DNA of 40,648 nt from Eubacteriales bacterium (GTDB lineage: Bacteria; Bacillota; Clostridia; Lachnospirales; Lachnospiraceae): contig JAUNGM010000036.1 in assembly GCA_030524545.1 (NCBI GenBank), forward strand, positions 1-40,648, written 5' to 3'. Positions 1-40,648 of the stretch are shown here, one piece after another. Within the stretch, counting starts at the first letter, position 1, and each line of letters starts with the position of its first letter. Under the pieces are notes generated by a model that worked only from the letters and a program-made list of their open reading frames with translations, had not been told where the DNA came from and searched no databases. The position numbers and the translations under genes are program-made.

Positions 1-2
1 CC

Positions 3-35
3 ATAGCAAAAACATATATTCAAACAGTTTGCTAT
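3..35. repeat. 8-bp inverted repeat at the window edge
   Basis: ATAGCAAA at 3-10 is matched by TTTGCTAT at 28-35 with a 17-base loop. It lies in a very AT-rich stretch (about 1-50) unlike the adjoining transporter gene. It could be the end of a mobile element or a terminator of whatever lies to the left; the window is too short on this side to decide. Confidence 0.3.
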
Positions 36-62
36 TTAAAGTGAGTTATAGTAGTATTTACT

Positions 63-1151
63 TTGGCAGAGCCATACAGTACCTTTATCAACAAAATGAG
101 CCAGTTCTGTATCATCAGCCCGGCTGCTATTGAAGAATACGGCAATGATATTATGTATCATCCGTGCGGAACCGGCCCGTTCAAGTTTGGAGAGTGGGTG
201 GAAGGCGACCATACCACAATGGTTAAGAACGAAGAATACTGGGGAGAACCGGCAAGTGTTGATTCCGTTACTATCCGCGAGGTTCCGGAAGCAGGTTCCC
301 GTACAGCTATGCTGCAGACAGGCGAAGCTGATATGATCTACCCGACAGCAGCAGACCAGTTATCCGTACTGGAAGGCGCAGGTGACGTAGACGTTCATGC
401 AGTTACCTCCAATATTATGAGATATGTAACCCTGAACACCAACGTAGAAGCACTCAGTGACGTAAGAGTTCGCCAGGCTATGAACTATGCGATCGATAAG
501 AACGCATACTGCCAGGTTATGTACTCCGGATACGGCACACCTGCTACATCCGCAGCACCGAACTGTATCCTGTACTATCAGGAACAGACTCCATATGACT
601 ACGACCTTGACAAAGCAAAATCCCTTCTGGAAGAAGCCGGCTACGCTGACGGATTCGACCTTACGATCTGGGGCGACAATACAACACAGGAAATCAAGGG
701 TATGACCTTTATTAAACAGCAGTTAGAGCAGATCGGCATCAACGTAGAAGTTCTTCCGATGGATCCTGCAACCGTATCCGATAAGATCTACGTTCCGTTA
801 GAGGACGCAGAAATCAATATGTGGTATGTAAACTGGTCCGCATCTGACTTCAGTATGGACGGTTCTTTAAGATCCCTTCTGTACTCCACCATGTGCCCGC
901 CAACCAGTGCTAACACTGTATACTACAACAATCCTGACTTTGATAAACTGATGGATGATGCACTGGCAACAGCCGATACGGAGACGCTTGCTGATCTGTA
1001 TGGACAGGCTCAGAAGATGGCATGGGATGATGCTGTATGGCTCTTCCTTGGCAACGACCAGCTTCTGTACTCAACCAAATCTTATCTGTCCGGCGCATAT
1101 GTAGCACCAGACGGATGCATTAACTTTGCAGGTGCTGTTCTGGCTCAGTAA
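63..1151 (+). CDS. Oligopeptide-type ABC substrate-binding protein, 5'-truncated
   Basis: This is the C-terminal two thirds (362 codons) of a family 5 extracellular solute-binding protein (DppA/OppA type), which captures peptides or oligosaccharides for the permeases that follow. Visible family features are the GTGPFKFGEW segment near residue 37, the VRQAMNYAIDK helix near 140 and the LLEEAGY segment near 190. No signal peptide or lipobox is present. The open frame begins at a TTG that lies inside the normal domain, and an in-frame TGA stands at 42-44. Residues read back from the TTG (Val-Phe-Thr) still fit the family, so the break is around position 45-55. The 5' third of the gene is therefore missing or separated by a stop, and the gene is probably non-functional unless the break is an assembly edge. 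The other transporter genes follow after a terminator. Confidence 0.8.
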   Translation: MAEPYSTFINKMSQFCIISPAAIEEYGNDIMYHPCGTGPFKFGEWVEGDHTTMVKNEEYWGEPASVDSVTIREVPEAGSRTAMLQTGEADMIYPTAADQLSVLEGAGDVDVHAVTSNIMRYVTLNTNVEALSDVRVRQAMNYAIDKNAYCQVMYSGYGTPATSAAPNCILYYQEQTPYDYDLDKAKSLLEEAGYADGFDLTIWGDNTTQEIKGMTFIKQQLEQIGINVEVLPMDPATVSDKIYVPLEDAEINMWYVNWSASDFSMDGSLRSLLYSTMCPPTSANTVYYNNPDFDKLMDDALATADTETLADLYGQAQKMAWDDAVWLFLGNDQLLYSTKSYLSGAYVAPDGCINFAGAVLAQ

Positions 1152-1227
1152 TCAGGGAGCATAAGAATAATCGCAGAGCAGTCACAGTTTAGCCGAAGAC
1201 TGAACTGTAACTGATGATTCATGATTA

Positions 1228-1262
1228 AAAACGGTCATCTTGCAGAAAGATGGCCGTTTTTT
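1228..1262 (+). terminator. Intrinsic terminator/attenuator between binding protein and permease
   Basis: A 13-14 bp stem (1228-1241 with 1247-1260, one G-T pair) has a 5-base loop and ends in a T run. Its place between the binding-protein gene and the permease genes fits the common arrangement in which the binding protein is made in excess. It also rules out the upstream permease start at 1221. Confidence 0.8.
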
Positions 1263-1283
1263 GTGAAAGAAGGAGGTAAATCT

Positions 1284-2204
1284 ATGGGCCGTTATTGTTT
1301 AAAAAGAATACTGAGCGCCATTCCCTTGATGCTGGTCATCTCATTTCTGATCTTTATGTTTATCCATTTGATTCCCGGTGACCCTGCCCGTCTTGTTGCA
1401 GGAAAGGATGCAACAAAGGAAGAGGTTCAGGTGGTACGTGAAAACCTGGGACTGGATAAACCGATCATAGAACAGTATGTAGATTATATGAAAGGTCTTT
1501 TCACAGGCGACCTTGGAAATTCCATCAAAAACGGTGCAACAGTCATTGACACCATCATTCCGAGGTTTAAACCGACATTTATGCTGACCATAAGCTCGAT
1601 GATATGGTCAATTCTGATAGGTGTCGGAATTGGTATCGTCGCTGCTGTCAAGCGAGGAAAACCAACAGATTATCTGGTAATGCTCATTGCCATATCCGGT
1701 ATTTCCGTACCGAGCTTCTGGTTCGGTCTGATGCTTATTCAGTGGTTTGCTGTAGGCCTTGGGCTGGTTCCGACAGCCGGCCTGGACAGCATCCGCAGCT
1801 ATATCCTGCCTTCTCTGACGATGGGTGCAGGCACCATGGCTATTCTTGCACGTTTCACCCGTTCCTCCATGCTGGAGTCCCTGCGTGAGGATTATGTGCG
1901 TACGGCCAGAGCCAAGGGCTTAAGCGGATTTCTGGTAATCATGCGCCATGCGTTTAAAAACTCTTTGATTCAGGTAGTTACTGTTGCAGGTCTGCAGATC
2001 GGAGGTCTTCTTTCCGGTTCCGTGCTGGTAGAAACCGTATTTTCCATCCCCGGCCTTGGAAGACTTCTGGTAGATTCCATTAACTTCCGTGACTACAAGG
2101 TGGTACAGGCACTGCTTCTGTTCTTCTCTATGGAGTATATCATCATCAACCTGATCGTTGACCTGCTCTACGGAGTCCTGAACCCGAAAGTACGTTATGA
2201 TTAA
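1284..2204 (+). CDS. Oligopeptide/dipeptide ABC transporter permease (DppB/OppB type)
   Basis: A 306-residue inner-membrane subunit of the family 5 importer. The start at 1284 has a strong AAGGAGG site 6 bases ahead and excludes the terminator hairpin. It begins with the typical N-terminal anchor and the motif HLIPGDPARLVAG near residue 30. It has about six membrane segments and the cytoplasmic loop near residues 190-225 (SLREDYVRTARAKGL) that contacts the ATPases. The C-terminus resembles the family (VLNPKVRYD). It pairs with the next gene, 11 bases downstream, to form the channel. The substrate cannot be read from the permease; the neighbouring fucosidase and aminopeptidase suggest a glycan or glycopeptide. 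Confidence 0.93.
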   Translation: MGRYCLKRILSAIPLMLVISFLIFMFIHLIPGDPARLVAGKDATKEEVQVVRENLGLDKPIIEQYVDYMKGLFTGDLGNSIKNGATVIDTIIPRFKPTFMLTISSMIWSILIGVGIGIVAAVKRGKPTDYLVMLIAISGISVPSFWFGLMLIQWFAVGLGLVPTAGLDSIRSYILPSLTMGAGTMAILARFTRSSMLESLREDYVRTARAKGLSGFLVIMRHAFKNSLIQVVTVAGLQIGGLLSGSVLVETVFSIPGLGRLLVDSINFRDYKVVQALLLFFSMEYIIINLIVDLLYGVLNPKVRYD

Positions 2205-2215
2205 GGAGGTGCGCT

Positions 2216-3115
2216 ATGGCAGAAGTTAAAACAAAAGCTCCCGATGATTTTCGGGATGATGCGGTCCTGCCGAAGCCGAAGAGCAGGGCAAAAGAATTTG
2301 TAAAGAAATTTTTAAAACAGAAAACAGCGGTGATTTCCCTTATCTTCATCCTGTTTTTAGTGGTAGTCGCTTTTATCGGACCGTATGTAGTTCCTTATGA
2401 TGCGGACGCACCGGATTACGGAGCAATTTTCCAGGGTCCAAGTGCCGCACACTGGTGGGGTGCTGATGAATACGGACGTGACGTATTCAGCCGTCTGCTG
2501 GTTGGTACCAGATTGTCGCTTGGCGTTGCATTATTTTCCGTAATCGTGGGTGCTGCCATCGGTGTTGTCCTGGGTGTGCTTGCCGGATACTATGGCGGTA
2601 TATTAGACTCCCTGATCATGAGAAGCTGTGACGTGCTTTTTGCATTCCCGGATATCCTTCTTGCAATCGCCGTTGTTGCGATCATCGGCCCCGGTGTCGT
2701 TAATGTTATGATCGCGATCGCAGTATTCACCGTACCGTCCTTTGCCCGTGTCATCCGAAGCGCCACCATCACCGTAAAGGAATCCCTTTATGTAGAGGTT
2801 GCCCGTTCCCTGGGATGTAAGGACAGACGAATCCTCTGGGTACATATTTTCCCGGGAACCATCCAGTCCATCATTGTCAATTTTACCATGCGTATCGGTA
2901 CGGCGATTCTGGCAGAGGCGTCCTTGAGCTTCCTGGGATTCGGCGCAAACGTTACGGAGGCTGACTGGGGTTCCATGCTTTCACAGAGCCGTAACTACTT
3001 AAATACAGCACCGCATCTGGTACTGTTCCCCGGCATCCTGATCTTCCTCACCGTACTTGCATTCAATCTGTTAGGTGACGGCCTTCGGGATACACTGGAT
3101 CCAAAAATCAAGTAG
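2216..3115 (+). CDS. Oligopeptide/dipeptide ABC transporter permease (DppC/OppC type)
   Basis: A 299-residue second permease of the same importer. The start follows AAGGAGG with good spacing. It has an N-terminal cytoplasmic stretch, a first membrane helix at about residues 38-60, the extracytoplasmic HWWGADEYGRDVFSRLLVGTR segment that marks OppC/DppC near residues 78-98, four more helices, and the EAA-type loop ESLYVEVARSLG near residue 190. It ends with the usual GDGLRDTLDPKIK. It is translated in one operon with the flanking genes and pairs with the DppB-like subunit. Confidence 0.93.
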   Translation: MAEVKTKAPDDFRDDAVLPKPKSRAKEFVKKFLKQKTAVISLIFILFLVVVAFIGPYVVPYDADAPDYGAIFQGPSAAHWWGADEYGRDVFSRLLVGTRLSLGVALFSVIVGAAIGVVLGVLAGYYGGILDSLIMRSCDVLFAFPDILLAIAVVAIIGPGVVNVMIAIAVFTVPSFARVIRSATITVKESLYVEVARSLGCKDRRILWVHIFPGTIQSIIVNFTMRIGTAILAEASLSFLGFGANVTEADWGSMLSQSRNYLNTAPHLVLFPGILIFLTVLAFNLLGDGLRDTLDPKIK

Positions 3116-3127
3116 GAGGGAAGGCAA

Positions 3128-4126
3128 ATGTCAGAGAGATTATTAGAAGTAAAAGAACTGCGTACAGAATTTAAAAGAGAAAAAAGCTGGGTAACGGCGG
3201 TAAATGACGTTTCCTTCCATCTGGATAAGGGCGAGGTCCTTGGCCTGGTAGGCGAGTCCGGCTGCGGCAAATCCGTAACCTCCCTTTCCATTATGAGACT
3301 CCTTCTGGACACCTCAGGAAAAACCACCCACGGGGAAGTACTCTTTAACGGAAATGACCTGTTAAAGCTCTCCGAAAAAGAAATGCGTGATATCCGCGGC
3401 TACAAGGTTTCCATGATCTTCCAGAACCCTATGAGTTCCCTGAACCCATGTATGAGGGTGGAGCGCCAGATTATGGAAGCGATCCTTCTCCATAACAAAG
3501 TCAGCAAACAGGAAGCAAGGCAGAGAGCCTTTAATGTACTGAAATCCGTAGGAATTCCCGATCCGGAAACTACTTTAAGAAGCTATCCTCATCAGCTTTC
3601 CGGCGGTATGAGCCAGCGTGTCATGATCGCCATGGCCATGTCCTGCGAGCCGGAAATGCTCATTGCGGACGAGCCGACCACTGCTCTTGACGTAACCATC
3701 CAGGCGCAGATCCTGGAGCTGATGCTTCAGATTAAAGAAGAGCGGAATACAGGTATTCTCCTGATCACCCATGACCTTGGTGTTGTTGCGGAAATGTGCT
3801 CCCGTGTCATTGTTATGTATGCAGGGCGTATCGTAGAGGAAGCACCTGTCAAAGAACTGTTTTCCAATCCGGTACATCCGTATACCCAGGGCCTGATCGC
3901 ATCCGTGCCGAAGCTCGGCAGCAACGTGACCAGTCTCCCGTCTATCCCCGGAAGCGTTCCGGATCTTTCCGTAATGCCGAAAGGCTGCAAATTTGCGCCG
4001 AGATGTAAATATGCCCGGGATATCTGCCGTGAAAAAGAACCGGACCTTACCTATGTGGACGGTTCCACAGTGCAGCGCTGCCGCTGTCATATATTCCATG
4101 CAAAGAATGAGGAGGTGCGCTCATGA
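3128..4126 (+). CDS. Oligopeptide ABC transporter ATP-binding protein (DppD/OppD type)
   Basis: A 332-residue cytosolic ATPase that powers the importer. The Walker A motif GESGCGKS lies near residue 42, the Q-loop at [10 protein letters not shown], the signature LSGGMSQRV near 158, Walker [13 protein letters not shown] near 178, and the switch histidine in LLITHDLG near 213. The C-terminal oligopeptide-transporter extension carries the [11 protein letters not shown] cysteine cluster. Its stop overlaps the start of the next ATPase by four bases (ATGA), which indicates translational coupling. Length and motifs are normal. Confidence 0.95.
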
Positions 4127-5100
4127 GTGATATATTAGTTTCCGTAAAAAATGCGACCAAAACCTTTGCCGTAACAAAAGGCGGCTTCGGCAAGAAAAAA
4201 TATGTCCATGCAGTCAATGATGTGTCTTTTGACATCAAAGCCGGCGAGACATTCTCCCTGGTAGGTGAGTCCGGCTGCGGCAAATCTACCACGGGGCGTC
4301 TGGTCAACCACCTTCTTGTTCCGGATTCCGGTGAAGTGTGGCTGAACGGACAGAAGATTTCTTCCATGTCCGAAAAAGAAATGCGTCCTCTGCGTAAAGA
4401 TGTGCAGATGATCTTTCAGGATCCGTACGGAGCCCTGAATCCCCGTATCAAGATTCAGGATCTGATCGGTGAGCCGCTTCTGATCCATACCAATATGTCT
4501 TCCGGCGAGCGCCTGAAAAAAGTCCAGGAGCTTCTGGAGATCGTAGGCCTGAATGCTGCACACGGAGAGCGTTATCCTCATGAATTCTCCGGCGGACAGC
4601 TTCAGCGTGTGGGAATTGCCCGTGCCCTGACCGTAAATCCCAAGCTGATCATTGCGGATGAGCCGGTTTCCGCACTGGACGTTTCTATTCAGGCACAGGT
4701 GCTGAACCTGATGCAGAAACTGCAGGAAGACTTTAAGCTTACCTATTTATTTATTTCCCATGACCTGAGTGTTGTGGAAATGATCTCCGACAGCATCGGC
4801 GTTATGTATTTGGGAACCATTGTGGAAACAGCAGAGAAAAAAGAATTATACGGCAATCCTCTTCACCCGTATACCAAGACCCTGCTCTCCGCAGTCCCGA
4901 TCCCGGATCCGTCCAGAGAGAAGAAACGTATTCTTTTAAAGGGAGACCTTCCAAGTCCGGTCAACCCGCCGTCCGGATGTTTGTTCCACACCAGATGTCC
5001 ATATGCTACGGAAAAATGTAAAACGGAGCGTCCGCCTGTTCTTGAGCCAAAGCCGGGACATAAGGTAAAATGCCACTTCCCGGGGATTGCGGATAAGTAA
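4123..5100 (+). CDS. Oligopeptide ABC transporter ATP-binding protein (DppF/OppF type)
   Basis: A 325-residue partner ATPase. The motifs are Walker [13 protein letters not shown], signature FSGGQLQRVGIARAL, Walker B LIIADEPVSALDVSIQ, switch FISHDLSVVE, and a C-terminal domain with GCLFHTRCPYA. The start overlaps the upstream stop by four bases and has GAGGTG ahead. It forms the nucleotide-binding heterodimer with the preceding gene. The GH29 fucosidase follows after 51 bases with no terminator, so transporter and fucosidase are likely co-transcribed. Confidence 0.95.
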   Translation: MSDILVSVKNATKTFAVTKGGFGKKKYVHAVNDVSFDIKAGETFSLVGESGCGKSTTGRLVNHLLVPDSGEVWLNGQKISSMSEKEMRPLRKDVQMIFQDPYGALNPRIKIQDLIGEPLLIHTNMSSGERLKKVQELLEIVGLNAAHGERYPHEFSGGQLQRVGIARALTVNPKLIIADEPVSALDVSIQAQVLNLMQKLQEDFKLTYLFISHDLSVVEMISDSIGVMYLGTIVETAEKKELYGNPLHPYTKTLLSAVPIPDPSREKKRILLKGDLPSPVNPPSGCLFHTRCPYATEKCKTERPPVLEPKPGHKVKCHFPGIADK

Positions 5101-5151
5101 TCACATAAAAATATCTGTGCCGGTTGAAATGGCGCGGAAAGAGAGGCTTAC

Positions 5152-6456
5152 ATGTATACTTTTGACAGAGAAAAATACGAAAAGCGTATGGAATGGTTTA
5201 CCCATGCCAGGTTTGGCATGTTTATCCACTGGGGGCTGTACGCGATTCCCGCAAGAGGGGAATGGGTGCGCAGCTACGAGGAAATTCCAAAAGAAGATTA
5301 TATGAAGTATTTTGAAGAATTTGACCCGCAGGACTGTGATCCGGCCGTGTGGGCAAAGGCAGCCAAAGAAGCGGGAATGCAGTATGTGGTTTTGACCGCT
5401 AAGCATCATGACGGATTCTGCCTGTTTGACAGCCAGTATACGGAATTTAAATCTACCAATACCAAATGCGGACGTGACTTCGTAGCGGAATTTGTAGAGG
5501 CAGTTCGGGCCGAGGGCCTGAAAGTAGGTCTGTATTTCACACTGCTTGACTGGTACCATGACGATTATCCTCATTATGGAGATAAAAATCATCCTATGAG
5601 AAACAATCCTGCGTATTCCAACGAAGGTCGTGATTTTAACAGATATCTCACTTATATGCATAACCAGGTGCGGGAAATCTGTGCGAATTACGGCAGGCTG
5701 GATCTGCTCTGGTTTGATTTTTCGTATGATGACCTGAGAGGAGAAGCATGGAGAGCGACGGAACTGATTCAGATGGTGCGTGAGCTTCAGCCGGATGTCA
5801 TCATCGACAACCGCCTGGAGGTGAGCGGGGAGGGTTACGGCTCCCTTGCAGAGTGCAGGCCAACCCCGTATCACGGTGATTTTGTGACACCGGAACAGAT
5901 GATTCCGCCGGAAGGAATCAAGGATGTTGAAGGAAATGATATGCACTGGGAGGCCTGTGTGACTATGAACGGCAACTGGGGCTACCATGCAGCTGATCAT
6001 TACTTTAAACCGGCTTCTATGCTGATCAAGAAACTGGTGGAATGCGTTTCCAAGGGAGGTAATATGATCCTGAACATCGGCCCAGATGCAAGGGGAAATA
6101 TTCCGGAGGAATCTGTGAAAGCCCTGAAGCAGATCGGAGCCTGGATGTCCAAAAACGGAAGGAGCGTTTACGGATGCACCAAAGCAGAAATTGACAAGCC
6201 GGAGGTGGGACGTATCACCAGAAACGAAAAGAGTCTTTTTTATCATTTATATGAAAATTCCATCGGTCCGATGCCCCTTATGGGTGTTTCCAAGGAGAAT
6301 GTAAAGGCAATCCGCTACCTTGCAACAGGAGCGGAAGTGCCTGTTTCCACAAGCTGGGTGCACAGTGATTATCCGGACATCCTTTTTGCGGATCTGGGTC
6401 CGGATCCAATCCTGCCGGATCCCGTGGATACCGTTTTGGAAGTGATTTTAAAATAA
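5152..6456 (+). CDS. GH29 alpha-L-fucosidase, cytosolic
   Basis: A 434-residue glycoside hydrolase family 29 enzyme that releases L-fucose from glycans. The N-terminus has the family motif WFTHARFGMFIHWGLYA (residues 15-31). LTAKHHDGFCLF (81-92) forms the fucose pocket. RLDLLWFDF (182-190) contains the expected aspartate nucleophile, D189. NIGPDARGNIP marks the end of the barrel. There is no signal peptide, so fucosylated substrates must be imported first, which fits its position behind a complete Opp-type importer. The start has GAGAGG about 7 bases ahead. The acid/base residue varies in this family and was not assigned. Confidence 0.92.
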   Translation: MYTFDREKYEKRMEWFTHARFGMFIHWGLYAIPARGEWVRSYEEIPKEDYMKYFEEFDPQDCDPAVWAKAAKEAGMQYVVLTAKHHDGFCLFDSQYTEFKSTNTKCGRDFVAEFVEAVRAEGLKVGLYFTLLDWYHDDYPHYGDKNHPMRNNPAYSNEGRDFNRYLTYMHNQVREICANYGRLDLLWFDFSYDDLRGEAWRATELIQMVRELQPDVIIDNRLEVSGEGYGSLAECRPTPYHGDFVTPEQMIPPEGIKDVEGNDMHWEACVTMNGNWGYHAADHYFKPASMLIKKLVECVSKGGNMILNIGPDARGNIPEESVKALKQIGAWMSKNGRSVYGCTKAEIDKPEVGRITRNEKSLFYHLYENSIGPMPLMGVSKENVKAIRYLATGAEVPVSTSWVHSDYPDILFADLGPDPILPDPVDTVLEVILK

Positions 6457-6539
6457 GTGGATACAGTTTGAGAAGGAGTCTTGCAATAAAAGGTAACGGG
6501 TGTTAGAATACGGGATGTGCGATTAATGGAGTGAGGACT

Positions 6540-7301
6540 ATGTTTACAGAAGAAAGACAGGAAGCGATTCTGCATATGCTTCAGGAGCATGGTAAAGTGA
6601 AAGTGCGTTCCTTGAGTGAGACATTTAAGGTAACAGACGACTGTATCCGTAAGGATCTGAAAACACTGGAAAAAGCCGGGCATATCAAGCGTACATACGG
6701 CGGTGCGATTCTTTCCAGTGACTATCCTCTGGATCGGGATGTCATAGACCGAAGGAGCGTCAACGTAGAAAAAAAAGATATTATTGCACGAAAAGCATTT
6801 CATCTCATCAGAGATAACGAAACTATTTTTCTGGATATTTCTACCAGTAATATTAAACTTGCCAGGCTTCTGGCAGAATCCGGAAGGCGTCTGGTGGTAG
6901 TGAGCAATATGATCGATATTCTTCAGATACTTGCTACCTCTCCTGCGATTACGGCAGTGGGGACGGGAGGGATCATGTACCGGACAGTCAATGGATTTAT
7001 GGGTTCTGCTGCGATTGAGGTGATCAAGCAGTACAGCTTCGACCGGGCGTTTATCGGAAGCTGCGGGGTAGATATGACAGATCTGTCGGTTACGACCTTC
7101 GGGGTAGAGGACGGACTGACAAAAAAAGCTGCGATCCAAAGCAGCAGGCACATTTATGTAGTAATGGAGAAGGATAAATTTTATTTTAACGATTCCTATA
7201 AGTTTGCCCATTTTGATGATATAGACGGCATTATAACGGATGAGGCACCGGATCCGGCGGCTATCGGAACGCTGGAATCGGCGGGGGTGCAGTTATATTA
7301 A
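6540..7301 (+). CDS. DeoR-family transcriptional regulator
   Basis: A 253-residue repressor-type regulator. It begins with the classic helix-turn-helix start MFTEERQEAILHMLQEHGKVKVRSLSETFKVTDDCIRKDLKTLE (residues 1-44) followed by RTYGGA, then the DeoR C-terminal sensor domain with FIGSCGVD and FGVEDG. Family members bind phosphorylated sugars. The ATG at 6540 with GTGAGG just upstream matches family starts better than the GTG at 6531. Lying directly after the fucosidase, it probably controls the transporter-fucosidase genes, with a fucose- or hexose-derived phosphate as the possible effector (inference). Confidence 0.9.
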   Translation: MFTEERQEAILHMLQEHGKVKVRSLSETFKVTDDCIRKDLKTLEKAGHIKRTYGGAILSSDYPLDRDVIDRRSVNVEKKDIIARKAFHLIRDNETIFLDISTSNIKLARLLAESGRRLVVVSNMIDILQILATSPAITAVGTGGIMYRTVNGFMGSAAIEVIKQYSFDRAFIGSCGVDMTDLSVTTFGVEDGLTKKAAIQSSRHIYVVMEKDKFYFNDSYKFAHFDDIDGIITDEAPDPAAIGTLESAGVQLY

Positions 7302-7335
7302 AAATGAGAGAATGAGACGAAAAGAGGAAAAGGGA

Positions 7336-8616
7336 ATGATACAATTAGTCAGGGAGAGCAGTCTTCCGGCATTGCCGGCCGACTGCGCTGCCGGGTTCTC
7401 CGACAGAGTACAGATCAAGGAATTTTTTGCAAAAGCCGTTAAAGAGTGGAACGGCACGGAATTTTCGGCGGATTTGACACAGCTTGTAGAAGAAAAAGGG
7501 CTGTCTTACGTAAGTGATGCAGTAGAAGGGATGCTTCTTGGAACCTTTGAACCGGAGCGTTTTCCCATCGTGGCACGTAAGGAATGGAAGATGGAGCTTC
7601 TGGGCCTTCCCATTGAGGCAGAAAACATTGTAAGAGAAACGGAGACGATCATGGAGGGGGTTTTCTGGGCAAGAGATATGACCAACCGTCCCGGAAACCT
7701 TCTCCGCCCCGAGGCATTTGCCGGGGAAGTGCAGAAGCTTTTTGCCGGTGTTCCCGCAGAAGTGGAAATCCTGGATGCGGAGAAGATGAAGGAACTGGGC
7801 TTAAATGCTGTGCTGGGAATCGGCATGAGCAGTGCCTACAAGCCCTGTCTGTGCATCATCCGTTATAAGGGAAATCCGGGGGATGACAGGGTCACAGGAC
7901 TGGTAGGCAAAGGTGTCACCTGTGACACAGGCGGATACTGTCTGAAGTCCTCCTCTTCCATGAAGGGAATCAAGGGCGATATGGCAGGCGGCGCAGCTGT
8001 GGCAGGTGCTGTCTATGCATTGGCAAAGAACCGGATACCTGCCAACGTGACCGCATTGATCCCGATGGTTGAAAACCGCCTTTCCGACGGCTCCCTTCTT
8101 CCGGGAGATGTGATCACTTCTTACAGCGGCAAGACCATCGAGGTAATGGACACGGATGCGGAGGGACGTCTGATTCTGGCAGATGCGGTAACTTATGCGG
8201 TACGCAATGAGCATGTAGACCGGGTGCTGGATATTGCAACGTTGACCGGGTGCATCTGTGCAAGCCTGGGATTTGGCGCAGCAGGCATGCTGTGTGACAA
8301 TGAGGACTTTGTGAGAGATTTTGAGCGTGCTTATCATAAATCAGGAGAGCGCTATTTGAGATTTCCGATTTATCCGGAATATGAACGGTTGATCGAGAGT
8401 GATATTGCAGATGTAAAAAACGTGGGCGGCAAATTTGCAGGAAGTATTACAGCCGGATTGTTTATCCGGAGGTTTGCGGAGCAGACGCCCTGGATGCATC
8501 TGGATATTGCAGGAACGGCGTGGGTGGATCCGCCTGTGTTTGAATACCAGAGCAAAGGCGCCAGCGGAGCCGGACTGACGACCATGTATTATTTATGTGC
8601 GGGAGAGAGAAGGTAA
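7336..8616 (+). CDS. M17 family leucyl aminopeptidase
   Basis: A 426-residue cytosolic metallo-aminopeptidase that removes N-terminal residues from peptides. The catalytic domain has LVGKGVTCDTGG (K192, D197), KGDMAGGAA (D215) and the family signature DTDAEGRL (D274, E276, R278), which supply the two-metal site. It is shorter than E. coli PepA (about 500 residues) because the N-terminal domain is reduced. The start at 7336 has GAGGAAAAGGGA ahead; a longer reading would overlap the regulator gene and lacks a ribosome site. Placement after an oligopeptide importer fits digestion of imported peptides. Confidence 0.92.
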   Translation: MIQLVRESSLPALPADCAAGFSDRVQIKEFFAKAVKEWNGTEFSADLTQLVEEKGLSYVSDAVEGMLLGTFEPERFPIVARKEWKMELLGLPIEAENIVRETETIMEGVFWARDMTNRPGNLLRPEAFAGEVQKLFAGVPAEVEILDAEKMKELGLNAVLGIGMSSAYKPCLCIIRYKGNPGDDRVTGLVGKGVTCDTGGYCLKSSSSMKGIKGDMAGGAAVAGAVYALAKNRIPANVTALIPMVENRLSDGSLLPGDVITSYSGKTIEVMDTDAEGRLILADAVTYAVRNEHVDRVLDIATLTGCICASLGFGAAGMLCDNEDFVRDFERAYHKSGERYLRFPIYPEYERLIESDIADVKNVGGKFAGSITAGLFIRRFAEQTPWMHLDIAGTAWVDPPVFEYQSKGASGAGLTTMYYLCAGERR

Positions 8617-8635
8617 GAGAGGGCCGGTAAAATCT

Positions 8636-9382
8636 ATGAAAAACTACATATTGGAAGCCTGTGTGGATTCTGTGGAATCCGCACTGGCAGCACAGGACGG
8701 AGGGGCGACAAGACTTGAGCTATGCAGCAACCTGATTATCGGGGGTACAACTCCCAGCCCGTGTCTGTTTGAAGAAATACGGGAATTATCAGAAATACGC
8801 ACGCACATTCTTATTCGTCCGCGATTCGGAGATTTTTGCTATACGGATTATGAGTTTCATGTCATACGCAGAGAGGTGAGGAATTTCCGGAAGCTTGGTG
8901 CAGACGGAGTGGTCATCGGAATTCTGCGTCCGGATGGAATGCTGGACATGGAACGGATGAAAATTCTCATGGAAGAAGCAGGGGATATGTCTGTGACTCT
9001 GCACAGGGCATTTGACGTATGTGTTGATCCCTTTGAAGCCATGGAACAGGCAAAGGAGCTGGGTATTGACACCATCCTGACTTCCGGACAGAAGAACCAC
9101 TGTCTGGACGGCAGAGATACGCTGAAAAAGCTTGTGGAATGTGAGGACGGCAGGATTACCATCCAGGTGGGAAGCGGTGTGGATGCGGAGACGATCCGGC
9201 AGATACAGCCTTATACCAAAGCCCATGCCTTCCACATGTCAGGCAAGCAGAATCTGGAAAGCGCCATGATCTACCGCAAAGAAGGGGTGAGCATGGGCAT
9301 TCCGTCCATCAGTGAATTTGAAATCATCAGAACAGAAAAGGATAAAATCCGGCAGGCCTGCCAGGTATTGGAAAGCCTGTAA
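8636..9382 (+). CDS. cutC: CutC family protein
   Basis: A 248-residue TIM-barrel protein of the CutC family. Recognisable segments are LEACVDSVESALAAQDGGATRLELC near the start, IRPRFGDFCYTDYE, GVVIGILRPDG, VTLHRAFDVC, and ILTSGQ. The family is named for copper homeostasis in E. coli, but its biochemical role is unsettled. The start at 8636 agrees with family length. It follows the aminopeptidase by 19 bases and is probably in the same transcript. In gut Firmicutes it is often found near sugar-use genes, so a copper function should not be assumed. Confidence 0.9.
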   Translation: MKNYILEACVDSVESALAAQDGGATRLELCSNLIIGGTTPSPCLFEEIRELSEIRTHILIRPRFGDFCYTDYEFHVIRREVRNFRKLGADGVVIGILRPDGMLDMERMKILMEEAGDMSVTLHRAFDVCVDPFEAMEQAKELGIDTILTSGQKNHCLDGRDTLKKLVECEDGRITIQVGSGVDAETIRQIQPYTKAHAFHMSGKQNLESAMIYRKEGVSMGIPSISEFEIIRTEKDKIRQACQVLESL

Positions 9383-9388
9383 AAGTTT

Positions 9389-9413
9389 GGCGGCAGCTTA
9401 CCCTGCTGCCGCC
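9389..9413 (+). other. GC-rich stem-loop
   Basis: GGCGGCAG (9389-9396) pairs with CTGCCGCC (9406-9413) over a 9-base loop, between cutC and the transglutaminase-like gene. No T run follows, so it is more likely an mRNA stability or processing hairpin than a terminator. Confidence 0.5.
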
Positions 9414-9435
9414 GCCGAGAAAAAAGGAGAACCCC

Positions 9436-11874
9436 ATGTTTTTGGAAAAAAGCAGAGACAGGATTATTCAGGAATTCGACAAATTTTGCCAGACCCTGCC
9501 TGGTCCTTCAAAGAAAATCCAAAAAGATCTTTTATCTCTGGATGAGGACACGGCCCTGGCCTTAAAGTTTTTATATGTGAATATGCCCTACAGTGACGTA
9601 GGAAATTACTCCCTTGAGACATATCTGGATTATGCCCTGCAGGGAGTTTATCTTTGGAAAAATTCGCCTTACAGGGCGGATATCCCGGAAAGTATTTTCC
9701 TGAATGATATATTGTATCATCGTGTAAATGAAGAGGAGATCAAACCCTGCAGAAGATTATTCTGGGAAAAGATTGCAGGGCACATTGCAGGAATGGACAT
9801 GGAGAGTGCCATTCTGGAAGTAAATTACTGGTGTGCCCGGGAGATGACTTACCAGTGTACGGATGACCGTACCAGCTCCGCCTATGACTGCTATCTGAAA
9901 GGATACGGACGATGCGGAGAGGAATCGGTATTTGCGGTCAATGCTCTTAGAAGTGTGGGGCTGCCTGCAAGACAGGTCTATGCGCCGAAATGGTCCCACT
10001 GTGATGACAATCATGCATGGGTGGAAGTATGGTGTGACGGAGAATGGCATTATTTCGGTGCCTGCGAGCCGGAGCCTGTCCTGAATAAGGGCTGGTTTAC
10101 CAATGCCGCTTCCAGGGCTATGATGGTTCATTCCCGCTGTTTTGAGATGAGCGGCTCCAGAGAAAAGGTGGTAGGCACAGACGGCATCAATATGATGAAA
10201 AACCAGCTCCACCGCTATGGAAAAACGAAGAATGTGACTATCCGAGTGGAAGACCTGGATGGCTGCCCTGTGGAGGGCGCGCAGATTCTTGCGGAGGTAC
10301 TGAATTATTCGGAGTTTTCTCCTGTGGCAAAACTGGTTACGGGAGCGGACGGCAGTGCGGAATTGGAGACAGGCCTGGGAAGCCTTCATATTTTTGCATC
10401 CTTTGGCGGCGAGTATGGCGAGTGTGTGATCGACACCAGGGAAGAGGATGGCTGCTGCTGTGTACTGGGAGAAGAAAAGCCGGAGGATGTTTGGGTGGAT
10501 TTTGACATGATTGCCCCTGCGGACACGGCATCAGGAAAGTACCGGATTACAGAAGAACAGGAAGAAAGAAACAGCAGGCGTATCCGGGAAGCCGCAGCGA
10601 TACGGAAAGAGAAGACGGAACATTTCCGTCCCCGCTGGAAGGATGCTTTTTTATGCGGCCAGCCGGAGCTGGCAGAGGAATATATGTCTGTTTTATCAGA
10701 GAAAGACAGGACAGATGCGGACCCGGAAGTATTGCAGGAGCATTATGAAGAATCTTTGATTTATGCAGGTGATTATTCCCGTGAAATCTTTCTTTCCTAT
10801 GTCTGGAATCCAAGAGTGGCCGATGAAGTGCTGACGAAATGGAGACACTGCATTCTGGAATATTTCAGCAGTGAAAAGAAAGAGGAATTCCGGAAAGATC
10901 CGAAAGAAATCTGGAACTGGATTCAGTCCCGGTTTGTTTCCCGGCCGGAACGGGAACGGCTGACTGTATATACGGTGCCTGCAGCGGCTCTGCGCCTTGG
11001 CATTGCAGAGAAAAATTCCCGGAAAGTATTGTTTGTGGCCATTGCAAGAACGTTAGGAATTCCGGCACGTCTGAATCCTACGGATACAACACTGGAATAC
11101 TGGGAAAACGGCGGCTTTGTGAGAGTTCTGAAAGAGCGTGAGAAAGATGCGCATCTTACCCTTTGTGAAGAAGCCGGGACGAAATGGTCTTATTTTATGA
11201 ACTGGTCTGTCGCAAAGCTGAAAGAAGATGGCTACCACTCCCTGAAGCTTCGTGATACCGGGTGGAAAAACGGCCGGCTGGAACTGGATGTGGAGCCGGG
11301 AGAATACCGGATCCTGACCTCCAACCGCCTTCCAACGGGAAACATCTTTGCAAAACGCTATGACTTTCAGATCAGAAAAGGCGAAAGGAAAGAGATTTCT
11401 CTGGAAATGCGGGAGGCGTGTCTGGCAGACATGCTGGATCGGCACAGTATTCCGGATCATGACCTGACGGATAAGGGGGGTGCGGTACACTCCATTGGCA
11501 GTCTGACAGGCAATGGAAGAAAAATCCTTTTCTGGCTTGAGGTCAGTAAAGAGCCGACAGAACATATTTTGAACGAATTAATGGAAATGCAGGAGGAATA
11601 CGGACAATGTCAGGATCAGCTTCTGTTTATTATCCGCAGGCCGGAAGATCTGTCCGACCCTACTTTGTCCAGGTGCAGAAATATTCTGCCTGATGTAAAA
11701 ATCTTCTATGACACATTCGGCAAAGATTTGGAAATGACTGCCCGCAGAATGTACGTTGACCCTGATAAACTGCCCCTCCTGGTAGTAACTGACGGCCCTG
11801 CCGAAGGAATCTTCGCCGCCAGCGGATACTCCGTGGGAATGGCGGATATGCTGATGAGAGTGCTGAAGAACTGA
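9436..11874 (+). CDS. Large cytosolic transglutaminase-like protein, two-domain
   Basis: An 812-residue protein with no signal peptide or membrane segment. Residues about 125-225 form a transglutaminase-like (papain-fold) domain: YGRCGEES gives catalytic C160, DDNHAWVEVW gives H193, and the third residue falls in the GACEPEP segment, where an acidic Glu takes the place of the usual Asp. A carboxypeptidase-regulatory or Ig-like beta domain follows (about 265-345). A second, degenerate transglutaminase-like domain lies at about 510-570 (KNSRKVLFVAIARTLGIPARL), with Ser in place of Cys and no His. The last 120 residues look thioredoxin-fold. Such domains act as peptidases or amide hydrolases; the substrate is unknown. 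The start has AAAAAGGAG ahead. It is probably co-transcribed with the peptide and glycan genes upstream. Confidence 0.8.
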   Translation: MFLEKSRDRIIQEFDKFCQTLPGPSKKIQKDLLSLDEDTALALKFLYVNMPYSDVGNYSLETYLDYALQGVYLWKNSPYRADIPESIFLNDILYHRVNEEEIKPCRRLFWEKIAGHIAGMDMESAILEVNYWCAREMTYQCTDDRTSSAYDCYLKGYGRCGEESVFAVNALRSVGLPARQVYAPKWSHCDDNHAWVEVWCDGEWHYFGACEPEPVLNKGWFTNAASRAMMVHSRCFEMSGSREKVVGTDGINMMKNQLHRYGKTKNVTIRVEDLDGCPVEGAQILAEVLNYSEFSPVAKLVTGADGSAELETGLGSLHIFASFGGEYGECVIDTREEDGCCCVLGEEKPEDVWVDFDMIAPADTASGKYRITEEQEERNSRRIREAAAIRKEKTEHFRPRWKDAFLCGQPELAEEYMSVLSEKDRTDADPEVLQEHYEESLIYAGDYSREIFLSYVWNPRVADEVLTKWRHCILEYFSSEKKEEFRKDPKEIWNWIQSRFVSRPERERLTVYTVPAAALRLGIAEKNSRKVLFVAIARTLGIPARLNPTDTTLEYWENGGFVRVLKEREKDAHLTLCEEAGTKWSYFMNWSVAKLKEDGYHSLKLRDTGWKNGRLELDVEPGEYRILTSNRLPTGNIFAKRYDFQIRKGERKEISLEMREACLADMLDRHSIPDHDLTDKGGAVHSIGSLTGNGRKILFWLEVSKEPTEHILNELMEMQEEYGQCQDQLLFIIRRPEDLSDPTLSRCRNILPDVKIFYDTFGKDLEMTARRMYVDPDKLPLLVVTDGPAEGIFAASGYSVGMADMLMRVLKN

Positions 11875-11936
11875 AGTTAGGTTACTGAGAAAGGAGTGAA
11901 CAGTAACGAAGTTGGGGCTTTTCTGCGTCTGCAGGC

Positions 11937-11965
11937 TTGAATTTATGGCTATTTAATATTATAAT
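11937..11965 (+). promoter_or_regulatory. Sigma-A-type promoter for pgi
   Basis: TTGAAT (11937-11942), 17-base spacer, TATAAT (11960-11965). The predicted start near 11972 gives a leader of about 100 bases before the isomerase. Confidence 0.75.
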
Positions 11966-11980
11966 CTTTTTATAGGACAA

Positions 11981-12019
11981 AGAGTTATCTGTGCGGATAT
12001 TTTCCGCATGCCGCACTCT
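11981..12019 (+). promoter_or_regulatory. Alternative hairpins in the pgi leader
   Basis: GTGCGG (11991-11996) can pair with CCGCAC (12011-12016), extended by AGAG (11981-11984) with CTCT (12016-12019). The inner part can instead pair as TGCGGA with TCCGCA (12003-12008). The two folds exclude each other. No T run follows, so any control would more likely act on translation or stability. Confidence 0.35.
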
Positions 12020-12075
12020 GTTAAATTTACTGATGTGAATAGAAACAGGTGCAGAATAATATTAAGGAGGAATCT

Positions 12076-13659
12076 ATGATGATTACCTGGAACAACCTGG
12101 ATACCCTTGCCTCATTTAAAGAACTTTCCCAAGTGGAAAAAGTGAACCTCGTGGAAGTAATGTCCGGAGACAATGGCGCAGAACGTGTAAAAAATTACAG
12201 CGTACCGATGGCAGAAGGCATGGCTTTCAATTATGCTGCAAGACCGATCGATGATAAAGTTATGGCAGCTCTCACGAAATTGGCAGAGGAAGCACAGCTT
12301 ACCGAGAAATTTGAAGCACTTTACAATGGCGAGGTGATCAACACAGGCGAAAAACGTCTTGTACTTCACCACCTGACCCGCGGACAGCTTGGAGATGCAG
12401 TGGTAGCTGACGGCGTTGACAAACGTACCTTCTATACAGACCAGCAGAAGAAGATCGCAGACTTTGCAAACAAAGTACATGCAGGCGAGATCACCAATGC
12501 AGCAGGCGAAAAATTCACTACAGTTGTCCAGATCGGTATCGGCGGCAGTGACCTTGGTCCCCGTGCGATGTACCTGGCACTGGAAAACTGGGCTAAGATC
12601 AATCATACATTAAAGATGGAAGCCAAATTTATCAGCAATGTAGACCCGGATGATGCAGCAGGCGTTCTGAATACGATCGATGTGGCTCATTCCATTTTTG
12701 TACTTGTTTCCAAATCAGGAACCACTCTTGAGACTCTGACCAATGAATCTTTTGTAAAAGATGCTCTGAAGAACGCAGGTCTGGACGCTTCCAAACACAT
12801 GATCGCTGTTACAAGTGAGACATCTCCGCTGGCTAAGAGTGATGATTATCTTGCAGCTTTCTTCATGGATGATTATATCGGCGGACGTTATTCTTCTACC
12901 TCCGCAGTGGGCGGTGCCGTATTATCACTGGCATTCGGACCGGAAGTATTTGCACAGTTCCTGGACGGCGCAGCAGAAGAAGACAAGCTCGGTAAAAACA
13001 AAGACGTATTGAAAAACCCGGCAATGCTGGATGCCCTGATCGGTGTTTATGAGCGCAATGTACTTGGATACCCAAGCACAGCGGTTCTTCCTTATTCACA
13101 GGCACTGAGCCGTTTCCCTGCACATCTTCAGCAGCTTGACATGGAGTCCAACGGAAAATCCGTAAACCGTTTCGGTGAGCCTGTAGATTATGTAACAGGA
13201 CCGATCATCTTCGGTGAACCGGGAACTAACGGACAGCATTCCTTCTATCAGCTTCTGCATCAGGGAACGGATATCGTACCGCTTCAGTTTGTCGGATTCA
13301 AAAACAACCAGATGGATACGGATGTTGTGATCCAGGGAAGCACAAGCCAGCAGAAACTCTGTGCAAACGTCGCTGCTCAGATCGTCGCTTTTGCATGCGG
13401 CAAATCTGACGACAACCGCAATAAGAATTTCGAAGGCGGACGTCCATCCAGCATCATCATTGGAGACCAGGTAAATCCAAAGACTCTCGGCGCTCTTCTT
13501 TCTCATTTTGAGAACAAGGTTATGTTCCAGGGATTCCTGTGGAACGTAAACAGCTTTGACCAGGAAGGTGTGCAGCTCGGCAAGGTGCTTGCAAAACGCG
13601 TTCTTGCCCATGAGACGGACGGAGCACTGAAAGTATACAGTGATCTCCTGAATATCTAA
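12076..13659 (+). CDS. pgi: Glucose-6-phosphate isomerase
   Basis: A 527-residue cytosolic enzyme that interconverts glucose-6-phosphate and fructose-6-phosphate. Signatures in order: VQIGIGGSDLGPRA near residue 155, VSKSGTTLET near 217, GGRYSSTSAVGG near 274, and GEPGTNGQHSFYQLLHQGTD near 375, which carries the catalytic His region, plus a conserved Lys-containing helix near the C-terminus. The start at 12076 has AAGGAGG 5 bases ahead; a GTG at 12049 would place the ribosome site inside the gene. It is monocistronic, with its own promoter and a strong terminator. Confidence 0.95.
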   Translation: MMITWNNLDTLASFKELSQVEKVNLVEVMSGDNGAERVKNYSVPMAEGMAFNYAARPIDDKVMAALTKLAEEAQLTEKFEALYNGEVINTGEKRLVLHHLTRGQLGDAVVADGVDKRTFYTDQQKKIADFANKVHAGEITNAAGEKFTTVVQIGIGGSDLGPRAMYLALENWAKINHTLKMEAKFISNVDPDDAAGVLNTIDVAHSIFVLVSKSGTTLETLTNESFVKDALKNAGLDASKHMIAVTSETSPLAKSDDYLAAFFMDDYIGGRYSSTSAVGGAVLSLAFGPEVFAQFLDGAAEEDKLGKNKDVLKNPAMLDALIGVYERNVLGYPSTAVLPYSQALSRFPAHLQQLDMESNGKSVNRFGEPVDYVTGPIIFGEPGTNGQHSFYQLLHQGTDIVPLQFVGFKNNQMDTDVVIQGSTSQQKLCANVAAQIVAFACGKSDDNRNKNFEGGRPSSIIIGDQVNPKTLGALLSHFENKVMFQGFLWNVNSFDQEGVQLGKVLAKRVLAHETDGALKVYSDLLNI

Positions 13660-13688
13660 ATATTGGAAAGCATTGAAAAGGTTTGATG

Positions 13689-13720
13689 TACCGCCGGCCG
13701 TTTTGGCCGGCGGTATTTTT
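13689..13720 (+). terminator. Strong intrinsic terminator after pgi
   Basis: An 11-bp perfect GC-rich stem (13689-13699 with 13705-13715) with loop GTTTT and a T5 tail. It separates pgi from the phosphate operon. Confidence 0.92.
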
Positions 13721-13763
13721 GCGTTCCACACAGTTTTTAACAAACATTTTACCGGAAGACGGT

Positions 13764-13791
13764 TTTACATTTTACTTTCTGTCACTATACT
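13764..13791 (+). promoter_or_regulatory. Promoter for the phosphate operon
   Basis: TTTACA (13764-13769), 16-base spacer, TATACT (13786-13791), about 65 bases before pstS. TTTTAC occurs twice in tandem across the -35 (13763-13775), which could be part of a Pho-box-like direct repeat, but the match is too short to assign. Confidence 0.5.
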
Positions 13792-13856
13792 GTCAAGTGT
13801 CAATTAGAAAACAAAAAAATCAAACAATGATAAGAATAAAAAGGAGAGATTTTATC

Positions 13857-14717
13857 ATGAAGAAAAAAATTGCAGGTATGTTAACAGCAGCAATCATCGG
13901 CACTACAGTATTCGCATCCGGTGTATCCGCAGCAGGCGGAGCGATCACCGTTGTATCTCGTGAGGATGGTTCCGGAACGCGCGGCGCGTTTATTGAACTG
14001 TTCGGAATTGAAGAAGAGCAGGACGGCGAGAAAGTAGATATGACTACCGAAGAAGCCAGCATCACCAACAGCACTTCCGTTATGATGACGACCGTAGCAG
14101 GTGATGAAAATGCAATCGGATACATTTCCCTTGGTTCCCTGAATGATACGGTAAAAGCAGTAAAGATCGACGGAGCTGAAGCAACCGCAGAAAACGTGGC
14201 AAATGATACCTATAAGGTTTCCCGTCCGTTCAATATCGTAACAGGCGAAGAAGTAAGCGAGACTGCACAGGACTTTATGAACTATATTATGAGCTCTGAC
14301 GGACAGCAGATCATTGAAGACAACGGCTATATTAAAGTTGACAATGAAGCAGCAGCATACGAAGCAGCAGGAGTGTCCGGCAAAGTGGTTGTAGCAGGTT
14401 CCTCTTCCGTAGCTCCTGTTATGGAAAAACTGAAAGAAGCATATGAAGATGTTAACAAAGACGTTACTGTAGAAGTACAGCAGAGCGATTCTACAACAGG
14501 TGTTAATTCCGCAGCAGAAGGCATCTGCGATATCGGTATGGCATCCCGTGAACTGAAAGAGGAAGAGACAGGCCTTGGCCTTACCGCAACTGTGATCGCA
14601 CGTGACGGAATTGCAGTCGTAGTCAACAATACAAATGAACTGGATGAACTCACCAGCGAACAGGTCAAATCCATCTTCACAGGCGAAACCACCGAATGGG
14701 AAGCCCTTGCAAAATAA
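13857..14717 (+). CDS. pstS: Phosphate-binding protein PstS, apparently circularly permuted
   Basis: A 286-residue secreted protein that captures phosphate for PstCAB. It has a signal peptide at residues 1-25 (basic start, hydrophobic core, SGVSA before the likely cut). There is no lipobox cysteine, although Gram-positive PstS is usually a lipoprotein. The domain order is unusual. The segment that normally forms the second half, ITVVSREDGSGTRGAF (phosphate-binding R-x-x-GSGT), comes first at residues 30-45. The segment that normally starts the mature protein, VVVAGSSSVAPVMEKLKEAY, through IGMASRELK, DGIAVVVN and SIFTGETTEW, comes last at residues 177-281. The junctions coincide with natural linkers. 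ATG 13857 has AAGGAGAG ahead. All phosphate-contact motifs are still present, so function is probably kept. Confidence 0.88.
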   Translation: MKKKIAGMLTAAIIGTTVFASGVSAAGGAITVVSREDGSGTRGAFIELFGIEEEQDGEKVDMTTEEASITNSTSVMMTTVAGDENAIGYISLGSLNDTVKAVKIDGAEATAENVANDTYKVSRPFNIVTGEEVSETAQDFMNYIMSSDGQQIIEDNGYIKVDNEAAAYEAAGVSGKVVVAGSSSVAPVMEKLKEAYEDVNKDVTVEVQQSDSTTGVNSAAEGICDIGMASRELKEEETGLGLTATVIARDGIAVVVNNTNELDELTSEQVKSIFTGETTEWEALAK

Positions 14718-14732
14718 TCTAACATAAACAAT

Positions 14733-14773
14733 CGGGGCTGGAACGGAATAAAAGCCAGCCTCGAATTATTTTT
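14733..14773 (+). terminator. Attenuator/terminator between pstS and pstC
   Basis: A 9-bp stem (14733-14741 with 14755-14763, one G-T pair) with a 13-base loop, followed by a T-rich run. It probably reduces pstCAB transcript relative to pstS. Confidence 0.65.
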
Positions 14774-14801
14774 GCACAGCTTTTTTGAGAAAGGAAACGT
14801 T

Positions 14802-15659
14802 ATGTCTCATATAAAAGAAAAAGGTATGAAATTCATCTTCATGATTGCCGCCTGTACATCGGTTCTGGCAGTATTTCTGATCTGTCTCTTCCTTTTTGCA
14901 AACGGCATTCCCGCAATCGGAAAAATCGGCCCGCTGAAGTTCCTTCTCGGAACTACATGGAAACCTTCCAATAATAAATTCGGCATCTTTCCAATGATCG
15001 TAGCCAGTCTTTATGTAACCGGCGGTGCGATACTTTTTGGAGTTCCGATCGCCTTATTTACTTCCGTATTTATGGCAAGGTATTGCCCGAAAAAAATTTA
15101 CCGTCCGTTAAAATCCGGAATCGAATTAATGGCCGGTGTTCCCTCTATTGTATACGGATTTTTCGGCCTGATTCTTCTCGTCCCTCTGATCCGGCAGATT
15201 TTCGGAGGGACAGGAACCAGTATGCTGGCAGCATCCCTGCTCCTTGGCATGATGATCCTGCCTACGATCATCGGACCTACAGAATCTGCGATCCGAAGTG
15301 TTCCGGAGAGCTATTATGAAGGCTCCCTGGCGCTTGGGGCAACGAAGGAACGGAGTATCTTTTTTGTCATGCTTCCTGCAGCCAAATCCGGTATTCTGGC
15401 AGCCGTTGTCCTTGGTATCGGCCGTGCCATCGGTGAGACAATGGCTGTTATTATGGTAGCGGGAAATCAGCCCAGAATGCCTGCGGGAATTCTGAAAGGT
15501 CTCCGTACCATGACTGCAAATATCGTAACTGAAATGGGATATGCAACAGGCCTTCACAGAGAAGCTCTGATCGCAACAGCCGTAGTTCTGTTCGCATTTA
15601 TCCTGATCATTAACCTAAGTCTTTCACTATTGAACAGGAGGTCAGAAAATGCTGAATAA
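14802..15659 (+). CDS. pstC: Phosphate ABC transporter permease PstC
   Basis: A 285-residue membrane protein, the first permease of the high-affinity phosphate importer. It has a short cytoplasmic N-terminus, a first helix at residues 10-35, the family segment ELMAGVPSIVYGFFGLI near residue 107, the coupling loop PESYYEGSLALGATKERSIF near 167, and GIGRAIGETMAVIMVAGN near 207. The start at 14802 is preceded by GAGAAAGGAAA; an upstream TTG would overlap the attenuator hairpin. Its 3' end overlaps pstA by 11 bases, so the two permeases are probably translationally coupled. Confidence 0.93.
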   Translation: MSHIKEKGMKFIFMIAACTSVLAVFLICLFLFANGIPAIGKIGPLKFLLGTTWKPSNNKFGIFPMIVASLYVTGGAILFGVPIALFTSVFMARYCPKKIYRPLKSGIELMAGVPSIVYGFFGLILLVPLIRQIFGGTGTSMLAASLLLGMMILPTIIGPTESAIRSVPESYYEGSLALGATKERSIFFVMLPAAKSGILAAVVLGIGRAIGETMAVIMVAGNQPRMPAGILKGLRTMTANIVTEMGYATGLHREALIATAVVLFAFILIINLSLSLLNRRSENAE

Positions 15660-16554
15660 TACCGCTGTTGCCAGCGCTCCGGCATCTACAGGCAAACGAA
15701 ATGAATCTTCTTTTACCAATCAGATCCGATCCTACTTCCGCCATCCCGGTTCCGGACTCCTGGCTTTATTGACAACTGTTGCAGCAGCAGCAACCTTTGC
15801 AATGCTTTTGTTTCTGGTAATTTATATTTTGGTCAAGGGGATTCCGTATCTGACACCAAGCCTGTTCAGTCCGGAATATACATCCGAAAATGTGTCGCTT
15901 CTTCCGTCTCTGATCAATACTTTTACCATGACCGTTGTATCTCTGGCAATCGCCGCACCTCTTGGAATTTTTGCTGCGATCTACCTTGTGGAATATGCCA
16001 AAAAGGGGAATAAGCTGGTAGGAATCATCCGTATCACCGCAGAAACGCTTTCCGGTATTCCATCCATTGTATACGGCCTGTTCGGTATGCTGTTTTTCGT
16101 AACAACCCTGCAGTGGGGGATGTCTCTTCTGGCAGGTGCTTTTACCCTTGTGATCATGGTTCTTCCATTGATCATGCGTACTTCCGAGGAAGCGCTGAAG
16201 GCAGTCCCGGACTCCTACAGAGAAGCCAGCTTTGGCCTTGGTGCAGGCAAACTGCGTACCATTTTTACCATTGTCCTGCCATCCGCAGTTCCGGGGATCC
16301 TGGCTGGTGTTATCCTTGCGATAGGCCGTATCATCGGTGAAACAGCAGCCCTTCTTTATACAGCGGGAACGGTGGCGGCGATACCGTCCAACCTTATGGG
16401 ATCCGGCCGTACACTGGCGCTTCACATGTATGTCCTGTCCAGTGAAGGCCTGCATATGAACCAGGCATCTGCCACGGCCGTTGTCATACTTGTGTTTGTT
16501 TTGATCATCAATGGCTTATCCGGTATGGCAGCTAAAAGAATTGCGAAAGGCTAA
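15649..16554 (+). CDS. pstA: Phosphate ABC transporter permease PstA
   Basis: A 301-residue second permease. It has an N-terminal cytoplasmic tail of about 35 residues, six helices, ETLSGIPSIVYGLFGMLFF near residue 132, the loop PDSYREASFGLGAGKLRTIF near 188, and AIGRIIGETAALLYTAGT near 226. The AGGAGG site for this gene lies within the end of pstC and the reading frames overlap by 11 bases. Length and motifs are normal for PstA. Confidence 0.93.
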   Translation: MLNNTAVASAPASTGKRNESSFTNQIRSYFRHPGSGLLALLTTVAAAATFAMLLFLVIYILVKGIPYLTPSLFSPEYTSENVSLLPSLINTFTMTVVSLAIAAPLGIFAAIYLVEYAKKGNKLVGIIRITAETLSGIPSIVYGLFGMLFFVTTLQWGMSLLAGAFTLVIMVLPLIMRTSEEALKAVPDSYREASFGLGAGKLRTIFTIVLPSAVPGILAGVILAIGRIIGETAALLYTAGTVAAIPSNLMGSGRTLALHMYVLSSEGLHMNQASATAVVILVFVLIINGLSGMAAKRIAKG

Positions 16555-16613
16555 AGTGTGTTTGAAAATCGGAATGCATTCTCAAATATGCGCTAAAGTA
16601 AAGGAAAAAGAAA

Positions 16614-17372
16614 ATGAGTGAGAAGACCAAAATTTCAGTAGAAGATATGAACCTGCATTACGGCAAATTCCATGCACTAAAAGACATCAACATGCATATT
16701 CCGGAGAAGGAGATCACTGCATTTATCGGCCCCAGCGGATGCGGAAAATCCACACTTTTAAAATCCCTGAACCGTATGAACGATCTGGTGGAAGGCTGCG
16801 TGATCACCGGAAATGTCACCCTGGACGGGGAAGATATTTATGGTGATATGGATGTAAACCTCCTCCGGAAAAGAGTGGGAATGGTGTTTCAGAAGCCCAA
16901 TCCTTTCCCTATGAGTATCTATGACAACATCGCTTACGGCCCAAGGACACACGGAATCCGTTCCAAAGCAAAGCTGGATGACATTGTAGAGAAATCCCTG
17001 CGGGATGCGGCTATCTGGGACGAAGTAAAGGACCGTCTCAAGAAGAGCGCCCTTGGCATGTCCGGCGGCCAGCAGCAGCGTCTCTGCATTGCCAGGGCAT
17101 TGGCTGTACAGCCGGAGGTACTTCTGATGGACGAACCGACCTCCGCCCTTGACCCAATTTCCACCTCCAAGATCGAGGAACTGGCAGTGGAACTGAAGAA
17201 GGATTACACGATCGTGATCGTTACGCACAATATGCAGCAGGCTACCCGTATTTCAGATAAAACAGCCTTCTTCCTTCTGGGAGAAGTCGTGGAATATGAT
17301 GACACGGATAAGCTGTTTTCCATGCCTTCAGATAAGAGAACTGAGGACTATATTACAGGGAGGTTTGGTTGA
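16614..17372 (+). CDS. pstB: Phosphate ABC transporter ATP-binding protein PstB
   Basis: A 252-residue ATPase with PstB-specific features: [19 protein letters not shown], Walker [41 protein letters not shown], signature [15 protein letters not shown], Walker [13 protein letters not shown], and the C-terminal [10 protein letters not shown]. It sits on the cytosolic face of PstCA. The start has AAAGGAAA ahead. The phoU gene begins 1 base after the stop. Confidence 0.96.
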
Positions 17373-17373
17373 T

Positions 17374-18030
17374 ATGGCAACACGTTTTCAGCGTCAGTTA
17401 AATGAACTTCATGTAAATCTGATCACATTGGGAAGCCTGTGTGAAAAAGCAATTACCTTGTCTGCAAAAGCTATTCAGAGCCAGGAAGAAGAACTGGCGA
17501 AGCAGGTTTTTGAGACAGACAGGGATATCGAAAAGAAAGAGAGAGAGCTGGAAACTCTTTGCATGCACCTGCTTCTTCATCAGCAGCCTGTGGCAGGGGA
17601 TCTAAGGGAAATTTCCGCAGCACTTCGGATGCTTTCCGATATGGAAAGGATTGGGGATCAGGCAGCGGACATTGCGGATCTGTCCCTTTTTATAGATAAA
17701 AGTAAAGTGCAGATCCCGGATATAATCGGAAGAATGGTAGATGCAACCGTGGAAATGGTGACAAAAAGTATAGATGCGTTTGTAAAGTCAGACCTTGATC
17801 TATGCCGCAAAGTAATCAATGATGATGACAGGGTAGATGAGGCTTTCAATGAAGTAAAAGAGATGCTTGCCGATATGATCTACAGTCAGAATATGGATGC
17901 AAAAGCAGGTCTTGATCTTCTTATGACTGCAAAATATATTGAGCGGATCGGGGATCATGCAGTGAATATTGCGGAATGGGTGGAGTATTCTATTACAGGT
18001 ATCCACAGAAATAATGAACATCAAAAATGA
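17374..18030 (+). CDS. phoU: Phosphate signalling protein PhoU
   Basis: A 218-residue all-helical protein made of two repeated three-helix units. Each carries the metal-binding acidic pattern of the family: ALRMLSDMERIGDQAADIA near residue 87 and AKYIERIGDHAVNIAEW near residue 189. It links PstB transport state to the PhoR kinase and restrains uptake when phosphate is plentiful. The AGGGAGG site lies in the end of pstB and the ATG is at 17374, which fits tight coupling. Confidence 0.94.
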   Translation: MATRFQRQLNELHVNLITLGSLCEKAITLSAKAIQSQEEELAKQVFETDRDIEKKERELETLCMHLLLHQQPVAGDLREISAALRMLSDMERIGDQAADIADLSLFIDKSKVQIPDIIGRMVDATVEMVTKSIDAFVKSDLDLCRKVINDDDRVDEAFNEVKEMLADMIYSQNMDAKAGLDLLMTAKYIERIGDHAVNIAEWVEYSITGIHRNNEHQK

Positions 18031-18132
18031 TCATGGGTAATGATCATGAAAAATAATTGTGAAAAGTGATTATGAAAACAACCATGAAGATTGAGTATCG
18101 AAGAATGAGTATCAATATGGGAGGAACAGGAT

Positions 18133-19797
18133 TTGACGAAAAAAATCTTTAAATCCACAATGCTGGTCTCAGGGATTGTCTTTGTCCTGGGGCTGGCTTT
18201 TCTGCTTGCTGTTTTATATCGGTATTTTGACCGTCAGCTTGTAAATGAACTTGAAAGACAGTCATCTTATCTGGCGCAGGGCGTGGAGCTTCTGGGGGAA
18301 GAATACCTTCAGGAATTCCATGAGAAAGATGCCAGAATTACATATATATCGGGCAATGGGAAGGTTCTTTATGACAGTGCGGCAGACGCAGAAACCATGG
18401 ACGATCATAGTAACCGTGAGGAGGTGAAAGAGGCACTTGAGACTGGTAGCGGTACGTCTGTACGGATGTCCGGTACGCTTTCCGAAAAGACGGTCTATTA
18501 TGCACGGAAGCTGAATAATGGGAATATTCTGAGAGTTTCCAGCACGCAGTATTCCGTATTAACACTTGTTCTGCAGCTTGTTCAGCCGTGCCTGTGGATT
18601 CTTTTGTTAATGATGGTTCTTTCCGGTATTTTTGCATTCCGGGTTTCCAAACGGATCGTGGAGCCGATCAATGCACTGGATCTGGAACATCCGGAGGAAA
18701 ACCGGGTTTACGAGGAGGTTGAGCCGCTCCTGAGTAAAATTCACAGACAAAACAGGCAGATTCAGGAACAACTGGATTCTGCCAGACAGCAGCAGGAGGA
18801 ATTCTCTGTCATTACGGAAAATATGCAGGAGGGCCTGCTTGTGATTGACAGGTATACCAGGATTTTGTCCGGAAACTCCAGTACCTGGAACATTTTCAAA
18901 ACGAAAGAAGTGCAGAATGGGCAGAGTGTTTATTCTCTTAACCGTGGCGAGAATTTCCGGCAGGCTGTGGAGAAGGTGCTGGAAGGGAAACATGAGAGCA
19001 GCCTGCTGAAAATAGACGGTGGTTTTGTCCAGATGATCGCCAATCCGGTTGTCCGGGGAAGTAATCCTGTGGGAGCCGTTCTTTTGTTCATGAATGTGAC
19101 GGAGAAAGTGGAATGGGAAAATCTCAGAAGAGAGTTTTCGGCCAATGTCTCCCATGAGCTGAAGACACCGCTTACGTCGATTTCCGGGTTTGCAGAGCTG
19201 ATTCAGGGCGGCTTTGTCAGGGAAGAAGATGTGAAGGAATTCGCAGGGCGGATTTATAACGAAGCACAGCACCTGATTCAGCTTGTGGAGGATACGATCA
19301 AAATCTCACAGCTGGATGAAGGGGGAATTTCCTATGAACGGGAAATGGTAGAGCTTCGCGCCATGTCCAGGAATATTTTTACTACTTTGAAGGATACTGC
19401 AGGCAAAAAGAATGTTTCTCTTTATATTGATGGGGAACCGATTTTCTGTAATACGGTGAAGACAGTCATGGAGGAAATCTTGTATAATCTGTGTGACAAT
19501 GCCGTGAAATATAACCGGGAGGGCGGCAGCGTCAGCATTGCTCTGCGGCAGACGGAAACGGATATCAGTATTAAGGTGACGGATAATGGAATCGGTATTC
19601 CGAAAGAGGACCAGAACCGTGTGTTTGAGAGGTTTTACCGGGTGGATAAAAGCCATTCCAAAGAAATCGGAGGTACCGGGCTGGGGCTTTCTATTGTGAA
19701 GCATGGGGTGGCTTTCCTGGGAGGAAGCATGGAGCTTGTCAGTGAGGAAGGGAAGGGAACGGAAGTCACGGTTGTTTTCCCGAAAGAGAGAGGATAG
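18133..19797 (+). CDS. PhoR-like sensor histidine kinase
   Basis: A 554-residue membrane kinase. Helices at about 10-30 and 142-168 flank a short extracytoplasmic domain. Cytosolic domains follow: a PAS domain (about 225-325), the dimerisation/phosphoacceptor domain with FSANVSHELKTPLTS (H341), then an ATPase domain with N box DNAVKYN, G1 DNGIGIP, and G2 GGTGLGLSIVKHG. It starts at a TTG with GGGAGGA ahead, 102 bases after phoU. By position and architecture it is a PhoR that senses phosphate limitation through PhoU/Pst. No response-regulator gene lies between phoU and it or after it; the cognate PhoB/PhoP must be elsewhere or lost. Confidence 0.88.
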   Translation: MTKKIFKSTMLVSGIVFVLGLAFLLAVLYRYFDRQLVNELERQSSYLAQGVELLGEEYLQEFHEKDARITYISGNGKVLYDSAADAETMDDHSNREEVKEALETGSGTSVRMSGTLSEKTVYYARKLNNGNILRVSSTQYSVLTLVLQLVQPCLWILLLMMVLSGIFAFRVSKRIVEPINALDLEHPEENRVYEEVEPLLSKIHRQNRQIQEQLDSARQQQEEFSVITENMQEGLLVIDRYTRILSGNSSTWNIFKTKEVQNGQSVYSLNRGENFRQAVEKVLEGKHESSLLKIDGGFVQMIANPVVRGSNPVGAVLLFMNVTEKVEWENLRREFSANVSHELKTPLTSISGFAELIQGGFVREEDVKEFAGRIYNEAQHLIQLVEDTIKISQLDEGGISYEREMVELRAMSRNIFTTLKDTAGKKNVSLYIDGEPIFCNTVKTVMEEILYNLCDNAVKYNREGGSVSIALRQTETDISIKVTDNGIGIPKEDQNRVFERFYRVDKSHSKEIGGTGLGLSIVKHGVAFLGGSMELVSEEGKGTEVTVVFPKERG

Positions 19798-19802
19798 TAC
19801 GG

Positions 19803-19834
19803 AAAAACCGGCAGTTCGGATGCTGCCGGTTTTT
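19803..19834. terminator. Bidirectional terminator
   Basis: A 12-bp stem AAAAACCGGCAG (19803-19814) with CTGCCGGTTTTT (19823-19834). It ends in T on both strands, so it serves the kinase gene on the plus strand and the small cysteine-rich gene on the minus strand. Confidence 0.88.
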
Positions 19835-19852
19835 CTGTACTGTAAAAAAGTA

Positions 19853-20041
19853 TCAGTAATTAAATGCGCCTTCGTAGCGGTAACAATGGTCCTTTTTGTG
19901 AGAAAGAATCTCACAGGTACTGCAGCGGTCACAGAATTCCTGCTGGTAGCAGGTGGCGCAGGTGCAGTCTCCGCATGCTTCACGGTCGTAGTCGAGGGTG
20001 CAGGTGTATGGGTCTTTGCTTTGCCGGGTATTGCTGGTCAT
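19853..20041 (-). CDS. Small cysteine-rich protein, nine Cys in 62 residues
   Basis: A 62-residue protein of unknown function. Cysteines are at 14, 23, 26, 28, 31, 37, 40, 43 and 53, with CxxC pairs at 23/26, 28/31, 37/40 and 40/43. There is no signal peptide or membrane segment. It has the marks of a real gene: AAAAAGGAG 9 bases before the ATG, a near-perfect promoter just upstream that begins after the stop of the preceding gene, and a terminator just after its stop. The CxxC pattern suggests a metal-binding (Zn or Fe) knuckle. It could be a small ribosome- or redox-associated zinc protein; no family is recognised. Confidence 0.75.
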   Translation of the reverse strand: MTSNTRQSKDPYTCTLDYDREACGDCTCATCYQQEFCDRCSTCEILSHKKDHCYRYEGAFNY

Positions 20042-20068
20042 ATAATCACGCTCCTTTTTCCTGCTTTT

Positions 20069-20097
20069 ATTATAGACCTGTTGGGCTGGAGATTCAA
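20069..20097 (-). promoter_or_regulatory. Promoter for the small cysteine-rich gene
   Basis: On the minus strand TTGAAT (20097-20092), 17-base spacer, TATAAT (20074-20069). Transcription would start near 20062, giving a leader of about 20 bases that contains the ribosome site. Confidence 0.8.
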
Positions 20098-20103
20098 GAG
20101 GGC

Positions 20104-20964
20104 TTAAAGTGCTTCCCAGCGGCCGGAAGCACCGCAGGGGAGTACCAGGCCATTGGAGGTTACGGGGAGGCCGATTTCCTGGGAATCGACTCTGCCGTTA
20201 AATTGACGCAGCTCTGTTGCCAGCATGTATGTCAGGACTGCCGGGGCAAGTCCTGTTGTGTAGGAGTTGATCAGGAAGAAAAGAGGCTGGTCGCTCAAAA
20301 TACGGGTACACAGCTTGATCAGGGGATGAATGGCATCCTCGATCTTCCAGATTTCTCCCTTGGGACCGCGCCCGTAGGAGGGAGGGTCCATGATGATCGC
20401 ATCATAATGGTTTCCCCTGCGTATCTCACGTTCTACAAATTTTACGCAGTCATCCACCAGCCAGCGGATAGGGGCATCGGCCAGACCGGAGGCAGCGGCG
20501 TTTTCTTTGGCCCAGGTGACCATACCCCTGGAGGCGTCCACATGAGTCACACTGGCTCCGGCAGCCGCAGCGGCCAGTGTGGCACCGCCCGTATAAGCAA
20601 AGAGGTTCAGCACTTTTACAGGCCGCCCTGCCCGACGGATTTTATCTCCAAACCAGTCCCAGTTCGCTGCCTGCTCCGGAAAAAGTCCCGTATGCTTAAA
20701 GCTGAAGGGCTTTAAATGAAAGGTAAGCTCTTTATAATGGATATCCCATTGCTCGGGCAGGTCAAAAAACTCCCACTCCCCGCCGCCTTTCTTACTTCTG
20801 TGATAGTGGGCATTCATCTTCTTCCAGCCCCTGTTCTTCTTAGGCGTATCCCAGATTACCTGAGGATCCGGCCTTACCAGGAGATAATCCCCCCATCTTT
20901 CCAGTTTCTCCCCGCAGGAAGTATCGATTACTGCATATTCTTTCCATCCATCAGCGATCCACAT
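20104..20964 (-). CDS. Class I SAM-dependent methyltransferase (RlmI/COG1092 type)
   Basis: A 286-residue cytosolic methyltransferase. An N-terminal substrate-recognition part precedes the Rossmann domain: VLNLFAYTGGATLAAAAAGA (motif I, near residue 119), a VDAS segment after it that binds SAM, and IIMDPPSYGRGPKGEIWK (motif IV, near residue 190), as in 23S rRNA methyltransferases that modify cytosine or guanine bases. It lacks the PUA domain of E. coli RlmI, so the exact target is uncertain. ATG 20964 is preceded by AGAAAGG. A promoter lies 95-123 bases upstream. Confidence 0.87.
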   Translation of the reverse strand: MWIADGWKEYAVIDTSCGEKLERWGDYLLVRPDPQVIWDTPKKNRGWKKMNAHYHRSKKGGGEWEFFDLPEQWDIHYKELTFHLKPFSFKHTGLFPEQAANWDWFGDKIRRAGRPVKVLNLFAYTGGATLAAAAAGASVTHVDASRGMVTWAKENAAASGLADAPIRWLVDDCVKFVEREIRRGNHYDAIIMDPPSYGRGPKGEIWKIEDAIHPLIKLCTRILSDQPLFFLINSYTTGLAPAVLTYMLATELRQFNGRVDSQEIGLPVTSNGLVLPCGASGRWEAL

Positions 20965-21058
20965 AATCCATAAACCTTTCTGTCATTTATTTTTTTCTAT
21001 TTACAGCACTTACCGCTGTATAAGTTACGGCCGTTCTGAAAACTTTTTATTCCTTATC

Positions 21059-21087
21059 AGTATAGTAGAATTTCCCAAAATCCGCAA
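21059..21087 (-). promoter_or_regulatory. Promoter for the methyltransferase gene
   Basis: On the minus strand TTGCGG (21087-21082), 17-base spacer, TATACT (21064-21059). Confidence 0.6.
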
Positions 21088-21206
21088 CCCACAACCAGCC
21101 TGACGTATTTTTCATCTCCCAAACGGGAAAACAACAATCAGCGGGCTCCCTTTTTAGTCATGTTTTTTCAAACACGCTCTAATCCTCATATAATCCATGA
21201 AAACAC

Positions 21207-21236
21207 TTGACAACCATGAATTTAGCATACTAAAAT
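21207..21236 (+). promoter_or_regulatory. Promoter for the aminotransferase gene
   Basis: TTGACA (21207-21212), 18-base spacer, TAAAAT (21231-21236), leaving a leader of about 70 bases. Confidence 0.65.
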
Positions 21237-21312
21237 GTATAAGATATACAGAGACCCTATAAAATATAACAACAACGCAGTTTTATATCACATGCTACAC
21301 GAGGAGGAACTT

Positions 21313-22593
21313 ATGAAAAAATATACCGAAATGACCAGAGAAGAACTTCTTTCTCTCCAACAGGAATTAACACAGCAGTATGAAGACACCAAAGCCAAAG
21401 GCCTGTCCCTTGATATGTCCCGCGGCAAACCGGGTGCTGACCAGCTTGATATCTCCATGGGAATGATGGATGTCCTGGCAGACGGTGCGGAACTGAAATG
21501 CGAAACAGGCGTAGACTGCCGTAACTACGGTGTGATCGACGGCATCCCGGAAGCTAAGAGACTTCTCGGTGCGATGTCCGAAGTAGATCCCGACCACATT
21601 ATCATCTACGGAAACTCCAGCCTGAACGTCATGTTTGACTCTATCGCCCGTTCCATGACCCACGGTGTTATGGGAAATACTCCGTGGTGTAAGCTCGATA
21701 AAGTAAAATTCCTTTGTCCTGTACCAGGCTATGACCGCCATTTCAAGATTACCGAATTCTTCGGAATCGAAATGATCAATGTTCCGATGAGCCCGGAAGG
21801 CCCGGATATGGACATGGTAGAAAAACTGGTAAGCGAAGACGCTGCCATCAAAGGCATCTGGTGCGTACCGAAATACTCCAACCCGCAGGGCTACACCTAT
21901 TCAAAAGAGACTGTAGAGCGCTTTGCACGGCTGAAACCTGCAGCGCCTGATTTCCGTATTTACTGGGACAATGCATACAGCATCCATCATTTATATGATG
22001 ACAACCAGGACTTTCTGGTAGAAATCCTTGGAGAATGCGTCAAAGCAGGCAATCCTGACATTGTATACAAATTTACTTCCACATCCAAGGTAAGCTTCCC
22101 GGGCTCCGGTATCGCAGCCGTAGCCGCATCCAGAGCAAACCTGGAAGATTTCCGTAAATATATGACGATCCAGACTATCGGCCATGACAAACTGAACCAG
22201 CTTCGTCATGTAAAATTCTTCAAAGATCTGGACGGTCTCCATGCACACATGAGAAAACACGCAGACCTGATCCGCCCGAAATTCGAGATGGTACTGAATA
22301 CGCTGGAAACAGAACTGGGCGGCCTTGGAATCGGCGAATGGACCAGGCCGCACGGCGGATACTTCATTTCCTTTGAGTCCATGGAAGGATGTGCCAAAGC
22401 CATTGTTGCCAAAGCAAAAGAAGCCGGCGTTGTTATGACAGGAGCAGGAGCAACCTATCCATACGGCAAAGATCCAAAAGACTCCAATATCCGTATTGCA
22501 CCGACCTACCCAACGATCGAAGAACTGGAGCAGGCTGCAAAAGTATTTGTGCTCTGTGTCAAACTGGCAAGCGTAGAGAAGCTGCTTGGGTAA
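21313..22593 (+). CDS. Class I aspartate-type aminotransferase (PLP)
   Basis: A 426-residue PLP enzyme of the fold-type I group often annotated as aspartate aminotransferase (MocR-like aminotransferase domain without the DNA-binding domain). The N-terminal SRGKPGADQLD segment (residues 36-46) shapes the active site. IYGNSSLNVMFD (98-109) binds the cofactor phosphate, YWDNAYSIHHL contains D219, and FTSTSKVSFPGSG carries the Schiff-base lysine K259. The start at 21313 has GAGGAGGA ahead. It is followed after 99 bases by cell-wall genes. Amino-acid specificity cannot be read with certainty. Confidence 0.9.
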   Translation: MKKYTEMTREELLSLQQELTQQYEDTKAKGLSLDMSRGKPGADQLDISMGMMDVLADGAELKCETGVDCRNYGVIDGIPEAKRLLGAMSEVDPDHIIIYGNSSLNVMFDSIARSMTHGVMGNTPWCKLDKVKFLCPVPGYDRHFKITEFFGIEMINVPMSPEGPDMDMVEKLVSEDAAIKGIWCVPKYSNPQGYTYSKETVERFARLKPAAPDFRIYWDNAYSIHHLYDDNQDFLVEILGECVKAGNPDIVYKFTSTSKVSFPGSGIAAVAASRANLEDFRKYMTIQTIGHDKLNQLRHVKFFKDLDGLHAHMRKHADLIRPKFEMVLNTLETELGGLGIGEWTRPHGGYFISFESMEGCAKAIVAKAKEAGVVMTGAGATYPYGKDPKDSNIRIAPTYPTIEELEQAAKVFVLCVKLASVEKLLG

Positions 22594-22692
22594 TGAGGCG
22601 TGTGATGCAGCCGGCGTGAGACGGATGACGAGAAAAGGATGTGCTGATCCTGCAGCAGACATCGTGCTGACCAGAAACATAAGGAGGTTTCC

Positions 22693-24081
22693 ATGACTGA
22701 AGAAAAGGCAAAAATGAGCACAGGCAAAAAGGTGATGATCTTTTTGATCTGTGTACTGCTGTTACTGACAATTGCCGCTTACTTTGTAGGCGTAAATTAC
22801 TTTACCAAGCACTTTTTGCCGGGTTCTCAGGTAAATGGCTTCAATTGTTCCTATATGACCGCACAGGAAGCGGAGGAGCTGCTGGCCAGAAAGGCAGAGT
22901 CCTACGTGCTGGCTATTCAGACCCGGGGCAACGGGCAGGAGAGCATCACTGCACAGCAGGCAGGACTTACCTACTCGCCGGATGGCAGTGTGGAGAAAAC
23001 TATCAGGCAGCAGGACCGTTTCAAATGGTTTCTTGCCTTCGGGCAGCAGAAATCATATGAGCTGGTTTCGTCGACAGCCTATGATGGGGCAAGGCTTTAT
23101 CAGGCAGTCAAAGAACTGAAGTGCATGCAGAACGGTACACCGTCATCGGATGCACATATCGTTGATAATGGCAGTACCTTTGAAATTGTTCCTGAAGTGG
23201 AGGGGACACAGCTTGATGAGGATAAAGTTCAGGAAGTGATCGCCCAGGCAGTCATTTCCACCAGACTGCAGATAAATCTGGAGGAAGCCGGCTGCTATCA
23301 AAAACCAGCCGTTTACCGGGATGATGCGGCGCTCATCAAACAGTGTGAGCAGGCCAATCAGTTAACGGATATTATTATTACATACGACTTTGCAGACCGC
23401 ACAGAAACCGTAGACCGCGCTGTCATCAAAGACTGGCTGGTGATCAAAGACGGTGAGTGTACTCTGGACAGGGAAAAGGTTGCAGCCTATGTGTATGAGC
23501 TGGCTTATCAATATGATACCTTTGGAAATACCAGGAATTTCCAGACATACGACGGAAGGGACATTACCATTACCGGGGGCGATTACGGCTGGGCGATTGA
23601 CCAGGCTGCAGAGACAGATGCCCTGATCGCAGCAGTCAAAAGCGGTGAAACCCAGGTAAGAGAACCTGTCTATGCCTATGAAGGATGGAGCCGGGATACG
23701 AACGATATCGGTTACACTTATATAGAAATTGATCTTGCCAATCAGCGTATGGTGCTGTATAAAGACGGGTATCCCCTGGTGGATACGCCGGTGGTAACGG
23801 GGAATCCGAATATTCCGGGAATGGAGACACCTACCGGCTGTTTTGCACTGGATGCCATGCAGTCTCCCGCAGTCCTTACGGGAGAAGACTATGAGGCAAA
23901 TGTGACATTCTGGATGCCGTTCTGCGGGAATGTGGGCATTCATGATGCTTCCTGGAGAACGCAGTTCGGGGGAAGCCTTTATCAGTGGGAAGGCTCTCAT
24001 GGCTGTGTCAATACACCCTATGATAAGGCACAGGTTATCTATCAAAATGTTGATGTAGGGTGCCCGGTTGTGGTATACTGA
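22693..24081 (+). CDS. L,D-transpeptidase (YkuD) with peptidoglycan-binding repeats
   Basis: A 462-residue membrane-anchored enzyme that forms 3-3 cross-links or attaches groups to peptidoglycan. A short cytoplasmic N-terminus and one helix (about 14-37) anchor it outside the cell. Residues about 50-320 hold two related domains of the PG_binding_4 type found with YkuD in Firmicutes. The catalytic domain (about 340-462) has GNVGIHDASWR (H417) and EGSHGCVNTP (C438), the YkuD active site. AAGGAGG stands 6 bases before the ATG. Ddl and MurF follow, so this is a cell-wall cluster. Confidence 0.93.
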   Translation: MTEEKAKMSTGKKVMIFLICVLLLLTIAAYFVGVNYFTKHFLPGSQVNGFNCSYMTAQEAEELLARKAESYVLAIQTRGNGQESITAQQAGLTYSPDGSVEKTIRQQDRFKWFLAFGQQKSYELVSSTAYDGARLYQAVKELKCMQNGTPSSDAHIVDNGSTFEIVPEVEGTQLDEDKVQEVIAQAVISTRLQINLEEAGCYQKPAVYRDDAALIKQCEQANQLTDIIITYDFADRTETVDRAVIKDWLVIKDGECTLDREKVAAYVYELAYQYDTFGNTRNFQTYDGRDITITGGDYGWAIDQAAETDALIAAVKSGETQVREPVYAYEGWSRDTNDIGYTYIEIDLANQRMVLYKDGYPLVDTPVVTGNPNIPGMETPTGCFALDAMQSPAVLTGEDYEANVTFWMPFCGNVGIHDASWRTQFGGSLYQWEGSHGCVNTPYDKAQVIYQNVDVGCPVVVY

Positions 24082-24185
24082 TAAAGAGACAGCAATGATG
24101 CTGCAGGGGATTCTCTTCTTGGGAGAATGCCTTGCAGCAGTTTTATATGCGTATAATGCAATATGCAGCAAAGGAGATGAGGAAC

Positions 24186-25220
24186 ATGAAAATTGTTGTT
24201 TTGGCAGGCGGAACCAGTACGGAAAGAGACGTTTCCATTGTTTCCGGAACAGGTATCTGTACAGCTCTTCGGCAGAAAGGCCATCAGGCAATCCTTGTGG
24301 ATATTTTCTGCGGAGTGGACTCTGTGGACTGGGAAGATCCATTTCCTGCAGACTATGATGTAGAGCAGGCATCGGATTATATGAAGAGCTTTAACGATAG
24401 TATTCGGGAGATGGAGAAATCCAGAAGGAGCTTTTTCGGATCGAATGTTTTGGAACTCTGCCGGCAGGCGGATATTGCCTTTCTTGGACTTCACGGTGCC
24501 AACGGGGAGGACGGCAAGGTGCAGGCCGCTTTTGACCTGATGGGAATCAAATATACAGGTACGGGTTATCTCAGCAGCGCCATGGCCATGGACAAGGGAA
24601 TTACTAAAGGAATCTTCCGCATGAACCATGTTCCTACGCCTAAGGGAGCATCCATGGAAAAGAAAGAACGTACCGACAATCTGAAGGATCTGGAGCTGGA
24701 CTTTCCTGTGGTAGTAAAAACCTGCTGCGGCGGTTCCAGTATCGGAGTTTATATTGTAGATAACCAGGCTGACTATGAGAAAGCGCTGGATCAGGCATTT
24801 TCCTACGAAAACGAGGTGATCGTGGAAGAATACATCCATGGAACCGAGTACACGGTTGCCGTTGTGGATGGGATTGCTTACCCCATTGTTGAAATTGTTC
24901 CCTGTGAGGGCTTTTACAACTATGAAAATAAATATAAACCAGGCGCAACGAAAGAAACCTGCCCTGCCCCCATTTCGCCGGAGCTTACGAAGGAAATGCA
25001 GGAATATGCGGTAAAAGGTTATCATGCCCTTGGTCTGGAAGGCTATGCCCGTCTGGACTTCATGATGACAGACGATCATAAAATGTACTGTCTGGAAGCC
25101 AATACTCTTCCGGGAATGACCCCGACCAGCCTGATTCCGCAGGAGGCCGCTGTTCTGGGAATCGACTACCCAAGTCTTTGCGAAGAATTGATCAGAGTGT
25201 CACTGAAAAAATATGAATGA
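24186..25220 (+). CDS. ddl: D-alanine--D-alanine ligase
   Basis: A 344-residue cytosolic ATP-grasp ligase that makes D-Ala-D-Ala for the peptidoglycan stem. It begins with MKIVVLAGGTSTERDVS. It has FLGLHGANGEDGKVQ near residue 97, the ATP-grasp lid VVVKTCCGGSSIGVY, and ends with the metal site LEANTLPGMTPTSL. The omega loop reads ENKYKPGATKETCPAP, with the Tyr of true D-Ala-D-Ala enzymes, not the His of VanA-type D-Ala-D-Lac ligases. The start at 24186 has AAAGGAGATGAGG ahead. It sits next to murF, whose product uses the dipeptide. Confidence 0.95.
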   Translation: MKIVVLAGGTSTERDVSIVSGTGICTALRQKGHQAILVDIFCGVDSVDWEDPFPADYDVEQASDYMKSFNDSIREMEKSRRSFFGSNVLELCRQADIAFLGLHGANGEDGKVQAAFDLMGIKYTGTGYLSSAMAMDKGITKGIFRMNHVPTPKGASMEKKERTDNLKDLELDFPVVVKTCCGGSSIGVYIVDNQADYEKALDQAFSYENEVIVEEYIHGTEYTVAVVDGIAYPIVEIVPCEGFYNYENKYKPGATKETCPAPISPELTKEMQEYAVKGYHALGLEGYARLDFMMTDDHKMYCLEANTLPGMTPTSLIPQEAAVLGIDYPSLCEELIRVSLKKYE

Positions 25221-25272
25221 CGGACCGTTTCAGAAAACGGGAGACGAGCGAAATAAAAGGATTGAACAAACT

Positions 25273-26643
25273 ATGAAAAATCTGACATTGGAAAATCTCA
25301 CCCGCGTATGCGGCGGTGTCTATTTCGGCAAGGCCGATGCCATGAACAGGGAGATTACTTCCATTACTACGGACAGCCGGAAGGTAGAGGAAGGCTGCCT
25401 GTTTGTGCCCATCGTGGGCGAGCGTGTGGATGCCCACAAATTCATTCCGGATGTTATGGCAAAAGGCGCCCTTGTAACCCTTTCGGAGAGAAGCCTGGAT
25501 GATGTGGATTTTCCCTATATTCTTGTAGAATCTACCCTGCAGGCAGTGAAGGATATTGCGGAATTTTATCTGGAACAGCTTCAGATTCCGGTAGTCGGCA
25601 TCACAGGAAGCGTAGGCAAGACCAGCACAAAGGAAGTCATCGCGTCTGTTCTGAAAGAAAAGTACCGCACCTTAAAGACTCAGGGAAACTTTAATAACGA
25701 GCTGGGTCTTCCTCTGACTGTATTCCGCCTGCGTGATGAGGACGAGATCGCTGTTCTGGAAATGGGGATCAGTACATTTGGCGAGATGAGCCGCCTGGCA
25801 AAAGTGGCAAAACCGGAAACCTGTGTTATTACCAACATCGGTACCTGCCATCTGGAAAACCTGGGTGACAGAGACGGTGTTCTTAAGGCAAAGACGGAGG
25901 TATTTGCCTTTTTGAAGCAGAACGGACATATTATTTTGAATGGCGATGATGATAAGCTTTCAACTGTAAAGGAGTATCATGGGATTTGTCCGGTTTTCTT
26001 CGGGCTGGATGAAAAGCACCCGGTCTATGCAGATAACATCGTCAGCCGTGGGCTGAAGGGAACGGCCTGCCGGATTCATCTGGAAGGTGACGTATTTGAA
26101 GTGATGGTTCCCATGCCTGGGCGGCATATGGTTTATAATGCACTGGCAGCAGCAGCAGTCGGCAGGATTTACGGTCTGACCAATGAAGAGATCAGGCGCG
26201 GCATCGAAAGCCTGGAAGCCATCAGCGGACGTTTCAAAATGATTGAGACAGAGAAATACCTGATTGTGGATGACTGCTATAATGCCAACCCCATGTCCAT
26301 GAAAGCATCTCTGGATGTCCTTCAGGACGGCAGCGGCAGACGTGTTGCCATCCTTGGGGATATGGGCGAGCTGGGAGAAAATGAAATCGCCCTTCATGAG
26401 GAGGTTGGAGCACATGCAGCGCAGTGCAGGATTGATGTGTGTATCTGCGTAGGAGAACTGTGCAGGCATATGGCAGAGAAGGCAATGGCAGAAAATCCAT
26501 CCCTGACCGTAATCTATGAGCAGGACAGAGAAAGCCTTCTGAAACATTTGGATACCTATGTAAAAACCGGAGATACTATTTTGGTTAAGGCATCTCATTT
26601 TATGAAATTTGAAGAAGTGGTCAAAGCGCTGGAAGCAATGTAA
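25273..26643 (+). CDS. murF: UDP-MurNAc-tripeptide--D-alanyl-D-alanine ligase MurF
   Basis: A 456-residue cytosolic ligase that adds D-Ala-D-Ala to UDP-MurNAc-tripeptide. It has an N-terminal domain with DSRKVEEGCLFVP, the ATP loop GITGSVGKTSTKE (109-121), GNFNNELGLP, EMGISTFGEM, NIGTCHLENLG, and SGRFKMIE with DDCYNANPMSMKA. The start at 25273 (MKNLTLENLTRVCGG) matches the family start. An earlier ATG at 25213 overlaps ddl by 8 bases and has no ribosome site; translation coupled to ddl cannot be excluded. Confidence 0.95.
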   Translation: MKNLTLENLTRVCGGVYFGKADAMNREITSITTDSRKVEEGCLFVPIVGERVDAHKFIPDVMAKGALVTLSERSLDDVDFPYILVESTLQAVKDIAEFYLEQLQIPVVGITGSVGKTSTKEVIASVLKEKYRTLKTQGNFNNELGLPLTVFRLRDEDEIAVLEMGISTFGEMSRLAKVAKPETCVITNIGTCHLENLGDRDGVLKAKTEVFAFLKQNGHIILNGDDDKLSTVKEYHGICPVFFGLDEKHPVYADNIVSRGLKGTACRIHLEGDVFEVMVPMPGRHMVYNALAAAAVGRIYGLTNEEIRRGIESLEAISGRFKMIETEKYLIVDDCYNANPMSMKASLDVLQDGSGRRVAILGDMGELGENEIALHEEVGAHAAQCRIDVCICVGELCRHMAEKAMAENPSLTVIYEQDRESLLKHLDTYVKTGDTILVKASHFMKFEEVVKALEAM

Positions 26644-26809
26644 GACAGAATATAACAATTCAGCAGGCAGTAACTGTGGAAAGAAGGAACGGTTACGAGA
26701 GAATTTGTAAATTCCTACTGGAATTTGACGAACGATTTTTGTTTCCCGGCAGGTGTGTCAGCGTTATAATAGGAAATATCAAAAACCTATTTTTTTCAGG
26801 GAGGATCAT

Positions 26810-27403
26810 ATGCTGAAAAACATCATGCACCTGCAAATATTGCTCTACTGCATGGCGGCCCTTGGGGTTATCGGAGCAATTGGAATGCTGGCCACGCACC
26901 TTACTTACAGAAGAATACTAAGAAGAACAAACGGTGTCAAAAACCTGAAAGAGAAATGGCTGAATTTATGGAAGACAAGGGACAGGCTTCTGCGCCGGAT
27001 GAATCTGATGGTATGGATTCCGTCGCTTCTGAGCACGGCTTTGCTGGGGCTGTCACTGTTTCTGGTCACATTTCTGGACCTGAAGGAGGGGCTGCCCCTT
27101 CGTTATCTCTATCTGGGAACAGCGGTGCCGGTAGGGCTTCTGCTCCTTCGATGGGCGCTGGACTTTACTTACAAGGAAGAATTGGTGATGAATTCCCTTG
27201 CCGATTATGTGGAACAGGCCCGTACCTGGATTGAGGAGGTTTCAGAGCCAAAGAAAATAGATCCTGTTCTTCAGGAGGAGGTAGTGGAGAAGATTACCAA
27301 CAGCATCCGCCAGACTGCCGCCACAGGCAGCCATTTCAGCAAAATGCTGAGTCAGGAGGAAGAAGAGATCATGCGGGAGATCATACGGGAATTTATGCAA
27401 TAA
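26810..27403 (+). CDS. Conserved-looking membrane protein of unknown function
   Basis: A 197-residue protein. One helix lies near residues 7-27, followed by a basic stretch of about 35 residues. Two further helices are at about 66-88 and 97-115. The cytosolic C-terminal tail of about 80 residues is charged and helical. No catalytic motif is seen and the family is not recognised. The ATG has AGGGAGGATC ahead, and a TATAAT at 26765-26770 without a clear -35 suggests its own transcript. Its place after murF is the only hint of a cell-envelope role. Confidence 0.7.
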   Translation: MLKNIMHLQILLYCMAALGVIGAIGMLATHLTYRRILRRTNGVKNLKEKWLNLWKTRDRLLRRMNLMVWIPSLLSTALLGLSLFLVTFLDLKEGLPLRYLYLGTAVPVGLLLLRWALDFTYKEELVMNSLADYVEQARTWIEEVSEPKKIDPVLQEEVVEKITNSIRQTAATGSHFSKMLSQEEEEIMREIIREFMQ

Positions 27404-27466
27404 AAGAAACGGGCAGCTGCCGGACAGATAAGAGTGTTTTTATAGATGACATATTTATTATACTGC

Positions 27467-27495
27467 TTGTGAAAAGAGAAAGTTTTTGTTATACT
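27467..27495 (+). promoter_or_regulatory. Promoter for the dehydrogenase gene
   Basis: TTGTGA (27467-27472), 17-base spacer, TATACT (27490-27495), about 70 bases before the start codon. Confidence 0.7.
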
Positions 27496-27563
27496 TTCAC
27501 TATCAAAAAGAGAGGAAGTGCTTCAGAGAACGTAAGGAGACTCTGACAGCAGAAGGTTCATTC

Positions 27564-28529
27564 ATGAAAATCGTAATTTTAGAAGGAAAAAGCGTGGGTG
27601 AGGACATGGTCTTCGCCCCTTTTTATAATCTCGGGGAAGTAACGATCTATCCGAAGACCGGGCCGGAAGAAATGCCGGAGAGGATCAAAGATGCGGATAT
27701 CATTGTTGCGAACAAACTTCCCATGTGTGAACAAACGTTAAGCGGCGCAGAACATCTGAAACTGGTCTGCCTGACCGCAACAGGAACCAATAATCTGGAT
27801 GGGGAATATCTGAAATTGAGGGGGATTCAGGCCAGAAATGTAGCCGGCTATTCCACGGATGCAGTGGCACAGCATACATTTGCCCTGTTGTTTTATCTTT
27901 GGGAGAAGCTGAGATTTTACGATGATTTTGTCAAATCCGGTGAATACGGAAGCGGTAATTCTTTCTCTTGTTTTCCGGAACGCTTTCTGGAACTGAAGGG
28001 TAAGACATGGGGAATCATCGGTATGGGTGCCATCGGGCAGAGGGTGGCAGAAATCGCTTCCGTGTTTGGCTGCAGGATCATCTGCTATTCCGCATCCGGG
28101 TCGAAGTATGATTTTCAGGAGAAGGGCTGGGGGCAGGTGGATTTTGATACACTGCTGAAGGAATCCGACATTCTGTCCATTCACGCACCGCTGAACTGTT
28201 ACACGGAAAATCTCATGAATCTGGATGCATTCAGAAGAATGAAAAAAGAAGCGGTATTGATCAACGTAGCCAGAGGACCGATTGTCAATCAGGAGGATCT
28301 ATACACTGCCCTAACCGAGAATCTGATCGCCGCAGCGGGGCTTGACGTATTGAAAGTGGAACCGCTCACAGAGGATAACCCTTTAGGCAGGATCAAGGAC
28401 AGCCGCAAACTGCTCATCACTCCGCATATGGGCTGGGCCCCTGTGGAAACCCGAACCCGCTGTCTGGAGGAAGTGGTGAAAAATATCGAAGCGTTCCTCC
28501 GGGGAGAGGACAGAAACCGGGTTTATTAA
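27564..28529 (+). CDS. NAD-dependent D-2-hydroxyacid dehydrogenase
   Basis: A 321-residue cytosolic oxidoreductase of the D-isomer-specific family (glycerate/hydroxypyruvate reductase-like). The substrate domain is followed by the NAD fold with GIIGMGAIGQRVA (P-loop). The catalytic Arg lies in NVARGPIV, the Glu near GLDVLKVEP, and the His in LLITPHMGWAP. It has its own promoter, and AGAAGG stands just before the ATG at 27564. The closest functional guess is a reductase of hydroxypyruvate or another 2-keto acid; the exact substrate is open. Confidence 0.9.
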   Translation: MKIVILEGKSVGEDMVFAPFYNLGEVTIYPKTGPEEMPERIKDADIIVANKLPMCEQTLSGAEHLKLVCLTATGTNNLDGEYLKLRGIQARNVAGYSTDAVAQHTFALLFYLWEKLRFYDDFVKSGEYGSGNSFSCFPERFLELKGKTWGIIGMGAIGQRVAEIASVFGCRIICYSASGSKYDFQEKGWGQVDFDTLLKESDILSIHAPLNCYTENLMNLDAFRRMKKEAVLINVARGPIVNQEDLYTALTENLIAAAGLDVLKVEPLTEDNPLGRIKDSRKLLITPHMGWAPVETRTRCLEEVVKNIEAFLRGEDRNRVY

Positions 28530-28633
28530 TATTTATACAACAGAAAGAGACAATGACATATGTTGTCAGAGAAAAATACAGGATTGTTTATTTAATACGA
28601 AAATATTCGAAAATAGAAAATCTCTGTGTTTAA

Positions 28634-28662
28634 TTGACGTAAATAAAAAACCATAGTAAAAT
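28634..28662 (+). promoter_or_regulatory. Promoter for the diguanylate cyclase gene
   Basis: TTGACG (28634-28639), 17-base spacer, TAAAAT (28657-28662). Confidence 0.65.
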
Positions 28663-28728
28663 AAATGAAGATTAAATTACCGAGCACAGATGAAAATAAA
28701 ATGAAAACTTCGTGATAATTACCGGGGG

Positions 28729-28744
28729 ACATGCATATGCATGT
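28729..28744. promoter_or_regulatory. 16-bp perfect palindrome at the translation start region
   Basis: ACATGCATATGCATGT reads the same on both strands. It sits about 70 bases after the promoter -10 and 10 bases before the likely TTG start, next to a GGGGGA run that may serve the ribosome. It could be an operator or an mRNA hairpin covering the ribosome site. Confidence 0.5.
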
Positions 28745-28753
28745 GATGGACGA

Positions 28754-30613
28754 TTGAAAAGAAAAATTTTAATGCTTTCCAGTAACTGGAACAACGAATA
28801 TATGTGCAAACTGATCAGAGGGGTCCAGAGGCGTATTGGCCGGGAGGAAATGGATCTCTACATTTTTAATGCGTATGATATCGTTGAAAATTTTGACTAT
28901 CAAAAAAAAGAACGTGAAATTTACTGTCTGCCGAATCCGGATGATTATGACGGCGTTCTGGTGGCCATCAGCAGTGTGGGGAATATTCCGATTGTCGAGG
29001 AGCTTGTAAAGCCCTACCAGAAACAGGGCAAGAAATTTCTGAGTATCGAACAGGAATTTCCCGGGATCTACTATGCGGGAATCAATAATTACAGGGCAGT
29101 TTATAAGCTGGTAGAGCATATGATCATGTGCCATGGCTGTAAGACGTTGAATTTTGCGGGAGGCCCAAGAGATCATTCGGAAAATATGGAACGCTACCAG
29201 GCGTATTGTGATTGCCTGAGGGATTATAATCTGGAAGTTGATGAAAAGAGAATTTGTTTTTATTCTTTTGAATATGCAGACGGGATCCGTGCATATGAAG
29301 AGTGGAAGCGGCTTGGGCTTCATCTTCCGGACGCAGTGATCTGCGGCAATGATGATATGGCTATGGGCTACTGCGTTGCAGCGGAAAAAGACGGATACTT
29401 TGCGCCGGAGGATTTCTGTATTACCGGATTTGATAATATTGATGAGGGCCAGCATTTTTCCCCTTCCATTACAAGTGTGAACAGGCAGTGGGAGCAGCTT
29501 GGCTACAACAGTATGGACAAGCTGCTGGCATTGATCGACGGCAGTGAATCCGCGCCCAAATGCTATACGGAGGAGTCGTACAGCCTGAATGAAAGCTGCG
29601 GCTGCAGGCGAGACGGCAAAAGTGCAGGACGGGATTTTATCTATCTCTTTAAACGGAAAAAATGGGAAGAGTTTATGAACAACCGTCAGCGTGTTGCGAG
29701 ACAGCTTTTGTGCGGAAGCCTTGATGATGAGGAAATTGCCCGCAATCTGGAGGCGTGCAGTGATCTTTTTCACCTGTCCGGCATCGCGGTTTATCTGAAC
29801 CAGTTCTTTATTGAGGGAGGCCTGCGCCAGAGGAAGCAGGGGTATGATAAGTCCATGCAGCTGCTTTTTCGGGAGCCGAGAGGTATGGTATCCAGAGAAG
29901 AGCAGATGATTCCGGCGGAGTGGATGTCCGATACAAAGCCGCAGGTGTTTCTGTTTTCGCCGCTGCATTTCCTTGACTGTTCTTTCGGGTATTGTGTGAT
30001 CCGTTATGAAGAGCGCATTATGATGAACCGGAACCACCGTACATTAATGGAAACCATTTCCCTTGCTCTGGAGAATATCCGTCAGAGGATGAGCCTGAAC
30101 AACATGAACCGTCAGCTTCAGCGGCTTTATGTACGGGATGCGCTGACCGGACTCTATAACCGGTCCGGATATGGCGAAAAAGCGAATGCGTATTTTCAGG
30201 AGAAGAACAGAAAAGTATATTTAATCTATTTGGATCTGGACAATCTAAAGTACATCAATGACAATTATGGACATGCAGCAGGTGATAAAGCCATTCTGGC
30301 TGCGGCGAAGGCAATACGCAGGGTCTTCTGCAATGATGAGATTCGGGTACGGATGGGCGGTGATGAATTTCTGGTTATCGGAAGTTTTATCAGCGAAGCG
30401 GACATTGTGGAAAAAGAAAAAGAAATGGAGCGGTGTCTTGCTTCTTATGGCCGGAAGGAGAACATGCCGACTATTCTAAGGGCAAGCATGGGTCACGCAT
30501 GGAACGAGGGACGTTATGAAAATCTGGAAACCCTGGTTCAGCTGGCAGATTCCGAAATGTACCGGACGAAGCAGAACCGGAAAAAAGCAAATTGTCGGGA
30601 TAAAAGTAAATAG
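28754..30613 (+). CDS. Soluble diguanylate cyclase with LacI-type sugar-sensor domain
   Basis: About 619 residues; the start is uncertain (GTG 28712, TTG 28754 or ATG 28772; TTG matches the expected KRKILMLSSNWNNEY beginning). Residues 1-290 form a periplasmic-binding-fold (LacI effector) domain, with GVLVAISSVGNIPIVEEL, AVICGNDDMAMGYCVAAE and ITGFDNIDEGQHFSPSITSV. There is no helix-turn-helix, signal peptide or membrane segment, so the sensor is cytosolic. A linker domain of about 150 residues precedes the GGDEF domain (GGDEF at 535-539, preceded by DALTGLYNRSGY). The active-site motif is intact; the RxxD inhibition site normally 5 residues before it is absent. It should make c-di-GMP in response to an internal ligand, probably a sugar. 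Confidence 0.87.
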   Translation: MKRKILMLSSNWNNEYMCKLIRGVQRRIGREEMDLYIFNAYDIVENFDYQKKEREIYCLPNPDDYDGVLVAISSVGNIPIVEELVKPYQKQGKKFLSIEQEFPGIYYAGINNYRAVYKLVEHMIMCHGCKTLNFAGGPRDHSENMERYQAYCDCLRDYNLEVDEKRICFYSFEYADGIRAYEEWKRLGLHLPDAVICGNDDMAMGYCVAAEKDGYFAPEDFCITGFDNIDEGQHFSPSITSVNRQWEQLGYNSMDKLLALIDGSESAPKCYTEESYSLNESCGCRRDGKSAGRDFIYLFKRKKWEEFMNNRQRVARQLLCGSLDDEEIARNLEACSDLFHLSGIAVYLNQFFIEGGLRQRKQGYDKSMQLLFREPRGMVSREEQMIPAEWMSDTKPQVFLFSPLHFLDCSFGYCVIRYEERIMMNRNHRTLMETISLALENIRQRMSLNNMNRQLQRLYVRDALTGLYNRSGYGEKANAYFQEKNRKVYLIYLDLDNLKYINDNYGHAAGDKAILAAAKAIRRVFCNDEIRVRMGGDEFLVIGSFISEADIVEKEKEMERCLASYGRKENMPTILRASMGHAWNEGRYENLETLVQLADSEMYRTKQNRKKANCRDKSK

Positions 30614-30630
30614 ATAAAAATAAAAAAATT

Positions 30631-30684
30631 AAGACAGTTCCCTTATGCTGGTTGTTGCGGCAATGTAAGGGGCTGTCTTTTTTT
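30631..30684 (+). terminator. Intrinsic terminator after the diguanylate cyclase
   Basis: AAGACAG...CCCTTA pairs with TAAGGGG...CTGTCTT (14-bp stem, one bulge, apical loop of about 20 bases), followed by T7. It isolates the cyclase from the invertible segment to its right. Confidence 0.85.
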
Positions 30685-31195
30685 GCAGTCAGATATGCGA
30701 AAGGAAGATAAGGGGAGGTTCCTTTTCGTTTCGAAATATATTCGGAAGATGGTAGTATAGTGATAACTATTAATTTTCCTTTATTCATCACTAAAACATT
30801 TCAAATTTACCATTTCATGAAATCATTCACTCTTTTCAATTTCAAGACAAATCGTTGAAATATCATATTTCATATACAGGTAATCAAAAAATGTCGTTTA
30901 TCACTGGAATATTCTGAACATATCTTTGTTTTTTCATGTTAAATCCACTTTAATTTGATATTGTGTTTGAGGAACAATTAATAGTTATCTATATCTTAAA
31001 ATTATAAACAAAATATCTGATAATAGATAAATGGAATTTTTGAACAAAAAACTTACACGGTAGGAGGAGGGAATGAAAAAGAAATAATCGGGTAATATGG
31101 TATTCGCAAATCAATCGCCAAAATAAAACTGAATATGGAACTTGTTAACCAGCAACCAGTAGTGTATCAAAAATTATAACAATGGAGGTAACCAA
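30685..31195. other. AT-rich non-coding stretch holding the left switch
   Basis: Base composition falls sharply after 30,690. The stretch contains the left invertible element (30762-30989) and, at 31073-31087, an ATG-AAA-AAG-AAA-TAA mini-frame behind GGAGGAGGG, probably the stub of a lost secreted-protein gene. I see no full gene. Confidence 0.5.
30762..30989. promoter_or_regulatory. Putative invertible DNA switch A
   Basis: GATAACTATTAATT at 30762-30775 and its exact reverse complement at 30976-30989 bound a 200-bp AT-rich segment. The repeats belong to the same sequence family as those of switch B. No strong promoter is visible inside: on the plus strand TTGTTT-N17-TTTAAT, on the minus strand TTGATT-N17-GATATT, both weak. 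The gene to the right is a broken secreted-protein gene. Confidence 0.6.
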
Positions 31196-31461
31196 ATGAA
31201 AGAATTGAAAAAAGTTTTAGCTATTATTATATGTGTGCGATGGTAACAGCAGTGTTTGCATGCGGAGTTTCCGCAGCGAAAAAATCAACAGAAGAATCAG
31301 CAGAAGTTTCATCAGAGGAGATAGAATCCACGACAGATGATACTACAACAGCAGAATTGCTTGACGAACCTGAAATTATTCATATTGCAGATGGAGAGGA
31401 GTTTCAGTACACCGCTCCTGTTCTGCCAAAACAGCGGGCGGTTTGTTCCCATACAATTTGA
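31196..31461 (+). pseudogene. Broken gene for a small secreted protein
   Basis: An ATG at 31196 behind AATGGAGG begins MKELKKVLAIII, then hits a stop at 31244-31246. The second reading frame from 31231 continues the signal peptide (MCAMVTAVFACGVSAA) and a Ser/Thr/Glu-rich stretch. Joining the two restores a normal signal peptide, so a small frameshift near 31225-31235 is the simplest explanation. The restored frame ends after about 90 residues at 31461, where the likely original protein is cut short. It lies just right of switch A and may once have been its target. Confidence 0.55.
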
Positions 31462-31567
31462 AGCTTCCGTATTAGGTTCAAAAAACTGCAGCACTGCAAA
31501 CCTTTCCATCACCTCTGGTAAAACACCATTGCAGAAAAACTTGGATCAATCTAAATTTCTGTACACT

Positions 31568-31593
31568 AAAAAGACCGCCATTTCCTGCCGGTC
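31568..31593 (-). terminator. Terminator of the recombinase gene
   Basis: On the minus strand GACCG (31593-31589) pairs with CGGTC (31577-31573), followed by TTTTT (31572-31568). The stem is short, but the place, 28 bases after the recombinase stop, is right. Confidence 0.55.
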
Positions 31594-31620
31594 GAATCAT
31601 CATCCTGCCATCCATATGCT

Positions 31621-32538
31621 TTATGCAGCATTTCCAATCTTCATTTTATTTCTCGGATGTCGGGTTCTTAGAATTTCTGCCTGTTTCTCTGCTGCAACAT
31701 GTATATAAATCTGTGTGGTTTTTATTGAACTATGACCCAGAATCTGTTGGAGGCAACTAACATCTACCCCTTCCTCGATTAAATATGTTGCAAACGAATG
31801 CCGGAACATATGTGGTGTAATATTACTATCAATACCAGCCAGTTTTGTATACTTTTTCATCATATTTCTTATAGACTGCTCTGTAAAACGACCTCCTCTC
31901 TGATTAATGAAAAAATACCCGCATTCTTTAATTGCTTTCTCGTTTTCGGTATAATACTTCTTTAGGAGTTCAAGAATATCCGGCTCTCCAATCTGAATGT
32001 AACGCTCCTTTCCCCCTTTTCCCATAATCCGGATTAACCCAGAATTTAAATTAATACAGTCCGACCTTATATTCGATATTTCATATACTCTGGCCCCCGT
32101 TGCAAAAAACACTTCCACTACTGCTATATCCCGTAAACGATATTTATAAACAGATATATCATTCTCATCCAAACAACCATACATACAATTTAAGAGCTTC
32201 TCAATTTCTTCTCGAGGAATTATTCTCGGAAGAATTATATTCTCTTTGAATTTCACCTTTACTTTTCTAAAAGGATTTTCAATAATAATCTCTTCATCTT
32301 CTAAATAATTATAAAATGCTTTTATTGACGCAATTTTCCGTTTTACACTTTTCTGCTTATACTTTTTATGCAACTCAGTTATATATTCTTCTATTTTTTC
32401 TTTGTTAGGATTTTCGCAGCAAACAAAATCATAAAACTGTCTCAAATCAATACGATACGCCTTCAATGTTTTGGAATCCAGTTCCTTTCTATATTTACAG
32501 TACTCCAAATATGTTTCTACTTTATCAATTGGTTCCAT
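31621..32538 (-). CDS. Tyrosine site-specific recombinase (Xer/invertase type)
   Basis: A 305-residue recombinase. The N-terminal SAM-like DNA-binding domain spans residues 1-85 (LEYCKYRKELDSKTLKAYRIDL...). The catalytic domain has R150 in ATGARVYEIS, the Lys in GKGGKERY near 174-177, H243 and R246 in HMFRHSFATYL, H269 in ILGHSS and nucleophile Y278, all intact. ATG 32538 has AAGGAG 9 bases ahead; the upstream TTG and ATG overlap the promoter. It lies between two pairs of related inverted repeats and is the obvious candidate to invert them. Size and lack of excisionase or phage genes favour a local invertase over an integrase of a mobile element. Confidence 0.92.
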   Translation of the reverse strand: MEPIDKVETYLEYCKYRKELDSKTLKAYRIDLRQFYDFVCCENPNKEKIEEYITELHKKYKQKSVKRKIASIKAFYNYLEDEEIIIENPFRKVKVKFKENIILPRIIPREEIEKLLNCMYGCLDENDISVYKYRLRDIAVVEVFFATGARVYEISNIRSDCINLNSGLIRIMGKGGKERYIQIGEPDILELLKKYYTENEKAIKECGYFFINQRGGRFTEQSIRNMMKKYTKLAGIDSNITPHMFRHSFATYLIEEGVDVSCLQQILGHSSIKTTQIYIHVAAEKQAEILRTRHPRNKMKIGNAA

Positions 32539-32566
32539 TTTCGCTTTCTCCTTATCTTTTTTATCC

Positions 32567-32595
32567 ATACTATCGTTTACAATACTACTTTTCAA
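32567..32595 (-). promoter_or_regulatory. Promoter for the recombinase gene
   Basis: On the minus strand TTGAAA (32595-32590), 17-base spacer, TAGTAT (32572-32567). It fixes the start codon at 32538. Confidence 0.7.
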
Positions 32596-33126
32596 GAGAT
32601 TAACCGCTTATAACCTATTCAATAATACGTAACCATAAAATCACATACAGCAAAAAATAGCATAGCATTTAAGGGATATCTTACTTTATCACCTCTTACC
32701 TTAAGCTCACCTAAGTTTAGTGCCCAAGCCAGTTCACTAAGCTCCATAATCCAGATTCCCTGCAGCTTTTCAGCAGCAATAAGTAAAAATAAATATTGGG
32801 TTTATTGTAGTATATGATTTCTTTACGCGGATTCCCACAAACGCAAGCAGGGTGTTTCAGACATACCTATGAATTGTTCAAAGAAAATCAACAACATTTT
32901 GGTAAAGATTCTGTTTTTATCCATATTGGTTTCTTTGGCTGAAACTTATATTCTCAGCCTGAGTTTTGAGGGATGCTGCTGATGTTGCCGCTTTTTCACT
33001 TACCTTTGTCTTCATCGGTAACTATTTTTCGGAAATACAGGTTTTACCGGCAACCATCTATGTTTCATATTATAGAAGTGTTTTTTAAAGTTTCTAAAAA
33101 AAGATAAAGAAGTGTTACACGATAAA
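32596..33126. other. AT-rich stretch between recombinase and switch B
   Basis: Apart from the small membrane-protein relic listed separately (32869-33088), I see no gene, RNA or strong repeat in this half kilobase. Composition is AT-rich like the rest of the island. Confidence 0.5.
32869..33088 (+). pseudogene. Possible relic of a small membrane protein
   Basis: An ATG at 32869 opens a 37-codon frame with one hydrophobic helix (INNILVKILFLSILVSL). The next frame continues with another hydrophobic stretch (AAFSLTFVFIGNYF) to a stop at 33086-33088. One frameshift near 32970 would join them. There is no good ribosome site. It may be chance in AT-rich DNA. Confidence 0.25.
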
Positions 33127-33312
33127 GGATAACTACTAATTATCCTTTGTTCATTGAAGTGATAGCCAAAAAAAGTATATGAAAACAAGAAGGATACTGA
33201 TTTTTTGAGTATATTTGAAGGTATTTAGGCGTATTTGATATTAGAGTCTGCCTAAAGAAAAATGTTGTTTTTGCCTATATCTATGCAAAATATAACATTT
33301 CCAAGATTGGCC

Positions 33313-33341
33313 TTGAATTTAAAGATTGTTAGTGTTATCAT
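33313..33341 (+). promoter_or_regulatory. Promoter inside switch B, facing right (ON state)
   Basis: TTGAAT (33313-33318), 17-base spacer, TATCAT (33336-33341). Transcription would start near 33348 and run through the right repeat into the TnpB-like gene and possibly the capsule genes. Confidence 0.7.
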
Positions 33342-33369
33342 TAATCTTAACTTTCAGGAGTTTTTTCTG

Positions 33370-33381
33370 ATGGATAAGTGA
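33370..33381 (+). other. Three-codon leader frame at the right repeat
   Basis: CAGGAG (33355-33360) stands 9 bases before ATG-GAT-AAG-TGA, whose stop lies in the right inverted repeat. It may be a leader peptide or the chance stub of a gene start. Confidence 0.3.
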
Positions 33382-33415
33382 TAATTAGTAGTTATCCTGA
33401 CAAGAGGTAAAAAAT

Positions 33416-34561
33416 ATGGCAGATTCCAGACGCGATGCATCTGGTTATAGTATCAGAACCTATTCCCTGCGGATTCACAGTCAGCATCCGGAATGGCTGG
33501 AACAGAATCAAAAGCTGTTTGGCGAGGCAGAAACATTTTACCTGCATCTGCTGGCAAATCAGGAATTACTGTGGAGCCTTGGAAGTCAGGCGCTTATGCG
33601 GGAACTGGAAAAACAAACAGTTTCTTCCAGAAACAATCCGTTGCCGCCGCATCCACTTCCATGGGAAAAACTACCCTCTTATTTCCGGCGTGCCGCCATC
33701 AATACAGCTATTACATTCTGGCGAAGCTGTCAGTCTAGAGGACAAGTGGACATTCCGGAACAGATTCAGGGAACAGCATTGTTTTATAACCGAATGTACC
33801 GGAACCTGAGTAGTACACAAGTTGAATTAAGGATTTGGACAGGAGAAGCGTGGAAATGGCTGCCCTGCACTTTGACTGGTGGAAGCCTGCCGGATCAGGG
33901 GAGTATACAGTGGCTTTCTCCATACACAGTGAAACGGCATAAATATTTCATGCTTCATGTCCCTGTGCGTATTCCGGTCTATGATACGCGGAAATTGCAG
34001 CAGCGAATCACAGCAGGTGAGCCGCTCTGCGGAGTCCATTTTACCAATACAGACGCATTTGCAGTTGCATGCATCATAGACGGTCGGGAACGGCAGCAGG
34101 CTGTCCGCTATTTCAAGGGAGGACGCCAGTATCAGCATCAGTGCAGCAAAGCTCTGGCTTCTATTGCAAAAAGCAATACGAGTCATGGAGCAGAAGGACA
34201 GCCCAGGGCGAATCAGCGCTACTGGATGTACCTGAAGCATGTAAATGATCATTGGGCCAACCGTATCAGCAAAGAAATCATAGATTTCTGTATGGAAAAT
34301 GGAGCAACGGTGATTGCAGTAGCGGACTATCATCCTGATTTTGAAAGAGCTGTTATGACGAAAGTAGGAAACTGGTCACCGCTGCATTTAAGCACGAGAA
34401 TTCGAAATTGTCTGTTATATAAAGCATGGCGAAACGGAATCTTGATTGCAAATATTCCTTCCTTCAATACCGCTGCAAAGAACCAGCCTGGTGATGACCG
34501 CCTGAACAAAGCCCGCAACATTGCCAGACAATGCCGGGAAAATTTTGTTAAACAGAGATAA
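33416..34561 (+). CDS. TnpB/Cas12-like protein with lost RuvC catalytic residues
   Basis: A 381-residue protein that follows the TnpB (IS605 OrfB) plan. The N-terminal wedge and recognition helices (about 10-110) are followed by a beta-rich wedge return (about 135-185) and a split RuvC domain. RuvC-I reads CGVHFTNTDAFAV (205-217), with His208 where TnpB has the catalytic Asp of GVD. The bridge helix region keeps the VNDHWANRISKEII pattern (276-289). RuvC-II reads TVIAVAD (298-304), with Ala or Val at the Glu position. RuvC-III reads GDDRLNKARNIA (359-370) in place of DRDxNAAxNI. The CxxC zinc finger is missing. It should therefore bind RNA and DNA but not cut. AGAGG stands 8 bases before the ATG. 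No tnpA or transposon ends are seen, so it appears domesticated. The fold assignment rests on motif order alone. Confidence 0.7.
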   Translation: MADSRRDASGYSIRTYSLRIHSQHPEWLEQNQKLFGEAETFYLHLLANQELLWSLGSQALMRELEKQTVSSRNNPLPPHPLPWEKLPSYFRRAAINTAITFWRSCQSRGQVDIPEQIQGTALFYNRMYRNLSSTQVELRIWTGEAWKWLPCTLTGGSLPDQGSIQWLSPYTVKRHKYFMLHVPVRIPVYDTRKLQQRITAGEPLCGVHFTNTDAFAVACIIDGRERQQAVRYFKGGRQYQHQCSKALASIAKSNTSHGAEGQPRANQRYWMYLKHVNDHWANRISKEIIDFCMENGATVIAVADYHPDFERAVMTKVGNWSPLHLSTRIRNCLLYKAWRNGILIANIPSFNTAAKNQPGDDRLNKARNIARQCRENFVKQR

Positions 34562-34906
34562 TTGCTGCAAGCGGCAATCTCTTGTTTATAGATTAATGAA
34601 GTTCCAAACCGGTTCGTTTGATTGATGTAAAGGCTGGTAAGCCATGCAGAAAATCAGGAATAACGCCGGATTTCGGGAATATCGGGCAACCGAATTATGA
34701 GTAACGCTATAGGCATTGCTCATCGGCAGAACACCGCCGCCTGCCTCTATCGCAGAGGAAGGAAAAAAGCTACGAAGTCAAAATATGACGGAGCGCCTGG
34801 TGTTCGAAGTAATAAATGAAATAGCCTCTGCCCTGTGTGGCTGGGCTACGAAATTTATTATTGTGATAAGTTATAAATTAAAAATAATGGCTGTAGGAGA
34901 AAAAGT
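34562..34906 (+). ncRNA. Gene-free, hairpin-rich stretch: possible guide RNA or operon leader
   Basis: 345 bases with no credible gene and more GC than the flanking AT-rich DNA. Hairpins visible: ATTGC/GCAAT at the start; TCGG-GCAA-CCGA with a GNRA loop (34682-34693); TGAGTAA/TTGCTCA (34698-34722); CCTCT/AGAGG (34743-34757); GTCA/TGAC (34776-34788). A long broken stem at 34811-34859 pairs AATAAAT/ATTTATT, TAGCC/GGCTA and GCC/GGC. GCTACGAA occurs twice (34768-34775, 34845-34852), the second on the descending arm of the long stem. TnpB guide RNAs are typically made from the 3' end of the gene and just beyond, which fits; an antitermination leader for the capsule operon is the alternative. Confidence 0.35.
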
Positions 34907-35803
34907 ATGAAAGGGATTATTTTAGCAGGTGGTTCAGGAACACGCCTGTATCCATTAACAAAAGTTACATCAAAGCAATTGCTTCCTATTTATGATAAGC
35001 CAATGATTTACTATCCGATGTCTGTTTTGATGAATGCAGGTATTCGGGATATTTTAATTATTTCCACACCGCAGGATACTCCGCGTTTTCAGGAATTGTT
35101 GGGCGACGGACACCAGTTTGGGGTAAATCTTACCTACTCAGTACAGCCCTCACCGGATGGACTGGCACAAGCATTTATTATTGGAGCCGATTTTATTGGA
35201 AACGATACGGTTGCGATGGTGCTGGGAGATAACATTTTTGCAGGACAAGGTCTGAAGAAACGGCTTAAAGCAGCAGTGGAAAATGCGGATAGTGGAAAAG
35301 GTGCCACTATATTCGGCTATTACGTTGATGACCCGAAACGTTTTGGAATTGTAGAGTTTGATCAGGATGGCCACGCTGTTTCCATTGAAGAAAAACCCCA
35401 GCAGCCTAAGAGTAATTACTGTGTGACAGGGCTTTACTTCTACGACAACAGGGTAGTGGATTATGCAAAAAATCTAAAGCCATCCGCCCGGAGAGAGTTA
35501 GAGATTACCGATTTGAACCGTATTTATCTTGAAAGCGGTGATTTGAATGTAGAACTTCTTGGACAGGGCTTCACCTGGCTGGATACTGGTACTCATGAAA
35601 GTCTTGTGGATGCCACGAATTTTGTGAAAACTGTTGAGACTCATCAGCATCGTAAAATTGCCTGCCTGGAAGAAATTGCATATCTGAATGGTTGGATCAG
35701 CAGAGAAGAGGTTCTTGAGGTATACGAGATACTTAAGAAGAATCAATATGGGCAGTATCTGAAAGATGTACTGGATGGAAAATACATTGATGCGCTGCAT
35801 TAA
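34907..35803 (+). CDS. rmlA: Glucose-1-phosphate thymidylyltransferase RmlA
   Basis: A 298-residue enzyme that makes dTDP-glucose from glucose-1-phosphate and dTTP, the first step to dTDP-L-rhamnose. It starts with the nucleotide-binding [18 protein letters not shown], followed by [35 protein letters not shown], the [11 protein letters not shown] segment and [13 protein letters not shown]. All family motifs are intact. TAGGAGA stands 7 bases before the ATG. It is the first biosynthetic gene after the TnpB-like gene and the hairpin-rich stretch. Confidence 0.96.
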
Positions 35804-35854
35804 ATACAGACGCTGACATGGACACAGAACAGAAATAAAAGGTTTTGTTTGCTT

Positions 35855-35932
35855 TTGAATCGTGAATGGCGGGAAAACATTATCAGCGGGGAATACAAGA
35901 ACTATTATCAAAAAATGTACGGAGACCGCTAA
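35855..35932 (+). pseudogene. rmlB: 3' remnant of rmlB (dTDP-glucose 4,6-dehydratase)
   Basis: The frame ending at 35932 reads LNREWRENIISGEYKNYY followed by QKMYGDR and a stop. This is the hallmark C-terminus of RmlB (W-x-x-x-I-x-SG-x-Y-x-x-YY-x-x-MY). No upstream part of the gene is present: rmlA ends only 51 bases before. About 93 percent of rmlB has been deleted. Confidence 0.8.
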
Positions 35933-35954
35933 GAACCGATATCGGAGGGAATAA

Positions 35955-36869
35955 ATGAAAGTATTTGTGACAGGTGTTGCAGGGCAGCTCGGACATGATG
36001 TGATGAATGAGCTGGCGAAGCGGGGATATGAAGGCATCGGCGCAGATGTCGCGCAGGTCTACAGCGGTATCCACGACGGTTCTGCAGTGACGAAAATGCC
36101 GTATGTCCAGATGGATATTACCGATAAAGAAGCGGTAGAAAGAATCATTACCAGGATGAACCCGGATACGGTAATCCACTGTGCTGCATGGACTGCTGTG
36201 GATATGGCGGAAGATGATGACAAGGTGGAAAAAGTCCGTGCAGTCAATTCCAGAGGGACAGAAAACATCGCCAAAGCCTGTAAGACATTGGACTGCAAAA
36301 TGGTATATATCAGCACGGACTATGTGTTTGACGGGCAGGGGACAGAGCCATGGCAGCCGGATAGCAGAGACTATAAACCTCTGAATGTATATGGACAGAC
36401 GAAGCTGGAAGGAGAACTGGCAGTCAGCAGGAACCTTGAAAAATACTTCATTGTCCGTATTGCATGGGTGTTTGGAGTGAATGGGAAGAACTTCATTAAG
36501 ACGATGTTGAATGTGGGAAAGACGCACGATACAGTCCGTGTGGTCAATGACCAGATAGGTACTCCAACTTATACCTATGATCTGGCACGCCTACTGGTGG
36601 ATATGATTGAAACAGAAAAATATGGATATTATCATGTGACGAACGAAGGCGGCTATATTTCATGGTATGACTTCACCTGCGAGATTTATCGGCAGGCCGG
36701 GCTGAAAACCAGGGTCATTCCGGTCACTACGGAGGAATATGGCTTGTCAAAAGCTGCCAGACCATTCAATAGCAGGCTGGATAAGAGCAAACTATCTGAG
36801 AATGGCTTTCGGCCGCTTCCGGACTGGCAGGATGCATTAAGCCGTTACTTAAAAGAAATCGAATATTAA
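35955..36869 (+). CDS. rmlD: dTDP-4-dehydrorhamnose reductase RmlD
   Basis: A 304-residue NAD(P)H-dependent short-chain-fold reductase for the last step to dTDP-L-rhamnose. The dinucleotide loop is VTGVAGQLGHDV (5-16), with CAAWTAVD near residue 76, STDYVFDG near 119 and the catalytic YGQTKLEGE near 146, then AWVFGVNGKNF. CGGAGG lies just before the ATG. It follows the rmlB remnant by 22 bases and precedes rmlC. Confidence 0.95.
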   Translation: MKVFVTGVAGQLGHDVMNELAKRGYEGIGADVAQVYSGIHDGSAVTKMPYVQMDITDKEAVERIITRMNPDTVIHCAAWTAVDMAEDDDKVEKVRAVNSRGTENIAKACKTLDCKMVYISTDYVFDGQGTEPWQPDSRDYKPLNVYGQTKLEGELAVSRNLEKYFIVRIAWVFGVNGKNFIKTMLNVGKTHDTVRVVNDQIGTPTYTYDLARLLVDMIETEKYGYYHVTNEGGYISWYDFTCEIYRQAGLKTRVIPVTTEEYGLSKAARPFNSRLDKSKLSENGFRPLPDWQDALSRYLKEIEY

Positions 36870-36921
36870 CACGCAGTTGGTTCGATGATTGACAGACAGG
36901 GAAAAGATAGAGGTTAAGGAA

Positions 36922-37524
36922 ATGGGACAGATAAAAGTAGCAAAGGCCCCGATTGAGGGCTTATACGTAATTGAGCCGATCGTTCATGGCGACAGCCGAG
37001 GCTATTTCATGGAGACATATAACCAGAAAGATATGCATGAAGCCGGCTTGGATATGTTGTTCGTTCAGGATAATCAGAGCATGTCTACCAAGGGGGTACT
37101 GAGAGGTCTCCATTTTCAGAAACAGTATCCACAGGGAAAACTAGTGCGTGTGATACGAGGTGCTGTATTTGATGTAGCCGTTGATCTACGTTCAGGAAGT
37201 GAGACTTATGGTCATTGGTATGGAGTGGAACTGACAGAAGAAAATAAGAAGCAATTCTATATTGCGGAAGGCTTTGCCCATGGTTTTCTTGTGCTGTCAG
37301 ACGCAGCGGAATTTTGCTATAAAGTAACAGATTTTTATCATCCTGGAGATGAAGGCGGCCTTGCGTGGAATGACCCTGAGATTGGGATTCAGTGGCCGCA
37401 GTTGGTTGGGGAATATAAGGGGACAGCCAGTGCAGACGGATATCATCTGGAAGATGGGACAGGGCTGAATCTCAGTGATAAAGATCAGAAGTGGCTGGGG
37501 TTGAAAGATGCATTTAAGTTTTAA
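36922..37524 (+). CDS. rmlC: dTDP-4-dehydrorhamnose 3,5-epimerase RmlC
   Basis: A 200-residue cupin-fold epimerase. It shows RGYFMETYNQKD near residue 28, the substrate and catalytic His segment GVLRGLHFQKQYPQGKLVRV near 58, FDVAVDLR, and the Tyr-bearing FCYKVTDFY near 128. The start at 36922 (MGQIKVAKAP) has GAGGTTAAGG ahead and gives the normal family length; a TTG at 36889 would add 11 residues without a ribosome site. Its substrate would have to come from an RmlB encoded elsewhere. Confidence 0.93.
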   Translation: MGQIKVAKAPIEGLYVIEPIVHGDSRGYFMETYNQKDMHEAGLDMLFVQDNQSMSTKGVLRGLHFQKQYPQGKLVRVIRGAVFDVAVDLRSGSETYGHWYGVELTEENKKQFYIAEGFAHGFLVLSDAAEFCYKVTDFYHPGDEGGLAWNDPEIGIQWPQLVGEYKGTASADGYHLEDGTGLNLSDKDQKWLGLKDAFKF

Positions 37525-37549
37525 GTTTACTGAGGGGAGAACATAAAAC

Positions 37550-38671
37550 ATGGTAGTGAAAAAGAAAATAAGAGTTATGCATGTTGCCCAGCCAGCCGGT
37601 GGAGTAGACCGTTATCTCCGAATGCTTCTCAAGTATTTGGATAAACAGCGGATAGAAAATATTGTAGTACTGTCTCAGGACTTCCATAGGGAAGACTATA
37701 AGGAATTAGCTGATTTCTATGAAACCGTGGAGATGCAGCGGGCAATCGGAGTACAGGATCTAAAGGCAATTTACCAGGTCAGAAAGCTAATTAAAAAATA
37801 TTGTCCTGATGTAGTCTATGCACATTCCAGTAAAGCTGGGGCAATTGCGAGAGTTGCTGACATAGGGATGAGCAATCGCTGTATCTATAATCCCCATGGT
37901 TGGGCTTTCAATATGAAGACGTCATCCAAGACGCAGAAGATGTACACAATGATCGAAAAAATGGCAGCACTGTTCTGCGATATGATCATATGCATTTCCG
38001 ACGCTGAAAAGAAGTCTGCATTAGAAAAGAGAATATGCAAAGAGGAAAAGTTACAAGTCATCTTTAACGGTGTAGATATTGATGCATATGAAGAGGCTGA
38101 GCATGGGCTTATAAAGAGAACTACTTTAGGAATTCCTGATGACGCTTTCGTTGTGGGAATGGTTGGTCGGCTTTGCAAACAGAAAGCTCCCGATGTGTTT
38201 GTGAAAGCTGCGAAGCTGATTAAGCAGGACATCCCATCAGTGCATTTTATTATTGTCGGAAATGGGGAAATGGAAGCTGAGGTCAGGAAATATGCAGAAG
38301 AAAATGGATTATCCGATAGCTTACATATTACTGGCTGGGTTGAGAACCCTATGAGCTATGTTGAGTTATTTGATGTGGCTTGCCTGGTTAGTCGCTGGGA
38401 AGGATTCGGATTGGCCTTGCCAGAGTACATGCTGGCTGGAAAACCGATTGTGGCAACAAGGGTAGATGCGATTCCGGACATTATCAAAGACGGAGAGAAT
38501 GGTTTGCTTGTTGAGGTGGATGATATAACGGGAATCTATATGGCTATCATGAGGCTTAATCAGAACATGAAAGTTAGAGATGCGTTGATAAGTAAGGCGA
38601 AACAGAGTGTTATCAGATTTGATGCAAAACGTGTAAGCGCAGAACATCAGGAGTTATTTGAAAAGATGTAA
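37550..38671 (+). CDS. GT4 family glycosyltransferase
   Basis: A 373-residue cytosolic or membrane-associated sugar transferase with a GT-B fold. The N-terminal acceptor half has GGVDRYLRMLLKYL and VVYAHSSKAGAIARVA. The donor half has GMVGRLCKQKAPDVFVKAA near residue 202 and the E-x7-E donor motif in SRWEGFGLALPEYMLAGKPIVATRVDAIPDII near 283. It probably adds a sugar to the capsule repeat unit; rhamnose is a reasonable donor given the neighbours, but this is inference. The ATG follows GAGGGGAG. Confidence 0.92.
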   Translation: MVVKKKIRVMHVAQPAGGVDRYLRMLLKYLDKQRIENIVVLSQDFHREDYKELADFYETVEMQRAIGVQDLKAIYQVRKLIKKYCPDVVYAHSSKAGAIARVADIGMSNRCIYNPHGWAFNMKTSSKTQKMYTMIEKMAALFCDMIICISDAEKKSALEKRICKEEKLQVIFNGVDIDAYEEAEHGLIKRTTLGIPDDAFVVGMVGRLCKQKAPDVFVKAAKLIKQDIPSVHFIIVGNGEMEAEVRKYAEENGLSDSLHITGWVENPMSYVELFDVACLVSRWEGFGLALPEYMLAGKPIVATRVDAIPDIIKDGENGLLVEVDDITGIYMAIMRLNQNMKVRDALISKAKQSVIRFDAKRVSAEHQELFEKM

Positions 38672-38690
38672 AGAGGAATGGGTTAGATAG

Positions 38691-39884
38691 ATGAAGAAAA
38701 CTGCAATTGTGTCGTGTTATTTTCAACATAATTATGGGAGTATGCTTCAGGCATATGCAACGCAAATGGCCTTGGATAAATTAGGCTATGAAAATGAAAC
38801 TATTGATATATCTGGTTTTAATACTGAAATCAAAAAGGCAAAATTGCTATATTTTGCGAAAGCAAGTCTAACTTCAGACATTTTGTTGTCAAAGATAGGA
38901 ATGGCAAAGAATGTACTGAAAAAGAAGTTTTCAAAGAATCAGTATGCATCAAATTCTAAGGTTCGAGCAACCAAATTTGATGCATTTAGCAAAATGTATT
39001 TCCGATTATCTGAGAAGTATAGTTCAAAAGCTGAACTTGGAGAGAAGTGTGTTGAAAAATATTCTGGTGTTTTAGTTGGAAGCGATCAGCTTTGGCTACC
39101 CGGTAATATTGCTGCTGATTATTATACGTTGAATTTCGTACCGGAGTCTGTCAATACAATTGCGTATGCGACTAGTTTCGGTCAGTCCAGCCTTCCGAAG
39201 GACTCTGCAAAAAAGGCTTCAATTTTTCTTAAGAGAATTAAGTATATTGGAGTACGGGAAGAATCTGGTCAGAAATTAGTTAAAGAACTTTCGGGCAGGA
39301 ATGTTCCGGTAGTTTGTGATCCAACATTGCTGTTTACCGGAGATGAATGGTTAAGCATTCAGGAAAAGGAGCCGTTGGTGAAAAAACCATATATTCTATG
39401 TTACTTTCTCGGAAATAATTTACCGCATCGAGAATTCGCAAAACGGTTGAGAGAAGCAACAGGCTATAAAATTGTGGCATTAACGCATTTGGATGAATAT
39501 GTAAAGAGTGATGAAGGATATGCCGATGAAACACCATATGATATTGATCCAGCAGATTTTCTGAATCTAGTCCGCAATGCATCTTTTGTTTGTACAGATT
39601 CATTTCACTGCACAGTATTTTCAATTCTATATGGACGCAAATTTTTTACGTTCCATAGGTATAGTAAGAATACCAGACAGTCTACAAACAGCCGGCTTGA
39701 TACGTTATTTAACCTGACAGGTATAGAGGGACGAATGATGAGCGGCAATGAGGATATAGAAGCATGTATAAATGCGGAAATTGATTTTAGCACGGTATAT
39801 AAAAAAATAGAAAAAATCAGAAAACAGTCATACAACTATCTTATAGATGCTTTAAAGGCAGGTGATGGAGAAAAGCATGAATAA
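38691..39884 (+). CDS. Polysaccharide pyruvyl transferase family protein
   Basis: A 397-residue member of the PS_pyruv_trans family, which transfers pyruvate from phosphoenolpyruvate to form ketals on surface polysaccharides. Typical segments are VSCYFQHNYGSMLQAYATQMAL at the start, YSGVLVGSDQLWLPGN near residue 122, YATSFGQSSLP, VVCDPTLLF near 205 and FVCTDSFHCTVFSILYGRKFFTFHR near 301. It overlaps the next gene by 8 bases. Codon use is more AT-rich than in the core genes to the left, in keeping with transfer of the capsule locus. Confidence 0.9.
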   Translation: MKKTAIVSCYFQHNYGSMLQAYATQMALDKLGYENETIDISGFNTEIKKAKLLYFAKASLTSDILLSKIGMAKNVLKKKFSKNQYASNSKVRATKFDAFSKMYFRLSEKYSSKAELGEKCVEKYSGVLVGSDQLWLPGNIAADYYTLNFVPESVNTIAYATSFGQSSLPKDSAKKASIFLKRIKYIGVREESGQKLVKELSGRNVPVVCDPTLLFTGDEWLSIQEKEPLVKKPYILCYFLGNNLPHREFAKRLREATGYKIVALTHLDEYVKSDEGYADETPYDIDPADFLNLVRNASFVCTDSFHCTVFSILYGRKFFTFHRYSKNTRQSTNSRLDTLFNLTGIEGRMMSGNEDIEACINAEIDFSTVYKKIEKIRKQSYNYLIDALKAGDGEKHE

Positions 39885-40648
39885 AAAAGAAAGAATGCAT
39901 TGGGTTGATATTGCGAGAGGCTTTTTTATGATTGCAATTGTTTTAGGGCATGTGTTTCATTCAGGATATTTGAGACACTGGGTCTTTTCTTACCATGTAC
40001 CTGCTTTTTTCTTCCTTGCAGGCTATTGTTTTAAATATATTCAAGACGTGCAACAATTTATAAAAAAGAAAGTGAGAACAATTGTGATTCCATATCTGAT
40101 ATTTTCCTTAATGAGTATTGTTCTATTTGCGATTGCTCAGTTGGTTATGCCAAAGGTTGGAACACTTTTGGAGTGTGATCTTGTCACAAATTTTTTTGTA
40201 ATGCTATATGGAAATTCAAAGCCCGAGACAATGCGTTATAATTTGCCTCTTTGGTTTCTGCCATGCTTTTTTTGTGTGACAATACTGGCATATATTGTTG
40301 AAAAGTTGTCCAGAATAAAAGGAAGGCAAATAAGGTATATTTCAATGGTGATTGCAGCTATTTTGGGAGGAATGGTAGGAATATACAATACAATCGCATT
40401 ACCGTGGCATTTTGAGACTGCGATATCTATGCTGGTTTGGTATTTGGCTGGAATAACGGTTAGAGAAAAGCAAGATTATTTTTGTAAAAAAGTAGATCAT
40501 TTCCAAAAGAAGGGACTCATTCAAATATTTGGATCTGTGTGTATGATTATCGCGGGATATGGTATCGCATTTTTGAACAATTGCACAGTTGGCGTCAGAA
40601 ATGATCATTATGGAATAATTCCAGTTTATTATTTGGCAGCAGCACTAG
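39877..40648 (+). CDS. Acyltransferase 3 family membrane protein, cut by window end
   Basis: At least 257 codons, open to the end of the window. It begins WVDIARGFFMIAIVLGHVFHSGYL, the acyltransferase-3 pattern in which the VD-x-x-RG and GHV segments form the first helix and active-site His. It continues with FSYHVPAFFFLAGY and many hydrophobic helices. Such proteins O-acetylate surface sugars. The start overlaps the pyruvyl transferase stop by 8 bases, with GGTGATGGAG ahead, so the two are probably coupled. Confidence 0.88.
   Translation, partial: MNKKERMHWVDIARGFFMIAIVLGHVFHSGYLRHWVFSYHVPAFFFLAGYCFKYIQDVQQFIKKKVRTIVIPYLIFSLMSIVLFAIAQLVMPKVGTLLECDLVTNFFVMLYGNSKPETMRYNLPLWFLPCFFCVTILAYIVEKLSRIKGRQIRYISMVIAAILGGMVGIYNTIALPWHFETAISMLVWYLAGITVREKQDYFCKKVDHFQKKGLIQIFGSVCMIIAGYGIAFLNNCTVGVRNDHYGIIPVYYLAAAL

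What the first reader, a model, noticed from the sequence alone, without database searches (positions are those of the whole stretch)
33416..34561. Catalytically dead TnpB-like protein placed at the head of a capsule operon
Seen: TnpB plan with RuvC-I Asp changed to His208, the RuvC-II Glu lost, a rewritten RuvC-III and no zinc finger, but bridge-helix and DNA/RNA-binding regions kept. Known: TnpB-derived nuclease-dead repressors (TldR) are RNA-guided transcription factors. I am not aware of one described at capsule loci under an invertible promoter. Inference: it may act on other capsule loci or on its own promoter, much as UpxY/UpxZ manage competing capsule loci in Bacteroides.
Basis: partly seen in the sequence, partly recalled or inferred. 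Interest (0 to 1): 0.9.

Follow-up and report, generated by a model that had tools for sequence, protein, structure and literature searches.

The report
Dead TnpB regulator with RNA scaffold
A gut bacterium starts a surface-sugar operon, behind a DNA switch, with a disarmed relative of gene-cutting enzymes and its own guide-RNA-like partner; this looks like a new set of RNA-based regulators of surface coats, but what it binds is still unknown.

Summary
ORF 33416-34561 has a TnpB/Cas12f fold (model pLDDT 92.9) and none of the three RuvC catalytic residues (H208, A303, R362). It belongs to a family: 65 of 65 aligned members lack all three, 4 of 4 outgroup TnpBs keep D-E-D. The part missed is a structured RNA at 34635-34813, directly 3' of the gene, with a covarying pseudoknot, like a TnpB/Cas12f guide scaffold; it follows the gene in 40 of 42 inspected loci. 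The module sits behind a promoter in an invertible segment, seen in both orientations in relatives, and before polysaccharide genes (60 of 64 loci). Most likely a TldR-like nuclease-dead RNP made with one phase-variable polysaccharide. Its target is not shown: five candidate guides have no perfect non-self match in their genomes; inexact matches stay at or below control in three, exceed it in two. A close published parallel is csrA-tldR-fliC behind hin invertons (PMC13418256, section 11). So: TldR-like build, targets unproven; a polysaccharide link did not turn up in our paper searches.

The parts
31621..32595 (-). XerC/D-type tyrosine recombinase gene, likely the invertase of the switch
   Evidence: Pfam Phage_integrase 7e-42; XerD/XerC NCBIfam hits below cut-off; that it works on this switch is inferred
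33126..33154 (+). left inverted repeat (recombination site)
   Evidence: 29-nt arm, 86% complementary to 33370-33398; 19-nt perfect core
33155..33369 (.). invertible segment carrying the promoter
   Evidence: between the arms; homologous segments of relatives seen in both orientations; not shown for this very locus
33313..33341 (+). promoter TTGAAT-17-TATCAT with TG extension, pointing to the TnpB-like gene (ON orientation)
   Evidence: the promoter scan of the region found 5, shuffles 5.4; agrees with the family promoter TTGACA-17-(TG)TATCAT at a similar place; orientation call weak, 10 v 9 matches
33370..33398 (-). right inverted repeat
33416..34561 (+). nuclease-dead TnpB-like protein, 381 aa (H208, A303, R362 in place of D, E, D; zinc finger lost)
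34635..34813 (+). guide-RNA-like structured scaffold
   Evidence: covariance model match 81.7 bits, full length (this sequence was one of the 25 used to build the model); covariation on the 25-sequence alignment
34729..34735 (+). 5' strand of the scaffold pseudoknot (GAACACC)
   Evidence: pairs with 34799-34805; most relatives carry GAATACC/GGTATTC-like pairs, others GAGCACC with GTGCTT
34799..34813 (+). 3' strand of the pseudoknot (GGTGTTC) and the conserved 3' handle (GAAGTAAT here; AAGTTAT in most)
34814..34829 (+). putative guide (or merely the 3' flank); no non-self target found
   Evidence: sharp conserved/variable border; A/T-rich, C-poor in relatives; own genome: the exact self match plus 8 others at 2 mismatches, v 14 for the reversed control
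34907..35803 (+). rfbA, first polysaccharide gene (nucleotidyl transferase)
35955..36869 (+). rfbD/rmlD
36889..37524 (+). rfbC, dTDP-4-dehydrorhamnose 3,5-epimerase
37550..38671 (+). glycosyltransferase (group 1)
38691..39884 (+). polysaccharide pyruvyl transferase

Best explanation
This is an exapted, nuclease-dead TnpB that works as a TldR-like ribonucleoprotein regulator of surface polysaccharides. A tyrosine recombinase flips a promoter segment; when it faces inward, one transcript yields the dead TnpB, then its guide-RNA-like scaffold, then the polysaccharide enzymes. The protein binds the scaffold. The RNP then most likely lowers expression of something else, best guess competing polysaccharide loci, by binding DNA through a short A/T-rich guide that follows the scaffold. 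Shown by sequence: dead active site, TnpB fold, covarying scaffold, position, invertible promoter in the family, polysaccharide genes, several such loci in many of the genomes. Inferred: one common transcript, protein-RNA binding, use of the 3' flank as guide, DNA binding, repression, and the identity of the targets.
For: Fold and kinship. 65 of 65 family members have 0 of 3 catalytic residues, 4 of 4 outgroup TnpBs have 3 of 3. Scaffold: 89.5% of cells paired v 71.2% in shuffles, 22 of 29 pairs with changes on both sides, covariation 0.591 v 0.243 shuffled and at most 0.150 when slid. Model R1 over 78 sources (1.09 Mb): 42 hits at E<=1 (37 at E<=0.01), each on the strand of a dead-TnpB gene and starting from about 45 nt before to about 340 nt after its end; 20 of the 42 lie in places not used to build the model, three of these being near-copies of ones that were. 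Own genome: two strong hits, both at its two dead-TnpB genes, and one at noise (E 0.63). Invertons: repeat score >=16 in 47 of 87 heads v 1 of 261 shuffles and 1 of 60 operon interiors; after removing outgroup and repeated loci, 43 of 73. The same segment inverted between loci of one genome, e.g. L057 v L130, 97%; promoter toward the gene in 11, away in 27, unclear in 3 of 41. Polysaccharide homologs downstream in 60 of 64 flanks, upstream in 13 of 59. Precedent: TldRs bind DNA by gRNA, guides of 6 nt suffice, and csrA-tldR-fliC loci lie behind hin and an inverton, with predicted cross-targeting in one strain (PMC13418256, section 11 and passages).
Against: No target found. Five guides searched as 15-mers (<=2 mismatches) in their genomes: the only perfect match is the RNA's own gene; non-self matches v reversed control are 8 v 14, 28 v 37, 2 v 13, but 32 v 4 (G263) and 6 v 1 (G098), the last two above control with nothing perfect. 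Heads: 14-mer best match 10.28 own, 10.29 sibling, 10.22 unrelated; short seeds slightly commoner at siblings (per pair: 6-mers 3.03 v 2.57, 8-mers 0.32 v 0.26) but without a common adjacent motif; anchored tests have as best cases 7 of 28 v about 1.3 expected among 600 tests and 5 of 49 v about 0.6 among 640. Flanks differ between apparent orthologs, with an indel in the seed in L003/L038. The first 11 nt after the scaffold are on average about 83% A/T with about 3% C, odd for a programmed guide. P0001 is on a long branch (0.93 v median 0.22) and has lost its zinc finger.
Confidence: 0.5

Rival explanations
1. Cis-acting leader RNP: the dead TnpB binds its scaffold in the nascent transcript and acts on the RNA polymerase or mRNA of the same long operon (as LoaP, RfaH or UpxY do for such operons; recalled, only a paper listing seen), without using a DNA guide.
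For: Where it is found the scaffold lies between the gene and variable polysaccharide genes; the 3' flank has no non-self perfect match in five tests, differs between apparent orthologs and is C-poor. Terminator-like sites within 260 nt after the scaffold are about three times commoner than in shuffles (12 of 53 v 12 of 159).
Against: Those terminator-like sites lie at scattered distances, with no conserved one after the scaffold; with a stricter test only 3 of 54 loci have one within 700 nt after the gene, and sense and antisense strands are alike, 37 v 31 over 348 kb. The distance from the gene to the next ORF varies widely. The relatives characterised so far, as far as I know, bind DNA (recalled).
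Confidence: 0.25
2. Autoregulator: the RNP binds its own locus (own promoter, or the guide-encoding DNA itself, whose match is perfect by construction) and tunes or limits its own operon.
For: The only perfect genomic match of the five guides tested is their own gene; without a nuclease, self-binding is not lethal (inference).
Against: No clear enrichment of guide matches in own heads; TnpB guides normally spare their own gene because the target-adjacent motif is missing there (recalled).
Confidence: 0.12
3. Passive relic: a decayed transposon gene carried along with the inverton, no longer functional.
For: Long branch and lost zinc finger in P0001; some loci have broken copies (L006 with an internal stop; L055 split into two frames).
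Against: Protein and RNA scaffold are kept together across many genomes with compensatory changes in the RNA; 65 of 65 share the dead state and the predicted fold of P0001 is confident; no tnpA beside the two copies in the own genome.
Confidence: 0.08

Closest known systems
csrA-associated TldR of gut Clostridia (Oscillibacter, Flavonifractor; PMC13418256, section 11 read)
   Same: Nuclease-dead TnpB relative with gRNA; chromosomal; recombinase gene and an invertible promoter upstream; several loci in one genome; tied to a surface structure
   Different: There hin (serine type, recalled) and flagellin; here a tyrosine recombinase and polysaccharide operons; there targets confirmed by ChIP-seq, here none found; the relation of the two clades was not tested (its sequences were not on hand)
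Phage-encoded fliC TldR (Wiegand 2024, not held, recalled; Walker 2026, abstract and passages)
   Same: Dead RuvC, cognate gRNA, transcriptional control
   Different: This family gave no match to P0001 in 50,697 phage records and none with the family alignment in viral contigs
dCas12f with gRNA (PDB 9n9c, 9n9m; entry titles only)
   Same: Nuclease-deactivated Cas12f fold; Foldseek 4e-11
   Different: The sigma-factor partner of that system is recalled; none was looked for here beyond the Pfam-scanned neighbours
UpxY/UpxZ control of Bacteroides capsule loci (recalled)
   Same: First genes of phase-variable capsule operons behind invertible promoters
   Different: UpxY is a NusG relative; no TnpB and no guide RNA

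Membership tests
TldR (TnpB-like nuclease-dead repressor) | TnpB-type fold | tested here: met
TldR (TnpB-like nuclease-dead repressor) | RuvC catalytic residues lost | tested here: met
   0 of 3 kept in 65 of 65 members; window H208/A303/R362
TldR (TnpB-like nuclease-dead repressor) | gRNA scaffold encoded next to the gene | tested here: met
   conserved structured RNA next to the gene; that it is bound by the protein was not tested
TldR (TnpB-like nuclease-dead repressor) | guide complementary to a target promoter or gene | tested here: inconclusive
   no perfect non-self match of five 15-mers; inexact matches above control in two of five; a 6-nt guide, which TldR can use, cannot be resolved this way
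TldR (TnpB-like nuclease-dead repressor) | RNA-guided DNA binding and repression | not testable with these tools
   needs RIP-seq, ChIP-seq, reporter
TldR (TnpB-like nuclease-dead repressor) | linked non-transposon cargo, no tnpA | tested here: met
   polysaccharide genes; own genome: one broken Y1_Tnp on another contig; for the other loci only the 25 commonest neighbour families were listed
Active TnpB / IS605 nuclease | D-E-D catalytic triad | tested here: not met
Cas12f (CRISPR effector) | CRISPR array and repeat-derived guide | tested here: not met
   no repeat array in window 32600-35000 (that stretch only); single scaffold with a single flank
Phase-variable polysaccharide operon (inverton) | promoter between inverted repeats, found in both orientations | tested here: met
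   for the family; for the window locus only one orientation is on hand

The most novel reading that the evidence does not exclude
A guide-RNA-like scaffold and a dead TnpB have been turned into a guide-independent, cis-acting leader RNP that rides on or marks its own polysaccharide transcript, so that an RNA-guided nuclease became an operon-specific RNA-binding regulator that no longer reads DNA; alternatively a mutual-exclusion network in which each switched-on coat locus silences its siblings by very short guides.
Probability: 0.3. Interest if true: 0.92.

Novelty: new variant of a known kind. Interest (0 to 1): 0.8.

Why it matters
It would extend RNA-guided (or scaffold-RNA-based) regulation from flagella to surface polysaccharides in gut Clostridia, in a setting where DNA inversion picks which coat is on. 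It gives a direct handle on the question of how phase-variable coats are kept to one or few at a time outside Bacteroides. It also offers a possible case of a TnpB whose scaffold RNA is under strong selection while its guide is not. Both readings are testable by RIP-seq and ChIP-seq.

Tried and rejected
Guide targets: all held loci; own-locus and sibling heads, gene bodies and downstream stretches with 14-mers and exact prefixes, where heads show nothing and sibling downstream stretches a small excess (best 14-mer 10.43 v 10.06, prefix 6.80 v 6.24); 6-8-mers with a look for a common adjacent motif; position-anchored tests on promoter and start codon, 600 and 640 tests per setting, a few odd offsets with small counts that I put down to the number of tests, without a formal correction; five genome searches; two 18-mers in viral contigs, 0 hits each. 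Antitermination at a nearby intrinsic terminator: some excess over shuffles but no conserved site. The 3' handle AAGTTAT as a fixed guide for the heads: 20 of 73 v 12.3 expected, AAGTAAT 6 v 12.6, GAAGTTAT 2 v 1.6; not convincing. Active TnpB in the same genome: none over the cut-off; the only two matches are the two dead copies. Known RNA family: no Rfam match over 34635-34813. Carriage by phages: no match; plasmids, searched with the paralog L002 only: one distant TnpB, 27%. First genome-contig scan with P0001 alone found no relative; with the family alignment it found 76 loci. The single-sequence fold of the window RNA is not striking (z -1.77); the case for the RNA rests on covariation. 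Single clade of the dead proteins: tree support for the split from the outgroup was low (0.347), so one or several losses is open.

Full report
What was claimed. I checked the protein, its family, the DNA on both sides, and possible targets.

The protein. The ORF is intact, 381 aa. Alone it is a weak TnpB match (NCBIfam guided_TnpB E=2.4e-9, below the curated cut-off), but it has relatives: a 44% identical copy in the same genome, matches in 14 of 64 genomes of the genus (its own included) and in 9 of 397 sampled genomes of the family (own included), and 76 named loci from the species-genome collection, five of them only distant or partial matches. Among them are Blautia schinkii, B. massiliensis, B. 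parvula, Coprococcus comes, Eubacterium callanderi, Anaerotruncus colihominis and Acetivibrio ethanolgignens. I aligned 69 proteins (A5: P0001 plus 68 of the 73 ORFs extracted from the 76 loci; no usable frame was taken from L115, L131 and L135, and L085, L086, L099, L114 and L119 were dropped as short, cut or duplicate). All 69 match guided_TnpB and 67 also Cas12f2. The predicted structure of P0001 is confident (mean pLDDT 92.9, pTM 0.86), and the 50 Foldseek matches listed, of 74 at E<=0.001, are TnpB, Fanzor or Cas12-type proteins or complexes.

Dead by descent, not by accident. At the positions of the RuvC triad the window has H208, A303, R362. In A5, 65 of 69 sequences have none of D, E, D; the four that have all three are the distant outgroup sequences L129, L132, L133, L134. 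That these columns are the catalytic ones rests on the alignment with TnpB/Cas12f chains and on recalled motif knowledge. Relatives mostly keep the zinc-finger pattern near the C-terminus (TNB model in 64 of 69); the window protein has lost it and sits on a long branch. Tree support for a single dead clade is low (0.347).

The missed part: an RNA. Directly downstream of the gene homologs have a conserved block, GGTTGAATACCGCC...GGCGAAGA...GGTATTCGAAGTTAT in its commonest form, followed by variable sequence. By motif and eye I placed its end in 40 of 42 loci; the other two (L055, L046) are a broken copy and one cut by its contig end. On 25 of these (15 near-duplicates, distant or odd ones left out) four helices and a pseudoknot have 89.5% of cells paired against 71.2% in shuffles, with changes on both sides in 22 of 29 pairs and a covariation score of 0.591 against 0.243; sliding the partners gives 0.150 or less. 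In the pseudoknot GAATACC/GGTATTC becomes GAACACC/GGTGTTC in the window (34729-34735 with 34799-34805). The covariance model R1 was run on 78 sources: 42 matches at E<=1, 37 of them at E<=0.01, each on the strand of a dead-TnpB gene and beginning at or soon after its end (about 45 nt before to about 340 nt after). They cover 39 of 76 named loci (L063 twice, for its two gene copies), the window and L019; 20 lie in places not among the 25 used to build the model, three of those being near-copies. Loci without a match are mostly the more distant or cut ones. The window match is by construction. In the whole own genome only the two dead-TnpB genes give strong matches, and a third is at noise. No Rfam family matches there. 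Layout, pseudoknot and conserved 3' handle are those of TnpB/Cas12f guide RNAs (recalled); this is the best evidence that the protein still holds an RNA.

The switch. Heads of the genes carry inverted repeats at a score of 16 or more in 47 of 87 (1 of 261 shuffles, 1 of 60 operon interiors); without the outgroup and with repeated loci merged, 43 of 73. The segments between them were compared: in B. schinkii DSM 10518 two loci have the same segment, 97% identical, in opposite orientation, and other sets show both orientations. A conserved promoter, TTGACA-17-(TG)-TATCAT or a subfamily version, points to the gene in 11, away in 27 and is unclear in 3 of 41 loci; four repeated and seven odd loci had been dropped before that count. 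In one Acetivibrio MAG two of eight point inward. In the window TTGAAT-17-TATCAT at 33313-33341 lies at a similar place and points inward (ON), by a narrow margin (10 v 9); the paralog on C49 is OFF. A nearest upstream ORF with a phage-integrase domain was found in 12 of 59 scanned, of 67 collected; the window has a Xer-type gene there.

The cargo. First downstream ORFs (56 scanned of 63 collected) match sugar-nucleotide and sugar-transfer enzymes (Polysacc_synt_2/Epimerase in 12, Bac_transf in 9, glycosyltransferase families in several; 25 of 45 families were listed). By homology to 57 seed proteins taken from the window and nine of the loci (chosen by position, not checked one by one; hits to the seed's own locus excluded), 60 of 64 downstream flanks hit, and 13 of 59 upstream flanks; three or more seeds hit in 54 and 1. 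In the window: rfbA, rfbD, rfbC, glycosyltransferase, pyruvyl transferase, then the contig end.

What does it bind? This is open. If the 3' flank is a guide, the window's is AAATGAAATAGCC... Five guides from four genomes (two from the window's own) were searched as 15-mers with up to two mismatches. The exact match was always only the RNA's own gene. Non-self inexact matches against the reversed-pattern control were 8 v 14, 28 v 37, 2 v 13, 32 v 4 (G263) and 6 v 1 (G098); the last two exceed the control, but none is perfect and in G263 they are scattered over many contigs. Heads of the own and of sibling loci show no clear excess (details under evidence against). The first 11 nt after the scaffold are on average about 83% A/T with 3% C, against about 65% and 11% in the next 19 (52 sequences, averages taken by hand from its table). 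TldR is reported to work with guides of six nt (PMC13418256, passage), which such searches cannot resolve. So RNA-guided action in trans is the best guess by descent, not a result. A cis-acting RNP is the main rival; the terminator tests gave it little support.

What is known. Section 11 of PMC13418256 (read) describes csrA-tldR-fliC loci in gut Clostridia with hin genes upstream and inversions of a region with a flagellar promoter, and predicted cross-targeting in one strain; its introduction (passage) says that many TldRs are linked to non-transposon genes. That is the same idea of design for another surface structure. I found no paper on TnpB relatives at polysaccharide loci in my searches of the open library (listings and starts of abstracts, apart from PMC13418256), which lacks the two key papers on TldR and TnpB diversity and most subscription journals; a mention there cannot be excluded.

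Verdict. Observation confirmed; interpretation partly supported. It is built like a TldR; membership stays open because guide-directed DNA binding was not shown. Novelty: new variant of a known kind.

Noticed in passing
inverton heads of relatives, e.g. L054, L074, L088, L057, L002: A motif AGTGGTCA/TGACCACT, in some loci as direct repeats inside the invertible segment, in 22 of 73 distinct heads against 0.8 expected in shuffles; looks like an operator of an unknown regulator.
   Followed up: partly
window 34865-34877; 5' leaders of L061, L062, L064, L065, L068, L070, L077, L130: GATAAGTTATA recurs about 40-100 nt before several dead-TnpB genes and, in the window and a few others, between the RNA and the first polysaccharide gene; only 3 exact copies in the window's genome. 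It shares AAGTTAT with the 3' handle of the RNA. Unexplained.
   Followed up: partly
window 28712-30613: A protein joining a LacI-type periplasmic-binding domain to a GGDEF domain lies upstream of the recombinase gene.
   Followed up: no
L063 (two gene copies), G424:C109: Two dead-TnpB plus RNA modules about 4 kb apart on one contig.
   Followed up: no
G000:C47:246020-246223: A broken remnant of an IS200/IS605 TnpA, the only Y1_Tnp match in the genome, with no TnpB match on that contig.
   Followed up: no
L048, L040, L047, L041 heads: Some loci lack a strong repeat pair; at least one of them (L048) has a family promoter pointing inward, so that it may be locked on.
   Followed up: no
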